A stretch of DNA of 64,000 bases, taken from NCBI GenBank assembly GCA_937941095.1, contig CALDYJ010000004.1, positions 1-64,000 on the forward strand, written 5' to 3'. Position numbers and translations under genes: made by a program. The first letter of the stretch is position 1; every line of letters starts with the position of its first letter. Positions 1 through 64,000 of the stretch are shown one piece after another. Origin of the DNA: an uncultured Saprospiraceae bacterium (GTDB taxonomy: Bacteria > Bacteroidota > Bacteroidia > Chitinophagales > Saprospiraceae). Below the pieces are notes generated by a model. The model was not told where the DNA came from, did not search any database, and saw nothing but the letters and a program-made list of their open reading frames with translations.

Positions 1-536
1 CTATACACATCTTAGTTAATAATTCGGGTGGACCATCAGGGGGTCAATTGTTGACTGCTGAAGGAAGTGAATTTCTAGTAGCTATGCAGAGCCACATCAT
101 AGCCAGTCATACGTTGGTACAATTGTTAAGTCCTAAAATGAAAGAAGAAAAGTATGGAAGAATTATAAATATTGTTTCTACCTCTGTTCGCCAACCTATT
201 GGTGGCTTAGGAGTATCAAATACAACAAGAGGGGCTATGGCGAGTTGGGCTAAGTCAATGTCAAATGAACTTGCACCTTTTGGTATAACTGTTAATAACG
301 TTTTACCTGGAACTACAAAAACAGAAAGAATTGATGAACTCATTGGAGCTTGGCAAGTTGCTTGGAATAAAACTGAACAAGGGGTAAGGCGGACTTTGAT
401 TGAGCAAATTCCAATGGGGAGATTTGGTGAAACTGAAGAGTTTGGTGCAGCTGTAGCATTTCTAGCTAGTCCTGCGGCATCCTATATTACTGGGGTAAGT
501 CTACCAGTAGATGGTGGAAAAATAAAATCAATCTAG
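1..536 (+). CDS. SDR-family oxidoreductase, 5' truncated by window edge
   Basis: The reading frame is open from the first bases (codons begin at position 3), so the N-terminal half, including the TGxxxGIG cofactor loop, lies outside the window. The visible part starts just before an NNSGGP motif, the counterpart of the SDR NNAG motif, continues through an IINIVSTS strand and ends with a typical SDR tail (GRFGETEEFGAAVAFLASPAASYITG, then PVDGG in separate blocks). The usual YxxxK catalytic pair is absent: the aligned residues in the VSNTTRGA stretch are Ser and Arg. Some FabG-like SDR subgroups are known to lack the Tyr, so this may be a divergent reductase or a non-catalytic member. The substrate cannot be told. 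Confidence 0.85.
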   Translation, partial: IHILVNNSGGPSGGQLLTAEGSEFLVAMQSHIIASHTLVQLLSPKMKEEKYGRIINIVSTSVRQPIGGLGVSNTTRGAMASWAKSMSNELAPFGITVNNVLPGTTKTERIDELIGAWQVAWNKTEQGVRRTLIEQIPMGRFGETEEFGAAVAFLASPAASYITGVSLPVDGGKIKSI

Positions 537-656
537 CTCATCTAAGGTTCAAAACTCCTAGTTAAAGCAGTGAGTTAATCTGATAAAATGAAGCAATTGT
601 CGAAAGGCAAGAACTAATTGTATCGATAATTACGTTTTTTAAGTAGATTTATAAAT

Positions 657-1049
657 ATGGAAGATCCTTTAGATAATAAATACAAACAAGAGTTTACAGA
701 GCCAAAATTTTGGGATAAACTCAAAAACCATGCACGCAATGCAGGACTTAAAGTTGTTTATACAGCTCTATTAATGTTTTATGCTTACAAGAAAAAGAGC
801 ACCCCAACTTGGGCAAAAAACATTATTTTAGGTTGTTTAGGTTATTTATTAGCGCCTATTGATTCTATTCCAGATCTTACTCCAATCATAGGGTTTACCG
901 ATGACCTCGGGGTACTTGCCTTTGGTTTAGCTACCATTGCTTTTTGTATTGACAAAGATGTCAAATCCCAAGCAAGAGAAAAGGTTGATAAATGGTTTGA
1001 TGAAGTGGATGATGAAGAGCTCAAAGAAGTTGATGATCGTTTAGCATAA
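657..1049 (+). CDS. YkvA family (DUF1232) membrane protein
   Basis: A 130-residue protein. The centre, roughly residues 55-105, has the DUF1232/YkvA signature: a hydrophobic stretch with LGYLLAPIDSIPDLTPIIGF followed by DDLGVLAFGLATIAF. The C-terminus is charged and acidic. The family is small and widespread with no settled biochemical role. It lies 39 bp upstream of a two-gene sodium symporter on the same strand and may be co-transcribed with it. The ATG at 657 is the only good start. Confidence 0.85.
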   Translation: MEDPLDNKYKQEFTEPKFWDKLKNHARNAGLKVVYTALLMFYAYKKKSTPTWAKNIILGCLGYLLAPIDSIPDLTPIIGFTDDLGVLAFGLATIAFCIDKDVKSQAREKVDKWFDEVDDEELKEVDDRLA

Positions 1050-1088
1050 ATTCCTTATTTTCAGGTATCATTTATTGAAGAAAATACC

Positions 1089-1340
1089 TTGAAAGATAGA
1101 AAAGCATACTGGAATAAAAATCTTAAATACCTGTTTATTCTTCTAGTTGTTTGGTTCACTGTTTCTTTTGGATGCGGAATTCTGTTTGTTGAAACTTTGA
1201 ATACAATTAAACTAGGAGGCTTTCCTTTAGGTTTTTGGTTTGCCCAACAAGGTTCAATTTACACCTTTGTTTTTTTGATTTTTATCTACGTTTATTTGAT
1301 GAATAAACTGGATAAAGAATTTGATGTTGATGAAAAATGA
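1089..1340 (+). CDS. DUF4212 small subunit of sodium/solute symporter
   Basis: An 83-residue membrane protein starting at a TTG. It begins with the YWNKNLKY motif typical of DUF4212 and carries two hydrophobic helices (about residues 15-37 and 52-72), with FPLGFWFAQQGSIY between them. In many bacteria DUF4212 proteins are encoded directly upstream of an SSS-family symporter as its small subunit. The same order is seen here, with the large subunit starting 73 bp downstream. This supports a two-component carboxylate (acetate-type) transporter; the substrate is inferred from family only. Confidence 0.88.
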   Translation: MKDRKAYWNKNLKYLFILLVVWFTVSFGCGILFVETLNTIKLGGFPLGFWFAQQGSIYTFVFLIFIYVYLMNKLDKEFDVDEK

Positions 1341-1413
1341 TTGTATTCATTCTTTCTATTAGTAACAAATTGTGTAAATCAATCAAAAATAAGAAGTAAC
1401 AAAAGCCAAAAAA

Positions 1414-3102
1414 TTGACAGTACAACAATGGACATTCGTAATAGTTGGATTAACATTTTGTCTTTACATAGGAGTAGCCATCTGGGCTAGAGCAGGATCC
1501 ACCAAAGAGTTTTATGTTGCAGGGGGAGGAGTTTCTCCACTTGCTAATGGAATGGCAACAGCTGCTGATTGGATGTCTGCAGCTTCTTACTTGTCAATGG
1601 CAGGGCTCATTTCATTTATGGGCTATGGAGGCTCACAATATTTAATGGGTTGGACTGGAGGATATGTTTTACTGGCTTTACTCTTGGCTCCTTACTTGAG
1701 AAAATTTGGAAAATTCACAGTTCCAGATTTTATCGGCGAAAGGTACTACTCTAAGCAAGCAAGATTAGTAGCTTTAATATGTGCAATCTTTGTTTCCTTT
1801 ACCTATGTTGTTGGACAGATGAAAGGTGTTGGAGTTGCTTTTGCACGATTTTTAGAAATACCTTTTTCTACTGGAATTTTTGTGGGAATAGGGATTGTGT
1901 TTTTTTATGCCGTTTTAGGAGGCATGAAGGGCATTACTTATACCCAGGTGGCCCAATATTGTGTGCTGATTTTTGCTTATACCGTTCCGGCCATTTTTAT
2001 TTCCATTCAAATGGTTGGAAATCCAATTCCGCAAATTGGGATGGGCAGTACATTGAGTGATGGTACTTATCTTCTTGATAAATTAAATTTATTAAGTAAA
2101 GATTTAGGCTTTGAAGAGTATACTAAGAGTGGAATAGAAGATAGGGTAAATGTGTTTTTTATCACTGCTGCTTTGATGTTTGGTACCGCTGGTTTGCCAC
2201 ATGTTATTGTGAGGTTTTTTACAGTTCCGAAAGTACGAGATGCAAGAAAATCTGCAGGTTATGCTTTGTTTTTTATTGCTATTCTTTATACTACAGCTCC
2301 TGCTGTTGCGGCTTTTGCAAGAACAAACCTCATTCAAACTGTCAGCAATAAACCATATGCTGAAATGCCCGAATGGTTTAAAAAATGGGAAGCAGCAGAG
2401 TTAATAAATTTTTCTGATAAAAACGGAGATGGAAAAATTCAATACCTTGCAGCTAATCAACAGAATGAATTAGTGATTGATCGGGACATTATGGTACTAG
2501 CAAATCCTGAGATTGCAAAGTTACCTGCTTGGGTTATTGCCCTAGTCGTTGCTGGAGGATTAGCTGCAGCATTGTCAACGGCAGCTGGATTACTTTTAGT
2601 TATTGCAACTTCTATTTCTCATGATCTTTTTAAAAATTATTTAAAACCAAACATTTCTGAAAAAGGAGAATTGCTTTCTGCTAGAATTGCAATTGCAGTA
2701 GCAGTGGTTGCCGCAGGTTTAGCTGGTTTGAACCCTCCTGGTTTTGTTGCACAGGTGGTGGCATTGGCATTTGGTTTAGCTGCTGCATCATTTTTTCCTG
2801 CCATCATTTTAGGTATTTTTGATAAAAGAATGAATAAAGAAGGGGCTATTTCTGGAATGATTATAGGCATTGTATTCACTGCTTTATACATTTGGTATTT
2901 CAAACCTCAATTGGGAGGACCTGGTCAGCCATCCGATTATTGGTTTGGGATTAAACCTGAAGGAATTGGGATCATTGGAATGTTATTAAATCTTGTGGTT
3001 TCATTTGCGGTAAGCAGGCTAACTAGCCCACCACCACTTGAGGTTCAAAACTTAGTCGAAGAAATAAGAATTCCGAGAGGAGCAAGAGAAGCTACTCATT
3101 AA
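1414..3102 (+). CDS. SSS-family cation/acetate-type symporter, large subunit
   Basis: A 562-residue, highly hydrophobic protein with about 13 membrane segments and the ActP/VC_2705-like N-terminus (EFYVAGGGVSPLANGMATAADWMSAASY). Characteristic SSS motifs include GGMKGITYTQVAQY and, near residues 370-400, a Gly/Ala-rich helix (GGLAAALSTAAGLLL). A charged soluble insertion at about residues 305-365 is typical of the VC_2705 branch. It starts at a TTG. It pairs with the DUF4212 protein just upstream. Sodium-coupled uptake of a short carboxylate such as acetate is the family expectation; the substrate is not proven by sequence. Confidence 0.9.
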   Translation: MTVQQWTFVIVGLTFCLYIGVAIWARAGSTKEFYVAGGGVSPLANGMATAADWMSAASYLSMAGLISFMGYGGSQYLMGWTGGYVLLALLLAPYLRKFGKFTVPDFIGERYYSKQARLVALICAIFVSFTYVVGQMKGVGVAFARFLEIPFSTGIFVGIGIVFFYAVLGGMKGITYTQVAQYCVLIFAYTVPAIFISIQMVGNPIPQIGMGSTLSDGTYLLDKLNLLSKDLGFEEYTKSGIEDRVNVFFITAALMFGTAGLPHVIVRFFTVPKVRDARKSAGYALFFIAILYTTAPAVAAFARTNLIQTVSNKPYAEMPEWFKKWEAAELINFSDKNGDGKIQYLAANQQNELVIDRDIMVLANPEIAKLPAWVIALVVAGGLAAALSTAAGLLLVIATSISHDLFKNYLKPNISEKGELLSARIAIAVAVVAAGLAGLNPPGFVAQVVALAFGLAAASFFPAIILGIFDKRMNKEGAISGMIIGIVFTALYIWYFKPQLGGPGQPSDYWFGIKPEGIGIIGMLLNLVVSFAVSRLTSPPPLEVQNLVEEIRIPRGAREATH

Positions 3103-3114
3103 AAAAATAAAATC

Positions 3115-3558
3115 ATGAAATTTACATGCACTGTAGACATTGATCTACCTAGAAAAGAGGTCATTGCTTTGTGGGAGAATCCTGAAAATTTAGCTCAATG
3201 GCAAGATGGGTTTCAATACATGGAGCACATAAGCGGAGAAAAAGGAAAAGCAGGAGCCAAATCTAAAATGGCTTACATTATGAACGGGAAAGAAATGATT
3301 TTAGAAGAAACAATTGTTTCTTCTAATCTCCCGATTGATTTTACAGGTTATTACAAATCTGATAAAACGGAGAATACTATGGAAAATTATTTTACTGAAC
3401 TTTCTGAAAACCAAACAAGGTGGGAAGCTAATATCCATTATACTTTAATGGAAGGTTTTATTTTGAAGTTGATTTTAAAATTATTTCCAAGCATGTTTCA
3501 AAAACAGACTCAAAAATGGATGGATCAGTTTAAAGTTTTTGCTGAAAGGAATGCCTAA
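3115..3558 (+). CDS. SRPBCC-fold protein (polyketide cyclase/START-like)
   Basis: A 147-residue soluble protein. It has the beta-alpha-alpha-beta start of the SRPBCC fold (FTCTVDIDLPRKEVIALWENPENLAQW), followed by alternating strands and a long C-terminal amphipathic helix ending in KWMDQFKVFAE. These proteins form a hydrophobic cavity and bind small lipophilic ligands; no ligand can be predicted. It follows the symporter by 12 bp and is probably in the same transcript. It converges with the minus-strand ytxJ gene, whose stop lies 25 bp away. Confidence 0.8.
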   Translation: MKFTCTVDIDLPRKEVIALWENPENLAQWQDGFQYMEHISGEKGKAGAKSKMAYIMNGKEMILEETIVSSNLPIDFTGYYKSDKTENTMENYFTELSENQTRWEANIHYTLMEGFILKLILKLFPSMFQKQTQKWMDQFKVFAERNA

Positions 3559-3583
3559 GATTCTAAAGCTTATCGCACTTAGT

Positions 3584-3967
3584 TTAATTTTCTAAATGTT
3601 TTTTGACAAATTCTGGCGTAAGTGCAAAATGCGAATCTGCTATTTTGACTTTCCCATTTACAATAATTATTAATTGTGGGGATTGATGAATGACACCAGA
3701 TTTGTCAGCTACCAAATTTGATACAGATCTAAAGTTGATCAAGTCAAGGTAATGCACATCAACCAATTCAGAAAGTAGCTCAGCTTCATTGGCTAGACTT
3801 GATTTGACACTGCTGCTAATGCCACAACTGATGCTGTGCTTAAAAATAGCCTGCGGTTTAGTATGTGAAGCTTCCCAGATTACATCCAATTGTTTCTCTT
3901 CTTTTACAATCTTCCATTCTTTTGGAATGTCACTTGCTCCCTTTCTTAAATTATCTAAAAATCCCAT
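3584..3967 (-). CDS. ytxJ: Bacillithiol-system thioredoxin-like protein YtxJ
   Basis: A 127-residue protein matching the YtxJ/DUF2847 family: a conserved WKIVKEEKQLDVIWEASH region, a strand (PQAIFKHS), then the active-site loop SISCGISSS and a thioredoxin-like second half ending in a SPQLIIIVNGK strand. Most members have a TCPIS-type Cys motif; here it reads SCGIS, with a single Cys retained. YtxJ proteins are predicted monothiol bacilliredoxins, acting on bacillithiol-mixed disulfides in the cytoplasm. It is transcribed away from the downstream symporter gene block, 39 bp from its 3' end. Confidence 0.85.
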   Translation of the reverse strand: MGFLDNLRKGASDIPKEWKIVKEEKQLDVIWEASHTKPQAIFKHSISCGISSSVKSSLANEAELLSELVDVHYLDLINFRSVSNLVADKSGVIHQSPQLIIIVNGKVKIADSHFALTPEFVKKHLEN

Positions 3968-4006
3968 TGTTTTTTTTTGTTAAACGCCTATTAAAAGCAA
4001 AAGTTT

Positions 4007-5545
4007 TTATTCTTGCCTTTTTGAAATGGCCAATAATCCTCCAAAAGCTATCATTCCATTCAATAAAATGATTAGGAAGCCTATGTTTATACCTTGGCTA
4101 TTTAAAAATAAATTGATAAAATATGCTAAGAATGGAGTGGCTACACAAATAGGAATGGCGAGTTTATCTTTGATGTTCAAATCAGTAAACATTCCAAATG
4201 CAAAAAGGCCTAGAAGAGGACCATAAGTGTAACCTGAAACTATGAATAGTTTGGTAATGACACTGTCATCACTGATTCCATTAAAAACTAAAATTACGAT
4301 GAAGAGTAAAATGGAAAATCCTAAATGCACGGTCATCCTTGTTCTTTGATTATTCTCTTTGTTTTCCTTTTTTTCGAAACCTAAAAAATCAACACAAAAA
4401 GAAGTGGTCAATGAAGTTAAAGCAGAATCTGCGCTTGAATATGCTGCGGCGATGATGCCTAGAATAAATGCTATTCCTGCAATTGGACTTAAATGTTGTA
4501 AAGCTATAATAGGATAGAGGAGATCAGTTTTTAAAGTGACTTCTCCATTTACCATTTTGGTTGGAACTTCGATGCCTATGCTGCTACTGTATAAAAATAA
4601 TAGTGCTCCTAATCCGAGAAAAAGGATATTTACAAAAATCAAAATAGAACTAAAAGTCAACATGTTTAACTTAGCTTCTTTTAAGTTTCTACAGCTTAAG
4701 TTCTTTTGCATCATGTCTTGATCAAGACCAGTCATTACAATGGTCATTAATGCACCAGCAATAAATTGCTTGAAGAAGTTATTAGGATCCGCCCATCCAT
4801 TTTCAAAAAAGAAAATCTTAGAGTACTTACTATCTGAAACCATTGATACGACTTCACCAAGGTCCTTGCCCATACTGTCGCCAATCGAAATAATGGTGAA
4901 GACTACAGCTGTAATCATAAACAGTGTCTGTAAGGTATCGGTATAGACAATGGTTTTAATTCCTCCTCTCGAGGTGTATAGCCAAATGAGTAAAATGGTG
5001 ATGGCTACAGTCAACCAGAAAGGAACTTGAACAGCCGTTATGGTGCATACCGTTTGAAAGACTATAGCAACCAGGTATAATCTAAATGATGCCCCAATGG
5101 TTCTAGAGATTAAAAAGAAACCCGCAGCTGTCAAATACGCATTCGGGCCTAATCTTTTTTCAATATAAGTGTATATTGAAGTTAGATTCATTCGATAATA
5201 AAGTGGGAGCAAGACAAATGCAATGACCAAATATCCTGCAAAGTATCCAAAAACCATCTGCATATAAGAAAATGCAATGTTGGGTTTAAACTGCTTCTCT
5301 CCAGTTACGCTTTCGTATAATTCTGGAAAAGCACCAACAGCTCCAGGTACTGAAATGAAGGTGACACCAGAGAGTGTTGCTCCGATCATACCAAAGGCAA
5401 CTAGGTACCAAGGTGATTGTTTGTTGGCATTGAAAAAGTCTTTTTGATCCGCTTTTTTACCTGTGAAATAAGATATCGCAAACAATACCAAAAAGTAAAG
5501 TGCAATGACACCAAAAATTAATTCAGGACTTAATCCATTATTCAT
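4007..5545 (-). CDS. Sodium:solute symporter (SSS family)
   Basis: A 512-residue membrane protein with about 13 hydrophobic segments. SSS hallmarks include GKKADQKDFFNANKQSPW near the N-terminus, GATLSGVTFISVPG (helix 1-2 region), SRGGIKTIVYTDTLQTLFM in the middle and AAAYSSADSALTSLTTSF late, the last being a common sodium-site helix. The ATG overlaps the upp stop codon by one base (TGATG), so the two genes are translationally coupled. Coupling to uracil phosphoribosyltransferase hints at a nucleobase or nucleoside substrate, but that is inference; members of this Bacteroidota branch are mostly uncharacterised. Confidence 0.88.
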   Translation of the reverse strand: MNNGLSPELIFGVIALYFLVLFAISYFTGKKADQKDFFNANKQSPWYLVAFGMIGATLSGVTFISVPGAVGAFPELYESVTGEKQFKPNIAFSYMQMVFGYFAGYLVIAFVLLPLYYRMNLTSIYTYIEKRLGPNAYLTAAGFFLISRTIGASFRLYLVAIVFQTVCTITAVQVPFWLTVAITILLIWLYTSRGGIKTIVYTDTLQTLFMITAVVFTIISIGDSMGKDLGEVVSMVSDSKYSKIFFFENGWADPNNFFKQFIAGALMTIVMTGLDQDMMQKNLSCRNLKEAKLNMLTFSSILIFVNILFLGLGALLFLYSSSIGIEVPTKMVNGEVTLKTDLLYPIIALQHLSPIAGIAFILGIIAAAYSSADSALTSLTTSFCVDFLGFEKKENKENNQRTRMTVHLGFSILLFIVILVFNGISDDSVITKLFIVSGYTYGPLLGLFAFGMFTDLNIKDKLAIPICVATPFLAYFINLFLNSQGINIGFLIILLNGMIAFGGLLAISKRQE

Positions 5546-6195
5546 CAGTCTTGAATTTTAGGTCCATAACAAAGATCACCAGCATCTCCTAATCCAGGAA
5601 CGATGTAAGATTTAGCAGTAAGTTCTTCATCTATTGCGGCTGCCCATAATTTTGCTTCTGGGTGCATTCTAGTGATAAAATCAATGCCGTATTGAGAAGC
5701 TATAGCCGTTATAATATGCGTTTGTTTTGGTTTTCCAATTTTATACAATTCTGCCAAGGCAGCTTCCATGGAAGCACCGGTAGCCAGCATAGGATCGCAG
5801 ATGATTAAAATGCTGTCATCTATTATTGGGCTAGATACATATTCTAAATTTATTTCAAAGGAACCATCTTTATGATGTTGTCTATAGGCGGAGATGAAAG
5901 CATTTTCTGCTTCATCAAATACATTTAACAATCCTTGATGCATGGAAAGGCCGGCCCTTAAAATGGTAGCTAGTACAATTTTTTCTTTGCAAATAAACTC
6001 CTTAGAGATGCCTAAAGGAGTTTCTACGTCTCTGCTTGTATAATCTAAGGTTTTGCTAAGCTCATAAGCTAAAATTTGAGCTAAACGTTCCATGTTTTTA
6101 CGAAATCGGAGTCTGTTTTTCTGTATGTTAACATCTCTAATTTCTGCTAAATAGTGATTAGCGATAGAGTTTGTGTCATTAAGTTTGTAGATCAT
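5545..6195 (-). CDS. upp: Uracil phosphoribosyltransferase
   Basis: It converts uracil and PRPP to UMP in pyrimidine salvage. The PRPP-binding loop IICDPMLATGAS is present, as are the family-typical RAGLSMHQGLL and C-terminal IVPGLGDAGDLCYG blocks. I place the start at the ATG at 6195, giving 216 residues, the usual Upp length. A longer open frame extends upstream to 6312, but it would add 39 residues with no family match and would overlap the preceding gene. It is 44 bp downstream of the deacetylase-like gene and overlaps the symporter start by one base, so the three probably form one operon. Confidence 0.93.
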   Translation of the reverse strand: MIYKLNDTNSIANHYLAEIRDVNIQKNRLRFRKNMERLAQILAYELSKTLDYTSRDVETPLGISKEFICKEKIVLATILRAGLSMHQGLLNVFDEAENAFISAYRQHHKDGSFEINLEYVSSPIIDDSILIICDPMLATGASMEAALAELYKIGKPKQTHIITAIASQYGIDFITRMHPEAKLWAAAIDEELTAKSYIVPGLGDAGDLCYGPKIQD

Positions 6196-6239
6196 CCTGC
6201 GCAATTGTAGCCAAATATAGGAATTTTCGAGGAGGAGAT

Positions 6240-7559
6240 TTATGCTTCTTTTTTTATTAATTCTTTGCAATAATTTATCATCCCTTCTAAAACGATCTGC
6301 CAGCCTTCCCATTCCTCTTTTAAAGAGGAATTGTGCCAGATAAATACAAAATCGCCACCATAGGTCTTGATGGCATCAATGATAGAAATGGCTTTCTCCA
6401 AGGCTATTGAAGGGGATAGTTTTAAATAATTCCTTAGGCTTACATCCATGACTTGAAATGGATGAATCTTTAAATTAGTCACTTGTTCAGTATGGAGATC
6501 ATACCAATAATAGGGAATGCATATCCCCGCTCTAAAGCCTATTTGATCAGGATACCCCATTGTATAATCATGCTCGATTCCAGCATCAATCAGCGCTCGA
6601 TAAGTATCTGGTAATTCAAGTTTCAAAAAGTGTTGCCTACTCTTTACAATGGGTTTTTGAATGATTTTCTCTAAGGTATACTTCTCAAGTTCAATTTTTG
6701 CTGTTTTAGAGTTTGAAGCATAAGAAGGATGAATGCCAATTTGAGCATTTAGTTCAAGTTTTTTAATTAATTCCTGGAATTGTTCATGCTCTACAGAAAT
6801 GTTTTTATCGTATTTACCATGTTTACCTGCTAAGACAAAATATATTGGTTTTAAACCTTTATTGACTTTGTCCAAGTAATTATAATTATCAAAAGGATCT
6901 TTTTCTTTATTTTTTAAAACCCTTAGTCTTTTTGCTAAGTTTTTCCGGTCACCAGTAGAGAGGTCTTTTATAAGTCCCAATGCATTTCTGCTAAACCCTT
7001 TATTTTTAAAAGACCAAGCCATATCAATATCATAGCTTGGTGAAAATGAAAAATTCGGTTTTTTTATTTTTAGCCCATTGAATTTTATTTTTAGCTGGGA
7101 TGCTAATAAATCCACCCACACATTTATGAGAGGAATGTTTAGTGCATTCATCTTCGCTAAAATGGAATTACTTGATTTATAGCGTGCATGTTCATCTTTT
7201 TCTTGGTCTGCATATTCTTCCATACGACTTAAAAGATAAAAACTGCCTGCTAAAATATCTGCTGGGATAAGCTCTAGTTCATTGGGATAAAGAAAAGGTA
7301 TGTTGTTAATTGTTTTGTAAGAAGGCCTTGTGGACAAACTTGTTTCAAATAATAGCTTCGCAGCCTTAATGTAGAGGTGATTTCCAAATGTATTTTCCGT
7401 TCCATAATAAACTTTAGCCTTCTCATTATTTTTAAGCTCATCTTTAGAAGTTGTGACAAGCGGATTTAGGCCAAGAATTTGTTTAAAAATAATCTCAATA
7501 ATGTAATTTAAACGAGTGCTTGTTTTATCTACACAAATGAGAATTGAAGAATGTTGCAA
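6240..7559 (-). CDS. Polysaccharide-deacetylase-like protein
   Basis: A 439-residue soluble protein. The N-terminal third, with LYPNELELIPADILAGSFYLLSRMEEY, resembles the DUF7033-type domain that precedes polysaccharide deacetylase domains in Bacteroidota. The rest shows a NodB-like fold: FSFSPSYDIDMAW (candidate metal-binding Asp pair), IGIHPSYAS (candidate metal-binding His), SRQHFLKLELPDTYRALIDAG and late FIWHNSSL. The start is a TTG at 7559; no ATG occurs for more than 100 codons, and the frame stays open a little upstream. It probably acts on envelope or exopolysaccharide sugars; the substrate is unknown. Confidence 0.8.
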   Translation of the reverse strand: MQHSSILICVDKTSTRLNYIIEIIFKQILGLNPLVTTSKDELKNNEKAKVYYGTENTFGNHLYIKAAKLLFETSLSTRPSYKTINNIPFLYPNELELIPADILAGSFYLLSRMEEYADQEKDEHARYKSSNSILAKMNALNIPLINVWVDLLASQLKIKFNGLKIKKPNFSFSPSYDIDMAWSFKNKGFSRNALGLIKDLSTGDRKNLAKRLRVLKNKEKDPFDNYNYLDKVNKGLKPIYFVLAGKHGKYDKNISVEHEQFQELIKKLELNAQIGIHPSYASNSKTAKIELEKYTLEKIIQKPIVKSRQHFLKLELPDTYRALIDAGIEHDYTMGYPDQIGFRAGICIPYYWYDLHTEQVTNLKIHPFQVMDVSLRNYLKLSPSIALEKAISIIDAIKTYGGDFVFIWHNSSLKEEWEGWQIVLEGMINYCKELIKKEA

Positions 7560-7755
7560 TTTTAATAGAATTAACCCTAAGAAATGAGGTAAATATACCG
7601 TAACTACGCAGCTCTAATAACGTTTTAAATTTTATTGCCATAAAATAGAAGAAATATTAGGGAAAAATGCTTGAAAACAGTAAATTTCTTTAACGTTGTA
7701 TGACCCATTTTAATCAAATACTGCTTTGTAGTCCATAATCTGTAAAAATATAAAT

Positions 7756-8115
7756 ATGTCAGAGAAAAAAATCAAACAAAATGGATTAGTAAGAGGTGAA
7801 CTTAACACCATTCGTGACATACTCATGGGTCAACAAATTAGTGAGTATGAAGATAGGTTCTCTAATTTAGAGAAAGGTTTTGATCTATTGAAAGCTCAAA
7901 TCTTGAATGAGATGCAAGATTTGAAAACAACTAGTGATTCTAACACTAGAATAATGAATGAAAACATTAACATCAAACTCAAAGAGCTTGAACAAAATCT
8001 AAAAGGAAATACAGAAAAATTGTCTGAGGAACTAAATACCACGAAAAAGAATCTAAACGAAAAAATAGCCATCAGTTTTATTGAATTTGGGAAAAAAATG
8101 CTAGAAGAACTTTAA
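7756..8115 (+). CDS. Small coiled-coil protein of the GTPase cassette
   Basis: A 119-residue protein that I cannot assign to a named family. The first 35 residues (ELNTIRDILMG, then QQISEYEDRFSNLE) form a short head, and residues 35-110 are a heptad-rich, highly charged coiled coil with no Cys and no membrane segment. It is the first gene of a tight plus-strand group: 9 bp separate it from the next gene, which is followed by a Ras-like GTPase and a sensor-like protein. A scaffold or oligomerisation role in that group is inference from context. Confidence 0.8.
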   Translation: MSEKKIKQNGLVRGELNTIRDILMGQQISEYEDRFSNLEKGFDLLKAQILNEMQDLKTTSDSNTRIMNENINIKLKELEQNLKGNTEKLSEELNTTKKNLNEKIAISFIEFGKKMLEEL

Positions 8116-8124
8116 GAAAAAAGA

Positions 8125-8946
8125 GTGGCCGAATCACATAAACCTATACATGATGAAGTTCTTTTAGACAGACTAAAAGAAATACTCCTTTGGGATGATA
8201 GAAAGGAATTGGATGAGATAAAACAAATCTTGGATACACGAGCACATCTATCTGAAAGAGTTTCACCAATTATCGAAGAACATTTGAGTGCTTTAAAAGA
8301 AACATTTTCTGAAGATTACAAAGAGATAATAAACAAACTCATCGAGGTTAAATTAAAGAACTCTCAAGAAGAGATTGTTAATTCTCTATATCCTTCATTG
8401 GGTAGGATGATAAAAAAATACATCGGACATCAATTTGAATTATTAAAAGAGAATATTGATAACAGTGTAAAAAAAACATTCTCACCTGCAGGATTTAAAA
8501 GAAGAGTGAAGTCATTTTTTACAGGAGTGAAAGAAAGTGAACTCATTTTATCAAACGCAAATAATTACACCATACAAGAAGTATTTCTGATCGAAAGAGA
8601 TTCAGGCTTATTGATGGGCTCAGCAAGTTTGCATACAACATTTGATCAGGATGTCGTAGCTGGCATGTTGACAGCTATAAAAGCATTTGTAGAAGATGCA
8701 TTTAAAAAAGAAAAACAAGAATTGGAGTTTATTGAGTATGGAAATTATAAAATTGTGATACAAACTTTTTTTTCTTATTATATGGCTGCAGCAATAGACG
8801 GAACAATGATTACGCAGGAAAAATTTGATGTAGAAGAATCTATGCATGATTTTGCATCAGCAGAGCTCACAGGAGCTAAATCTTCCGAAGTATCTAATTC
8901 TGAATTGATTTCGAAAAAACTTTATGAATACTTTATAAAAAAATAG
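8125..8946 (+). CDS. Uncharacterised GTPase-associated protein
   Basis: A 273-residue protein starting with GTG. Residues 1-110 are helical and charged. A basic patch (about 125-140, FKRRVKSFFTGVKESE) leads into a well-ordered C-terminal half with alternating strands and helices: IQEVFLIERDSGLLMGSAS, DQDVVAGMLTAIKAFVEDAF, then LEFIEYGNYKIVIQTFFSYY and MAAAIDGTM. That pattern suggests a longin- or roadblock-like sensor fold, which often partners small GTPases, but I cannot confirm the assignment. There is no signal peptide. It sits between the coiled-coil gene and the GTPase gene (18 bp upstream of the latter). The function is unknown. Confidence 0.78.
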   Translation: MAESHKPIHDEVLLDRLKEILLWDDRKELDEIKQILDTRAHLSERVSPIIEEHLSALKETFSEDYKEIINKLIEVKLKNSQEEIVNSLYPSLGRMIKKYIGHQFELLKENIDNSVKKTFSPAGFKRRVKSFFTGVKESELILSNANNYTIQEVFLIERDSGLLMGSASLHTTFDQDVVAGMLTAIKAFVEDAFKKEKQELEFIEYGNYKIVIQTFFSYYMAAAIDGTMITQEKFDVEESMHDFASAELTGAKSSEVSNSELISKKLYEYFIKK

Positions 8947-8964
8947 TCTTTAAGTAAACATAGT

Positions 8965-9450
8965 ATGACTAGTAAAAAGATAATATTAACAGGAAGCTTT
9001 GGTGTTGGGAAAACATCATTATTTAATCAATTTATTTTCAATAAATTTAGTGATAAGTACCTCACAACTATAGGGGTGAAAGTAAATAAAAAGTCTGTTT
9101 TTGTTGATGGCGAAGAAGTTAATTTGTTGGTGTGGGATATTGCTGGAGAGGTTTCTCAAGACAAAGTTCCAACTTCCTATTTTTTAGGAGCCAGCGGTAT
9201 AATATATGTTTTCGACCTTACAAGGCCTCTGACCTATAAGAATCTTGAAAAAGATATCGATTACCTCAAACAAATACTGCCAGGTGGGTTGATAAAAATT
9301 GTAGGAAATAAAAAAGATTTATTAGAAGAAGATGCAATTGCAAAAGTTGTCAATGATGTAACAATGCCTATTAGTATTTTAACCAGTGCTAAATCTGGAG
9401 AAAATGTTGAAGACTTATTCAACGATCTGGCAAAAAGCCTTATAAAATGA
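8965..9450 (+). CDS. Ras-like small GTPase (Rup/Rab-like)
   Basis: A 161-residue single-domain GTPase with all five G motifs: P-loop GSFGVGKTS (10-18), switch I Thr35 in TTIG, WDIAGE (57-62), NKKD (115-118) and TSAK (140-143). The residue equal to Ras Gln61 is Glu62, so intrinsic hydrolysis may be low and an activating partner needed. There is no C-terminal Cys motif for lipidation, as expected in bacteria. Prokaryotic Ras-superfamily proteins of this kind include MglA and the uncharacterised Rup group. It overlaps the next gene by 4 bp (ATGA), so the two are translationally coupled. Confidence 0.92.
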   Translation: MTSKKIILTGSFGVGKTSLFNQFIFNKFSDKYLTTIGVKVNKKSVFVDGEEVNLLVWDIAGEVSQDKVPTSYFLGASGIIYVFDLTRPLTYKNLEKDIDYLKQILPGGLIKIVGNKKDLLEEDAIAKVVNDVTMPISILTSAKSGENVEDLFNDLAKSLIK

Positions 9451-10538
9451 ATGCCTTCTATTCCATAGGAAAAAAAAGAGCCATTGAATTTTGCCAATCC
9501 ATTCTATTTGATGATAAAGGTAAGCTTGTAAATTCATGTGATACTATATTTAGCACAAAGCAGTTTTCTGCTAAACAACAAAAGGTTCAAGATTGGTTTA
9601 CGTTTTTAGAATCAGTAATGCCTATAATAACTACGCTCAAGGAAGGAGATCCAGAAATTTTATTTACTAAAGTTCAATCCCCAAGCGAAATATTACCTGG
9701 TTTTTATGATTTTTCTTTTACTAGAGTAATCTTAAAAGGTGAGTCATTTATCCTTTGGCTGGTTTATGATTATACTCAACTTTACAATGGGTTTTTACAA
9801 TATCAACAGGCCAAAAATGAGATTGAAATCCAAAGACAAATATTTGAAGCTAATCACAAAAAAATTTCAAAACCAAGTGATGTCTTCAAGCATAAAAATT
9901 ACTTCAAAGAAACATACAATGATCAGCTCATTAATAGCAATTATGTTTTTGTAGTCTTAAGAATAATCGGAATGTCTTTTCCTGTTCACGAGATAGTACA
10001 TGATTTTGGTTCTTATCAAGGGATCTCCAATCATTTAGAAGAAAACAAAAGTGCCCTTGCAGCATTAGAAAAAGAATTCTTCATTTTTCTTGGAGAAGAA
10101 AATGAAGCACTCGAAATTAACTTTTTGCCTACTAAACTTTTGTCCCAAGTTTTTCGCGAAATCAAAAAAAGTAAACCTCAACTAAATATATCGTTAATAA
10201 ATGCACAGCAAATCCAAGAGCCCCTCTTTGGGAAAGCAAATGTAATAGCCCAAGTGCTTTATTCCTTGCTTATTAATACAATGGGTGAACTTCACTTTAA
10301 TGTGCCTGAAATTAGTATGGATTTAGAATACGATGATGAACTAATGTTAATAACAACGGTTGGCCAAAAAATTAAAAACAATCACCGAATTGACGATTAT
10401 TTAATCATTTCAAAAAGATTGCATCTGCTGAAGTTGTTGATTAAGCGAAGCAGGGGAAAATTGGTCTGTAAATATGAGGCTGAAACTGAAATTTTGTCCA
10501 TAATTTTCAAAATCCCCATAAAAAAAGTGCATTCTTAA
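9447..10538 (+). CDS. PAS-like sensor protein with degenerate kinase-type ATPase domain
   Basis: A 363-residue protein starting in the GTPase stop (ATGA overlap). Residues 1-125 look like a PAS-type sensor domain (AIEFCQSILFDDKGKLVNS, FDFSFTRV-like strands, LWLVYDYTQLYNGFLQYQQA). A helical linker follows, and the last 170 residues resemble a histidine-kinase ATPase fold: KANVIAQVLYSLLINTMGE stands where an N-box would be. No clear G1/G2 glycine boxes and no phospho-accepting H box are visible, so it is probably not an active kinase. It may sense a signal and relay it to the GTPase. Family assignment is tentative. Confidence 0.75.
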   Translation: MNAFYSIGKKRAIEFCQSILFDDKGKLVNSCDTIFSTKQFSAKQQKVQDWFTFLESVMPIITTLKEGDPEILFTKVQSPSEILPGFYDFSFTRVILKGESFILWLVYDYTQLYNGFLQYQQAKNEIEIQRQIFEANHKKISKPSDVFKHKNYFKETYNDQLINSNYVFVVLRIIGMSFPVHEIVHDFGSYQGISNHLEENKSALAALEKEFFIFLGEENEALEINFLPTKLLSQVFREIKKSKPQLNISLINAQQIQEPLFGKANVIAQVLYSLLINTMGELHFNVPEISMDLEYDDELMLITTVGQKIKNNHRIDDYLIISKRLHLLKLLIKRSRGKLVCKYEAETEILSIIFKIPIKKVHS

Positions 10539-10655
10539 GACATTTAATGGATTGTGGAACTTTATTTGGTATACATTATAAAAAATTACTAAGCATTTAT
10601 GCTTATTTTTTTGTAAATTGGTATACTCACATATCGACCATAAAATTAATCCTTA

Positions 10656-11483
10656 ATGAATAGATTTCTTACCATATTCTTCTTCTTCGTAAGTCTTGGC
10701 TTTATTACAGCACAAGGGGTATATAATCCTAAGGAAGAGAATAATGGGAATCGTGGGATTATTTTCGATAAAGAGTTGGTAGGTGAACTACAGCTTCAGA
10801 CGAATGGCTTCTTTATAGGGGCAAACATCGGAAAGCTTAAAACTTATTATAAGACCTCTTTTATTCACCTTAGCTTTGGAGAGCTTAAGCATCCGAAAGA
10901 ACATAAAAATAGAGACGACATAAGAACCTCTGGTCTGCAGGAAAATGCAAGATCTTATGTATTTGGAAAGCAGAATAATCTTTTCGCTTTTAGAGCAGGA
11001 ATGGGCGTAAAAAGGTATCTGTCCGAAAAAGCAAGAAGAAAAGGCTTAGCTGTAGGTATTAGTTATGAAGCTGGACCAACCTTAGGTTTGCTAAAACCAT
11101 ATTATTTGGACGTTAGAAGATCTGAAATCAATAATCAGAATCCAGTTAGTCAAAAGTATAATGGCGAAAATGCAGAGACATTTTTGAACACAGATAGAAT
11201 ATTTGGTGCTTCATCAGTATTAAAAGGTCTAGGAGAAGTCAAAGTCAGACCAGGGATACACCTTAGAGGTGGCTTACATTTTGATTGGGGAGCTTTTGAT
11301 GAGCTTGCTAAAGCTATGGAGATTGGTATAATGGCAGATGTGTTTTTTGGAGACATCAACATCATGGTGGATGAGGCTGAGCTTATAAATCCAAGACCTG
11401 CCGTCATTCTTCCCGAGAATGTAAAGAATCAGCCATTTTTCATCAACTTCTATGTGAGCATCCAATTAGGAAAAAGAAGGTAA
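10656..11483 (+). CDS. Secreted, probable outer-membrane barrel protein
   Basis: A 275-residue protein with a clear signal peptide (MNRFLTIFFFFVSLGFITAQ, cleavage after the Ala-Gln). The mature part has repeated amphipathic strands rich in aromatic and glycine residues (NGFFIGANIGKLKTYY, FAFRAGMGVKRYL, GISYEAGPTLGLLKPYY, FFINFYVSIQLGKR at the C-terminus), as expected for a small outer-membrane beta-barrel. I do not recognise a named family; the function is unknown. It is followed 89 bp later by an OmpA-family gene on the same strand. Confidence 0.75.
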   Translation: MNRFLTIFFFFVSLGFITAQGVYNPKEENNGNRGIIFDKELVGELQLQTNGFFIGANIGKLKTYYKTSFIHLSFGELKHPKEHKNRDDIRTSGLQENARSYVFGKQNNLFAFRAGMGVKRYLSEKARRKGLAVGISYEAGPTLGLLKPYYLDVRRSEINNQNPVSQKYNGENAETFLNTDRIFGASSVLKGLGEVKVRPGIHLRGGLHFDWGAFDELAKAMEIGIMADVFFGDINIMVDEAELINPRPAVILPENVKNQPFFINFYVSIQLGKRR

Positions 11484-11532
11484 TCTCTTTAAATTAATAT
11501 TCCTATAACAATTTCTAAATCATACTTTTAGT

Positions 11533-11540
11533 TAAATTTG
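11533..11540 (+). promoter_or_regulatory. Candidate -7 box (TAnnTTTG) for the OmpA-family gene
   Basis: The sequence TAAATTTG matches the Bacteroidota -7 consensus exactly and lies 32 bp upstream of the ATG. No good -33 TTG is visible 17-23 bp upstream, so support is moderate. Confidence 0.3.
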
Positions 11541-11572
11541 CGTTTAAGCTGTATTACAATGCATTTAATAGT

Positions 11573-13021
11573 ATGAAATTTCTTTTTACCATCATTTTGT
11601 CATGCTTTCTTATTTCGGGAATTTTTGCCCAGGATAAGCCCATCAAATTGAGAAATCCTTCTTTTGAAGGCACGCCGCATGTAGGTACTTTAAACTTTGT
11701 AAATAGAATAGCAGGTTGGTTTGATTGTGGCTTGAGAAAGTTTCCAACAGAGTCTCCACCTGATTTACACATGGGAGGTGAAATTTCTCAATATTTTAAA
11801 GTTGATTCAAAAGCCCAGCATGGTAATACATACATTGGTATGGTTGTGAGGGACAATGACACATGGGAATCAGTTTCACAATCTTTATCTGCGCCCCTTG
11901 AGGCAGGACAATGTTATCAATTTAGTTTGTACTTATCTAAATCAGAAGAATATAGATCGCCTGCTCGGAATAGTGGCATTTTGATTGAAGAAGCAGTAAG
12001 TGAAGGAATAAAAGTAGATAGCATTGACCACATTACTCCTTGTGTATTGCGTGTATGGGGAGGGACAGGTCCGTGTCAAAGCAGCCAAACAGAACTGCTT
12101 GCCGAAACAAATGTAGTGACCCACGAAAGGTGGATACAATACGATTTTAAATTAGAACCTAAGCAAACACATTATTTTTTAACATTGGAAGCGTATGTTA
12201 AGACCCCTAGTCTTTTTCCTTATAATGGGCATATACTCTTAGACAATTTATCTGAGATTATCCCAATCCCTTGCGAAACTCCGGAACCTATTGTTGCATT
12301 TTCAAGACCTGCTCAAAAGAATTTAAAAACAGAAAAGAGTAATTACGCGCTTGAAGGAAGTATTGAAAATGTGTATTCAAAAAACGACGTAAGATTTTTA
12401 ATCAATGGGAAGGCAAATCAAAATTTCGAATACTCAAAAGAGGATGGTAAATTTTCTGCAAAGGTGAAATTGAAATTAGGAGAAAACAAGTTTGAACTAA
12501 TTGGAAAAAATGGGGAAGGAGAAGATACAGATGAAGTATACATCGTTTACAAAAAACCCGTCGTCATTAAAGAAGAACCTGCTGTCGATGTTGCTGTTAC
12601 TGATCCCGTTGTCATTAATCCTAAGCCCAAAACAGAAACAAAGCTATTAGGAATAGAACGGAAAGAATTGAAAAAAGAACTCACCTTAGAAATTAAAGAT
12701 TTAAGGTTTGAGTCTGATTCTGCTCGGGTCAGAGCTATGTATTATCCTATCTTAGATAAAATCTATGATTTCTTAATCTCTAATGCTGATGTAAAGATTG
12801 AAGTAGGAGGGCACACAAATGATAGGTGTTCAGATGGATTTTGTAATGAACTGTCCGAAAAAAGAGCGAAAGCTGTTGCTGACTATTTAATAAAGAGAGG
12901 CATTCCTGCTGGTCAAATCCAACACAAAGGTTATGGCAAGACGAAACCAGTTGCTAGAAATACTACTGAATTTGGACGGAAAAAAAATCAGCGGGTAGAA
13001 ATTAAAGTACTAGTAGATTAG
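11573..13021 (+). CDS. OmpA-family protein with N-terminal beta-sandwich domain
   Basis: A 482-residue secreted protein with a signal peptide ending near FAQ (residue 19). Residues 20-230 form a carbohydrate-binding-like beta sandwich (LRNPSFEGTPHVGTLNF, QCYQFSLYLSKSEEY, HILLDNLSEI), a type found in many Bacteroidota surface proteins. A middle domain (about 245-325) looks Ig-like, then comes a Pro/Val linker. The C-terminal 115 residues are an OmpA peptidoglycan-binding domain with LRFESDSARV, IEVGGHTND, LSEKRAKAVADYL and NQRVEIKV motifs. It probably links the outer membrane or an exported complex to the cell wall. It ends 13 bp from the convergent aroA. Confidence 0.9.
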   Translation: MKFLFTIILSCFLISGIFAQDKPIKLRNPSFEGTPHVGTLNFVNRIAGWFDCGLRKFPTESPPDLHMGGEISQYFKVDSKAQHGNTYIGMVVRDNDTWESVSQSLSAPLEAGQCYQFSLYLSKSEEYRSPARNSGILIEEAVSEGIKVDSIDHITPCVLRVWGGTGPCQSSQTELLAETNVVTHERWIQYDFKLEPKQTHYFLTLEAYVKTPSLFPYNGHILLDNLSEIIPIPCETPEPIVAFSRPAQKNLKTEKSNYALEGSIENVYSKNDVRFLINGKANQNFEYSKEDGKFSAKVKLKLGENKFELIGKNGEGEDTDEVYIVYKKPVVIKEEPAVDVAVTDPVVINPKPKTETKLLGIERKELKKELTLEIKDLRFESDSARVRAMYYPILDKIYDFLISNADVKIEVGGHTNDRCSDGFCNELSEKRAKAVADYLIKRGIPAGQIQHKGYGKTKPVARNTTEFGRKKNQRVEIKVLVD

Positions 13022-13034
13022 CATTAAAAGTCTA

Positions 13035-14258
13035 CTATCTTTTTAGAGAGAAATCTAAACTTTCTAAATCTTTCCAAAAATTCGGATAAGATTTTACAAC
13101 CACTTCTGGATCTTCAATGCTAATTCCTGAACCTAAGGCAAGTGGTGCAAAAGCCATGGCCATCCTATGATCTTCATACGTTGAAACCTCTTGACCATTT
13201 ACCAATGCTTTTCCCATTTGGTGGATGGAATCCTCATTTGTTTTAAGCGCTACCTTGAACTTAGCAAGTTCTTTTTTTAAAGCCTCTATTCGATCTGTTT
13301 CTTTTATTTTAAGCGTGCTTAGTCCCTCTAATTGCGCATAAACGCCTCTACCCGCACAAAGTACACTTAAGGTTTGCGCCAGATCGGGACAATGTTCAAA
13401 ATTATAGGTAAACTCTTTTATGTTACTGTCCTTATCCTTGGTCAAAAGAATTGAATGATCATCAAAAGTAGTTTGTACTCCAAATGTTTTCATGATTTCT
13501 TTTATGCATGAATCTCCTTGAGTACTCTCCTTTTTTAAACCATTGAGTTTGATGGTTGCTTTTTCTGCTAATGCTGCAATGCTGTAAAAGTAGGAAGCAG
13601 CTGACCAATCCGCCTCAACGTAGTGATCATGACCAACATAATTTTGTGCTTTAATTTGAATCTTATTTCCTTCAAATGAATAATCTATCCCACAGGATTT
13701 CATTATTTCTAAGGTCATTAAAAGATAAGGTCTCGATACAATTTTACCAATCAGGTTTAACTTTAATCCATTTGAAAGAGTAGGTGCTATCAATAATATT
13801 GCTGAAATAAATTGACTGCTGATGTTGGCAGGTATTTCTAATTCAAAAGTATCACTTGCCTTTCTTTCGGCTATTTCGATTGGTGGGAAACCCTCTTTGT
13901 CTAAATAATTTATTTTTGCACCTAAAGAACGCAAAGCATCCACAAGCACACCAATCGGTCTTTTTTTCATCCTTTCAGTTCCAGTCAAGACTTGGATGCC
14001 AGGTTGAAAAGCTAAAAATGCAGTTAAAAAACGAAAGGTGGTTCCTGCAGCACCTGCATCCAACACTTTTTGGTTTTTATATTTAGCTAGAAGCTCTTTG
14101 AGCGTAAGAGTATCTCTTGCGTTTGAGAGATTGGCTATGGTAAATGAATCTTTACATAGGGCTTGAATTATTAGCAATCGATTGCTAATACTTTTTGATG
14201 CATTCAGGGTTATTTCTCCTTTTACATTTCTATCCTTCTTAGATAGCTTTAAGATCAT
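13035..14258 (-). CDS. aroA: 3-phosphoshikimate 1-carboxyvinyltransferase (EPSP synthase)
   Basis: It catalyses the PEP-dependent sixth step of the shikimate pathway. At 407 residues it is slightly shorter than the E. coli enzyme. Visible signatures: SKSISNRLLIIQAL near the N-terminus (shikimate-phosphate site), DAGAAGTTFRFLTAF (equivalent of the NAGTxxR motif), LSTLKIKETDRIEAL (the KETDR block) and YEDHRMAMAFAPLAL near the C-terminus. The NAGT loop is the divergent form common in Bacteroidota. It overlaps the osmC stop by 4 bp, so it is the last gene of the ABC/osmC/aroA operon. Confidence 0.93.
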   Translation of the reverse strand: MILKLSKKDRNVKGEITLNASKSISNRLLIIQALCKDSFTIANLSNARDTLTLKELLAKYKNQKVLDAGAAGTTFRFLTAFLAFQPGIQVLTGTERMKKRPIGVLVDALRSLGAKINYLDKEGFPPIEIAERKASDTFELEIPANISSQFISAILLIAPTLSNGLKLNLIGKIVSRPYLLMTLEIMKSCGIDYSFEGNKIQIKAQNYVGHDHYVEADWSAASYFYSIAALAEKATIKLNGLKKESTQGDSCIKEIMKTFGVQTTFDDHSILLTKDKDSNIKEFTYNFEHCPDLAQTLSVLCAGRGVYAQLEGLSTLKIKETDRIEALKKELAKFKVALKTNEDSIHQMGKALVNGQEVSTYEDHRMAMAFAPLALGSGISIEDPEVVVKSYPNFWKDLESLDFSLKR

Positions 14259-14668
14259 GTAGGCCAGATTATTTGAATGTCTTCTTCGAGATTCTCACTC
14301 AAACTTTTGCCTACAGGACAAGCATGTGCTGCCCGCTCTAAGATTTTCTTTTCTTTGTCAGAATATGGTTTTGATGGCATGGTGATTTTAACTTCAATCT
14401 TCGCAATTCTTCTTGGTTCAGAAGCCATTATCTTTTTAACTTCTGCTTTTGCCCCTTCCATATCGATGTTACTGTCTAATGCCTTTATTCCCATGATGGT
14501 CAGCATGCAAGAACCTAATGCAGTTGCCACCATGTCTGTAGGAGAAAAAGATTCCCCCTTACCTCGATTATCAGTGGGAGCATCAGTGTAGATGATGGTG
14601 CCACTTTTTAAGTGTGTTGCTTCAGTTCTTAATTGGCCTTTGTATATTGAATTTGCAGTGTATGACAT
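14255..14668 (-). CDS. OsmC-family peroxiredoxin-like protein
   Basis: A 137-residue protein of the OsmC/YhfA group. It carries the two conserved Cys regions: TDMVATALGSCMLTIMG and RAAHACPVGKSLSENL. Proteins of this fold use the Cys pair to reduce organic hydroperoxides. It starts one base after the stop of the ABC ATPase gene and overlaps aroA by 4 bp. The combination with aroA looks like a genomic neighbourhood without an obvious pathway link. Confidence 0.9.
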   Translation of the reverse strand: MSYTANSIYKGQLRTEATHLKSGTIIYTDAPTDNRGKGESFSPTDMVATALGSCMLTIMGIKALDSNIDMEGAKAEVKKIMASEPRRIAKIEVKITMPSKPYSDKEKKILERAAHACPVGKSLSENLEEDIQIIWPT

Positions 14669-14669
14669 A

Positions 14670-15575
14670 TTAATTATTATTTGCCTCGACTCTTTTTATA
14701 AATATTTCATTTAGGGTAGGGAGGATTTCATTGTATGATTGGATGTGTGTACCAGCAGAGATCAATTTATTTAATAAATAGTTTGAACCTTTAGCATCTT
14801 CCAATCTAGCAATTATGTAATCATCATTTCTTTCTATGATGTCATATTCTTCTAATACATTTACTGGGATGCCTCCTTGGTATTCAATCTTAAAAAGATG
14901 CTCTTTAAAATCTTTTTTAATGTCGTCGACTTTTCCTTGCAGAACATTCTGACCATTATTAATCAAAACGATGTGTTCACATATTTCTTCGACCTGTTCC
15001 ATTCTATGCGTAGAAAAAATTATACTTGTTCCCGAATCACGAATGTTATCAATTTCATTTTTAATCAAATTGGTATTTATGGGATCTAAGCCTGAAAAAG
15101 GTTCATCCAAAATAAGGAGGCTTGGCTTATGCATCACAGTTGCAATGAACTGGATTTTTTGTTGCATTCCTTTAGACAGCTCTTCTATTTTTTTATTCCA
15201 CCAATCTTTGATTTCAAATTTTTCTAACCAGTGATCAATGGCTTCTTTTGCATCGTTTTTGGAAAGCCCTTTAAGCCTGGCTAGATAGATAAGCTGTTCT
15301 CCAACTTTCATCTTTTTATACAAGCCTCTTTCTTCAGGCATGTATCCAATTGTTGAAGGATGCGAATGATCCAACGCTTTTCCGTTTAAAAAAACGGTGC
15401 CCTTATCCGCTTTTGTGATAGTGGTAACAATTCTTATCAAAGAGGTTTTACCAGCTCCATTAGGCCCTAGAAGCCCAAATATGCTTCCCTTTGGAACATC
15501 AAAAGAAACATCGTTGACAGCGAGGTGATTCTCATAACTTTTCGACACATTTTTTAAAGAAAGAACTGGCTCCAT
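14670..15575 (-). CDS. ABC transporter ATP-binding protein, NatA-like with DUF4162 tail
   Basis: A 301-residue ATPase. The Walker A is GLLGPNGAGKTSLIR (about residues 35-45), the signature is LSKGMQQKIQF, and the Walker B is LLILDEPFSGLDP, followed by the H-loop FSTHRMEQVEE. The last 85 residues match the DUF4162 domain found in ABC-2/NatA-type exporters. Such genes are usually followed by one or two membrane permease genes; here the next gene is osmC, so the partner permease must be encoded elsewhere. It is the first gene of a three-gene minus-strand operon. Confidence 0.9.
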   Translation of the reverse strand: MEPVLSLKNVSKSYENHLAVNDVSFDVPKGSIFGLLGPNGAGKTSLIRIVTTITKADKGTVFLNGKALDHSHPSTIGYMPEERGLYKKMKVGEQLIYLARLKGLSKNDAKEAIDHWLEKFEIKDWWNKKIEELSKGMQQKIQFIATVMHKPSLLILDEPFSGLDPINTNLIKNEIDNIRDSGTSIIFSTHRMEQVEEICEHIVLINNGQNVLQGKVDDIKKDFKEHLFKIEYQGGIPVNVLEEYDIIERNDDYIIARLEDAKGSNYLLNKLISAGTHIQSYNEILPTLNEIFIKRVEANNN

Positions 15576-15618
15576 TTGCTTTTAAGTATTTGAAAGCAAG
15601 ATAAGGAATAGAAAGTGG

Positions 15619-16881
15619 CTAATCTAAGTTTAACTCGAAAAAGAAAATATCGTCCGTTCCACGACGGGCTGTGCAAAAGGCACCTTTTCCTGATTTTGAG
15701 ATAAAAAAGGAAAAATCATCGTGCTGACTGTTGAATGGTCTACCCATGTTTAAAGGTTTTGTCCAATTTCCATCTTCGTCTTTTGTAGAGTAGAATATGT
15801 CATAGCCTCCTAAACCGCTATGCCCTTTTGAACAAAAATAAAGGTTTCCCTTGGCATCAATAAAAGGATAACCTTCATTAGCACCAGTATTGATCACCTC
15901 CCCAAGGTTTTTACTTCTTGTCCAAGTACCATCGCTTTTACGTGTACTCATAAAGATGTCTGTACCTCCTTGACCAGGTCTATCAGCAACATAATAAATG
16001 GTTTTTCCATCGGGAGAAATGGCTGGATGCATGTAATTAAATTCTCTATTGCAGAAAGGTAATTTTTGTTCTTTTACAAATTTGCCGTTTTTCATTTTTG
16101 AAGCATAGAGTTGCATATTGTAAAAGTCAGTTCTGTCCTTAGCGTTATCGTTTTTTGTGTAAAAGATTTCTTGATTCACAAAATCAACATGTGCATTTGA
16201 AGTATTCTTACTAAAAGCATTTAAGCTAGAGTGGTATAGGTCGGGGTCCGAATAAGTTTGACCAGACTTGCTGGCAGACCATATTTGGTAAAAACCTCTG
16301 CCAGTCCATCCTGATCGGGTTTTAGCATTTAGATTTTTTGCAGGCTTATCGGAAGAGTAAATGAGTTTCCCTTTCATTAGAAAAGGGGAGTTTTCATCGT
16401 ATGTTGTGGTGTTGTGTTCGAAAGGACTTATTTCAACACTTTCATAAGGATTTTTCAAAAACTTATTATTATTAATCATGGTTCTGAGCCTAGAAGCTTC
16501 TTCTAACCACTGCTCATTTGGTTTGAACTGCAGCATGTATTTTTCAGCTTGTTCGTACTTGCTGGCATAGACAAGCAATTCGACATAAGTCAGGTAAATT
16601 TGAGGACGCACATCGTCTAATGTCATCAGCAACTCATAGTACTTAAGAGCCTTTTTGTTTTTGTTCATCTTACGATAACAATCCCCTAATTTTTTTATGA
16701 CACTTTTATTTTGATCTTCTTGTAATGCTTCTGTATAGAGGGGAATTGCATCTGCATATCTTTTTGCTTTATAGAATACATCAGCTTTTTTGATTTTTTG
16801 ACTTTGGGCGTCTACGGAGGAAATAAAACAAAGTAAAAAGGTGAATATGGTTAAAATGGTATGTTTTTGTAAGTAATTCAA
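15619..16881 (-). CDS. Secreted TPR/PD40-propeller protein
   Basis: A 420-residue exported protein with a signal peptide ending near VDAQ (residue 26). Residues 28-130 form TPR-like helices (ADVFYKAKRYADAIPLYTEAL, KLGDCYRKMNKNKKALKYYE). Residues 160-415 hold PD40 (WD40-like) beta-propeller repeats such as HPAISPDGKTIYYVADRPGQ, GYPFIDAKGNLYFCSKG and DDFSFFISKSGKGAF. The layout matches PorE-type envelope proteins of Bacteroidota, but the C-terminal OmpA domain they usually have is missing. The Cys-free N-terminus indicates a periplasmic form rather than a lipoprotein. Confidence 0.87.
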   Translation of the reverse strand: MNYLQKHTILTIFTFLLCFISSVDAQSQKIKKADVFYKAKRYADAIPLYTEALQEDQNKSVIKKLGDCYRKMNKNKKALKYYELLMTLDDVRPQIYLTYVELLVYASKYEQAEKYMLQFKPNEQWLEEASRLRTMINNNKFLKNPYESVEISPFEHNTTTYDENSPFLMKGKLIYSSDKPAKNLNAKTRSGWTGRGFYQIWSASKSGQTYSDPDLYHSSLNAFSKNTSNAHVDFVNQEIFYTKNDNAKDRTDFYNMQLYASKMKNGKFVKEQKLPFCNREFNYMHPAISPDGKTIYYVADRPGQGGTDIFMSTRKSDGTWTRSKNLGEVINTGANEGYPFIDAKGNLYFCSKGHSGLGGYDIFYSTKDEDGNWTKPLNMGRPFNSQHDDFSFFISKSGKGAFCTARRGTDDIFFFELNLD

Positions 16882-17012
16882 TGATTTGATGTGTTTAAGT
16901 GTACATTTTATACTTTTATTAACTTCAAAAACTGTGCAAAAGACTTGAAAAAACCGTTAATTGAAGGTATAAAAGGCCCAATTATAATTATTCTATTAGA
17001 AAACCCTGTTAC

Positions 17013-17675
17013 ATGAAGTATTTAACGCTTTTTATTGCATTTATTGCCTGTTCGAATTTAGCTTATGCCCAATTAGAAGAATCTTCTAAAGCTATGAGCA
17101 CTGGTGTGAATAATGCCATAATTCTCGACATTCCGAATTCTGAAACTAAAGTAGTTGAAAAAGTTTGGAAATCGTTTAGCAAAGATTTTAACACCAAAAC
17201 AAGAAAAGATAAAAAGACAGATGAATGGCAAAGTGCCAGTCCATTTTTGAGTGGTTTTTCTTCCAATGTTGACAACCTATACGTTAGGATAGAAGATTCA
17301 GGAGAAAATACTAAGCTAATTTCTTGGTATGAGATCGAAGGAGATTATTTGAACTCTGAGTCTTATCCAGAAGATTTTGATGCTGCACAAGTACTTTTGA
17401 TGGGCTTTGCGCTCGAAGTTGCTAAGACGTATACCATGATGGAGTTGGAAGAGGAAGAAAAGGAATTGAAAAAGATTGAAAGTAGCCTCAAAAAATTAAA
17501 AAGAGAAAAGGAAACCTACGAGAAAAATATTGCGGACTACGAAAATAAAATCATAGAAACGGAGAAAAAGATTGAAGAAAATGTTTTTGAACAAGAAAAA
17601 TCAAAGTTAGACATAGAATCACAGCTAGAAGTGATTGAGCAAGTAAAGCAAAAGTTGTCTGAATTAGATAATTGA
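17013..17675 (+). CDS. Secreted protein with C-terminal coiled coil
   Basis: A 220-residue protein with a signal peptide (cleavage near YAQ, residue 20). Residues 35-145 form a compact alpha/beta region (VVEKVWKSFSKDFN, LYVRIEDSGENTKLISWYEIEGDYL), and residues 145-220 are a long, acidic and basic coiled coil (EEEEKELKKIESSLKKLKRE). I do not recognise the family. It stands alone, divergent from the TPR/PD40 gene with 131 bp between them, which contains both promoters. Confidence 0.78.
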   Translation: MKYLTLFIAFIACSNLAYAQLEESSKAMSTGVNNAIILDIPNSETKVVEKVWKSFSKDFNTKTRKDKKTDEWQSASPFLSGFSSNVDNLYVRIEDSGENTKLISWYEIEGDYLNSESYPEDFDAAQVLLMGFALEVAKTYTMMELEEEEKELKKIESSLKKLKREKETYEKNIADYENKIIETEKKIEENVFEQEKSKLDIESQLEVIEQVKQKLSELDN

Positions 17676-17967
17676 TTAGAATCTGAATTTTAGCTGTTAA
17701 ATGAATTTTACTTTTAAGTATAAATAATTTTCACCATATTTGTCTTAAGGGTATGTGCCAAAGGCTCTGATATACAATAAGAAGATAAAGCCATTCTCAT
17801 TGCTCTTTCTTTTAAAGAGATTTCAGGTAGAATAAACAAAAGAATAGGAACTCTTACTTGCATGAAGTAAGCTCTGAATTCCATTTTGGATGATGAAAAT
17901 TCGATGATGGATTAGAAACGATGAATTCGTACTAGAAATTCTTTATTCATAACCGATAATTTAAATT
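17676..17967. other. Intergenic region upstream of the S8 protease locus
   Basis: A 292-bp AT-rich region without a supported gene. It holds a possible -7 box (CATATTTG, about 17737-17744) and a short hairpin with arms CTTACTT and AAGTAAG near 17857-17875. I see no RNA gene in it. Confidence 0.4.
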
Positions 17968-18303
17968 ATGAGAATATCATTTATAACCTTTTTGGTTTGT
18001 ATGCTAAGTCTTGTTTCTATTGACTTGAAAGCCCAGAGAAATTACCTGGTTGCAAAATTAGATGACCCAAGTATCTCTAGCAATCCAAGTAATGGATTAA
18101 CAAACAACCCTACCTTAAATGACATATTAAATGCACATGGGGTTTACGATTATGGCCCTATTTTTATGTCAGTTCGATCAGACCATTATCATTTTTATTT
18201 GACAGGAAATATCAACTCCTTAACAAATGAATTAAGCCAGTATTATTCTGAGTTTTCTATTCATAGTTTTGGGAAACCAACTGAGCCTGTCTGTAATCCT
18301 TGA
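17968..18303 (+). CDS. S8 protease, N-terminal fragment
   Basis: 111 residues with a signal peptide (MRISFITFLVCMLSLVSIDL, cleavage near KAQ) followed by a propeptide-like region (YLVAKLDDPSIS, VRSDHYHFYLTGNINSL). It ends at a TGA; the codons after it continue in the same frame directly into the protease domain, which shows that it was once the N-terminus of the next fragment. Confidence 0.7.
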   Translation: MRISFITFLVCMLSLVSIDLKAQRNYLVAKLDDPSISSNPSNGLTNNPTLNDILNAHGVYDYGPIFMSVRSDHYHFYLTGNINSLTNELSQYYSEFSIHSFGKPTEPVCNP

Positions 18304-18354
18304 ACACCCTATGTTTTCTCGAATCAAGATCCAGACTCATTTGAAAGTTATGTT

Positions 18355-20697
18355 TTGGAAGAAACAAATGCAAAATGCGCTTGGGGTGTTACTACTGGGA
18401 TTTCAAATATTAATATCGCAGTATTAGATATTGGCTTTGATCCAGATCATCCAGATAGAAATGAACAGAGTCAAGTAAAAGAAAATACAGAACATCCTCC
18501 ATCCCCTCTACCAACTGGATACAATTGTTTTCACGGCACTCCAGTACATGGTATTGTAGGAGCGACAATAAATAACGGCAAAAATATTTCTGGTATTTGT
18601 TCGGGATGTACTGTGAACGATTATTTGTGGGAGGATATTGATTGTTATACCCAATTTGGAGACTGGTTCGCAACAATTGATAGAGTTTATGCTGATAATG
18701 ATGTGATAAATGTAAGTGCTATAGTTTTAGATGATGAGAATGAATGCCCTTATATAGATGCAGCCCAACAGATTAGAATTGACTTAATGGAAAAAGTTAC
18801 CTCATCTGGAACAGTTGTCGTCTTAGGGGCAGGCAATAAACCTGATGTTTATCATCATTGTAATTGGGCAAATATACCTGGAGTAATTAATGTTTCTGGA
18901 AGCACTTTGAATGCACAAGGGGAACTTGTATATAATCATTCGTCAACAGCAAGAAATGAATTTATTGATATTTGCGCTCCTAGTGCTAATGTCCCAACGA
19001 TTTTCCACCCATTGGACCCTGAAACAGATAGTTTTGGTGGAACTTCTGCTGCTGCTCCTTTAGTTTCAGGAACTGTTGGATTAATGCTTAGTGAAAATCC
19101 TTGTTTAACTCCAGCTTGTGTTGAAGAGATTATTAAAGAAACTGCAATTCCACATAGACAAGAAGATCTAAATAATTACGCTGGGTTAATTGGAGCAGGA
19201 ATGCTTGATATTTCTGCTGCAGTAAATGGTGCTCGCGGCGAATTTGAAGCCATTTCTGATTTTAGAGTATGGAACAATGATCATTTTTTATCATGTGACT
19301 TGATTATAGAGAATGGTGGAGTTCTCATTATTGATGGAGCACTCGTTGAAGCAAATCCAGATGTAAAAATAATAGTGGAATCAGGTGGTAATTTAGTAAC
19401 TAAAAATAATGCAAGACTTACAAATAGTGAAGGACACTGTTTGGGATTTCCTGGACTGTGGGGAGGTATTGAAGTAAGAAGAGGCGCTACATTAGGAGTA
19501 GGCTCTAGTTCAATAATTGAAAGAGCCAAAATTGGGATTCTCAGCGGGAATTCTTTTAATCAAAACTCTAATAACAATGGAGTTATTACTGTTGTTGGGG
19601 CAAGGTTTTTAAATAATTCTATAGGAATGAGTTTTTTACAAAATGCTGCATTGAGTCGATCTACTATTGAAAATACCGAATTTATTATTGACCGTGAAGA
19701 TTTTTTATTTACAGATCATATTAAGTTGGATCGCATTCGTGGCTTAGAGATAAAAGGATGCAGGTTCATAAACAATAAACCATATGGGTTTTCCAATATT
19801 AGAAGAGGTGATGGAATTCATTCTTGCGATGCTAATTTTAATGTTACTAAATCTGTTTCTGATTCTGATATAGAAAAAGGCAACCAATTTATAGGTCTAA
19901 GTAATGGGGTTCATGCTGTGGGTATTAATAGTAATCTACATTTTGAAATAAGGCATTCAGAATTTAGATCTAACAGAAATGGTGTAAAAGCATTGAATGT
20001 TCATGACTTTGAAGTATCCCAATGTGAATTTATTTTTGAAGACATGGCCATGAGATCAGTTGCTAGTGATCCAAATGTAGAAAATTCTATAGTTTATCAA
20101 AATGGGATTTATACAGAAATGTGCAGTGGTTATGATATATTTTATAATTCATTTGAGGAAATTAATAGTGAAAGTGATAATCCAGGACCAATTTTAGATC
20201 CTACCCCTACAGGAAACGAACCTCCCAAAACTATCACTTCTGAATATTTGATATCCACTGGTACCCGAATTCATGATTCAGGTGAAGAAGCAAATTTGAT
20301 TCTCCAAAATGAGTTCAATAATTGTGATCATTCTAATTTAGCATTTGGTTTAAATAAAAATACTATAATTAGAGAAATCGGACTTCAATATTTCTGTAAC
20401 GTTTTTAATAATAATAATGTTGTAGACATAGGAGTTTCTGAATATGGTAATAATAATGTTCAAGGTATTGCAAGGAAACAGGGAAGAACTGAAACATCTT
20501 GCGAAAATAAATTCGATCAAAGTAGCGCTTTGCACATTTCAAATGATCTTGAACAAATTGAATATTTCCATAACGATAATTTACCAGAGACTCCAACAAA
20601 GGTTTCTGGAGCATTAACTATCATAGTATCCTTGGAGCAAGATTGTGTAATGAGTCCACCAAATTCAACTCCTCCTAACCCCCCCCAATCCTCCTAA
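18355..20697 (+). CDS. S8 protease, catalytic and beta-helix fragment
   Basis: 780 residues from a TTG at 18355 (the frame is open from 18304). The catalytic triad is present: Asp25 in VLDIGFD, His60 in CFHGTPVHG and Ser231 in GGTSAAAP. From about residue 300 on there are beta-helix repeats (LIIENGGVLIIDGALVEAN, IEVRRGATLGVG, IENTEFII, IKGCRFINN). The fragment ends in a Pro-rich linker where the C8 tract throws it out of frame. Without the upstream segment it has no signal peptide and could not be exported. Confidence 0.75.
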   Translation: MEETNAKCAWGVTTGISNINIAVLDIGFDPDHPDRNEQSQVKENTEHPPSPLPTGYNCFHGTPVHGIVGATINNGKNISGICSGCTVNDYLWEDIDCYTQFGDWFATIDRVYADNDVINVSAIVLDDENECPYIDAAQQIRIDLMEKVTSSGTVVVLGAGNKPDVYHHCNWANIPGVINVSGSTLNAQGELVYNHSSTARNEFIDICAPSANVPTIFHPLDPETDSFGGTSAAAPLVSGTVGLMLSENPCLTPACVEEIIKETAIPHRQEDLNNYAGLIGAGMLDISAAVNGARGEFEAISDFRVWNNDHFLSCDLIIENGGVLIIDGALVEANPDVKIIVESGGNLVTKNNARLTNSEGHCLGFPGLWGGIEVRRGATLGVGSSSIIERAKIGILSGNSFNQNSNNNGVITVVGARFLNNSIGMSFLQNAALSRSTIENTEFIIDREDFLFTDHIKLDRIRGLEIKGCRFINNKPYGFSNIRRGDGIHSCDANFNVTKSVSDSDIEKGNQFIGLSNGVHAVGINSNLHFEIRHSEFRSNRNGVKALNVHDFEVSQCEFIFEDMAMRSVASDPNVENSIVYQNGIYTEMCSGYDIFYNSFEEINSESDNPGPILDPTPTGNEPPKTITSEYLISTGTRIHDSGEEANLILQNEFNNCDHSNLAFGLNKNTIIREIGLQYFCNVFNNNNVVDIGVSEYGNNNVQGIARKQGRTETSCENKFDQSSALHISNDLEQIEYFHNDNLPETPTKVSGALTIIVSLEQDCVMSPPNSTPPNPPQSS

Positions 20698-20731
20698 TCC
20701 TTGTACTTATCAAGAAATTAATTGCATAAAA

Positions 20732-21826
20732 ATGCATTATGAAGACCTTGTACTTAACAAGGATTTATTAATGCAAGAATATTTAGCTTTGATTGAAGGG
20801 GGGCAATCGGATTTTTTATTAGATGCTATTCAATTTGATGATAAAGCTCAAGCATTAGACTTACTTCTTAACGCGTCACCATTTTTATCAATTGAGGTTG
20901 CAGAAAAACTTTTGGCTTTAAAAGATACGAAATATTTAGAGTCTGAAATTACACAAATATTCATGTTAAATCCGGAAATTTTAAGGAGGAATACCATTTA
21001 TGAACAGGTATTTAATTTAGAAGAATGGTCAGCTGATAATCTCAATTTATTAAAAAATTCCTTATCGATGGATAGTGAGCGATCGTTGAAAATATTAGAC
21101 ATTGCAAATTTGGAAAATGAGATTCTATCGTATAGAAAACTTATTTCAAAAGAAATGCTGCTTTCAGAACAGGTTAATTATGACTTTTTGACGTATTGGT
21201 ATGGCGCAGATCATAAATTCGATAATGATTTGAAAAAATTGAAGAATTACTTTGTCAATAATAAAATTGACGAAGGCTTGGAGTTTCTTAATAATATGAG
21301 TTCGACTAATCCAAGAATTATTGATGAGATTAATCTATTGAGGCAGCTTAAAAACTTAGAAACTTCTGCTTTAGGCCAAGAATCCATAGATTACCGTTCA
21401 ATGAATGCATTGCAATTATCTGAGCTTGAATCAATTACACTCAACTCGCATTATAATGCTGGCCTTCAAGCTATAGGAATTTTGGAATTTTATTTTAATT
21501 ATCACTTGCATGAAGAAACAGAAGAGTTTGAAACAGAACAACCTATCCCTGATTTCAGATATTCAAGCAAAAGCAATAAGCGAAAAGAAATAATTTTTCC
21601 AAATCCAGCAAATAATAATATATCCGTCAATTTGCAAAATATAAAAAAGTGCCAACAAATTAATATTTATAGTAATCAAGGGAAACAGTTAAAATCCTTT
21701 AATGTTATTGAGCAAATTGGGTTAGTGAATTTAGACATTTCCTTTTTGTCCACAGGACTTTATTATGTAGAAATATTAAGTGACAAAGGAGCTGCTCGTA
21801 CCGAAAAAATAATTATATTGAGGTAA
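20732..21826 (+). CDS. S8 protease, C-terminal fragment with T9SS sorting domain
   Basis: 364 residues in the +1 frame relative to the catalytic fragment. It is mainly helical (repeats of Leu-rich segments such as LLNASPFLSIEVAEKLLALK) and ends with a T9SS type A sorting domain: IIFPNPANNNISVNL, INIYSNQGKQLKSF and GLYYVEILSDKGAARTEKIIILR. It has no signal peptide, so it makes sense only as the tail of the upstream protease. Confidence 0.75.
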   Translation: MHYEDLVLNKDLLMQEYLALIEGGQSDFLLDAIQFDDKAQALDLLLNASPFLSIEVAEKLLALKDTKYLESEITQIFMLNPEILRRNTIYEQVFNLEEWSADNLNLLKNSLSMDSERSLKILDIANLENEILSYRKLISKEMLLSEQVNYDFLTYWYGADHKFDNDLKKLKNYFVNNKIDEGLEFLNNMSSTNPRIIDEINLLRQLKNLETSALGQESIDYRSMNALQLSELESITLNSHYNAGLQAIGILEFYFNYHLHEETEEFETEQPIPDFRYSSKSNKRKEIIFPNPANNNISVNLQNIKKCQQINIYSNQGKQLKSFNVIEQIGLVNLDISFLSTGLYYVEILSDKGAARTEKIIILR

Positions 21827-21835
21827 ACCAATTAA

Positions 21836-21876
21836 GTTGTTTTTGGCATCTGCCAAAAGCAACTTTTCTTTTAAAA
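21836..21876 (+). terminator. Rho-independent terminator after the S8 protease gene
   Basis: Two 13-base arms (21836-21848 and 21851-21863) pair with one G-U wobble around a two-base TC loop and are followed by TTTTCTTTT. The hairpin ends only a few bases before the start codon of the next gene, so it may also act on that leader. Confidence 0.75.
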
Positions 21877-23447
21877 TGAAATATACATCTTGCTTATTCT
21901 TTATATGTTTTATTGCATGTAATCTAAAAGCCCAGATTACCTTTAATAAAATTGATGACTTTCCTTTTTTAAGCAGTTTAGCCACATCCATCATTCAAAA
22001 GGATTCATCGTTTTTTGTTGCAGGTCCATATACTGATGATAATTTTTTCTTTGAAAACATTCGAGGGACTTACCTTCAAAAGATAAATCCAAATGGTGAG
22101 TTCGAAGAATTATCCCTCTTTGTAGACAGTACAGGAGTTAAAACTTTTGAAAACTTCACCAAGAGTTTGACGATGGATAGAGAAGGTAATTTTTTGATGA
22201 GTGGTTACTCTAGACAAGCCTCAAAACCCATTGCTCCATACATTATGAAATTTAATGAGGAGGGAAAAATATTTTTTCAAACTTTTTTACCTGGATTTGT
22301 AGGAGGAGATTTTAACCTTGATGGGGACTTTGTTGTTTTGGAAGACGGCAAAATCATCGCAGCAACTTATTGTGAATGGCCCGGAGAGTCTACTCAAATA
22401 TGTTTGTTTAAACTAGATGGCTTAAGAGGGGAGATTTTATGGGAAAAGCAAATTGTGGATACAGATTATCGGCATTTTGTTGGAGACATGCAAATAGGCC
22501 CTGATGGAAATGTCTTTCTTTTTGGAAATAAAAACCAAGGCCATTTGGAATGGCATTCTGCGACACAGGCACAAGTAATTGAAATTGATACAGCAGGTAA
22601 TGTGCTTACGAATTGGGTGTCAAATATTCAAGATTCTTTGTATCGATCTTATTCTGGTTTAATAGAAGCAGATGGTTCCATGCTAGTTACAACTTCTAAA
22701 GCCATAGAATACATGACAGATTTTGTGATTTTATATGATCCAACAATTTTGAAATTGGATAAGGATTATAACGAAGTATGGCGATATGAAGAGATAGGGA
22801 AAACAGACACACTTTTTTCACCAGTATTAAGTATTACAAAAATAATCAAAGACAAACTTGGCAATGGATATTTATTTAGTGGTAATGCTCATCGAGCAGA
22901 TGAAATAGATCCAGATGATTATACGGATAAATTTGGAAGTTTGTCAAAGATGTCTCAAGAAGGCGAAATTGTCTGGCAGCGTCGATATCAATTTTATGAT
23001 CAAATTGATTCTGATCAACACATATTTACCGATTTTCTGCAAATAGATGATGGAAGTTTTTATATATGTGGAGAGGCTATTAATCCAATTCTAGCAAATA
23101 ATCAGAATAGACAAAGTTCCTGGTTTGTGCGCCTAGACAAACATGGCTGCTTGGTACCAGGTTGTCACGAACCTGTAGGTACAAAAGAATTAGTAAATCA
23201 ATCCCAAATTAAACTGAGCTGCTACCCTAATCCAAGCTCAGCGCATGTTTATGTCTACATTAATGCTGAAGACAAAGGTGAACTCCAACTAAATTCTATA
23301 AACGGTCAAAACATTGAAGTATATCCAATTAATGTAGCCGATCTCAGCCTATCAATCAATGTACAATACTTACCCAAGGGAATGTATGTATTTACATTTG
23401 TGAGTGAGCGAGGCGAAGTTGTTTCTACAAAATTTTTTAAGGAATAA
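21876..23447 (+). CDS. T9SS-exported propeller-like protein, tandem copy 1
   Basis: 523 residues from the ATG at 21876; a longer TTG frame upstream runs through a terminator hairpin and is unlikely. It has a signal peptide (MKYTSCLFFICFIACNLKAQ), then a body with repeated strands of the form FVVLEDGKIIAAT, GPDGNVFLFGNK and DFLQIDDGSFYICGEA, suggesting a beta-propeller. The end is a T9SS type A sorting domain (LSCYPNPSSAHVYVYINA, LPKGMYVFTFVSERGEVVSTKFFKE). It is a close paralogue of the next gene. Its function is unknown; a secreted or surface-attached binding protein is likely. Confidence 0.85.
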   Translation: MKYTSCLFFICFIACNLKAQITFNKIDDFPFLSSLATSIIQKDSSFFVAGPYTDDNFFFENIRGTYLQKINPNGEFEELSLFVDSTGVKTFENFTKSLTMDREGNFLMSGYSRQASKPIAPYIMKFNEEGKIFFQTFLPGFVGGDFNLDGDFVVLEDGKIIAATYCEWPGESTQICLFKLDGLRGEILWEKQIVDTDYRHFVGDMQIGPDGNVFLFGNKNQGHLEWHSATQAQVIEIDTAGNVLTNWVSNIQDSLYRSYSGLIEADGSMLVTTSKAIEYMTDFVILYDPTILKLDKDYNEVWRYEEIGKTDTLFSPVLSITKIIKDKLGNGYLFSGNAHRADEIDPDDYTDKFGSLSKMSQEGEIVWQRRYQFYDQIDSDQHIFTDFLQIDDGSFYICGEAINPILANNQNRQSSWFVRLDKHGCLVPGCHEPVGTKELVNQSQIKLSCYPNPSSAHVYVYINAEDKGELQLNSINGQNIEVYPINVADLSLSINVQYLPKGMYVFTFVSERGEVVSTKFFKE

Positions 23448-23483
23448 GGTTGTAAGGAAAGACGAGGCTTCATTATTTATCGC

Positions 23484-23510
23484 ACCAAAAAAATAATTAT
23501 ATTGAGGTAA
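23484..23510 (+). repeat. Remnant of the S8 protease 3' end between the tandem copies
   Basis: These 27 bases can be read TKKIIILR-stop and match the last codons of the S8 protease gene at 21800-21826 (TEKIIILR-stop) at nearly every base. Together with the copied terminator that follows, this marks the joint of a tandem duplication. Confidence 0.75.
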
Positions 23511-23519
23511 ACCAATTAA

Positions 23520-23560
23520 GTTGCTTTTGGCATTTGCCAAAAGCAACTTTTCTTTTAAAA
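23520..23560 (+). terminator. Duplicated rho-independent terminator
   Basis: Perfect 13-bp arms (23520-23532 and 23535-23547) with a TT loop, followed by TTTTCTTTT. It is the copy of the hairpin at 21836, carried along by the tandem duplication, and lies directly before the second paralogue's ATG. Confidence 0.78.
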
Positions 23561-25134
23561 TGAAATATACATATTGCTTATTCTTTATATGTTTTATTAC
23601 ATGTAATCTAAATGCCCAGATTACCTTTAATAAAATTGATGACTTTCCTTTTTTAAGCAGTTTAGCAAGATCTATTATACAAAAAGACTCATGCTTTTTT
23701 GCTTCTGGGACTTATACAGATGAAAATGAAGAGGGTGAAATCATAAAAGGCTCCTATCTTCAAAAGTTAAATCGAATTGGGGAATTAGAAGATTTATACT
23801 TGTTTGTTGACAGCACTGGACTTAAAACGTTTGAACATTTTCGAAACAGTTTGAACTTGGATCAACATGGTAATTTTTTAATAAGCGGTTACAGCAGGCA
23901 AGGTTCAGATCCAATTGCTCCATACATTCTAAAATTTAATGATGAGGGGAAAATACTTTTCCAATCTTTTTTACCTGGCTTTGATGGGGGAAATTTTAAC
24001 CTTGATGGAGATTTTGTTGTCTTAGAGGATGGCAACATCATCGCTGCTACAAATTGTGAATGGCCTGAAGAATCTACTCAAATTTGCTTGTTTAAGATTG
24101 ATGGTCTTAGAGGAAGTAAAATTTGGGAAAAGCAGATTGTAGATACTGACTTTCGACATTTTACTGGTGATATACAAATCGGCCCAAATGGAAATGTTTT
24201 TCTTTTTGGGAATAAAGACAAAGGACACATTGATTGGGTTCCATTGAGTTCAGCTCAAATAATTGAAATAGATACAAGTGGTGAAATAATATCCCAATGG
24301 TTATCTAATCCTGAAGATTCTCTTTGGCGGTCTCATTCTGGTTTAGTTGAAGAGGATGCTTCACTTATCATCACGACATCTAAAGTGATTAAGTACTTTG
24401 AAAGTCCTTTCGCACCCCTTCTATACGATCCTGTAGTTATGAAATTGGATTCTACGTATAATGAAGTATGGCGATATGATGAAATAGGTAGAACTGACAC
24501 TTTGTTTTCACCATCATTGAAAACCTCAAAAATAATAAAAGACAAATTTAGTAATGCCTATCTTTTTATTGGCCGTACGCATAGGGCAGATGGAAACAAC
24601 CAAACGAATCCAACAGATAAATTTGGCAGCTTAACAAAGTTGGACGAAAGTGGTCAGAAAATTTACAAACGCTTATACCAATTTTATGATGACATCGGAA
24701 GTGATGATCATATCTTTACCGATTTTGTCCAACTAGATGATGGCAGCTTAGTGATATGTGGAGAGGCAATTAATGCAGGAGATTCTAACGAATTTAGACA
24801 AAGTTCCTGGTTTGTACGCCTAGACAAACATGGCTGCTTGGTACCAGGTTGTCACGAACCAGTTGGAACCAATGAAGTAGAAAATCATGCTGAAATAAAA
24901 CTGACTTGTTATCCCAATCCAAGCTCAGAAAATGTTTACGTGCACATTAATGCTCAAAGTCATGGTGAGCTTCATTTGAACCATATAAATGGTCAAAGTA
25001 TAGATGTATATCCCATCAGGGTGAATGACCTTAGTCTATCCATCAACATACAACACTTGCCTATGGGATTGTATGTTTTTACCTATGTGAGTGAGCACGG
25101 AGAATTTGTTTCTACAAAATTTCTTAAAGAATGA
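23560..25134 (+). CDS. T9SS-exported propeller-like protein, tandem copy 2
   Basis: 524 residues from the ATG at 23560. The signal peptide, body and T9SS sorting domain are closely similar to copy 1; the block SSWFVRLDKHGCLVPGCHE is identical in both. Divergence is greater in the middle (for example the ATNCEWPEEST region and the loop at about residues 60-75) and near the sorting domain, so the duplication is not very recent. No function can be assigned beyond an exported, probably propeller-shaped protein. Confidence 0.85.
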   Translation: MKYTYCLFFICFITCNLNAQITFNKIDDFPFLSSLARSIIQKDSCFFASGTYTDENEEGEIIKGSYLQKLNRIGELEDLYLFVDSTGLKTFEHFRNSLNLDQHGNFLISGYSRQGSDPIAPYILKFNDEGKILFQSFLPGFDGGNFNLDGDFVVLEDGNIIAATNCEWPEESTQICLFKIDGLRGSKIWEKQIVDTDFRHFTGDIQIGPNGNVFLFGNKDKGHIDWVPLSSAQIIEIDTSGEIISQWLSNPEDSLWRSHSGLVEEDASLIITTSKVIKYFESPFAPLLYDPVVMKLDSTYNEVWRYDEIGRTDTLFSPSLKTSKIIKDKFSNAYLFIGRTHRADGNNQTNPTDKFGSLTKLDESGQKIYKRLYQFYDDIGSDDHIFTDFVQLDDGSLVICGEAINAGDSNEFRQSSWFVRLDKHGCLVPGCHEPVGTNEVENHAEIKLTCYPNPSSENVYVHINAQSHGELHLNHINGQSIDVYPIRVNDLSLSINIQHLPMGLYVFTYVSEHGEFVSTKFLKE

Positions 25135-25169
25135 AGGCTTAAGAATTAAGACATGATAGCATTCTTTTT

Positions 25170-25199
25170 TTGCTCACCAATTAATTTTCGACATCTTTG
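25170..25199 (+). promoter_or_regulatory. Candidate Bacteroidota-type promoter for dnaB
   Basis: TTG at 25170-25172 (-33 element), 19 bp spacer, then CATCTTTG at 25192-25199 (one mismatch to TAnnTTTG). It is about 95 bp upstream of the dnaB ATG. Confidence 0.4.
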
Positions 25200-25294
25200 T
25201 ACTATAGCTTAGGCTTCATCTTTGCAATTCAAGTATATTATGCAAAGTTTTAAGATATACTAACAAATTTGATTTAAAATTTGTACCATTAGTC

Positions 25295-26821
25295 ATGGCA
25301 GAAGAAAAACAACAATCAAGGCGAATATCCGGAAAAAGATCCATGCAAAAACGTAGTGATTATGGGGATCTTCTTTTGGGGAAAATCCAACCACAAGCCT
25401 TACCGCTTGAAGAAGTAGTCTTAGGAGCCATTATGCTGGATAAGGATGCTATTGCGATAGTTATAGACATCTTAGACGATAGTAGTTTCTACTTGGATGC
25501 CCATCAATTGATTTACAAGGCAATGAGGGATCTCTTTATCGATGATCACCCAATTGATTTGCTTACAGTTACTGAAAAATTAAAGAAAAACGGCGACCTT
25601 GATAAGATAGGAGGCCCAATGTTTTTGGTTGAACTCACGAATAGAATTACTTCTTCTGCCAATATTGAATACCATGCCCGTATAGTTGCCCAAAAACACA
25701 TCCAAAGGGAATTGATAAAATCATCTACCAAGACGATTACGGATGCCTATGATGATACCATCGATGTATTTGATTTGTTAGACAATGCAGAAAAATCCTT
25801 ATTTGAAATAACCGAAAAGAATTTAACCAAATCTTATGAGCCATTAAACAAATTGGCCGCAAGAGCCTTAGAAGAATTAGAAGCCCTCGCCACTAAAAAG
25901 GAAGGGGTTACTGGAATTCCAACAGGCTTTACAGAATTAGATAAGCTCACCAGTGGCTGGCAGCCTTCGAGTTTAAACATCTTGGCAGCAAGACCAGGTA
26001 TGGGTAAGACAGCATTTGTTTTATCCTTAGCCAGAAATGCGGCAATGATCTATGATAAACCTGTTGCTATTTTTTCTTTAGAGATGTCAAGCATACAACT
26101 TACACTTAGACTAATATCCTCTGAAGCAAGTATAGAAAGTTCGAAGTTGAAAAATGCTCAGATGTCAGATGAAGATTGGAAGAAAGTAACTTCTGCAACG
26201 GAACAATTGAGTCAAGCAAACATCATTATAGACGATACGCCTGCTTTAAATATATTTGAACTTAGAGCAAAGTGTAGAAGGATGAAATTACAAAGTGACA
26301 TCCAAATGATCATCATTGATTACTTGCAATTGATGCAAGGTGGAAAAGAAAGTGGGAATAGAGAACAAGAGGTAAGTATGATATCTCGGTCCTTAAAAGG
26401 ACTAGCAAAAGAATTGGATGTACCTGTCATTGCTTTGTCTCAATTAAACAGAAGTGTAGAAACTAGAGGAGGATCTAAGCGACCTCAACTATCTGATCTT
26501 AGAGAATCAGGATCCATCGAGCAAGATGCTGACATCGTAAGTTTTATATACAGACCAGAGTATTACGGGATATTAGAAGATGAAGAAGGCCAAAGTCAAA
26601 AAGGCATGGCTGAAATTATCATAGCAAAACATAGAAATGGTGGTCTCGGAACCATTAAATTAAGATTTGTAGGCGAGTATACTCGATTTGAAGACATGGA
26701 TGTGCACAAAGATTTTTTCGATACAGGTGATGATGACCTTTCGGCAAATCCATATGGGAACAATAATAATGACGATAACCTAACCTTGCCTTCAAGAATG
26801 AATGAAGACATTCCTTTTTAG
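25295..26821 (+). CDS. dnaB: Replicative DNA helicase
   Basis: The hexameric 5'-3' helicase of the replication fork. It has 508 residues, the normal length, with no intein. The N-terminal domain starts at about residue 35 (PQALPLEEVVLGAIMLDKDA), followed by the linker and the RecA-like domain with Walker A ARPGMGKTAF (Lys238), Walker B IIIDYLQLM and the conserved SRSLKGLAKELDVPVIALSQ and QLSDLRESGSIEQDAD blocks. The tail is acidic and Asn/Asp-rich. It is followed 14 bp later by the pseudouridine synthase gene. Confidence 0.97.
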   Translation: MAEEKQQSRRISGKRSMQKRSDYGDLLLGKIQPQALPLEEVVLGAIMLDKDAIAIVIDILDDSSFYLDAHQLIYKAMRDLFIDDHPIDLLTVTEKLKKNGDLDKIGGPMFLVELTNRITSSANIEYHARIVAQKHIQRELIKSSTKTITDAYDDTIDVFDLLDNAEKSLFEITEKNLTKSYEPLNKLAARALEELEALATKKEGVTGIPTGFTELDKLTSGWQPSSLNILAARPGMGKTAFVLSLARNAAMIYDKPVAIFSLEMSSIQLTLRLISSEASIESSKLKNAQMSDEDWKKVTSATEQLSQANIIIDDTPALNIFELRAKCRRMKLQSDIQMIIIDYLQLMQGGKESGNREQEVSMISRSLKGLAKELDVPVIALSQLNRSVETRGGSKRPQLSDLRESGSIEQDADIVSFIYRPEYYGILEDEEGQSQKGMAEIIIAKHRNGGLGTIKLRFVGEYTRFEDMDVHKDFFDTGDDDLSANPYGNNNNDDNLTLPSRMNEDIPF

Positions 26822-26835
26822 CCACAGCCCCTGTC

Positions 26836-27579
26836 ATGAAAGATCAAGAAAAGTCAAGTGAAGATTCTACCATGCGTCTTAATAAGTACGTCGCACATTG
26901 TGGCATAGCTGCCAGACGAAAATGTGATGAATTTATAAAAGGCGGGCTTGTCAAAGTAAATGACGTCGTAATTTTAGAGCCTGGGCACAGAGTAGCTGAA
27001 GGGGATCAGGTCTATTATAAAGGAAAGCTGATTAAACCAGTTTTGAATTTGGTGTATTACTTGATGAATAAACCAAAAAATGTCATTACTACTTTAGACG
27101 ATGAGCGAGGTAGAAAAACGGTGATGGACATCGTTAGCAATAAAGTGACCGAAAGGATCTACCCTGTCGGAAGACTAGATAGAAACACGACAGGCCTCTT
27201 GCTATTAACCAATGATGGTGACCTCGCAAAAAAACTAACCCACCCTTCCCATAAAGTAAAAAAAATATACCACGCAGAACTTAACAAGGACGTTTCACTA
27301 GAACACATCAAGCAGATAGCTGAAGGGCTCACATTAGAAGATGGATTAGCTCCTGTTGATAAGGTTTCTTATGTCAACAATAAACCTAAGAATCATGTGG
27401 GCATGGAAATCCACATAGGTAGAAATAGGATAGTTAGAAGGATATTTGAATCCTTGGGTTACCAAGTTGAAAGACTTGATCGAGTTTATTTTGGGGGCTT
27501 AACTAAAAAGGATCTTCCCAGAGGTTGGTTTAGGCCTTTGGACGAAAAAGAGATCATTATGTTGAAGCATTTTATATAG
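26836..27579 (+). CDS. rRNA pseudouridine synthase (RluB/RsuA-type)
   Basis: 247 residues. The N-terminal S4 RNA-binding domain (residues 12-60, MRLNKYVAHCGIAARRKCDE) is followed by the RsuA/RluB-type catalytic domain with the active Asp in VGRLDRNTTGLLLLTNDGD and the family's late motif GRNRIVRRIFESLGY. These enzymes isomerise specific uridines in ribosomal RNA; the target (23S position 2605-like or 16S 516-like) cannot be fixed from sequence alone. It is probably co-transcribed with dnaB. Confidence 0.92.
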   Translation: MKDQEKSSEDSTMRLNKYVAHCGIAARRKCDEFIKGGLVKVNDVVILEPGHRVAEGDQVYYKGKLIKPVLNLVYYLMNKPKNVITTLDDERGRKTVMDIVSNKVTERIYPVGRLDRNTTGLLLLTNDGDLAKKLTHPSHKVKKIYHAELNKDVSLEHIKQIAEGLTLEDGLAPVDKVSYVNNKPKNHVGMEIHIGRNRIVRRIFESLGYQVERLDRVYFGGLTKKDLPRGWFRPLDEKEIIMLKHFI

Positions 27580-27686
27580 TTTGGTACCTAGTACCTCGTC
27601 CACGGTCCATTGTTTTTCACCAAAACTCTGTATACCTATTTTACGACAAAAAGATTAAAGAATTTCAACAGACAAAAAAGTTATAA

Positions 27687-27719
27687 ACCAACAGCCAACA
27701 GCCAACAACCAACAACCAA
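27687..27719. repeat. Short degenerate 7-bp tandem repeat
   Basis: About four and a half units of CCAACAG/CCAACAA just before the convergent transglycosylase stop. It is low-complexity, non-coding, and too short and irregular for a CRISPR. Confidence 0.5.
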
Positions 27720-27722
27720 GTA

Positions 27723-28628
27723 TTATCGCTTAGGAATCTTCACCAAATATTTTTTCTTACTACTGTTTGTCAACTTCGATGAAATCAACCAAGGATTGTA
27801 AACTTTTAAAATTCTGTAAGTAATCCCATTGTTTTGAGCAAACTCGGACCAATTGATGTTGCTTTCTTCAACCGAAAGATTGATGTAATCGTTTAGCGAA
27901 GGGTATTTATGTTCTTCAGATATTTGAAAGCCATATTTTACTGGATTGCTTATGATTTCTTTCATGGCAATAATTCTAAAAATATACCTCGACGTTTCCT
28001 GATTCAAATTTAAATCATAGTAGGAATTCCCTTGTTGATTTGTTAGTTCATTATTTAGGCCAGTAGAGCCCATATTGTAAGAGGCAGCAGCCATTGTCCA
28101 AGATCCGAATTTATTTTTTTGTTTGATTAAATATTTACAGGCCGCTTCAGTAGCTTTCTCTAAATGATACCTTTCATCAACTTCTGAGTCAACTTGAAGA
28201 TTATAATCTTTTGCTGTGCTTTTTAAAAATTGCCATACACCTTTTGCACCTGCTGGAGAGCTTACGTTTCTTAATCCACTTTCTGCAACTGCTAAATATT
28301 TAAAATCATCTGGGACACCTTCTTGAGCTAAAATTCTTTCTATCGTTGGAAAGTAACGATTAGCTAATTTGATGTTTTGAACAGTATTCGAGTGCCAGTA
28401 AGAGTTTACTAATAATTCACGGTCTAATCTTTCTTTTACATCAAAGATCTCGGTTGGCACTTTCTCGTCAGCGAAGGTAAACGTGTGATCAATGTCTACG
28501 GATTTAATGATCTGCGGCAAGGTATGAACAGGTACTTCTTCCTTAGGTGTGTTTGTGTAAGAGCTAAAAATACTTAGCATAAAGAAAGCTCCTAAAGTCA
28601 ATACGTAACATGATATTTTAAAGGCCAT
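27723..28628 (-). CDS. Lytic murein transglycosylase (MltD-like)
   Basis: 301 residues. It has an N-terminal signal or membrane helix (residues 3-24) and a catalytic SLT domain with the active Glu in AVAESGLRNVSSPAGAKG, then VWQFLKSTAKDYNL and AAASYNMGSTGLNNEL. The C-terminal region (SNINWSEFAQNNGITYRILKVYNPWL) is a degenerate LysM-like peptidoglycan-binding motif. It cleaves the glycan backbone of peptidoglycan with formation of anhydromuropeptides. It converges with the pseudouridine synthase gene and stands 106 bp from the DUF2480 gene. Confidence 0.9.
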   Translation of the reverse strand: MAFKISCYVLTLGAFFMLSIFSSYTNTPKEEVPVHTLPQIIKSVDIDHTFTFADEKVPTEIFDVKERLDRELLVNSYWHSNTVQNIKLANRYFPTIERILAQEGVPDDFKYLAVAESGLRNVSSPAGAKGVWQFLKSTAKDYNLQVDSEVDERYHLEKATEAACKYLIKQKNKFGSWTMAAASYNMGSTGLNNELTNQQGNSYYDLNLNQETSRYIFRIIAMKEIISNPVKYGFQISEEHKYPSLNDYINLSVEESNINWSEFAQNNGITYRILKVYNPWLISSKLTNSSKKKYLVKIPKR

Positions 28629-28734
28629 GATTAATCTTAAAATGTGAATAAACTAAACTCAGAGGTGGTAAGGTAATTAACGTATGAATATATGGAAGTG
28701 GTTTCCATATTTCATCCTTTTGTTCAAATTTAAC

Positions 28735-29262
28735 TTACTTTTTTATAATTCTAGGTCTTTTGAAGATCGGGACAGTACTACAAGGCTCACCAAACATAAT
28801 GCTTTGTGCATAAGGCCTCAACTTTTGAGTCACTTTCATGTAAGCCGAAGCGGGTACTGGTTTGGTACTACATCCTTTAATGACGATTCGTTTACCTTCA
28901 TGAGTTTCTAAATTTAATGCATCTATTGCTTTGTCATAATGCAACTTAAGGTAATCTTCTTGAGATCCATGAAAGACTTCTTTGGCAAAAGGAGAGGCAT
29001 GGGCTGTTATCAACATATAAGCCCAAAGTGGTATAATGGCATCAACAGAACAGTCTACTAAAAGAATTTTCTCTTCATATTTATTCCAGTCCAATTCCTT
29101 TAAAGCTGTCCTAAAATCTTTTTCTTTTAAGATCATCTCCTTGAAGAGGTAATCTTTGATGTCAAAAGTTACTATTTCTTGTGAAGGAAAATATTCTTCA
29201 AGATTAATGGTGATCAAGCCACTATTAGCAACGCGATTGATCAAAGGTTTATCTTGGTCCAT
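28735..29262 (-). CDS. DUF2480 family protein
   Basis: 175 residues, soluble. It matches the Bacteroidota-specific DUF2480 family: NRVANSGLITINLEEYFP at the start, a VDCSVDAIIPLWAYMLI core, and the GKRIVIKGCSTKPVPASAY block with a conserved Cys near the end. The role is unknown. It starts 5 bp after the scpB stop codon and is therefore probably translated from the same message. Confidence 0.85.
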   Translation of the reverse strand: MDQDKPLINRVANSGLITINLEEYFPSQEIVTFDIKDYLFKEMILKEKDFRTALKELDWNKYEEKILLVDCSVDAIIPLWAYMLITAHASPFAKEVFHGSQEDYLKLHYDKAIDALNLETHEGKRIVIKGCSTKPVPASAYMKVTQKLRPYAQSIMFGEPCSTVPIFKRPRIIKK

Positions 29263-29267
29263 AATTA

Positions 29268-29897
29268 TTACTCTTCTTCTAGCGCTTTGAGTTCATTCGA
29301 GAACTCACTACTTTCTACTGGATTTATTTCTTCTAATATAGGAGCAGCTTCACCAACTTGATTTTCAATGGGTTGAATTTCTTTTAATTTAGGCAGGTCA
29401 CTGATGGATTTTAAGCCAAAATATTCCATGAATTTATCGCTTGTACCATAAAGTAAAGGCCTGCCAGGTCCATCACTTCTTCCTGTTATTTCAACAAGTT
29501 CCTTTTCCAAAAGTTTTTGAACAGAGTAATCACAACTGACTCCTCTTACTTTTTCCATGTCTGATTTGGTCACTGGCTGCTTATAAGCGATGATGGATAA
29601 AGTCTCTAATGCAGCTCTGGAAAGTCTTTTTTTGGTACTCAATTTTAAAAAATTGCCAATGGTAGTGTGGTAAGAAGGCTTGGTCAAAAACTGGTAACCA
29701 TTTGAGATTTCCACTAAGTGCATGGCAAAATCAGTAGATTCATATTTGTTGGAAAGACCACTAATCGCATCTTTAAGGGCATCTTCTTTGAAATCTTGTT
29801 CAAAGGTATTATCAAGACTTGTTTTTATATCCTCTAAACTGATCGGTTTTTCGGCTACAAATATTAGGCTTTCTATGTGTTGTGCTAAGTGGTCCAA
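29268..29897 (-). CDS. scpB: Segregation and condensation protein B
   Basis: 209 residues. It has the tandem winged-helix layout of ScpB: LAQHIESLIFVAEKPIS at the N-terminus and LSRAALETLSIIAYKQPVTKSDMEKVRGV in the second domain, with VQKLLEKELVEITGRSDGPGRPLLYGTSD after it. ScpB binds ScpA in the SMC condensin complex. The start codon is a TTG at 29897, directly after an AT-rich TAAATT stretch. An acidic tail of about 40 residues extends beyond the conserved core. Confidence 0.94.
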   Translation of the reverse strand: MDHLAQHIESLIFVAEKPISLEDIKTSLDNTFEQDFKEDALKDAISGLSNKYESTDFAMHLVEISNGYQFLTKPSYHTTIGNFLKLSTKKRLSRAALETLSIIAYKQPVTKSDMEKVRGVSCDYSVQKLLEKELVEITGRSDGPGRPLLYGTSDKFMEYFGLKSISDLPKLKEIQPIENQVGEAAPILEEINPVESSEFSNELKALEEE

Positions 29898-29997
29898 ATT
29901 TAAAATTTTAGAAGGTAAAATTACTCAAATTTTGGGATTCGCCATCCAAAATTGAATAAATCATAGAACTTCTTCTAATATGTAAAGAGCAAAGGAG

Positions 29998-30357
29998 CTA
30001 AATGGAGAAGTAGTAGGTCAATAAGGCAATTATTAGAATGAAAGCAGCTATAAAAGCTATGGTTTGCCACCTATGTCTTTTGTTTTTAGCTTTTCTAGCA
30101 ATATTAGTAGGAGTTGGAGTGTCTTTGTCGATTACAAGCTCGTAATTGTAATTTTCATCCTCTTTATTGATGACGATTTGAATTGGAATGTTATTGATTA
30201 AAATTCTGTAAGTTTTGGCGGCATGTACCTTAAAGTCGATAAAAGTTACTTTTCCATTTACGTGGATAACCACATGGCCAGTATCTTGACCATGTAAAAG
30301 TCCTATCAGATGCCTTTTTAATTTTTCGTCGAAGTATTCCCAGTTAGTTTGCTTCAA
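29998..30357 (-). CDS. Small C-terminally anchored membrane protein
   Basis: 119 residues: a soluble N-terminal part with a beta-rich pattern (GHVVIHVNGKVTFIDFKVH, YRILINNIPIQIVI) and a single membrane helix at residues 98-117 preceded by basic residues (RKAKNKRHRW). The Cys-free sequence suggests a tail-anchored inner-membrane protein. I do not recognise the family. It ends 100 bp from scpB and is divergent from the DksA-type gene. Confidence 0.7.
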   Translation of the reverse strand: MKQTNWEYFDEKLKRHLIGLLHGQDTGHVVIHVNGKVTFIDFKVHAAKTYRILINNIPIQIVINKEDENYNYELVIDKDTPTPTNIARKAKNKRHRWQTIAFIAAFILIIALLTYYFSI

Positions 30358-30456
30358 GGTTTATTTTTCTCATAAAGAAATAGTTAATGCCATCTATTGA
30401 CCTTTAAATACCGTATTATACCTTAATATCTAAATTTACTTTTAAATTAATGGAAT

Positions 30457-30795
30457 ATGACGAATGATGAGAAAAAAGAATTAATTAGTAAAATCAAGGA
30501 AAAAATAGAACAGGCTCAAGCTGAAATAGTCCATTTGGAAGATGCCACTAAGCCCATAGCTCCAGAAAATTCTTTGGGTAGAGTAAGTAGGATGGATGCC
30601 ATTAATAATAAAGGAGTAGCGGAAGCTGCTTTGAGGTCCTCTCAAAAGAAATTAAACAAACTTAAGTTAGCGCTAACAATGATTGAGGAGCCTGGATTTG
30701 GTCAATGTAAAATCTGTAAAAAGAAAATTGCTACTGCTCGTTTGATGTTTATGCCAGAAAGTACACGTTGTATAAAGTGTGCAGATAGGAGGTAA
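30457..30795 (+). CDS. DksA/TraR-type zinc-finger protein
   Basis: 112 residues: a helical coiled-coil N-terminus (about 1-75, with EKIEQAQAEIVHLEDATKPI and the LGRVSRMDAINNKGVAEAAL signature) and a C-terminal four-Cys zinc finger (CKICKKKI ... CIKCADR). DksA/TraR proteins bind the RNA polymerase secondary channel. It is shorter than E. coli DksA (151 residues) and like the small regulators common in Bacteroidota. Confidence 0.88.
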   Translation: MTNDEKKELISKIKEKIEQAQAEIVHLEDATKPIAPENSLGRVSRMDAINNKGVAEAALRSSQKKLNKLKLALTMIEEPGFGQCKICKKKIATARLMFMPESTRCIKCADRR

Positions 30796-31163
30796 AATTT
30801 GTTATAAAAGGTGTTTTCTAACTATTTAATGCTTAATTTAGATGCATTAAGTTATTTGGTGACTGGGTAAAAAAAAGAACAGGGCGCAAACACCATAAGT
30901 GAAGCACCCTGTATAACCCCAAAAAACCAAATGAAAACAATCTACATATGAAATTCTTGTATATCTTGATCTAGTAAACTAGATTTTTATCTTTTCTTTT
31001 GTATTGCGCTTTCGCAATTTACACCATTAAGACGCGATTTTTTTAGTCGGTCACATTTTTCAAAAAAAACTTCAAAAAGTTGAAATCTTCTAAAAATTAG
31101 CCCTAAAATTAGGCCTTTATAAATATTATACATCTGTACAATAGCAACAAACTTAATAAAATT
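30796..31163. other. Structured 368-bp intergenic region, possible small RNA
   Basis: No protein gene is supported. It contains a hairpin at 30879-30912, an AT-rich hairpin ATCTAG/CTAGAT at 30969-30984 followed on the plus strand by T-rich sequence, and an ATTGCG/CGCAAT hairpin at 31003-31018. On the minus strand the first hairpin is a convincing terminator that no known minus-strand gene here needs. Confidence 0.45.
30868..30912 (-). terminator. Orphan minus-strand intrinsic terminator
   Basis: Nine-base arms at 30879-30887 and 30904-30912 pair with one wobble. On the minus strand they are followed by TTCTTTTTTT. The nearest upstream minus-strand sequence is the non-coding region before radA, so it may end a small RNA. 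Confidence 0.5.
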
Positions 31164-32549
31164 TTGGCAAAAAAAACGAAAACAGTATTTGAATGCGCTT
31201 CTTGTGGTTATGAAAGTCCAAAATGGGAGGGCAAATGCCCTTCTTGCAATTCTTGGAATACATTTATAGAAGAGAAAAAATTTAAATCAGGCGATAAAAG
31301 CGAGGCTAGATCTGCCATTATTAGTGGATCAACTAAAAAACAAAAGCCAAAAAGAGCTATTCCAATAGATGAAGTAGAGACTGGAAAAACAGTTAGGCTA
31401 GTAAGCGTAGATGATGAGCTAAATAGAGTCCTCGGTGGAGGAGTTGTGGCTGGCTCAGTAATTTTAGTAGGAGGACAACCAGGAGTAGGAAAATCAACAC
31501 TTCTTCTACAATTAGCTTTAAAAAATAAAGTCAGGTTACTATATGTCTCGGGAGAAGAAAGCGAAGAACAAATTAAGCTGCGCGCGAACCGGATCGGAGC
31601 AGACAATAAAGAATGCTTCTTGTTTACCAATATCAATACAGAAGAAATAATAAAGGAGGCTCAAAGCTTAGCGCCAGAGATTTTAATAATAGACTCCATT
31701 CAGACTTTATCTTCTCCTCTTGTAGAATCTATTCCTGGATCTATTTCTCAAATTAGAGAATGCGCCTATGAGCTTCAGAGGTTTGCTAAAGAAACTGGGG
31801 TGGCTATTTTTATAATTGGGCACATCACAAAAGATGGTAACATTGCAGGGCCTAAAATATTGGAACATATTGTAGATACCGTTTTACAGTTTGAAGGAGA
31901 TGTAAATTATGCTTATAGAGTCCTAAGAACTACTAAAAATAGGTTTGGGTCAACGGATGAAATAGGTATCTATGAGATGTTGCAAACGGGTTTAAGGATG
32001 GTAACTAATCCATCTGAATTGTTTTTAAGACAAGGAGACCATAACTTAAGCGGCAGCGCTATTGCAGCTACCTTAGAAGGTTTAAGGCCTATGTTGATAG
32101 AAGTTCAGGCCTTGGTAAGTACTGCAGTCTACGGGACTCCCCAAAGATCTTCCACAGGATTTGATTTAAGAAGATTGAGTATGCTCTTAGCTGTGCTTGA
32201 AAAAAGAGGGGGCTTTGCTTTTGGACACAATGACATCTTTTTAAACATCGCCGGCGGGATCAAAGTAAATGATCCTTCCATAGACCTTTCGATTGCTGCA
32301 GCCCTTTTATCTTCTTTAGAAGATACACCAATTGAAGAAGGCGTCTGTTTTGCTGGAGAAATTGGCCTATCGGGCGAAGTACGCTCTGTCAATAGGCTCG
32401 AACAAAGAATTCAAGAGGCTGATCGATTAGCTTTTAAAACTATGTTTGTTTCCAAATTTAACCTTAAGGGCCTAGATCCTAAGAAATACAATTTGGAAAT
32501 AGTGCCTATAGGAAAAGTTGAAGAACTATATCAATACTTGTTCGTTTAA
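31164..32549 (+). CDS. radA: DNA repair protein RadA
   Basis: 461 residues from a TTG start. All RadA parts are present: a C4 zinc finger (CASCGYESPKWEGKCPSC, about residues 10-28), the RecA-like ATPase with Walker A GGQPGVGKSTLL, the RadA-specific KNRFGSTDEIG motif, and the C-terminal Lon-like domain (NIAGGIKVNDPSIDLSIAAALLSS). RadA drives branch migration during recombinational repair. Its end overlaps the frame of the DCC-family gene that follows. Confidence 0.96.
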   Translation: MAKKTKTVFECASCGYESPKWEGKCPSCNSWNTFIEEKKFKSGDKSEARSAIISGSTKKQKPKRAIPIDEVETGKTVRLVSVDDELNRVLGGGVVAGSVILVGGQPGVGKSTLLLQLALKNKVRLLYVSGEESEEQIKLRANRIGADNKECFLFTNINTEEIIKEAQSLAPEILIIDSIQTLSSPLVESIPGSISQIRECAYELQRFAKETGVAIFIIGHITKDGNIAGPKILEHIVDTVLQFEGDVNYAYRVLRTTKNRFGSTDEIGIYEMLQTGLRMVTNPSELFLRQGDHNLSGSAIAATLEGLRPMLIEVQALVSTAVYGTPQRSSTGFDLRRLSMLLAVLEKRGGFAFGHNDIFLNIAGGIKVNDPSIDLSIAAALLSSLEDTPIEEGVCFAGEIGLSGEVRSVNRLEQRIQEADRLAFKTMFVSKFNLKGLDPKKYNLEIVPIGKVEELYQYLFV

Positions 32550-32998
32550 TTAAGACATCAATTTATAGCATTATCACACTTTCCGAAGCAAAATCATTTT
32601 CAACTAAAAACCCTATTTTATTCTTTGATGGGGTCTGTAATCTTTGTAATGCCTACATCCAACAAGTGATTAAATACGATAAAGACAAAGTATATCGATT
32701 TGCATCTCTCCAATCAAGCTTGGGGCAAGAGTTGCTTGAAGCCAATAATCTTAAATCATTAGATTCCGTCATTTTATTAGAAGGAGACCAGCTTTTGACA
32801 CATGCTGATGTTGCTTTAAAAATTGCTTCGAGGCTTGGAGGCTACTGGAAGTTAGCTGGCTTTTTAAATATCTTTCCCTCAGTCATTAGGAACAAATTTT
32901 ACGACTGGATCGCTAGAAATAGGTACAAATGGTTTGGTAAAAAGGAAATGTGCATGGTGCCTAGCAATGAATTAAAGGCCTTATTTTTAGATATCTAA
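32549..32998 (+). CDS. DCC-family (DUF393) thiol-disulfide oxidoreductase-like protein
   Basis: The family-defining motif FFDGVCNLCN lies at 32621-32650, upstream of the first ordinary start (GTG at 32666), so the real protein must begin earlier. The frame is open back to 32522, but it has no ATG, GTG or TTG there; the best candidates are ATT codons at 32549 (overlapping the radA stop by one base), 32561 and 32570. I give 32549 because it would couple the gene to radA. The rest fits the family: LQSSLGQELLEAN, ADVALKIASRLGGYW and FYDWIARNRYKWFG. The substrate is unknown. Confidence 0.7.
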   Translation: MKTSIYSIITLSEAKSFSTKNPILFFDGVCNLCNAYIQQVIKYDKDKVYRFASLQSSLGQELLEANNLKSLDSVILLEGDQLLTHADVALKIASRLGGYWKLAGFLNIFPSVIRNKFYDWIARNRYKWFGKKEMCMVPSNELKALFLDI

Positions 32999-33077
32999 GC
33001 ATTTATTTTACTTGAATTTCATTTCGATACAATTCCCATTTCTATAACAGTTCTTTTTTAGATAACTTCACACTTCT

Positions 33078-33098
33078 TTTGAACTAATTTTGTTCAAA
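33078..33098 (+). promoter_or_regulatory. Palindrome over the candidate asnS -7 box
   Basis: The arms TTTGAAC (33078-33084) and GTTCAAA (33092-33098) form a perfect inverted repeat around TAATTTT. The -7-like TAATTTTG occupies 33085-33092, so a protein bound to the palindrome would block the promoter. The start codon is 31 bp downstream. Confidence 0.4.
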
Positions 33099-33128
33099 TC
33101 TTGTAATAATCAGCATAGTAAATTAGAA

Positions 33129-34559
33129 ATGAAAAGGACTGAAGTATCAACTGTATTAGAAGAAGCAAAAATCGGCGAAGAGATTCTTGTAAAAGGGTGG
33201 GTTAAGTCATTTAGAGCAAATCGTTTTATCGCCCTTAATGATGGCTCTTGTTTTAAGACCCTACAAGTGGTCGTAGACTTTGAGAATTATCCTGAGGAAT
33301 TGATAAAGAGAATCAGTTTTCATTCTTGTGTTTCCATAAAAGGAGAATTAGTAGCATCGCAAGGTTCTGGACAAAAAGTAGAACTTCAAGCAAAAGAAAT
33401 TGAAATTTTAGGAGATTCAGATGCAGGAGCTTATGTCTTGCAGCCCAAGAAAATGACTCAAGAATATTTGAGAGAAAAGGCTCATTTTAGAATGAGGACC
33501 AATACTTTTTCTGCAGTATTTAGACTTAGACATGCCATCGCCTTTGCCATTAACAAATATTTTAATGACCACGGCTATTATTATATGCACACACCAATCA
33601 TTACCGGTAGTGATGCAGAAGGTGCTGGAGAGATGTTTCACGTTACAACTTTTAAGCCCGATACTGCACCAAAAGATGAGGCGGGCAATGTAGATTATAA
33701 ACAAGATTTTTTTGGTAAGGAGACCAACCTTACTGTCTCTGGTCAACTCCAAGCTGAAATGGGAGCACTAGCGCTAGGGAAGGTTTATACTTTTGGACCA
33801 ACTTTTAGAGCAGAAAATTCTAATACTAGTCGTCACCTCGCGGAATTTTGGATGATTGAACCTGAAGTGGCCTTTTGCGACATTCATGGAGACATGGATC
33901 TTGCCGAAGATTTTTCTAAATACTTAATAAAGTATTGCTTAGATAACTATCCTGACGACTTAGCTTTTTTAGAAAAGAGAATTTTAGATTCGGAAAAACA
34001 AATGCCGAAAGAGCAACGAAGGCCATTGCCTTTAATTGAATCTTTGAAGTTTGTGATTGATAATGACTTTGAGCGAATTACTTATTCAGATGCCGTTAAT
34101 CTTTTAAGAAATTCTAAACCTTATAAAAAAGGAAGGTTTGAATTTGAAGTAGAGTGGGGTAAAGATCTTCAAGCAGAACATGAACGCTGGTTGGTGGAAA
34201 AGAAGTTTAAAAAACCAGTAATTGTTAGAGATTATCCAAAAGGAATTAAGGCCTTTTACATGCGCCAAAATGATGACGATAAAACGGTAGCAGCGATGGA
34301 TGTTTTGTTTCCAGGAATTGGTGAAGTGATCGGCGGTTCTCAAAGAGAAGAAAGACATGATAAATTGCTAAAACGAATGGAGGAAATGGATATTCCAGAG
34401 CATGAATTATGGTGGTATCTCGAACTCAGAAAATTTGGTGGCTGCCCACATGCGGGATTCGGAATGGGCTTTGAAAGAATGGTTCAATTCATTACAGGTA
34501 TGACAAACATTCGTGATGTAATACCATTTCCTAGAGCAAAAGGAAGTGCTGAATTTTAA
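33129..34559 (+). CDS. asnS: Asparaginyl-tRNA synthetase
   Basis: 476 residues from the ATG at 33129; the frame extends 13 codons upstream to a TTG, but those residues lie in the promoter region and do not match the family. The N-terminal OB-fold anticodon domain (VKGWVKSFRANRFIALNDGS) is followed by the class II catalytic core: motif 2 FGPTFRAENSNTSRHLAEFWMIEPE and motif 3 GFGMGFERMVQFITG. Its last bases overlap the convergent ctlX-like gene by 4 bp. Confidence 0.96.
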   Translation: MKRTEVSTVLEEAKIGEEILVKGWVKSFRANRFIALNDGSCFKTLQVVVDFENYPEELIKRISFHSCVSIKGELVASQGSGQKVELQAKEIEILGDSDAGAYVLQPKKMTQEYLREKAHFRMRTNTFSAVFRLRHAIAFAINKYFNDHGYYYMHTPIITGSDAEGAGEMFHVTTFKPDTAPKDEAGNVDYKQDFFGKETNLTVSGQLQAEMGALALGKVYTFGPTFRAENSNTSRHLAEFWMIEPEVAFCDIHGDMDLAEDFSKYLIKYCLDNYPDDLAFLEKRILDSEKQMPKEQRRPLPLIESLKFVIDNDFERITYSDAVNLLRNSKPYKKGRFEFEVEWGKDLQAEHERWLVEKKFKKPVIVRDYPKGIKAFYMRQNDDDKTVAAMDVLFPGIGEVIGGSQREERHDKLLKRMEEMDIPEHELWWYLELRKFGGCPHAGFGMGFERMVQFITGMTNIRDVIPFPRAKGSAEF

Positions 34560-35488
34560 AACAATTCTGCAATCATACACCTTGCAGAACCTCCTCCTAG
34601 CTGTTCAATAACATCTAAAGGACTGTGCACAATCTTGAGAAAAGTTTCAATGGCTTTGACTTGGCTTTGATCAAGGCTATGGAAAGCTTGACTAGACATG
34701 ATCATTAAATTGCGATCAAGGGGCTTGCTGGATCTTAGTTCTAGCATATTCCCTGCAAATTGAGCTACTTGTTTTTCAGAAATTCCTATTATTTTTTTTC
34801 CTGTATTTTCTATTGCTTGCCGCAAATGATCTTTTTCGTTTTTGTCGTCTATGCAGTCCAAACAAACAATGGCTAAATCCTTTGCGATAGACATCATCAC
34901 GTTGGTGTGGTAGATTTCTTTTCTTTGATTGTGTACTGATTGGTATGCGTGAAATTTTACTGCTTTGTATTGAAGCTTGTCGCAAAATTCATCAACTATT
35001 TTAGCATTGCTCCTTGGTGAAATGGCCACATAGGCAATTTTGTTAATGCGGTCAAGAACTAAACTACCTGTCCCTTCTAAGAATTTATTTTCAATTTCTC
35101 TAGGACTTAGATCTAGCTTCATAGCATAGTTTAATCCTTGTTCTTTTAAAGAATGGAGGATGTCAGGGTTTCTTTCCTTTCTTCTATTTTCTGCAAACAT
35201 TGGATAGAGTACGTATTGTTTGTCTTGATGAAAACTTATCCAGTTGTTTGGGAAAACAGCATCTGGTGTCGAAGGTATAGCTGTGTCTTGAAGTATGTGT
35301 ACATTGATTCTTTCTGTTTTTAGCCTTTCGGCAAAAGCATCAAATTCGATTAGAGCTTTTTTAGAAAGTTCTCCAGCACTAAGATTAAAGTTATTGTTTT
35401 GGTAGTAATTGTTGACTGCGGTTTGTTCGTTTTTTCTAAACTCAAAAGGCCTGATCATTAAGATTGTATTTGTTGATTGAACGCTCAT
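34556..35488 (-). CDS. Amidinotransferase-fold hydrolase (CtlX-like)
   Basis: 310 residues of the guanidine-modifying (arginine deiminase-like) superfamily. Visible motifs: DAVFPNNWISFH (conserved Asp and Asn), LEGTGSLVLDR (Glu), YHTNVMMSIA (His) and the C-terminal GGGSARCMIAE with the catalytic Cys. The set matches the citrulline-utilisation hydrolase CtlX and the related arginine-deiminase-like proteins common in Bacteroidota. Which guanidino or ureido substrate it acts on is inferred, not shown. It is a single gene, divergent from manA. Confidence 0.85.
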   Translation of the reverse strand: MSVQSTNTILMIRPFEFRKNEQTAVNNYYQNNNFNLSAGELSKKALIEFDAFAERLKTERINVHILQDTAIPSTPDAVFPNNWISFHQDKQYVLYPMFAENRRKERNPDILHSLKEQGLNYAMKLDLSPREIENKFLEGTGSLVLDRINKIAYVAISPRSNAKIVDEFCDKLQYKAVKFHAYQSVHNQRKEIYHTNVMMSIAKDLAIVCLDCIDDKNEKDHLRQAIENTGKKIIGISEKQVAQFAGNMLELRSSKPLDRNLMIMSSQAFHSLDQSQVKAIETFLKIVHSPLDVIEQLGGGSARCMIAELF

Positions 35489-35583
35489 TTTTTAAGGTAT
35501 GAATTTAGAATTTGGTCTTTAAATTGCAAGCACAATATAGTGTTGAATATTGTCTATATTGAGAAGTTCAAAAAATTATTTTT

Positions 35584-36678
35584 ATGGCAAAAGAACTTCA
35601 AAAATATGCTTATGCTCCACTAAAGCAGCTTTCAAATAGAGTTTGGAGGACTTATGAAGGAGGAGCTTTGATTGATAATTGGAAAAAAAATTCTCCGGAA
35701 ATAGATAACAGTAAGCCTGAAGAATGGATTATGTCCACCATTGTTGCTCGCGGTAAAAATCGACCTAAGGATGAAGGGTTATCATTAATAGAAACAGAAG
35801 ATGGAGTTTTCTCTTTAAAAGAATTGATTGATTCAGATCTGGAATTATATTTAGGAAAGCATATTGCTGAAAATTTTGGAACAACAGGAGTTCTTATAAA
35901 AATGTTAGATTCAAAAGAACGCTTAACAGTGCAAGTTCATCCTGATAAACAGTACGCCAAGTCAATTCTTAATTCAGAATTCGGAAAAACAGAATCCTGG
36001 TATGTATTAAATACTAGAGAAATAAACGGAGAGAAAAGTGTTGTTTATATGGGTTTTAAAAAACATGTGACAAAAGAAAAGTGGAAAATGTTTTTTGATA
36101 ATCAAGATATAAAAGGAATGCTAGATTGCCTGCACAAAATAGAAGTAAAGCCGGGAGATGCTTTTATGATTTATGGAGGTGTTCCTCATGCTATCGGAGC
36201 AGGTTGCTTTTTAATGGAAGTTCAAGAGCCGACAGATTATACCATGCGCGTAGAAAAAACTACACCTACTGGATTGAAGATTGGACCTGAACTTATTCAT
36301 CAAGGAGTAGGTGAAGAGACGATGTTAGAATGTTTTCATTATGATACCTATACCGAAGAAGAAGCACTAAATAAATGGAAGATAAGTCCAGAAGTTGTTG
36401 ATGCTTCTACTGAGTTTACTTTAAAAACATTGTTTAATGAAAGTCATACAAACTGCTTTGGATTAAATGAACTGATTTTAAATGGAGAATATACCATTAA
36501 AAGTAATTCCTGTTTTTATGTTGCTGTTATTTATACAGGTGAAGTGAAATTGATTTGCAACGAGAAAGAATACGAATTTGCTCAAGGAGATGAAATATTT
36601 ATTTCAGCAGCCATTTCTTCCATTAAATTTGTATCAAAAAGTCCTTCGAAAATATTGCTCTGTTATCCACCTAGTTAA
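35584..36678 (+). CDS. manA: Class I mannose-6-phosphate isomerase-like protein
   Basis: 364 residues with the cupin-fold zinc site of phosphomannose isomerases: the VQVHPDKQYAK stretch (Gln and His), TESWYVL (Glu) and GGVPHAIG (His). Family members interconvert mannose-6-phosphate and fructose-6-phosphate. It is the first gene of the sugar-acid cluster and lies 41 bp upstream of the fructuronate-reductase-like SDR, so it may be co-transcribed with it. Whether its real substrate is mannose-6-phosphate or another sugar phosphate cannot be told; the context suggests sugar release from mannose- or mannuronate-containing polymers. Confidence 0.85.
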   Translation: MAKELQKYAYAPLKQLSNRVWRTYEGGALIDNWKKNSPEIDNSKPEEWIMSTIVARGKNRPKDEGLSLIETEDGVFSLKELIDSDLELYLGKHIAENFGTTGVLIKMLDSKERLTVQVHPDKQYAKSILNSEFGKTESWYVLNTREINGEKSVVYMGFKKHVTKEKWKMFFDNQDIKGMLDCLHKIEVKPGDAFMIYGGVPHAIGAGCFLMEVQEPTDYTMRVEKTTPTGLKIGPELIHQGVGEETMLECFHYDTYTEEEALNKWKISPEVVDASTEFTLKTLFNESHTNCFGLNELILNGEYTIKSNSCFYVAVIYTGEVKLICNEKEYEFAQGDEIFISAAISSIKFVSKSPSKILLCYPPS

Positions 36679-36719
36679 CATCATTCGATAACTAATTTAA
36701 AAGCATTAAAAGTTTATAA

Positions 36720-37532
36720 ATGAATTTATTCGACATAGAAGATAAAGTTATTCTCATTACCGGTGCTTGTGGGGTGTTAGGAGGAGGAATTGTAAAATAT
36801 TTACTTGAACAAAAGGCGATTGTGATTTTACTGCATTATAAAAAAGATCCCCTAGAGGCCTTTGTGAAGGAATTAAAAACCACAAGTGAAAAAGTTGAGG
36901 GCTATTTATGCAATGTCGTAGACAAAAAAAGCCTTGAAGAAGTAGCTTTAAAAGTTATGGCCAAGTACAACAAAATAGATGCGCTTATCAATGCTGCAGG
37001 AGGTAATAAACCTGGTGCAACTGTCGGATTGAATCAATCTGTATTTGAAGTTGATATAGAACAATTCAAACAGGTAGTAGATCTGAATTTATTCGGAAGC
37101 ATTATTCCTTCATTGGTATTTGGAAAAGAGATGGCTAAGCAAAAAAAAGGAGTAATTATTAACATCTCTTCAATGGCCTCCGAAAGAGCCATAACAAGAA
37201 TAATGGGCTACTCTGCTTCTAAAGCAGCAATAGATAATTTCACAAAGTGGATGTCCGTAGAATTAGCAAATAAGTATGGAGATGGAATGCGAGTAAATGC
37301 GATAGCACCAGGATTTTTTATCAGTAAACAGAATAGAACTTTACTAACAAATGCAGATGGGACTTATACGGAAAGGGCAAAAACAATAATTAGTAATACG
37401 CCAATGAATAGATTTGGAAATGCTGATGAATTAAATGGAGCCATTCATTATTTGTGCGCGGATGCATCTAAATTTGTTACTGGAATTGTAATGCCAATTG
37501 ATGGTGGCTTTAGTGCTTTTAGTGGAGTGTAA
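36720..37532 (+). CDS. SDR oxidoreductase, probable fructuronate (mannonate) reductase
   Basis: 270 residues of the classical SDR fold: TGACGVLGGGIVKYL cofactor loop, INAAGG (NNAG equivalent), ISSMAS (catalytic Ser), YSASKAAIDN (Tyr and Lys) and VNAIAPGFF. The sequence resembles SDR-type D-mannonate oxidoreductases, which replace UxuB in many Bacteroidota and reduce fructuronate to mannonate. Its neighbour on the other strand is uxuA, which uses mannonate, and this supports the call. It converges with uxuA, 22 bp between stop codons. Confidence 0.85.
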   Translation: MNLFDIEDKVILITGACGVLGGGIVKYLLEQKAIVILLHYKKDPLEAFVKELKTTSEKVEGYLCNVVDKKSLEEVALKVMAKYNKIDALINAAGGNKPGATVGLNQSVFEVDIEQFKQVVDLNLFGSIIPSLVFGKEMAKQKKGVIINISSMASERAITRIMGYSASKAAIDNFTKWMSVELANKYGDGMRVNAIAPGFFISKQNRTLLTNADGTYTERAKTIISNTPMNRFGNADELNGAIHYLCADASKFVTGIVMPIDGGFSAFSGV

Positions 37533-37554
37533 TTAGAGCTCTTTGCTTCTGAGA

Positions 37555-38766
37555 TTAGGATTCGTTTGATAATTTAATTCCCATTTCTAATCCCCTTATT
37601 TCTGCCAAACCTCTGAGCCTTCCAATTGCTGAATATCCCGGGTTTACATTTTTAGATAGGTCATCAAGCATTTGGTGTCCATGATCAGGGCGCATTGGCA
37701 TTCGATAGTCAAGCCTTCCGGTTTGGAGGCGATGTTTTTGTTCTTTGAGTAAAGCTTTGATAACTTCGAACATTTTTACATCTCCAGAGAGATGATTTGC
37801 TTCGTAGAAGTTTCCTTCTTCATCTCTCGTAGTACTCCTTAAGTGTACAAAGTTGATCCGATGCCCCAAATTATGCACCATTTCTGGGAGATTGTTTTTT
37901 TTATTTACGCCGAATGAACCAGTACAAAAGCATAAGCCATTGTTTGGACTATCGACTGTTTTTAAAAGATGGAACACATCTTCTTCATTGCTTACAACTC
38001 TTGGTAAGCCTAATATTGGAAAGGGGGGATCATCCGGATGGATGGCCATATAAACGCCTGCTTGTTCAGCTATTGGAATTATTTCTTTGAGGAAAGCAAT
38101 TAGATTATTTCTTAATTCTTTGCCGCCAATGTTTTGATATTCATCAAGCGTTTTTTGAAAATTATCTAAAGAATACCCTTCTTCGGCACCAGGCAAACCT
38201 GCTAATATGTTGTTTACTAAATTAGTCTTTTGCCTATTGCTCATGCTTCCAAAATGGTTTTCTGCAGCAATAATCTGTTTAGAAGAATATTCTGAATGTG
38301 CTTTAGGACGCTGCAGGAGAAAGAGGTCAAATGTTGAAAATTCAAGGGAATCAAATTTTAGCGCCCTAGAACCATCCGGCATTTCAAAGGATAAATCTGT
38401 TCTTGTCCAATCGAGTACAGGCATAAAATTATAGCAGATTATATCGATGCCTGATTTTCCTAAATTTCGAATGCTTTGTTTATAATTATTAATGTACTCT
38501 TGAAATCGGCCAGTTCTTTTTTTTATTGCTTCATGAACAGGCACACTTTCTACTACTGACCAATTGAGTCCAGCAGCTTCTATTTCAATCTTACGTTTCT
38601 TGATTTCTTCGATCGTCCAAATTTCACCATTTGGAATATGGTGAAGTGCACTTACAATACCTACGGCACCAGCCATTTTAATGTGCGAAAGTAATACAGG
38701 GTCATCGGGGCCAAACCACCTCCAGGTTTGTTCCATGCCAAGAGATTTATTTATTGAAGCGCGCAT
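37555..38766 (-). CDS. uxuA: Mannonate dehydratase
   Basis: 403 residues. It dehydrates D-mannonate to 2-keto-3-deoxygluconate (KDG), needing Fe2+ or Mn2+. The TIM-barrel family blocks are visible: [14 protein letters not shown] at the start, metal-binding His in [11 protein letters not shown], Cys in [11 protein letters not shown], His in [11 protein letters not shown] and Asp/His in MRPDHGHQM. Its start lies 3 bp after the Nramp stop, so both belong to one operon that runs opposite to the alginate operon. Its product KDG enters the kdgK/eda route encoded 14 kb away in the same locus. Confidence 0.95.
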
Positions 38767-38769
38767 GAT

Positions 38770-40011
38770 TTACAATATTTGTTGAAGTAATCCTTTTATA
38801 GCAATAGAAGATGTAAATAGTGCAAAAGAAAGTATCAATATTAAGATGACGTTTGTGGAAAGGTTGAAGCTATACTTTTGCATTAGCTTTTTCTGATTTC
38901 CTAAATATAAAATGCAACCAACGGTTAGCGGTAAGATCACGGAATTTAAAGCTTGTGAAACAATCATCACAAACACAGGACGAGCGTCAAAGATGGGGAC
39001 AACTAGACCAAGCAAAGAAATAAAGAATACCATTATTCTGTATTTAGAAAGTTTCATGTTTCGTGGAGATTCGTTGTAATCACATAATAGCCATGGTAAC
39101 ATGAGCACATTTGGAAATTGAGAAGAAACTCCTGCGCCAATAATTCCAATGGCAAATATGGTAACGGCCATTTTACCTGAAAGAGGCTCAAGCAATTCTA
39201 TCATTTGAGAAGCCCTTGTCAAGCCTAAATTTTCAGGATAAAGTGTTCCAGCAGCAGCTGCCATAATAGACATACTGATGATAAACATAAGTACTACCGA
39301 AACTATTGCGTCTCTTCGCTGTACTCTTTCATCTTGTATTCCCCATTGAGCTTCTTTGACCAAAGTAGTTCTGATGATAAATAATCCAGAAAAAACAGTA
39401 GTTCCAACCATAGAAGCTATAACAAGAAATGGCCCCTTGTCTTGATCCTCAGGGATTGAAGGAACGTTTGGAATTAATCCTTTAAGAATATCAGCTGGTG
39501 GAGGCATGAGAATAAAGAAATTTATAAGAAAACAGGCTGACATGACAGCTACGATAACTGCTAGTGCTCTTTCAAAGAATTGAGTCTCTCCATTCCAGAA
39601 AATGAAGTAGACCAAGCAAATATAGAATGCAGCAAAATAGATCGCTGGAATTCCTTCAGGAAGAAATGATTTGGACCAAACATGAGAAATGTCTGCCACT
39701 ATACCCATTACTCCCATGACACTTCCCATTACTCCAGCAGTCAAAGCGATTATAAAAAATATTCCCACCCCAGGGTGAATGTGTTTTTTAAAAGCTTGTA
39801 AAGCTGTTTCTCCAGTGACCATTGTGTATTTACTGTACAAGTTGATCATAAAATACGTTGCTAAGCAAGAAGCGATAATGGTCCACAAGAGTGACATCCC
39901 ATAGCTTGCCCCAGCTTTAGCCATTGCTGTGACACTACCTGTACCAATATTAAATCCAAGCAAAAAAATACCTGGAAGAAAAAGGGCTATTCCTTTTTTT
40001 ATCCGATTCAT
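38770..40011 (-). CDS. Nramp-family divalent metal transporter
   Basis: 413 residues with about 11 membrane helices. The N-terminal helix carries the Nramp-like FNIGTGSVTAMAKAGASYG motif, and VMGSVMGVMGIVADISH corresponds to the next core helix. The canonical DPGN in helix 1 is changed to NIGTG, so metal choice may differ. The gene starts the operon with uxuA, whose enzyme needs Fe2+ or Mn2+; supplying that metal is a reasonable inference. A transporter of this kind could also carry another substrate. Confidence 0.82.
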   Translation of the reverse strand: MNRIKKGIALFLPGIFLLGFNIGTGSVTAMAKAGASYGMSLLWTIIASCLATYFMINLYSKYTMVTGETALQAFKKHIHPGVGIFFIIALTAGVMGSVMGVMGIVADISHVWSKSFLPEGIPAIYFAAFYICLVYFIFWNGETQFFERALAVIVAVMSACFLINFFILMPPPADILKGLIPNVPSIPEDQDKGPFLVIASMVGTTVFSGLFIIRTTLVKEAQWGIQDERVQRRDAIVSVVLMFIISMSIMAAAAGTLYPENLGLTRASQMIELLEPLSGKMAVTIFAIGIIGAGVSSQFPNVLMLPWLLCDYNESPRNMKLSKYRIMVFFISLLGLVVPIFDARPVFVMIVSQALNSVILPLTVGCILYLGNQKKLMQKYSFNLSTNVILILILSFALFTSSIAIKGLLQQIL

Positions 40012-40111
40012 TTTAATTGTCTTGATTTAGGCCAAATGGTTTTGCATTTTTTTGAGTTGTAAACCTTTCTTTATGAATACTTTATGTTTGTAGGCTGAAG
40101 TTTTTTCTCTT

Positions 40112-40140
40112 CAAATATATGTTTTTTGGAACAAATCAAA
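40112..40140 (-). promoter_or_regulatory. Candidate promoter of the Nramp-uxuA operon
   Basis: On the minus strand TATATTTG (40119-40112) is a full match to the TAnnTTTG -7 box, with TTTG at 40140-40137 as -33 element and a 17-bp spacer. It lies about 100 bp upstream of the Nramp start. Confidence 0.42.
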
Positions 40141-40230
40141 ATTTGGCTATATAGAATTTTATCAAGTGAAGGTTTTGGAAATCAAGGCGAAAAAACTATA
40201 AAGTTTTCAAGGATAAATGGAAAACTTGAC

Positions 40231-40238
40231 TATATTTG
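40231..40238 (+). promoter_or_regulatory. Candidate -7 box of the FadR/GntR regulator gene
   Basis: TATATTTG matches the TAnnTTTG consensus. The twin operators begin 12 bp downstream, where a bound repressor would block transcription. There is no clear -33 TTG. Confidence 0.4.
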
Positions 40239-40248
40239 GCTCCAGAAA

Positions 40249-40275
40249 TTGGTTAACCAATTTCTGGTTAACCAA
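40249..40275. promoter_or_regulatory. Twin FadR/GntR-type operators
   Basis: Two identical palindromes TGGTTAACCA at 40250-40259 and 40265-40274, centres 15 bp apart. They match the TGGTnnnACCA-like sites of FadR-subfamily GntR regulators and lie just upstream of the regulator's own start codon. This suggests autoregulation and perhaps control of the divergent Nramp-uxuA operon. Confidence 0.65.
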
Positions 40276-40289
40276 TTAAATGAGTGCTA

Positions 40290-40985
40290 ATGCTACAGAA
40301 TCTTAATAAAATAAAGGTCGAAAACCCAGTTGATTTGATCATCAAGCAAATAAGAGAGTTGATAAGTTCTGGGGCTATTAAACCTGGGGAGAAACTACCT
40401 CCTGAAAGAAAATTAGCAGAACATTTAGGTGTAAGTAGAGGACAAGTGAGGGAAGCGATTAACAAACTTCAATTTTATGGAATACTTAAGGTGCTTCCGC
40501 AAAATGGAAGTTTTGTAGCTGGAATTGGAATTACAGCAATTCAAGGCTTGATTACTGACATCTTGAAGATTGAAAAGCCTGATTTCAAATCTTTAGTTGA
40601 TACGAGAGTGCTTTTGGAGAAAGAAGCCGCTAGATTAGCGGCACTTAATAGAACCAAAGATGACTTAGTTTCAATGAGTAATGCTTTGGATTTATACGAA
40701 CAAAAAGTACTGAAAAATAATTCTGCTGTTGAAGAGGATCTACTCTTCCACATTAAGATCGCAGAAGCAAGTAAAAACTCTGTCCTCAAATCGCTAATGA
40801 TGATAATTACTCCTGACATTGTCAAGAGTTTCACTCAGTTCAAAGTTTGTACTAAATCGAACAATTTAAAAATAATAAAAGAGCATAGAGATATTTTAAA
40901 TAAAATTTCTGAGCAGGATCCCAAAGGTGCTTTCTATGCAATGGAAGAACATTTGAAAGATATAATGGACTTTAATATGGACTAA
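40290..40985 (+). CDS. FadR-subfamily GntR transcriptional regulator
   Basis: 231 residues from the ATG at 40290; a GTG two codons upstream is an alternative. The N-terminal winged helix is clear: KPGEKLPPERKLAEHLGVSR, then GQVREAINKLQFYGILKV and NGSFVAG. The C-terminal FCD-type domain (about 90-225) is all-helical, with candidate metal-binding residues (DTRVLLEKEAARLAA, LLFHIKIAEASKN, EEHLKDI). Members sense sugar acids or other carboxylates. Its position between the uxuA operon and the alginate operon suggests a local uronate-catabolism regulator. Confidence 0.9.
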   Translation: MLQNLNKIKVENPVDLIIKQIRELISSGAIKPGEKLPPERKLAEHLGVSRGQVREAINKLQFYGILKVLPQNGSFVAGIGITAIQGLITDILKIEKPDFKSLVDTRVLLEKEAARLAALNRTKDDLVSMSNALDLYEQKVLKNNSAVEEDLLFHIKIAEASKNSVLKSLMMIITPDIVKSFTQFKVCTKSNNLKIIKEHRDILNKISEQDPKGAFYAMEEHLKDIMDFNMD

Positions 40986-41055
40986 TTCGCGCTAGGGTGA
41001 GGAAAAAATAACCTCGCCAATATAACAATTCAATAAATGAAAAACCTTTTTAATT

Positions 41056-44000
41056 ATGTACAAAACAATCAAATACTGGCTTTTTAATAGAGTCAGTCTT
41101 CTATTTTACGTATGCTTTCTGTGTTCCAGTTTTTTGCATGCTCAAAATGTAAGTGGTCAAATAACAGACGATAATGGTGAACCTCTAATTGGGGCTAGTA
41201 TTGTTGTCCAAGGCACAGATCAAGGCACCATCACGGATATAGATGGGAAGTATTCAATTCGAGCATCAGAAGGAGATGTTTTGAATTTTAGTTACATCGG
41301 ATATCAAGATCAACAAATTACAGTAGGGACAAATAAGAACATTTCTTTAGTTATGTCTCAAGATTCAGAGATACTTGATGAAGTTATTGTAGTTGGTTAT
41401 GGGTCTCGGAAAAAGAGTGACATAACTGGGGCAGTATCTTCTGTTACGGAAGATGAATTAACTGCTTTTCCAGTATTAGATGCAGCTCAGGCATTGCAAG
41501 GACGTGCAGCTGGGGTGGTTGTTCAATCTAATAATGGAGGTGAGCCAGGAGCTCCAATTGGCATTAAGATTAGAGGTAACACTTCCATTAGTGCAAACAG
41601 TTCTCCTCTGATCGTAGTAGATGGTTTTGTAGGAGCAGCTATGCCTCAAGCAAATGATATTGAATCAATGGAAGTTTTAAAGGATGCTTCAGCAACTGCA
41701 ATTTATGGTTCTAGAGGATCAAATGGTGTTGTTCTTGTTTCTACAAAAAAAGGAAAAAGTGGAAAAATAGCTGTTGAACTCAACACCACTTATGGAGTTC
41801 AAAATGTTGCTAATAGACTTGACCTTTTAAATGCAAATGAATTTGCTGATTATCAAAATCAGATTAGAGAAAATCAAGGTAATACTACACCTTATCCGCA
41901 AGGCTCTGAAGATACTGATTGGCAAGATATGATTTATAGAGATGGGGATGTTGCAAATCATCAACTTTCTGTTTCAGGTGGTTCAGACAAAATGAACTTC
42001 TATGCATCAGGAAATTATTTTGATCAAAGAGGTATTGTGATTAATTCTGGTTTTGCAAGAACTACTTTTTTAGGAAACATAGATGCTCAAGCAACTGACA
42101 AATTAAAATTAGGACTTAATCTTTTTGGTGGTCGTGGTACTAAGAAAGGAGTTGCAACGCAATCAGATGGTTCTGTTACTGTAGGTAGTGATGATGCAAT
42201 TTCTTTAGCGATGAGATTTGCACCTGATAAAGGGATAAGAAATGCTGATGGAAGCTTTACGACTAATGATGCAATTGGTGATGAGGTTGATAACCCTTAT
42301 GCTGTTGCTTCACAAAGAGTGGATGAAACCATTTCGGATAACTTCAGATCAAATGTTTATGCTAGTTATGACCTCGTTAAAAACTTGACATTTAAAACAA
42401 CATTTGGTGTAAGTACAGAAAATGAAAATAGAGGAATTTATCAACCTTCAACTTTAATCATTACTTCTTCAGCTGTAGGTGGAAGAGCAAGAGTTACTAA
42501 TGCTAAAAGAACAACTATATTAAGTGAGAACTACTTGACTTTTGATAAAGAAGTTGGACAAGGGAATTTAACTTTATTAGCAGGATATTCTTATCAAAAG
42601 AATGATACTAAAGCATTTGCTGCAGCTGGTACTGGGTTCCTTTCAGATAATTTCTCTTATCATGCATTAGGAACAGCTACAGGTATTTTACAGCCTGCTT
42701 CTTCTTTGTCAGAGGTAGAAATTCAATCTCAATTTGGAAGAATAAATTATGACTTTGATGATAGATTCTTAATTACTGCTACAATAAGAAGGGATGGTGC
42801 ATCAAATTTTGCAGAGAATAACAAGTATGCGATTTTCCCATCTGCAGCTATTGCTTGGAGAGTAGGAAATGAAAACTTTTTAAGAGATAATGATAACATT
42901 TCTGGCTTAAAAATAAGAGCAAGTTATGGGGTTACTGGCAATCCTTCAATCGATCCTTACCAGTCGCTAGCAAGGTTTGCAAGTCTTTATGCATCAAGAG
43001 AAGGGAACACGGTTTTTGCCATTACTCCAGATCAACCAGCTAATCCAGATTTGAAGTGGGAGTCATCTTACCAAACAAATGTTGGACTTGATTTAGGGCT
43101 GATAAAGAACAGGATTAATCTTTCTTTTGATTTTTACAACATTGATACAGAAGATTTGATTTTAGGAAACAATGGGATACCTGAATATTTTGGTTTTGCA
43201 AGTGATGAAATATTAACCAATTTGGGTGAGATAAATAATACAGGATTTGAAATTTCTTTAAATTCCAGAAACGTAGTTAAAGGAGATTTTAGATGGTCTA
43301 CAGACTTTAATATTTCTAGAAATAAAAACAAAGTAGTTGCTTTGATAAATGATGCAGACTTCTTTGGTAATGCTGCGCCAAGTTACTTTAGTCATGATAG
43401 AAGTTACGTTTTAAGAGTAGGTGAAGAAGTAGGTTTGTTTTGGGGATATGAATATGCAGGAGTATATCAAGGAGGTGATTTGCCTGCGGGGACAGCAGTT
43501 CTTGAAGGTGGTGTAGCAGGTGATCCTTTATTTACTGATATTCCAGATCCAGAAACAGGAGAACCAGATGGTTCGATCACAGAAGCAGATAGAACAATCA
43601 TTGGTAATCCAAACCCAGATTTTACATGGGGATTAAACAATACATTGTCTTTTAAAAGCTTTGATTTAAATATCTTTTTCCAAGGTTCTCAAGGTGGAGA
43701 AATTTTCAATATGACTAATGTTCAGTTGAACAATGGAGATGCAAACACAACTAAAGATTATTTCGACAACGCTTGGACTCCATCTAACACAGATACTGAT
43801 GAACCTAGAGTAGGAAATAACAGTAACAGAGAAATTTCTTCACGTTTTGTTGAAGATGGTTCTTATGTAAGATTGAAGAATATTGCATTAGGGTATAACT
43901 TCCCAACTAATGTAGTAGATAAGATTGGAATTGGTGGATTAAGATTTTCAATAGGAGCAACTAATCTATTAACCTTTACTAAATATTCTGGTTTAGATCC

Positions 44001-44124
44001 TGAAGTAAACTACTTCGGTGCAAGTGGCGATAATAACTTATCTAGTAATACAGTCCAAGGATTTGATTTTGGAAATTATCCGACAATAAAATCTGTAAAC
44101 TTTAATCTTAATGTGAAATTTTAA
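41056..44124 (+). CDS. SusC-like TonB-dependent outer-membrane transporter
   Basis: 1022 residues. Signal peptide (cleavage near LHAQ, residue 30), a carboxypeptidase-regulatory-like domain (VSGQITDDNGEPLIGASI, FSYIGYQDQQI), a TonB-box-like segment (LDEVIVVGYGSRKKSDITGA), the plug domain (PLIVVDGFVG, IESMEVLKDASATAIYGSRG) and a C-terminal beta-barrel ending in VNFNLNVKF. It imports oligosaccharides across the outer membrane, powered by TonB. The adjacent susD, PL6, PL17 and DEH genes point to alginate oligosaccharides as the substrate. Confidence 0.95.
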   Translation: MYKTIKYWLFNRVSLLFYVCFLCSSFLHAQNVSGQITDDNGEPLIGASIVVQGTDQGTITDIDGKYSIRASEGDVLNFSYIGYQDQQITVGTNKNISLVMSQDSEILDEVIVVGYGSRKKSDITGAVSSVTEDELTAFPVLDAAQALQGRAAGVVVQSNNGGEPGAPIGIKIRGNTSISANSSPLIVVDGFVGAAMPQANDIESMEVLKDASATAIYGSRGSNGVVLVSTKKGKSGKIAVELNTTYGVQNVANRLDLLNANEFADYQNQIRENQGNTTPYPQGSEDTDWQDMIYRDGDVANHQLSVSGGSDKMNFYASGNYFDQRGIVINSGFARTTFLGNIDAQATDKLKLGLNLFGGRGTKKGVATQSDGSVTVGSDDAISLAMRFAPDKGIRNADGSFTTNDAIGDEVDNPYAVASQRVDETISDNFRSNVYASYDLVKNLTFKTTFGVSTENENRGIYQPSTLIITSSAVGGRARVTNAKRTTILSENYLTFDKEVGQGNLTLLAGYSYQKNDTKAFAAAGTGFLSDNFSYHALGTATGILQPASSLSEVEIQSQFGRINYDFDDRFLITATIRRDGASNFAENNKYAIFPSAAIAWRVGNENFLRDNDNISGLKIRASYGVTGNPSIDPYQSLARFASLYASREGNTVFAITPDQPANPDLKWESSYQTNVGLDLGLIKNRINLSFDFYNIDTEDLILGNNGIPEYFGFASDEILTNLGEINNTGFEISLNSRNVVKGDFRWSTDFNISRNKNKVVALINDADFFGNAAPSYFSHDRSYVLRVGEEVGLFWGYEYAGVYQGGDLPAGTAVLEGGVAGDPLFTDIPDPETGEPDGSITEADRTIIGNPNPDFTWGLNNTLSFKSFDLNIFFQGSQGGEIFNMTNVQLNNGDANTTKDYFDNAWTPSNTDTDEPRVGNNSNREISSRFVEDGSYVRLKNIALGYNFPTNVVDKIGIGGLRFSIGATNLLTFTKYSGLDPEVNYFGASGDNNLSSNTVQGFDFGNYPTIKSVNFNLNVKF

Positions 44125-44187
44125 ACTTAATTACTATCTTAAACTAAGACCTAAAGAAAAGATATTGTAAATTTTAATAAAAAAATT

Positions 44188-45699
44188 ATGAATTTATTTA
44201 AATATATAGTTTTAATCCTTTCAAGTCTGGCAATTGTAGGATGCTCAGATTTGGTAGAAGAGCCTGTTGGTTTATTATCTCCTGTTGGTTTTTTCAATAC
44301 AACAGATGATATCCAAACAGCCATTGATGGCGCAATGACACATGCCATCAATGAAAAATTTTGGGGTAGAAAACTTTCTATTGCCTTAATGTTACGTTCT
44401 GATATGGTCAATCTTCAGTCTACTCAAACTAGAAGGGTTGAGCAGAATGATTTTACTACTTTGGCCAGTAATGGAATGATTAGTGAATTTTGGTTAAAAA
44501 CTTACCAAGGAATATCTGGTGCTAATCTTGCGATTTCAGGTGCCGAAGATGTGGAAGTAGATGCAGCAGATAAAAATCCTGTAACAGCTCAAGCTTATTT
44601 TATTAGAGCATTTTATTATTTTCATTTAGTGAGACAATTTGGAGGTGTACCGTATATTGATGCGCCGATAATTGATGCTGATGCAGCTGGTTCTATAAGT
44701 AGAACTTCAGCTTCTGAAGTATATGCGAAGATCATTTCAGATTTGGAATTTGCAAAAATGTGGTTACCTGATACACAACCTTCAAGAGCTATACCAGCGA
44801 AATCTGCTGCAAGTTCTTATTTGGCTTTAGTGCATTTGACTATGGGGAATTGGCAAGCAGCATATGACGAGGCTAAAGAAGTTATTGATAATGCAGGAAC
44901 TTATAACTTAGCATTAGATCCAGATTTTCAAACTCTATTTAATGCTGATTTAATTGATGGCTCTTTAGAGCCAATATTTGCATTGGATTATAACAACGTA
45001 GAAGCTCCAAATAATGGTTATGACCAAATTGCACCTATGACTGGAATTAGAGGTGATGATAGAAATTCTGGAGGCGGATGGTCTGTAGCAGTTCCTACCT
45101 TAGCTGTTTATGAAACATGGCCTTCTGGAGATTATAGAAGAGCAGTTAGTTTTGATGAGGAAGCTTCAATTGGGGGAGAGTTAGTAGACTTTACTAATTT
45201 TACTATTAGTGGTCATGAGCATGCGGCTAATCAACCGTACATTGCGAAGTATACTCGTTTTCCAGGACCATTTGCTCGTGGAAATGCAAGAGCAACTAGT
45301 CATAATTATTCAATGATACGTTATGCAGAAGTTTTACTTATTGCAGCTGAAGCAGCCGTTGAGTTAGGAAATAATTCTGATGCTCTTACTTACATTAATA
45401 TGGTGAGAGAAAGAGCAAGAAATGGAGGAGCTTGGCAAAATACAGGTCCAAGCGATGAGCCTGCAGATCTTACAGGTACAGTTACTGTTGATGACGTATT
45501 AGAAGAACGTAGATTTGAGCTTGCTTTTGAGTGTAAAAGATGGTATGATATCGCTAGAAGAAGAATTGGAAATGAAGCTTTTGGACCAAATGGTTTAGAA
45601 GGAGAAAAAGAGTTCTTTAATGACGATGATTATTTGATGCCATTACCTGGAGATGAATTAGAAAGGAATCCTAATTTAACTCAAAATCCTGGATATTAA
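44188..45699 (+). CDS. SusD-like surface glycan-binding lipoprotein
   Basis: 503 residues. The lipoprotein signal is SLAIVGC (Cys19). The SusD/RagB fold is shown by TPR-like helices (TAQAYFIRAFYYFHLVRQFGGVPY), MIRYAEVLLIAAEAAVELG and the C-terminal block EERRFELAFECKRWYDIARR. It caps the SusC barrel and binds the glycan at the cell surface. It is 63 bp downstream of susC. After it comes a strong palindromic hairpin that may cut transcription or protect the susCD message. Confidence 0.94.
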   Translation: MNLFKYIVLILSSLAIVGCSDLVEEPVGLLSPVGFFNTTDDIQTAIDGAMTHAINEKFWGRKLSIALMLRSDMVNLQSTQTRRVEQNDFTTLASNGMISEFWLKTYQGISGANLAISGAEDVEVDAADKNPVTAQAYFIRAFYYFHLVRQFGGVPYIDAPIIDADAAGSISRTSASEVYAKIISDLEFAKMWLPDTQPSRAIPAKSAASSYLALVHLTMGNWQAAYDEAKEVIDNAGTYNLALDPDFQTLFNADLIDGSLEPIFALDYNNVEAPNNGYDQIAPMTGIRGDDRNSGGGWSVAVPTLAVYETWPSGDYRRAVSFDEEASIGGELVDFTNFTISGHEHAANQPYIAKYTRFPGPFARGNARATSHNYSMIRYAEVLLIAAEAAVELGNNSDALTYINMVRERARNGGAWQNTGPSDEPADLTGTVTVDDVLEERRFELAFECKRWYDIARRRIGNEAFGPNGLEGEKEFFNDDDYLMPLPGDELERNPNLTQNPGY

Positions 45700-45717
45700 T
45701 TAAGAGTAAACCACTAT

Positions 45718-45769
45718 GCAAAACGAATCCTTCCATAAATAAATTTATTTATGGAAGGATAATTTTGCA
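45718..45769 (+). terminator. Long hairpin between susD and the lyase genes
   Basis: A perfect 34-base palindrome (45727-45760), extended by outer arms TGCAAAA (45718-45724) and TTTTGCA (45763-45769) with small bulges. There is no long U tract, so it may be an attenuator or a message-stabilising element rather than a full terminator. It would let susCD be expressed more strongly than the enzymes. Confidence 0.6.
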
Positions 45770-45933
45770 TATCAATTCAAATATTAATTTTTAATTGTTT
45801 CTGCTGAATTAACTTTAATGCCTTAGCCAAACGCCTTGTTTAGTGTTACTATTCTTTAGTAAGATGACCATCTCAATAGTCAATAGACACTTTTTTGTTT
45901 AGTACTTTACTTCATTTAAAACGAATCACAGAC

Positions 45934-48231
45934 TTGAAAAATATTCTGCTATTATTTTTTTGTTTAGCAATTTTAGTTGCTTGTAAATCTATTCCACCGG
46001 AAATAGATAAATCAAACAGTATCTTAAAAATTGAAGAAAACGAAAATAAACTTCTAAAGACTATAGAAGAATTTAACCTAGCTGCAGAAAATGCTCAAGC
46101 GGGTGATAAATTAATATTAGCAAATGGAATTTGGAAAGATGCAGAATTAAAAATTAATAAAAACGGCACCTCTTCCAAGCCTATTTTTATAACTGTAGAA
46201 GAAAAAGGTAAAGTTTTTTTAGAAGGTCAATCAAATTTAAAAATTGGAGGTTCTTTCATTCATGTAGAAGGCTTAGTTTTTAGAAATGGGTATACACCTA
46301 GTGGATCAGTTATCGCATTTAAAAGTGGAAAAGAAAATTTTTGTAACAATTGTAGGGTAACAGAATGTGTAATCGATGATTACAATCCACCAGAAAGACA
46401 TGATTCCGATTATTGGGTAGAAATATATGGAAAAAACAATAGGTTTGATCATAACTATTTGGTCGGAAAAAGAAATCGAGGCGTGACTTTAGCCGTAAGA
46501 TTGAAAACAGAAGCAAGTAGAGAAAATAATCACATCATTGATTATAATCATTTTGGTTATCACCCGATTCTTGGTTCCAACGGAGGCGAGACTCTTAGAG
46601 TGGGGACAAGTCATTATTCAATGTCAAATTCTAATACTGTAGTTGAGAATAATTATTTTGAAAGGTGTAATGGAGAGCTTGAAATTATTTCAAGTAAATC
46701 TTGCCAGAATACATTTAACAATAATACTTTCTTTGAATGTCAAGGCACCCTTACCATGAGGCATGGAAATGAAACCTTAGTTAAGAATAATACATTTTTA
46801 GGAAATGGCAAACCTAATACAGGAGGCATCAGAATTATCAACGAAACCCAAACAGTGAAAAATAATTACTGTGAAGGACTAACAGGTACAAGGTTTAGAG
46901 CAGCCCTAGTAATTATGAATGGAGTGCCAAACTCACCATTGAATAGATATTTTCAAGTGATTGATTCCGAAGCTTCGAATAATATGATAATTGATTGTGA
47001 TCACATTCAATTGTGTGCAGGTTCTGATGAAGAAAGAAGTGCGACTCCGAATAATACAAAAATGAATTCTAATATTATTTATAACACTAAAAAAGACAAA
47101 GTCTTCACAATTTATGATGATGTAAGTGGTATTGAATTTAAAGATAATTTACTGAGCAATAACATGGACTTTCCGCAATATCAGGAAACAGAATTAAAGA
47201 AGGGTTTCAAAAAACAAGAAATCAATCTAATTAGGGAAAATGGAATACTATCTTCAAACACACACCCTCACATTGGCCCTGATCCATTATTGCCAAGAAT
47301 TAATCAGACGAATACAGGTATACCATGGTACCCAAAGAAAAATTATCAAATAGAATTTGATAATGGAAAAGATATTCTGGTAAAGCCAGGAGAAAATACA
47401 ATTTATGAAGCTGTTAAAAATTCTAAAAAAGGAGATAGAATAATCCTAACGCAAAAGGGAAAATATTTAGAAAGCAAGTCTATTGACATCAAACATACTT
47501 TAACAATCATTGGAGAAAATGAGCTGAATACAAAACCTATCATTACTTTTGAAAGGTCTTCATTATTCAATGTTTTAAATGAAGGTTCTTTGTCTTTAGA
47601 AAACTTAAAATTCTCTGGTGAAGATTGTGATGATTATGCTGGAAATGCTGTTATCCGAACCAGTAGGTATTCTATGATTAATAACTACAAACTTAAAATA
47701 AAAGGCTGTGATTTTGAAAATCTAGATGTCAATCATAGTTTCAATGTGTTGAAAGTTTATAAAAATTCATTCGCTGATTCCATTTTAGTAAAAGATTGTA
47801 ATTTCAAAAATATCACAGGCCATGTTTTTAATTTGGATAAAGAGTTTGATGACATTGGTATTTATAATGTAGAAAATTTTGAAATGGAGAATTGTACTTT
47901 TGAAAATATTGGAGGTGTTGCTATAAATCTTTATCGAGGTGGTAGGGATGAAAGTACATTTGGACCAATTCTAAAATTGCGAAATACAGAATTCTTTAAC
48001 GTCGGTCATGATAAGAGAAATAAATACAATGCTGCATTGTCCATACATGGAGTGCAATTTGCAGAAATGGAAAATTTAAATTTTAAAGACTCCAAAAAAG
48101 TAAAAATGCACCTAGTAGTAGGAGAGCCAGTAATAAAATTAAATAACATCGATTTTGATGCATGTGATAAAATGACCTCAAACAGTGATGCTTATCAGAG
48201 GAGCAATATTAATGTCAAAAATGCTAAGTAA
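45934..48231 (+). CDS. PL6-family alginate lyase, two-domain lipoprotein
   Basis: 765 residues from the TTG at 45934, chosen because a lipoprotein signal (LAILVAC, Cys17) starts there; the open frame reaches 45895. The N-terminal beta-helix (about 40-440) has the PL6 catalytic pair, Lys255 in IISSKSCQN and Arg276 in LTMRHGN, with the same 21-residue spacing as in chondroitinase B. The C-terminal part (about 470-765) is a second beta-helix, as in two-domain PL6 enzymes such as AlyGC. It depolymerises alginate by beta-elimination at the cell surface or in the periplasm. Confidence 0.9.
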   Translation: MKNILLLFFCLAILVACKSIPPEIDKSNSILKIEENENKLLKTIEEFNLAAENAQAGDKLILANGIWKDAELKINKNGTSSKPIFITVEEKGKVFLEGQSNLKIGGSFIHVEGLVFRNGYTPSGSVIAFKSGKENFCNNCRVTECVIDDYNPPERHDSDYWVEIYGKNNRFDHNYLVGKRNRGVTLAVRLKTEASRENNHIIDYNHFGYHPILGSNGGETLRVGTSHYSMSNSNTVVENNYFERCNGELEIISSKSCQNTFNNNTFFECQGTLTMRHGNETLVKNNTFLGNGKPNTGGIRIINETQTVKNNYCEGLTGTRFRAALVIMNGVPNSPLNRYFQVIDSEASNNMIIDCDHIQLCAGSDEERSATPNNTKMNSNIIYNTKKDKVFTIYDDVSGIEFKDNLLSNNMDFPQYQETELKKGFKKQEINLIRENGILSSNTHPHIGPDPLLPRINQTNTGIPWYPKKNYQIEFDNGKDILVKPGENTIYEAVKNSKKGDRIILTQKGKYLESKSIDIKHTLTIIGENELNTKPIITFERSSLFNVLNEGSLSLENLKFSGEDCDDYAGNAVIRTSRYSMINNYKLKIKGCDFENLDVNHSFNVLKVYKNSFADSILVKDCNFKNITGHVFNLDKEFDDIGIYNVENFEMENCTFENIGGVAINLYRGGRDESTFGPILKLRNTEFFNVGHDKRNKYNAALSIHGVQFAEMENLNFKDSKKVKMHLVVGEPVIKLNNIDFDACDKMTSNSDAYQRSNINVKNAK

Positions 48232-48234
48232 GAA

Positions 48235-50472
48235 ATGTTGTCAAGAGTTTTAAGTTTGCTTTGTTTGTTGCTTTGTATGTCTTGTGCAGCACAAGATCAT
48301 CCAAGTTTGTCACTTACACCTGAGGGTGTCAAGATGATTAGATCAGAGTTAGGAAACATTGGTCTTTTTGATCAAGCATTGGCTGATGCAAAAAAGGAAG
48401 TAGATGCAGAAATAGAATTGGGAATTAAAGTACCCATACCAAAAGATATGGCTGGAGGTTATACCCATGAAAGGCATAAAAGGAATTTCGTGGTTTTACA
48501 AATTGCAGGTAATTTATATCAAGTAACCGGAGAAGAAAAGTATGCTAATTATATTAAAGAAAGTTTGTTGGCTTATGCTAAAATGTACCCAAACTTACCT
48601 TTACATCCAACTAACAGATCTTACGCAACAGGAAAAATTTTTTGGCAATGTCTTAATGATGCAAATTGGCTAGTATATGTTAGTCAAGCCTATGATTGCA
48701 TTTATGATTTCTTATCAAAAAAAGAAAGAGATCATTTAGAAAAAGATTTGTTTAGACCTTTTGCTGAATTTTTATCTAGAGAAAACCCGAAATTTTTTAA
48801 CCGTATACATAATCACAGTACTTGGGCTAATGCTGCTGTAGGCATGATCGGATTGGTCATGGATGATAAAGAATTAGTTCAATGGTCTTTGTATGGATTA
48901 CCTAATGATGGTATTAATGAAAATGAAGTGGACAATGATGGAGGTTATATAAAAGTAAAAGGAGTTAGAGTGGCTGGATTTTTGGCACAACTTGATCTAT
49001 CTTTTGCGCCAGATGGATATTTTACAGAAGGACCTTATTATTTACGTTATGCTATTTTTCCATTTTTGGTTTACGCAAAGGCCTTACATAACAATAAACC
49101 AGCATTAGATATTTTAAATTATAGAGACGGGATTTTAAGCAAGGCCGTTGATGCATTAATGCTTCAAACTGATGCAAGTGGTAGATTTTTTCCTCTAAAT
49201 GATGCGCAGAAGGGGATGTCTATAGAAGCTAGAGAGATCATTACAGCTATTGATGTAATGTACACCTATAGAGGGCAAAATCCAGTTTTACTTTCTATTG
49301 CCAAAGACCAGAACAAAGTACTCTTGGACGAAACTGGTTTTACTGTTGCAAAAGCGATACAGCAAGAAAAGGAAGAACCTTACATACAGAGATCTGCGGT
49401 TTTTGGAGATGGCGAAAGTGGCTTAGAAGGAGGAGTAAGTATATTGAGAGCAGATGATGCTTGTTTGGTGATGAAATATTCTGCTCAAGGAATGGGACAT
49501 GGGCACTTTGATAAATTATCTTATTCCTACTATGATGAAGTAGGAGAAATTATTCAAGATTATGGAGCTGTAAGATGGGTTAATGTGGATCAAAAAGGAG
49601 GAGGAAGGTATTTGCCAGAAAACAAAACTTTTGGAAAACAAAGTATTGGACATAATACAATAGTTGTTAATGAAGAGTCTCATTATGAAGGAAGCGTAAA
49701 AAAAGGTGAAGAGAACCACCCAGAACTTTACCATGTAGACATTTCAAATGATAATCTTCAGTTAATCAGTGCAAAAGAAAATCATGCATACCCAGGTACA
49801 AAGCTTCATCGTTCATTATTTTTATTTCAAGATGAAGACTTCAGCAACCCTCTTGTAATAGATATTTTTAGAGCTTCATCTATTAATCCAAATCAATACG
49901 ATCTACCATTGTGGTTTATGGGGCATTTATTATCTGCTGATTTTGAATATTCAAAAAGTATGGAAAGCCTAGAGATCTTAGGAGACAAAAATGGATACCA
50001 ACATATATGGAAAGAAGCTGAAGGGATCTCAGCAAATAACCAATTTCAAATAACGTGGTTTGGAAACGAAAAATTCTATTCAATGAATGCTGTGCTTGGT
50101 GAAAATGATAAACTAATTTTTGGCAGATTAGGAGCAAATGATCCTAATTTTAATTTGAGAAATGATCCTGTATTTATTCATAGAAAAGAGAATGCTAAAT
50201 CCTCAACCTATGTTAACATTATAGAATCTCATGGTACATATGAACGGACTACAGAAATTCCATTAAGTCCTTTTTCACAGGTTGAAAGTATCGAGTTGAT
50301 TGAAGATAGTAGAGAATATACTATTCTAAAATTTAAAAGCACTAAACAAAATGAATGGACTTTGGCTATCGCCAATGAAAATAACAGTTCAGAAGCCCTT
50401 CATAAATTGGAAGTAAATGGCATAGATTATTTGTGGAAAGGGGTATATAAAATATTTAAAAATCAAAAATAG
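48235..50472 (+). CDS. PL17-family exo-oligoalginate lyase
   Basis: 745 residues. Lipoprotein signal LLCMSC (Cys17). The alpha/alpha-toroid domain (about 20-370) holds RIHNHSTW with Asn193 and His194 and the aromatic FTEGPYYLRY stretch (263-272), and the heparinase II/III-type beta domain (about 380-745) holds GMGHGHFDKLSY (His422/His424). These fit the Asn, His, Tyr and His catalytic set described for PL17. The enzyme releases unsaturated uronic acid monomers from oligoalginate. It starts 3 bp after the PL6 gene. Confidence 0.92.
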   Translation: MLSRVLSLLCLLLCMSCAAQDHPSLSLTPEGVKMIRSELGNIGLFDQALADAKKEVDAEIELGIKVPIPKDMAGGYTHERHKRNFVVLQIAGNLYQVTGEEKYANYIKESLLAYAKMYPNLPLHPTNRSYATGKIFWQCLNDANWLVYVSQAYDCIYDFLSKKERDHLEKDLFRPFAEFLSRENPKFFNRIHNHSTWANAAVGMIGLVMDDKELVQWSLYGLPNDGINENEVDNDGGYIKVKGVRVAGFLAQLDLSFAPDGYFTEGPYYLRYAIFPFLVYAKALHNNKPALDILNYRDGILSKAVDALMLQTDASGRFFPLNDAQKGMSIEAREIITAIDVMYTYRGQNPVLLSIAKDQNKVLLDETGFTVAKAIQQEKEEPYIQRSAVFGDGESGLEGGVSILRADDACLVMKYSAQGMGHGHFDKLSYSYYDEVGEIIQDYGAVRWVNVDQKGGGRYLPENKTFGKQSIGHNTIVVNEESHYEGSVKKGEENHPELYHVDISNDNLQLISAKENHAYPGTKLHRSLFLFQDEDFSNPLVIDIFRASSINPNQYDLPLWFMGHLLSADFEYSKSMESLEILGDKNGYQHIWKEAEGISANNQFQITWFGNEKFYSMNAVLGENDKLIFGRLGANDPNFNLRNDPVFIHRKENAKSSTYVNIIESHGTYERTTEIPLSPFSQVESIELIEDSREYTILKFKSTKQNEWTLAIANENNSSEALHKLEVNGIDYLWKGVYKIFKNQK

Positions 50473-50474
50473 AT

Positions 50475-50864
50475 ATGAGTTTACATAAAGACATAAAACC
50501 AACAAAAGAATATTGGATAGATTCTGAAACTCCATGGGAACCAGTTGCAGAAGGATTATCAAGACAGGTTATGGGATATGATGGAAAGATCATGCTTGTA
50601 AAAGCAAAATTTGAAACTGGAGCAGTTGGGATGTTACACAAACATTATCACTCTCAAGTAACCTATGTGGCAAGTGGAGAATTTGAAATGACAATTGGAG
50701 ATGATGTCAGAATAATCAGAGCAGGAGATTCTTATTATATACCGCCGCATGAAATGCATGGTTGTGTATGCAAGAGCCCTGGGATTTTAATAGATGTTTT
50801 TAGTCCTGCAAGAGAGGACTTTTTAGGTCACGAACAATTAGATTTACAGTCATGGCCGAATTAA
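50475..50864 (+). CDS. kdgF: KdgF-like cupin, unsaturated-uronate lineariser
   Basis: 129 residues, single cupin domain. Metal-binding residues are in LHKHYHSQVTYVASGEFE (His, His, Gln/Glu) and PPHEMHG (His). KdgF converts the cyclic 4,5-unsaturated monouronate made by pectate or alginate lyases into the open DEH form. It starts 2 bp after the PL17 stop and overlaps the MFS transporter start by 13 bp. Confidence 0.9.
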   Translation: MSLHKDIKPTKEYWIDSETPWEPVAEGLSRQVMGYDGKIMLVKAKFETGAVGMLHKHYHSQVTYVASGEFEMTIGDDVRIIRAGDSYYIPPHEMHGCVCKSPGILIDVFSPAREDFLGHEQLDLQSWPN

Positions 50865-52171
50865 AAAAGAAAGTAGGGGGACTTCGTTGGTGGGTTGTAG
50901 GGCTGATCGCTTTAGCCACTGTTATTAATTACATCGATAGACAAGCCTTAGGAGTTCTTTGGCCAGATATTGCAGCCGATCTTTATCCTAATGAGAGTAG
51001 TGATGGAAGAAAAGAAATATATGGATGGATAACAGGCAGCTTTATTTTTTTCTACGCAATGGGTCAGGCATTATTCGGTAAAATCTTTGATTGGATAGGA
51101 ACTAGAATTGGTTTTGCTATATCTATTGGCGTTTGGTCAATTGCGACAGCACTCCATGCATTTGCCAGTGGAGCATGGTCTTTTGCCATTTTTAGATCAA
51201 TTTTAGGAGTTGCCGAAGCAGGTAATTGGCCTGGTGCTGCAAAAGGAAATGCTGAATGGTTTCCGACACATGAGCGTGCATTTGCACAAGGCTTATTTAA
51301 TTCTGGCGCTGCTATTGGAGGAATTGTTGCTATTCCGATGATCGCATTCATGACTGTTTTTTGTAGCTGGCAGATGATATTTATTGTTATTGGACTTTTT
51401 GGATTATTATGGTTGATTCCGTGGTTTCTAATCGTCAAAGCACCGCCAAAATATCATCCAAATATTTCAGAAGAAGAACGAGAATACATCTTGAGTGGAC
51501 AAAAATCTAATGAAGAATCTGAATTAATTGGTGATGAAGAAGAGGAATACAATCCTTCCACTTCAGATTTGTTAAAACATAAAGAGAGTTGGGGGGTGAT
51601 TATAGCTTCTGCTGCAATTGATCCGATATGGTGGCTTTTTATAGTTTGGATACCAATCTACCTGAACGGGGTGTATGGAATGGATGTGAAAACCATTGGG
51701 ATTTATGGTTGGGTACCTTATGTTGGTGCTATGTTTGGAGCATGGTTTGGTGGTTTGTTAGCACAAAACAGAATGAAAGCAGGTTGGGATGTGAATAAAA
51801 CGAGGAAGTGGGTAATTACAGTTGGGTGTTTGATCATGCTACCTTCATTCTTTCTATTGATGAATTCAACCACTGCTACTAGTGGAGTCCTGATTATGGC
51901 AATAATTTTATTTGGATTTCAAACCTCTATTGGAAATGTCCAAACTTTGCCTTCGGATTTATTCGGAAAGAATACAGTAGGAACCTTAGCAGGTATTGCT
52001 GGAATGGCAGCAAAGTTAGGAGCGTTTGGGCTTACAATTTTGGTACCTTTGCTCACCAAAGGAGAGAATTATACACCTGCATTTTTAGTAGGTGCTGTAC
52101 TTGCCTTCATTGCCTTGATAGCAGTTTGGGTATTAATACCAAGAGTGGAAAAAGTCAAGCCTTTATTCTAA
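50852..52171 (+). CDS. MFS hexuronate transporter (ExuT-like)
   Basis: 439 residues, 12 predicted membrane helices. ExuT/anion:cation symporter-type signatures: VINYIDRQALGVLWPDIA in helix 1, ARSILGVAEAGNWPGAAKGNAEWF-like block in the sequence split as RSILGVAEAGNWPG and AAKGNAEWFP, and GWVPYVGAMFGAWFGGLLA late. It probably carries DEH or uronate across the inner membrane. Its start overlaps the kdgF end in another frame, evidence of translational coupling. There is a charged cytoplasmic loop at about residues 205-240 (SEEEREYILSGQKSNEES). Confidence 0.9.
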   Translation: MAELKKKVGGLRWWVVGLIALATVINYIDRQALGVLWPDIAADLYPNESSDGRKEIYGWITGSFIFFYAMGQALFGKIFDWIGTRIGFAISIGVWSIATALHAFASGAWSFAIFRSILGVAEAGNWPGAAKGNAEWFPTHERAFAQGLFNSGAAIGGIVAIPMIAFMTVFCSWQMIFIVIGLFGLLWLIPWFLIVKAPPKYHPNISEEEREYILSGQKSNEESELIGDEEEEYNPSTSDLLKHKESWGVIIASAAIDPIWWLFIVWIPIYLNGVYGMDVKTIGIYGWVPYVGAMFGAWFGGLLAQNRMKAGWDVNKTRKWVITVGCLIMLPSFFLLMNSTTATSGVLIMAIILFGFQTSIGNVQTLPSDLFGKNTVGTLAGIAGMAAKLGAFGLTILVPLLTKGENYTPAFLVGAVLAFIALIAVWVLIPRVEKVKPLF

Positions 52172-52198
52172 ATTAGAAAATGATAAAAATTAAATAAT

Positions 52199-52960
52199 AT
52201 GAATTTAAATGGAAAAATTGCAATTGTAACTGGTGCAACTAGTGGCATTGGTTTTGAAGTTGCAAAACATCTTGGTAAACATGGTAGCACCGTAATCTTA
52301 AATGGTAGAGATGATGAAAAAGGAAAAGCATGTTTAAAAGAACTAACGGATCTTGGTTATTCTGCAGAGTATCATGGTTTTGATGTGACCAATGAAGAGC
52401 AAGTAAGTAAAAACATAAAAGATATTGGTGAGAAGTACGGCAAGATTGATGTATTAATAAACAATGCAGGAGGTCTTGGAGGCCGATCTAGATTTGAAGT
52501 GATGACTACAGAGTTTTATAGAGGTGTTATGGCCTTGAATTTAGATTCAGTTTTCTTTGCTTCAAGAGCAGCTATTCCTTACCTCAAAAAAGGTACTCAT
52601 CCAACTATAATTAATTTTACTTCAAACGCTGCATGGAATGCTGGAGGACCTGGTGCAGGAATGTACGGTACTTCAAAAGCGGGTGTACACACCATTACAA
52701 GAGCATTAGCGAAAGATTTAGCTGAATATGGGATTCGAGTAAATGCTGTATCGCCAGGAACTATCGATACTAATTTCCACATTGGAATAAAATCTACGAA
52801 ACCTGAAGTATTTGCTTCATGGAAAAACAATATTATGTTAGGTAGATTAGGACAACCAGAAGATGTAGCATCTGTTGTTGCTTTTTTAGCAAGTGAAGAA
52901 GCTGCTTTCATTACAGCTGAAACAATACAAATAGGCGGTGGTCAAGCTCTTGGTATTTAA
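52199..52960 (+). CDS. SDR oxidoreductase, probable DEH reductase
   Basis: 253 residues, a classical SDR: VTGATSGIGFEVAK (cofactor loop), NNAGG, NFTSNAA (Ser), MYGTSKAGVHT (Tyr and Lys) and VNAVSPGTI. In alginate loci of Bacteroidota an SDR in this place reduces 4-deoxy-L-erythro-5-hexoseulose uronate (DEH) to KDG. Here it stands between the uronate transporter and kdgK, which fits. Cofactor choice (NADH or NADPH) cannot be read with certainty; the Asn-Gly-Arg after strand 2 (LNGRDD) would allow NADPH. Confidence 0.88.
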   Translation: MNLNGKIAIVTGATSGIGFEVAKHLGKHGSTVILNGRDDEKGKACLKELTDLGYSAEYHGFDVTNEEQVSKNIKDIGEKYGKIDVLINNAGGLGGRSRFEVMTTEFYRGVMALNLDSVFFASRAAIPYLKKGTHPTIINFTSNAAWNAGGPGAGMYGTSKAGVHTITRALAKDLAEYGIRVNAVSPGTIDTNFHIGIKSTKPEVFASWKNNIMLGRLGQPEDVASVVAFLASEEAAFITAETIQIGGGQALGI

Positions 52961-52980
52961 AATTAATACTTCAATTTAAG

Positions 52981-54015
52981 ATGAAAAGAATAATCACATT
53001 CGGTGAGATCATGCTAAGATTAAGTCCACCAGGATTTAAAAGATTTTCTCAGACCTATTCTTTTGATGTAGTGTATGGAGGAGGAGAAAGTAATGTTGCT
53101 GTTTCATTAGCAAATTATGGAATGGATGCTGCATTTGTTTCAAGGATTCCCAAAAATGATATTGGTGAATGTGCTCTCATGGAGCTGAGAAAGCGTGGTG
53201 TAGATACACAACATATTCTAAGAGAAGGAGAAAGATTAGGTATTTACTTTTTGGAAACAGGAGCAGTTAGCAGAGGGAGTAAGGTTGTGTATGATAGGGC
53301 GCATTCTGGGATGGCAACTATTGAAGCAGGAATGGTAGATTGGGAAAAAGCTTTGCATAATGCTGATTGGTTTCATTGGACAGGAATAACTCCAGCACTT
53401 GCTCAAGGTGCTGCGGATGCATGTCTTGAGGCTATCCAAGCAGCAAATAAAATGGGAATTACCGTTTCTACAGATTTAAACTATCGAAAAAAACTGTGGA
53501 AATATGGTAAGGAACCTATGGATGTAATGCCTGAACTTGTTGCTGGTTGTGACATAATTTTAGGAAATGAAGAAGATGCGGAAAAACATTTTGGCCTTCA
53601 CCCAGAAGGAGTCGATGTTACTCATGGAGGTTCAATTCAAGCAGAATCTTATCTTTCCGTACTTCAACAACTAATGAAAATGTTTCCTAGAGCAAAGAAG
53701 GTGATTACTACACTTCGCGGCTCCATCTCTGCATCTCATAACAGTTGGTCAGGGGTACTTTGGGATGGTAAAACCTTATTCAAAGCCCCAACGTATCAAA
53801 TTACAGACATCGTAGATAGAGTAGGAGGTGGAGATAGTTTTATGGCTGGATTGATCTATGGCCTCTTGAATTTTGATGATGATCAGAAAGCATTAAATTT
53901 TGCTGTTGCTGCATCTTGTTTAAAACATACCATAAAAGGTGATGCTAATCTAGTTACGGTTTCTGAAGTTGAAAAATTAATGTCGGGCGATGCATCCGGC
54001 AGAGTTTCAAGATAA
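52981..54015 (+). CDS. kdgK: 2-keto-3-deoxygluconate kinase
   Basis: 344 residues of the PfkB/ribokinase family. It phosphorylates KDG to KDPG. N-terminal motif ITFGEIMLRLSPPG and YGGGESNVAVSLANYG are typical of KdgK; the C-terminal PfkB signature is DIVDRVGGGDSFMAGLIYG with the catalytic Asp. The usual GAGD is GGGD here, a common variant. It lies 20 bp after the DEH-reductase gene and 8 bp before eda. Confidence 0.93.
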   Translation: MKRIITFGEIMLRLSPPGFKRFSQTYSFDVVYGGGESNVAVSLANYGMDAAFVSRIPKNDIGECALMELRKRGVDTQHILREGERLGIYFLETGAVSRGSKVVYDRAHSGMATIEAGMVDWEKALHNADWFHWTGITPALAQGAADACLEAIQAANKMGITVSTDLNYRKKLWKYGKEPMDVMPELVAGCDIILGNEEDAEKHFGLHPEGVDVTHGGSIQAESYLSVLQQLMKMFPRAKKVITTLRGSISASHNSWSGVLWDGKTLFKAPTYQITDIVDRVGGGDSFMAGLIYGLLNFDDDQKALNFAVAASCLKHTIKGDANLVTVSEVEKLMSGDASGRVSR

Positions 54016-54023
54016 AAAATAGA

Positions 54024-54686
54024 ATGGATAGAATTAAAGTCGCACAATTAATGGAAGATCAAGGTCTAGTGCCTTTGTTTTTTAATAGTGACATTAGCAT
54101 TTGTAAAAAAGTGCTTAAAGCTTGTTACGATGGTGGAGCTCGATTAATGGAGTTTACTAATCGAGGCCTTTTTGCACATGAAGTTTTTTCTGAACTAAGT
54201 AAGTATAAGATAGAGCATCTTCCGGGTATGGCCTTAGGGATAGGGTCTGTTCAAGATGCGGCAACTGCAGCGCTTTTTATGCAATGCGGAGCTGATTTTG
54301 TGGTGACAGCTTCCTTAAAAGAAGATGTTGCAATAGCCTGCAATAAAAGAAAAGTTCTTTGGTCTGCTGGTTGTGGAACTCTCAGTGAAATATCCAAAGC
54401 TGAAGAACTTGGCTGCGAGATAGTAAAACTATTTCCTGGAAGTGTATATGGCCCTAATTTCGTTAAATCAATCAGAGCTCCACAGCCTTGGACTAAAATC
54501 ATGCCTACAGGTGGTGTGGCACCAACAACAGAAAATTTATCTAGTTGGTTTAATGCAGGTGTAACTTGTGTTGGTATGGGCTCTAAATTAATTTCTAAAG
54601 ATTTAATTTCCGCTGGAAACTTTGAAGAACTTCAGCAAAATGTAAAGGAAACTTTGCAATTAATTAAAAGCATTAGAAAAGATTAA
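54024..54686 (+). CDS. eda: KDPG aldolase
   Basis: 220 residues. It splits KDPG into pyruvate and glyceraldehyde-3-phosphate, the last step of the uronate route. Family blocks: RLMEFTNRG (catalytic Glu region), LGIGSVQDAATAALFMQCGADFVV, the Schiff-base Lys in EIVKLFPGSVYGP and IMPTGGVAPT. It lies right behind kdgK and ahead of the EF-hand gene, all in one operon. Confidence 0.94.
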   Translation: MDRIKVAQLMEDQGLVPLFFNSDISICKKVLKACYDGGARLMEFTNRGLFAHEVFSELSKYKIEHLPGMALGIGSVQDAATAALFMQCGADFVVTASLKEDVAIACNKRKVLWSAGCGTLSEISKAEELGCEIVKLFPGSVYGPNFVKSIRAPQPWTKIMPTGGVAPTTENLSSWFNAGVTCVGMGSKLISKDLISAGNFEELQQNVKETLQLIKSIRKD

Positions 54687-54696
54687 AGCTTTATCT

Positions 54697-55119
54697 ATGA
54701 AATGGTTTCTTTCCGTTTTATTCTTTCTACTATTTTTTGTTGCTTTTATCTGGTTTTCAGTAGGAAAAGATAAGTTTAATTCAATAAGCCTCGAAAAGGA
54801 AATCCTTCGCTTGAAAACAACTCAAAGGGTCATAGATGAAAATGCAGATGGTTTAATAGATTCTGCAGAGATTTCCAAATCAAAAGAAAGGCTGCTACTT
54901 TATGATAAAAATAAAGATGGGCGATTATCTATTGAGGAATTAGGTGGTTCAAAGGCAACTAAAGAGAAGTTGAGAGAGTTTGCAATAGTTAAGGCGATAG
55001 ATGTAAATGAAGATGGGAGGTTTTCGAAAAAAGAATTGGAGCAAGCTGCCATAAAAATTCTCGCTCTTGATTCGAACGGTGATGGCAAGATAAATGCTCA
55101 AGAGTCTTCAGGAAAATAA
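54697..55119 (+). CDS. Membrane-anchored EF-hand protein
   Basis: 140 residues: an N-terminal membrane anchor (residues 3-23, FLSVLFFLLFFVAFIWF) and four EF-hand-like calcium loops: DENADGLIDSAE, DKNKDGRLSIEE, DVNEDGRFSKKE and DSNGDGKINAQE. It is the last gene of the alginate operon, 10 bp after eda and before a terminator. Alginate is a calcium-gelling polymer and several alginate lyases need calcium, so a calcium-linked role is possible, but this is inference. Confidence 0.83.
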   Translation: MKWFLSVLFFLLFFVAFIWFSVGKDKFNSISLEKEILRLKTTQRVIDENADGLIDSAEISKSKERLLLYDKNKDGRLSIEELGGSKATKEKLREFAIVKAIDVNEDGRFSKKELEQAAIKILALDSNGDGKINAQESSGK

Positions 55120-55120
55120 A

Positions 55121-55150
55121 AAAGCCAAAGTTTTACTTTGGCTTTTTTTA
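55121..55150. terminator. Bidirectional terminator ending the alginate operon
   Basis: Arms AAAGCCAAAG (55121-55130) and CTTTGGCTTT (55136-55145) around a TTTTA loop, with T-rich sequence after it on the plus strand and A-rich sequence before it. It can serve both the alginate operon and the convergent dockerin operon. Confidence 0.85.
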
Positions 55151-55160
55151 TTTAAATGTT

Positions 55161-55793
55161 TTACTCACAAATTCCGTTAAGATTTCCGACTTTTACTCCT
55201 AAGAGTTTTAGCTCACCTTGAAGTTGTTGTTTAAAGTAAATTAACTCACCAAGATTTACATTGACGTTTGGATCAGCTAATACTTCATTCAATAAATTGT
55301 AGTCTACAAACCTCCAACTGTTATTGCTTTGGAGCTCTGAAATGAGACCTAGTATAAGTTGTCTCAATTGTAAGGCATCCATTGTACTGATGAATCCATT
55401 GTTATTAACATCTCCTGCTAAAGTGAATGCATACTCTTGAATTGGCGTGCATTCAAGATTACTCAAACCTAAAATATGCCTTACCATCAAAACCAAGTCA
55501 TAAGTTGAAACTCCGTTTAAGGGGTTAAGATCTGCATCAGGAATAAGTTTTATAAAAGTGATGTCATCAAAATTAACATTGCCATAATCTAGTGTAAAAC
55601 AATCTCCACTTCTGATGGCATTTAATTCTACTGTTTGTTGGTCAGTTGTAGTAACTAAATATTTGATATTAATGGATGGATCAATTGTGCTTGAGTCATT
55701 GTTTGCATCAACAATGCATACTTGAGTCTGTTGTTGTTGAGAGAAGCATAACGAAGAAAAACAAAGTATAATTAATAAGTTTAGAAATTTCAT
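55161..55793 (-). CDS. Secreted dockerin-like protein C
   Basis: 210 residues from the ATG at 55793; the longer frame to 55838 adds 15 residues before an obvious signal peptide (MKFLNLLIILCFSSLCFSQ). After a beta-rich region (about 25-85) come two dockerin-type calcium repeats: DADLNPLNGVSTYDLVLMVR with HILGL, and GDVNNNGFISTMDALQLRQL with ILGL. The tail has NNSWRFVDYNLL and ends LLGVKVGDLNGICE. There is no T9SS sorting domain and no enzyme domain. It is the last gene of the cohesin/dockerin operon. Confidence 0.85.
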   Translation of the reverse strand: MKFLNLLIILCFSSLCFSQQQQTQVCIVDANNDSSTIDPSINIKYLVTTTDQQTVELNAIRSGDCFTLDYGNVNFDDITFIKLIPDADLNPLNGVSTYDLVLMVRHILGLSNLECTPIQEYAFTLAGDVNNNGFISTMDALQLRQLILGLISELQSNNSWRFVDYNLLNEVLADPNVNVNLGELIYFKQQLQGELKLLGVKVGNLNGICE

Positions 55794-55828
55794 ATTGTAT
55801 AATTTGATTTTTTTAGCAAAATATAATC

Positions 55829-56461
55829 CTATTGACAAGCACCATTTAGGTCCCCAGTTTTTACGCCTAATAAATCTATCTGTGAATCCAGTTGATCTGA
55901 AGAAAAGCTTAGGTCTGAGACGCCGTTAAAAAGTTGAAAATTTTGCAACCAGTTTGGGGATTGTATACCTTCTTTGACTAATGCTAAATTATAGAAATTC
56001 CAACTTGTATTTGTAGGAAAATCGGCAATCACAGACATAATCAATTGTCTAGTTTGAACTAAATCGAAGGTTGTGATATCACCATTGCCATTGACATCAG
56101 CAGCTGTAAGAAAAGAAAAGTATTCTAAATCTGTCCCTTGAAATTCTTCAAGCCTTAAGATGTGTCTTCTCATTAATACCAAATCAAATGTACTTACACA
56201 ATTTAATGGGGCAATGTCTCTTTCGGGAATTAATGTAAAATCTTGGACAGTGCTTAAGTCAATGTTGTCAAAATTTAAGGTGAAGCAGGCGCCATCTTTT
56301 ACCGCATCTAAAATGAAATTACCATTTGTAGTTTTTACTTCATACTTTAAGTTTATTGCATTAATAAAAAGCTCGCTAGAGTTTTTTAGACAAACAGTAG
56401 TTTGAGCATTACCGATAAGAGTACTTAGCAAAAATGCAGATAGTAGCATTAAGTTTTTCAT
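55829..56461 (-). CDS. Secreted dockerin-like protein B
   Basis: 210 residues with a signal peptide (MKNLMLLSAFLLSTLIGNAQ). Same build as its two neighbours: beta-rich region, then dockerin repeats ERDIAPLNCVSTFDLVLMRR with HILRL, and ADVNGNGDITTFDLVQTRQL, and a tail NTSWNFYNLALV ending LLGVKTGDLNGACQ. In the first repeat the calcium loop has Cys in place of Gly (PLNCVS). It is 35 bp upstream of protein C's ATG. Confidence 0.85.
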   Translation of the reverse strand: MKNLMLLSAFLLSTLIGNAQTTVCLKNSSELFINAINLKYEVKTTNGNFILDAVKDGACFTLNFDNIDLSTVQDFTLIPERDIAPLNCVSTFDLVLMRRHILRLEEFQGTDLEYFSFLTAADVNGNGDITTFDLVQTRQLIMSVIADFPTNTSWNFYNLALVKEGIQSPNWLQNFQLFNGVSDLSFSSDQLDSQIDLLGVKTGDLNGACQ

Positions 56462-56538
56462 AAATAAAGTTTTAAACTGATATAGTTTGTATACAGTTAA
56501 TGGTTAAATAATTAATTAGTACTAAGGACAATAGTATA

Positions 56539-57165
56539 CTAACGACAATTTCCACTGACATCTCCGAGTCTTATAGCAAGTACTTCAATGAGCGCAGGAA
56601 TTTTGTTAGTGTTAATTATTAATTTATTATCGGTTTGTGGGAGGGATTGGTTCGGGGTGTTTAAATGATCTTCCAATTCAGTTTTTGGGTAAAATACCCA
56701 TCTTAATCGTTCTGAAACATTGGTAAAAGTTCCATCTATGTATTGAGCAATGACTGCAAGATCTAAAGTGTTTGCACCATTACTTAAATTTACATCCAAG
56801 GCTAATTGCTTTGCAAGTGATGCAATACTTTCATGGCCATTATTGTTAGGGTCAAGAAGTAAGCTTCTACTTAAAAGAAGGTCATTTCTACTTATGCACA
56901 AATGGTTTTCACTTGATTTTTCAGGGCGAAGAATGATCTTACTTAATTTTAGATTTTCATCCTTTGGAATACTTAATAAGTAGCAATTTTCAATGATACT
57001 TGCTTTCGAAGAATAAATGCTTCCATTTTTAAAATGTACATCATATTGCAAATCAATTTCTTTTATGCGGTATCCATCCATGTTTTCAAAACAGACCTTT
57101 GTCTGTCCAAATGCATTGGATAGAAAAATAAATACAATTGATGTTATTAATAATGTACTTTTCAT
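56539..57165 (-). CDS. Secreted dockerin-like protein A, divergent
   Basis: 208 residues with a signal peptide (cleavage near AFGQ, residue 21). It has the same architecture, but the first repeat is degenerate (ENHLCISRNDLLLSRSLLLD) and the second reads LDVNLSNGANTLDLAVIAQY with IDGTF. The tail VSERLRWVFYPK and the end VLAIRLGDVSGNCR keep the family pattern. It starts 8 bp after the cohesin-like gene and so is certainly in the same operon. Confidence 0.82.
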   Translation of the reverse strand: MKSTLLITSIVFIFLSNAFGQTKVCFENMDGYRIKEIDLQYDVHFKNGSIYSSKASIIENCYLLSIPKDENLKLSKIILRPEKSSENHLCISRNDLLLSRSLLLDPNNNGHESIASLAKQLALDVNLSNGANTLDLAVIAQYIDGTFTNVSERLRWVFYPKTELEDHLNTPNQSLPQTDNKLIINTNKIPALIEVLAIRLGDVSGNCR

Positions 57166-57173
57166 TGCTTTAA

Positions 57174-59363
57174 TTAGTGTCGGATCAATTTACCTGTATC
57201 CAAAAGTTGATCTTCTAAACTTAATTGATAAAAATAAACTCCTTTGCTCAAATTGCTGGCGGATACAAAAAAGTGATCTTGGTTTCCTTGCAAGGTGATT
57301 ATTTGTTTTCCATGGAGATCAAATATTTCTAATGTAGCAAACTGGAGTTCGGTATTATTAAAAGTGATCTTTGTTTGTTCTATGAAAGGGTTAGGGCTAG
57401 CTTTTAAGTTTAAGTTATTATTTGGCTTAGTTGAAGCAATAGAAACCAAAACAAATTCTTCTCCTATAGTATGGAACACTTGATTGGTAATGATTGGCTC
57501 ATTGAAATCAAAGTAAATTTCAGCTTGATTATAGATCATAGTCCCATCTTCTAAATCTTCTTCTTGTTCCAAGGTGAAAGAAACAAATCCATGAGAAGCT
57601 GCTTCATTTATATTACTGTCGGGCAACATGATGTTGTCAAACCTAAATTCGATAATGTTTTGATTGATGATTTCATAAGTAAAATGATGACTAGCTGTTC
57701 CTACATTAAGTGTCGCCAAGTCTAATTCGCTAGAAATAGAATCTCTCACAACGATGTTGAAGGCTGTATCAGTTCCCGTGTTTTGAAACCTGATCTTATA
57801 GTCAAGAGTAGTATTGGCATTTAAATAATGTTGCTCTCTATAGCCTTTAGGGTTAGCAGCTTTGTCATTTGGGTCCCAAGAGCCTGTAACTTCTTCGCAC
57901 AACCTAACTTGATTCGGTTTTGATCTACTGTTAGGAAACATAGTGGCAAATCCATAAGAAATTTCACCGTTTACTCCCTGACCGCATTTTTCAACAAAAG
58001 AGTTAAGTAGGATAGGATATGGGTGACCATTAATTTGAGGAATTTCTAATCTGAGTGTTTTGCCATCTGCAGGAATTTGTATTACCTCAAACTGTCCAGA
58101 TTCTATCTGAACCTCTTGAGAGTAATGTGGCATGATCAAATCGTCTTCAATAATAGTATAAGCAGTCGCTACGGACATGTCTTCATTTCCTTCATTGAGG
58201 ATGGTGAAGTTTATGTTGTCACCTACACACTCACCAGAGACTCTTAATTGAGGGCCGTCCCAATTGACAATGCCGTCACAGTCCACTTCAGGTAAAATTT
58301 CTGCATCAATACAAAGCGTTTGTCCCAGTTCTGTAGCATCGCAATCTACATTAACTCTGTAGTTAAATGACTTGCATTCATTTATAGTCAGGCTTCCTAT
58401 TTCAAAACGGTATTTATTATCTCCTAAATCTGTAAATGGAATAGAAGAAGAAACCATGATTAGTTCTGGTGCAAGAGTGATTTCTGTATAAAGATCATCT
58501 GCTTCAATTCCATTGTTGCAAGCATTGACATAAATTGTATTATCAAAACATCTTCGCAACCTTGGTGTCGACATTTCTAAGTTTAAAATTGGACAGTCTT
58601 CATTTATTTGAATGCTTATGTCATCCAAACTGTTGATGTTGCCATCTTCTACAGTAAAATTAATGTTGTCTTCACAAGCTGTCCAAGTATTGGCAAAGTC
58701 TGGATGTAAAACCTGCAGAGAATAATTGCCAGGATTAAGTGTTGCTTTAACATAACCTTCGCTGTTTGAAAATCTATACCAGGTTTGTGACCCATCCCAA
58801 ATGGCAACTGGCCAGTCGTTTAAGTTTACATCATTGAGTACTTCGCAATCTTTATTTTCATCAAAGAAGATGCTAAATTCTACACCGCTTCCATTTTCGT
58901 TGACAAAACCTGAATTGATGTCAAAGTCAACTACACCAATATTTGAAATCATCTCTTTAGCCAAGATGTTTTCATCGTAGTATATTTCAGTTTGCTCCAC
59001 CTTAAGGACCTTAAATTTTAAATTGAGGATGGTGGATCCATCAGCCGTAGATAGTGGAACAGAATTTTGTTCTGTGTAGGAAATTAAGAGTTGATCATCA
59101 ATGAGGTTGTAATTATAATTTTGAAAAGCTAAAACTTCTGAAGTTAGGTCCACAAATTCTAAAACCTCTTCGTCAAATTTTAAACCCAATTGAAAACCTA
59201 GAATATTATTAAAGTTCTCAACACTTATAGGTACTTCAACTTCTGATTGACCATATGAATCTTGAATGTTAAATACTACTGTATTTTGACCAGATATAGA
59301 GGTAGCCAAGCCAAGAATTAGCATGGCTAGAATCAAGAAGGGTAACTTGTAAGCTGATATCAT
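57174..59363 (-). CDS. T9SS-exported protein with N-terminal cohesin-like domain
   Basis: 729 residues. Signal peptide (cleavage near ISGQ, residue 26). Residues 28-155 look like a cohesin: VVFNIQDSYGQSEVEVPISV, FNNILGFQLGLKFDEEVLEF, ISYTEQNSVPLSTADGSTIL and LNLKFKVLK. A CnaB-like domain follows (FSNSEGYVKATLNPGNYSLQV), then conserved-repeat regions including SWDPNDKAANPKG and LDYKIRFQNTGTDTAFNIVV (DUF11/DUF7619-like). The end is a T9SS type A sorting domain (ASPNPFIEQTKITFNN, KGVYFYQLSLEDQLLDTGKLIRH). It is the first gene of the dockerin operon and the likely surface anchor. Confidence 0.85.
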   Translation of the reverse strand: MISAYKLPFLILAMLILGLATSISGQNTVVFNIQDSYGQSEVEVPISVENFNNILGFQLGLKFDEEVLEFVDLTSEVLAFQNYNYNLIDDQLLISYTEQNSVPLSTADGSTILNLKFKVLKVEQTEIYYDENILAKEMISNIGVVDFDINSGFVNENGSGVEFSIFFDENKDCEVLNDVNLNDWPVAIWDGSQTWYRFSNSEGYVKATLNPGNYSLQVLHPDFANTWTACEDNINFTVEDGNINSLDDISIQINEDCPILNLEMSTPRLRRCFDNTIYVNACNNGIEADDLYTEITLAPELIMVSSSIPFTDLGDNKYRFEIGSLTINECKSFNYRVNVDCDATELGQTLCIDAEILPEVDCDGIVNWDGPQLRVSGECVGDNINFTILNEGNEDMSVATAYTIIEDDLIMPHYSQEVQIESGQFEVIQIPADGKTLRLEIPQINGHPYPILLNSFVEKCGQGVNGEISYGFATMFPNSRSKPNQVRLCEEVTGSWDPNDKAANPKGYREQHYLNANTTLDYKIRFQNTGTDTAFNIVVRDSISSELDLATLNVGTASHHFTYEIINQNIIEFRFDNIMLPDSNINEAASHGFVSFTLEQEEDLEDGTMIYNQAEIYFDFNEPIITNQVFHTIGEEFVLVSIASTKPNNNLNLKASPNPFIEQTKITFNNTELQFATLEIFDLHGKQIITLQGNQDHFFVSASNLSKGVYFYQLSLEDQLLDTGKLIRH

Positions 59364-59533
59364 GGGTCAAAATTTTAATTTTCTATTTGTTCACATTACA
59401 AATGTGTAGAAAACAAGCTTGATTTTCAAAGACAAAATACCTAGATTGTAGACTAAAAAACACACAAATTGTGCCTTAATTAGTTGAATAACAATTAAAT
59501 ACGATTTTATTCTGTAGTGTTTAGCGTGTAATT

Positions 59534-60949
59534 ATGAATGATAAACTTCAAAATTCTTTATTGATTACTGCCCTACGAAGCCTAGATAAGGAAGGAATCA
59601 AGGATTTTGATCTTTTTGTAAGGTCGCCATATTTTAATAAAAATGCGGATTTGTGTCGGTTTTGGGAAGTGATTAAAGCAAATTTGGATAAGAAGTCCTC
59701 AAAGCTTACCAAGATTGATTTGCATCGTCTGCTGTACAAAGATTTAGCTTTTAAAGACAGTAGAATGCGTCTCCTGATGAGTAATCTTTTCTTGCTATTT
59801 GAAGAATTTGTCATTAACAATGAACTTAAAAAGAAAAACCTCGAGCATCAAAACATATTAGTTCATTTTTATAGAGAAAATGGTTTAGGCAGTCATTACG
59901 CAAAAAAAGTAAAACACATCCGAAAGAATTTTGAAAAAGGAAAGGTAAAAGATTCCTCCTTTTTTGGTTTAAATGCAGCATTGAATTTTGAAGAATACCA
60001 ATTCCAAATTTCTAAAAAGAGAAGCTCTACCAATGCACTTAAAGATACTTTTCATTTTACTGATCTAGAATACATTTTGTTAAAACTAAGGTATGCCTGT
60101 ATTTTAAGTTCGAATAAAGCTGCTTTTAAAGCAGAGATAGAAATTGAATTTTTAAAAGAAATTATTGAATTTATAAAAAGGGAAGAACTGTATGATCGGC
60201 CTTCCATTGCATTGTACTACAACTGTTATTTGTTATTAGAAAGTGAAGAAGTAAAATATTTTGATCGATATAAGGAATTGTTGATTAAACACATTGAAGT
60301 ATTAGCACCTATAGAAATTAGAGAGGTTTTTTTAATTGGGGTCAATTACTGTATACGACAAATGAATCTTGGTAATGATGAGATGAGTAATAAATTGTTT
60401 GACTTATTTGAACTGGGCTTAAAAGGAAGACACTTATTAGTAGAAGGAAGCTTATCTCGTTTTACTTATAGAAATATTGTGACCATAGGATTGATAAACA
60501 AAAAATTTAAATGGGTCGAAAATTTTATTTATGAATACAAACCTAATCTCGATGCAAAATATAGAGAGAGTATGTTTACACTTAATCTCGCCTTACTGAA
60601 ATATGAACAAAAAGAATACGGTGAAGTGCAAGAGTTGCTATATCAATCGGAACAAAAAGATTTACTCTTAAATTTATTTGCCAAAACAATATTACTAAAG
60701 GTTTACTATGAACAAGAATCAATCAAATTACTTGACTCTCATTTAGATGCCATGGAAATTTTCATCCGGAGAAAAAAAGTCATCGGATATCATCGTAAGC
60801 ATTACATGAACATTATTAAATATACTCGTAAGCTGCTTAAGCTAAACCCTTTCGATCACGATGCCAAGTCAAAACTGTTGGTTGAGGTCCAAAATGCAGA
60901 TACCATCGCCGAAAAAAAATGGCTGGTAAAACAACTACATTCTTTTTAA
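59534..60949 (+). CDS. Uncharacterised helical protein
   Basis: 471 residues, no signal peptide and no membrane segment. It is almost wholly helical (LLITALRSLDKEGIKDFDLF, VRSPYFNKNADLCRFW, then long amphipathic helices to the end) and TPR-like in the second half (LNLALLKYEQKEYGEVQELL). I do not recognise a named family. It is divergent from the cohesin gene and convergent, within 1 bp, with the DUF819 gene. Confidence 0.75.
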   Translation: MNDKLQNSLLITALRSLDKEGIKDFDLFVRSPYFNKNADLCRFWEVIKANLDKKSSKLTKIDLHRLLYKDLAFKDSRMRLLMSNLFLLFEEFVINNELKKKNLEHQNILVHFYRENGLGSHYAKKVKHIRKNFEKGKVKDSSFFGLNAALNFEEYQFQISKKRSSTNALKDTFHFTDLEYILLKLRYACILSSNKAAFKAEIEIEFLKEIIEFIKREELYDRPSIALYYNCYLLLESEEVKYFDRYKELLIKHIEVLAPIEIREVFLIGVNYCIRQMNLGNDEMSNKLFDLFELGLKGRHLLVEGSLSRFTYRNIVTIGLINKKFKWVENFIYEYKPNLDAKYRESMFTLNLALLKYEQKEYGEVQELLYQSEQKDLLLNLFAKTILLKVYYEQESIKLLDSHLDAMEIFIRRKKVIGYHRKHYMNIIKYTRKLLKLNPFDHDAKSKLLVEVQNADTIAEKKWLVKQLHSF

Positions 60950-60950
60950 G

Positions 60951-62336
60951 TCAACCTCCAGCAATTACCCTCATAAGTTCCGCACAGAGTATTGCTCCAT
61001 AAGTCCCCAAAGCATATCCCAATACTGCTAATAATACCCCAACAGGAGCTAAGGAAGGGCTAAAAGCAGATGCTACAACAGGGGCCGAAGCAGCCCCACC
61101 TACATTTGCTTGAGAGCCTACAGCTACAAAAAAGAAAGGAGCTTTTATAACCTTTGCAGTAATCAAAAGAATAGTAACATGAACTAACATCCATATAATA
61201 CCTATAGCGAATAAACCTAAGTTTTTAAATATTTCGCCTATGTTCATTTTCATGCCTATCGTTGCGACAAGAACAAAAATAAAGATGGTTCCCCATTGAG
61301 AAGCACCTATGCCTTCAAGTTTTCTAGCTTTTGTAAAAGAAAGAATTAAACCAAAGGTTGTAGCGATTACAATCAGCCAAAAGAAATGAGACATCAAAGA
61401 ATTGAGCTTTAAAGATTCTAGTGTAGACTTGAATCCTCTCATAAAAGGAGTCAAGAGATCTGCTCCCCAATGTGATAAAGCAACACCACCAAAGGCAATA
61501 CCCATCAAAACCATTAATAAGGTCGTCGTTGGCATTTTTGCAATACTGGCTCTATAATCAGCAACTGATTTTTTTAAATCTTCAATGGCTGAATTGTCAG
61601 CTTTTAACCAATTGTCCACTTTGTCTGACATGTTAGCCCCATACAATAAAAATCCCATCCAAATATTAGCAACTATGACGTCTACCACTATCATGGTGGG
61701 GAAAATTGGTTTTTCCGCTACATCATAAATGATGGCCATTGCGTTCTGGTTTGCTCCTCCACCAATCCATGAACCAGCCACTGTTGAAAGTCCTCTCCAC
61801 AACTGATCTGGATCTGCACTGATGATGTTTGGAAAAAATTTCATCACGCAAAAAACGGCAATTGGTCCACCGATGACTATGCCTATGGTTGCAGCAAAAA
61901 ACATAATTAAAGCTTTTGAGCCAAGGTTTTTAATGCCTTTTAGATCTATGCTCATGCATAGCAAAATTAAACTGGCAGGGAGTAAATATCTTGATGCTAC
62001 ATAGTATAAATTAGAATGTCCTTCGAATTTTTTAGTGTCAGTGACATTATTTTCTGCAAGCCAAGATTGTATTTCAGAAAAAGACAATCCCGATGGAACT
62101 TGTAAGCCAAATTGAGCTACGTGTTCTGCCAGGCCATCCGTGTACCAATGAGCAGCTATTAAACCCAAAGGCCAATGCAAAAGGGCTGGTAAAAAGTAGC
62201 ATAATAAAACAGAAGGAACAATCCTATAGAATTTTTTCCAAGCCTCATTTTCTAGATGAGAAGTATAAAATACTAAGGCCAATATTGTCATCAAAATCCC
62301 TAAGACTACAGCGTCATTTGTAAATATGGGTTCCAT
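60951..62336 (-). CDS. DUF819 family membrane protein
   Basis: 461 residues, about 11 membrane helices. DUF819 signatures: LPALLHWPLGLIAAHWY, GGGANQNAMAIIYDV, MIVVDVIVANIWMGFLLYG and GSQANVGGAASAPVVASAF. The two inverted halves suggest a transporter related to the bile acid/anion transporter superfamily. The substrate is unknown. The ATG is at 62336, 165 bp from the divergent lspA. Confidence 0.88.
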   Translation of the reverse strand: MEPIFTNDAVVLGILMTILALVFYTSHLENEAWKKFYRIVPSVLLCYFLPALLHWPLGLIAAHWYTDGLAEHVAQFGLQVPSGLSFSEIQSWLAENNVTDTKKFEGHSNLYYVASRYLLPASLILLCMSIDLKGIKNLGSKALIMFFAATIGIVIGGPIAVFCVMKFFPNIISADPDQLWRGLSTVAGSWIGGGANQNAMAIIYDVAEKPIFPTMIVVDVIVANIWMGFLLYGANMSDKVDNWLKADNSAIEDLKKSVADYRASIAKMPTTTLLMVLMGIAFGGVALSHWGADLLTPFMRGFKSTLESLKLNSLMSHFFWLIVIATTFGLILSFTKARKLEGIGASQWGTIFIFVLVATIGMKMNIGEIFKNLGLFAIGIIWMLVHVTILLITAKVIKAPFFFVAVGSQANVGGAASAPVVASAFSPSLAPVGVLLAVLGYALGTYGAILCAELMRVIAGG

Positions 62337-62501
62337 AAGTATAGATTGTCTTTCGTTTCAAATAAAATACAAAATAAGGAATAGGATTGAAGAAGGAGCA
62401 ATAGCCTTAAATTTTATCTTTAATAGACTACTAAACAAAAGTTTAGCCGTGAAGGAAGTATATGAATTTATTAACTTGCAAGTTCAAATTTGATTGAAGA
62501 G

Positions 62502-63029
62502 ATGAATAAAAGATTAATAAGATCTATAATACCTATAATTTTAGTCATTGCTGCAGACCAAGCAAGCAAGATCATAGCTAAAAATGAACTAAAAGGTGAA
62601 GGGAGTATCTCCCAATTCAATGACATTTGGAGGTGGGTATATGCTGAAAATACAGGCGCATTCCTTAGTTGGGGTTCTGACTTAGATGGTATAGGTCATT
62701 TACTTCTAATGAAAGTGATTCCTGTTGTTTTGTTAGTTGGGCTTTTTATATACACCATTTGGTCCGAAGAAGTCATCTTAAAACAAGTGATCCCATTGAG
62801 TCTTATCATAGGAGGAGGTATGAGTAATTTATACGATCGCATGATGTACGGTCGAGTCATAGATTTTATGAATATTGGAATTGGGGATCTTCGAACAGGT
62901 ATTTTTAATATTGCTGATATGGCCATCATGACTGGGATAATTTGGTTGTTAATTAGCAGCTTCTCTGAGAAGAAACAATCGACACAAGAAGACAAAGCCA
63001 TTAAGGAATCTACTCCATTAGAAGAATAG
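62502..63029 (+). CDS. lspA: Lipoprotein signal peptidase (SPase II)
   Basis: 175 residues from the ATG at 62502 (a TTG frame starts 4 codons earlier). It removes signal peptides from lipoproteins such as the SusD and lyase proteins in this window. It has four membrane helices and conserved blocks: ADQASKIIAK, AENTGAFLSWG, GGGMSNLYDRMMYGRVIDF (first catalytic Asp) and FNIADMAIMTG (second catalytic Asp). The tail is charged. Confidence 0.93.
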   Translation: MNKRLIRSIIPIILVIAADQASKIIAKNELKGEGSISQFNDIWRWVYAENTGAFLSWGSDLDGIGHLLLMKVIPVVLLVGLFIYTIWSEEVILKQVIPLSLIIGGGMSNLYDRMMYGRVIDFMNIGIGDLRTGIFNIADMAIMTGIIWLLISSFSEKKQSTQEDKAIKESTPLEE

Positions 63030-63280
63030 AATTCTTTCGGTACATTCTTTGGAGCATATAGTTTTCTAGAGTTTGCTTTAATTTTTCTTATACATTCGAT
63101 TTGCTTTAAAGTATTATTAACTCATTTTATTTAGCTAATACATTAGCAGTTTATCTCATTTGATAATTTTGTTAAGCTTAGACAAATGATGGGCTTATTT
63201 TCGACTGTATGACGGAAATGTATTAATTTTATTTTAGTAACGTTACCTTGATAATTCTCCTTGTCAAAAAAACTAATCCC

Positions 63281-64000
63281 ATGAGATTGAATTTTGTCAT
63301 TAGTCTTTTTCTTTCTGTATTTATTTTTAATCAAACCTTTGCGCAAAGCCTTGACGTTAACATACCCAATGGCTTTCCTACCAACTGGTTGCCTGGTCAA
63401 CTACAAGGAGATGACGTCCTCATTGTAAGTGCAAATTATTTTGGTGATGATGAATCACTTGGAGTATTCTCGGATGGCTCAGGAATTGGATTGGATGAAG
63501 GAGTGATTTTGTCTACAGGAAAAGTGCTCGATGCAAATTTGCCTAATGATGAGTTGTTTCAAATTGGGGGAGACATGGCTGTTAATTATGCTGGTTCTGC
63601 CCTAAATGGATTTACTAGTAGAAACATTTATGATGAAAATATTATTCAAATTGGATTCATTCCAACTAAAAATACCATTGAGTTTGAATTTGTCTTCGCT
63701 ACTGAAGAATGGCCAATAAAAATATGCGCCGAAGATCATGATGTATTTGGAATGCTATTGCAAGGAGAAGGGGTTTTCGGTTTTTATGAAGATAATGCAG
63801 AACACTTAGGAAATGTTCCTGGAACAATGATTCCAATCAATATCAAAAACGTCCATGATGAGCATCCTAATGCTGAAACTTGTCCAGCTAGGTATGAAGA
63901 ATTTTTCGAAATCAATCCAATAGGTGGGAGTTTTCCATACAATGGTTATACTACAGTTTTTACAGCCAAGGCGGAGGTTATTCCTTATACGGTTTATACC
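63281..64000 (+). CDS. Choice-of-anchor-L-type secreted protein, 3' end beyond window
   Basis: 240 codons are visible and the frame is open at the edge. Signal peptide (MRLNFVISLFLSVFIFNQTF, cleavage near AQS). The region GVFSDGSGIGLDEGVILSTG, FEFVFATEEWP and DVFGMLLQGEG matches the choice-of-anchor L domain of large Bacteroidota surface proteins, whose C-termini commonly carry gliding- or T9SS-type sorting domains; here that part lies outside the window. Confidence 0.85.
   Translation, partial: MRLNFVISLFLSVFIFNQTFAQSLDVNIPNGFPTNWLPGQLQGDDVLIVSANYFGDDESLGVFSDGSGIGLDEGVILSTGKVLDANLPNDELFQIGGDMAVNYAGSALNGFTSRNIYDENIIQIGFIPTKNTIEFEFVFATEEWPIKICAEDHDVFGMLLQGEGVFGFYEDNAEHLGNVPGTMIPINIKNVHDEHPNAETCPARYEEFFEINPIGGSFPYNGYTTVFTAKAEVIPYTVYT

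Follow-up and report, generated by a model that had tools for sequence, protein, structure and literature searches.

The 64,000-nucleotide window analysed here (the whole stretch of DNA under study, positions 1 to 64,000 of contig CALDYJ010000004.1 from an uncultured Saprospiraceae bacterium) contains an operon of four open reading frames, all located on the + strand and following each other at intergenic distances of 9 bp and 18 bp and then with a 4-bp overlap, exactly as the first-pass annotation of this sequence had described. Gene 1 (7756..8115, +) is an ORF encoding a coiled-coil protein of 119 amino acids. Gene 2 (8125..8946, +), with a GTG start, encodes a protein of 273 amino acids comprising a helical N-terminal half and a predicted C-terminal longin-like domain, which in the AlphaFold2 model spans residues 145-273 (8557..8943, +). 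Gene 3 (8965..9450, +; 161 amino acids) encodes a Ras-like (Rup) GTPase. Gene 4 (9447..10538, +; 363 amino acids) encodes an output-type protein, in which alignments distinguish an N-domain, a glutamine motif and a decayed histidine-kinase part.

The neighbourhood of Group 1 Rup GTPases was described in 2014 by Wuichet and Sogaard-Andersen (Genome Biol Evol, PMC4316618). In that description the GTPase, devoid of the G3 Gln, is accompanied by a coiled-coil protein, by an 'Unc' domain protein, often with a membrane helix and OmpA, and by an output protein, typically a kinase or a c-di-GMP enzyme, whose N-terminal region carries an invariant Gln; the idea of hydrolysis dependent on a glutamine provided in trans was also outlined by these authors (PMC4316618). 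Biochemical or genetic work on any Rup system was found neither in PMC4316618 nor in the literature searched. Judged by operon content and motifs, the window operon belongs, as a Bacteroidota variant, with the Group 1 Rup cassettes and does not constitute a system of a new kind: it has the coiled-coil neighbour, the 'Unc' protein, the GTPase without the G3 Gln and the output with an invariant-Gln N-terminal region, but it lacks the TM/OmpA part and the catalytic part of its kinase has decayed. We speak of a variant because the published description calls an intact output enzyme 'typically' present. The cassette is thus the published neighbourhood, which the first-pass annotation had missed, and not uncharted. 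In this comparison the gene 2 domain is equated with the published 'Unc' by position and architecture (a homologous domain occurs in the OmpA-bearing relatives), and Q121 of gene 4 is taken as the same residue as the published invariant Gln. Three elements go beyond the published work that was found: the predicted longin fold, the short partner devoid of TM/OmpA, and the decay of the kinase with retention of the Gln motif. Chief among them is the longin assignment of the 'Unc' partner. To the outputs known from relatives, sigma-54 activators and adenylate cyclase are also added here.

Gene 3 encodes, as recognized in the first pass, a small GTPase whose Ras-family domain is complete (Pfam Ras, E 8.5e-31) and whose G1 (P-loop), G4 and G5 motifs are intact; its nearest PDB sequences are Rab14 and Sec4. 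The G3 motif reads WDIAGE and is devoid of the catalytic Gln, which is missing in 33/33 GTPase relatives examined. The G3 Asp, D58, is invariant in the GTPases. MglA homologues have been reported to carry Thr in place of this Asp (PMC3000849); the GTPases studied here do not have this MglA-family feature and, with Asp at the Thr position of MglA, do not represent an MglA system. The earlier proposal of a four-gene cassette around a Ras-like GTPase is supported, this GTPase being of the Rup and not of the MglA kind. Like MglA-MglB, the operon pairs a small GTPase and a protein whose predicted fold is of the roadblock/longin class, but it differs in the presence of the G3 Asp and in that Robl_LC7 remained unmatched in the 41 relatives searched. 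The genome contains a single Ras-like small GTPase; two other matches to the Ras profile fall in long frames (543 and 924 amino acids). In locus L032 the GTPase (8542-9030) has G3 in the form DIAD, not DxxG, with the glycine lost, and the adjoining output (9044-10213) is devoid of the conserved Gln; the Gln and the G3 glycine have been lost together in this single case. The protein encoded at L084:7037-7555 is an orphan, divergent Rup-like GTPase with altered G2 and G3 motifs, for which no longin partner was detected.

The product of gene 1 had been annotated as a coiled-coil protein, and its sequence pattern is of the low-complexity/coiled-coil-like type, all Pfam and NCBIfam matches being below cut-off. 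It carries the N-terminal motif IRDILMG, and its relatives, which occur throughout the phylum as well as on plasmids of Nostoc and rhizobia, have a C-terminal motif [DK]RxxLxxLL and adjoin the longin gene in most loci. The profiles of genes 1 and 2 cross-match in relatives (E 0.0017-0.012), which suggests a common N-terminal helix motif [IL][RK][DE]IL[LM] in the two proteins, possibly a common docking element.

For gene 2 no Pfam or NCBIfam family was found above cut-off. Its relatives from other classes of the phylum are proteins of about 600-740 amino acids with a TM and OmpA half; this half is absent from the window protein and its relatives, so that gene 2 proteins of this lineage are probably soluble. 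The relative encoded in Nostoc (L063:3647-5938) has an N-terminal half in which helical units of roughly 22 residues (ALxPxIxxAI type) are repeated in tandem, and in the L025 relative the N-terminal unit is seemingly duplicated. The AlphaFold2 model of gene 2, built on a two-sequence alignment, was unreliable for the helical N-terminal half; residues 145-273 were modelled in the topology ββαβββαα with pLDDT mostly 50-85. In structure searches with Foldseek and VIA-align the matches were headed by longins, of which many act together with small GTPases. VIA-align matched the domain to an AP-2 sigma subunit (Z 13.5, 117 residues, 2.4 A), Mon1-Ccz1 (Z 12.1), Sec22b (11.3) and TRAPP (11.3). The prediction thus ascribes to the C-terminal domain of the 273-residue protein the fold of known GTPase partners, and the longin/roadblock-like C-terminus suspected in the first pass can be specified, by fold and profile matches, as longin. 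At the sequence level, a profile of 31 bacterial domains gave two PDB matches at E <=10, the top one being TRAPP Bet5 with E 0.029, not significant alone; Fuz_longin_1, the Pfam longin of FUZ/MON1/HPS1, matched 3/26 gene 2 members with the best E of 0.0012, below the curated cut-off; and the full gene 2 profile, run against the PDB, retrieved a chance-level match only. Each of these signals is modest, and it is the model and the weak sequence signals combined that favour longin over roadblock and make longin the most likely fold of the 'Unc' domain. The gene 2 domain would then resemble the eukaryotic longin partners of Rab (Mon1-Ccz1, TRAPP Bet5) and AP sigma in predicted fold and weak sequence similarity, and the Rab partners also in association with a Rab-like GTPase, seen here by operon and co-occurrence; it differs from eukaryotic longins in that the rest of the bacterial protein has no detectable homology. 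The literature, in which subscription papers were mostly outside the scope so that absence is weak evidence, yielded no mention of a 'bacterial longin' or 'prokaryotic longin'.

A longin fold alone is no proof of GTPase binding; a link between genes 2 and 3 is seen in their distribution. Searches of related genomes revealed gene 2 in the same genus, in the same family and beyond. A check of co-occurrence advised in the first pass came out positive: the order coiled-coil gene, gene 2, GTPase, gene 4 recurs in most loci read, in several genera and families, and also on Nostoc and rhizobial plasmids. Among 395 genomes sampled across the phylum, the gene 2 profile and the GTPase profile match the very same 14 (hypergeometric 5e-26 on the assumption of independent genomes, a figure that is truly less extreme since the 14 genomes fall into 10 families and share ancestry). 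The GTPase lies on a different contig in 3 of the 14, all from one genus, so the link with gene 2 is not one of adjacency alone. The sets likewise coincide among the 41 nearest genomes, apart from G038, with a divergent GTPase and no detectable longin partner, and G039, with a weak gene 2 match unconfirmed by the profile. Neither gene 2 nor the GTPase had relatives in the viral contigs searched, and genes 1, 2 and 4 had no match in a PHROG search.

Gene 4 gave no Pfam or NCBIfam match above cut-off and no HisKA or HATPase match. Its C-terminal part, the decayed DHp/HATPase region (9840..10535, +), aligns by hhalign to intact kinases with a probability of 93.8, and in the alignments the H-box His, the N-box and the G1 and G2 boxes of the ATPase are lost in the window protein and its close relatives. 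The degenerate ATPase reported in the first pass was therefore read correctly: the profile alignment reaches intact kinases and no HATPase match remains. The fold prediction for gene 4 (pLDDT 30) was unusable. The N-domain (9447..9839, +; about residues 1-131), plausibly of the PAS type by its sequence pattern, is conserved across 30 outputs of differing kinds, and identity between gene 4 relatives is 36-49% in this domain versus 17-26% in the C-terminal part. It ends with the glutamine motif (9807..9821, +), Q121-x-x-N-E125 in the window and Q-x-x-[NRY]-[ED] in general, which lies at a position with Gln in 29/30 outputs and E/D at 125 in 28/30; the conserved Gln is placed in or beside a predicted helix after the N-domain.

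What follows this motif varies from lineage to lineage. Intact hybrid kinases serve as outputs in L001 and L050, a kinase-receiver-Hpt protein in L049, and sigma-54 activators in L051-L053; the plasmid relatives have a hybrid kinase in Nostoc and an adenylate cyclase in rhizobia. In three loci (L026, L027, L030) the gene 4 protein has 112-159 amino acids and stops shortly past the Gln motif. L085-L087, from another family, show the separate decay of an adenylate-cyclase output that has kept QQANE. Downstream of the decayed-cyclase output (L085:6523-7446), these loci have another output gene whose kinase looks intact. Lineages which lack the enzyme and keep the N-domain amount to a natural series of deletions from which the important part can be read, an argument that is new here: enzymes have been gained and lost while the N-domain and the Gln stayed, which points to these two as the GTPase-facing core of gene 4. 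As the C-terminal enzyme is interchangeable and the N-domain with its Gln motif constant, the protein is better read as an effector/output or as a GAP-like factor.

We propose, with a probability of about 0.6 for the explanation as a whole, that the operon is a Group 1 Rup variant with a longin partner, in which the N-domain of gene 4 would engage the GTPase and may supply a glutamine in trans. By analogy with the longin and roadblock proteins acting with Rab and MglA, the longin protein and the coiled-coil protein would bind the GTPase and set its nucleotide state or location. GTP-bound Rup would then engage the N-domain, whose conserved Gln may complete the active site of the GTPase in trans and so end the signal; this part of the proposal fits the absence of the G3 Gln from all 33 GTPases examined and the presence of the motif Gln in nearly all the outputs. 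The attached enzyme, where present, would be controlled by the contact between Rup and the N-domain, and in the window lineage the output would be carried by the contact itself or by another partner recruited through it. The window would thus hold a system in which decay has reduced the customary signalling enzyme to the portion most likely in contact with the switch, together with a partner resembling the longin regulators of related eukaryotic switches. A fold for the 'Unc' protein also provides pairs for experiment, namely the GTPase with the longin protein and the GTPase with the N-domain with or without Q121.

More tentatively, and with the balance of our judgement on the side of doubt, the same data could be extended to a widespread bacterial module of Rab-like GTPase and longin, co-inherited across phyla, in which the trans Gln would complete hydrolysis and the output enzyme would be a dispensable add-on. 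The roadblock/longin families have been called archaeal in origin (PMC10933270). A bacterial longin-like domain tied to a Rab-like GTPase would bear on the origin of the longin/GTPase pairing in eukaryotic membrane traffic and, if true, would mean that longin control of Ras-like switches is not limited to archaea and eukaryotes.

In other lineages the partner is anchored to the membrane and the peptidoglycan through its TM and OmpA parts, and the system might consequently be a positioning device, serving polarity or envelope anchoring, with the enzyme outputs secondary. The OmpA/TM anchor of the long relatives, the twice tolerated loss of the output enzyme and the action of MglA-type GTPases in polarity speak for such a role; we consider it unlikely, though worth keeping in view, as the few neighbours scanned included no recognisable genes for motility or polarity and the anchor itself is gone in the window lineage.

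Rather unlikely, in our estimate, is the reverse flow of information, with gene 4 as a PAS sensor signalling via gene 2 to the GTPase as the final output, in the manner of conservons, whose GTPase has been posited as the output (PMC4316618). The actinobacterial conservon (CvnA-D) is likewise an operon with a histidine-kinase-like protein, a protein of GTPase-partner fold, a small GTPase and a further protein, but it has an MglB-type roadblock and a Group 2 MglA GTPase where the window has a longin-like domain, a Rup GTPase and a coiled-coil protein. The N-domain does have a PAS-like sequence pattern and, with the kinase gone, little but a possible ligand domain is left in gene 4. The C-terminal halves, however, swap among hybrid kinases, adenylate cyclase and a sigma-54 activator equipped with a second PAS of its own, and the near-invariance of the Gln argues more for contact with a protein than for a ligand pocket. 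The role of signal sensor given to the fourth protein in the first pass is thus unsupported, its C-terminal half being an interchangeable output enzyme and its N-domain and Gln the constant part.

That the gene 2 domain is a GAP platform of the roadblock/MglB type instead of a longin we regard as improbable. The two folds have a common core, and a common origin has been argued for them (PMC3521125); Foldseek also retrieves MglB (6izw_C, E 1.6e-3; 6h5b, 6hjm). They differ in topology, as described in PMC10933270, and the model, which ends in two helices and has none packed immediately ahead of strand 1, shows the longin arrangement. The top rows of VIA-align are longins aligned through the last helix (residue 273) over 117-129 residues, whereas the Foldseek alignments with MglB are shorter, about 97-108 columns. 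Robl_LC7 matched neither any gene 2 member nor anything in the 41 nearest genomes, while the controls matched; such a search does not address folds and speaks against a separate MglB, and no MglB-like alternative was thus detected in these relatives.

The operon is maintained by selection, the kinase remnant being its least constrained part. Between the window and one same-genus genome dN rises from 0.17 (GTPase) through 0.31 (gene 2) and 0.43 (N-domain of gene 4) to 0.96 (kinase remnant), a gradient of constraint running from the GTPase through the longin protein and the N-domain to the remnant. A decaying relic, an operon losing its function in the window lineage, is very improbable: the kinase is lost, the C-terminal part of gene 4 diverges fast and one relative (L029) has the first three genes without the fourth alongside, but all frames are open, the P-loop, G4 and G5 are intact, and the GTPase and gene 2 are still 79% and 63% identical, respectively, to those of the same-genus genome despite synonymous sites near saturation.

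Scans for promoters and terminators gave sites in numbers no higher than in shuffles, and the host may use promoters of a different kind. A divergent gene for a VimE-like / DUF7033 deacetylase (6240-7559, -, in the window) lies upstream of the operon in many same-family loci, hinting at a tie to surface polysaccharide or merely at a common control region. On the 3' side, in several genomes of the same genus, the operon is followed by a gene for a 275-amino-acid protein without a Pfam match (10656-11483, +, in the window) and by one for an OmpA-family protein (11573-13021, +), which deserves notice in a lineage whose gene 2 has no OmpA part.
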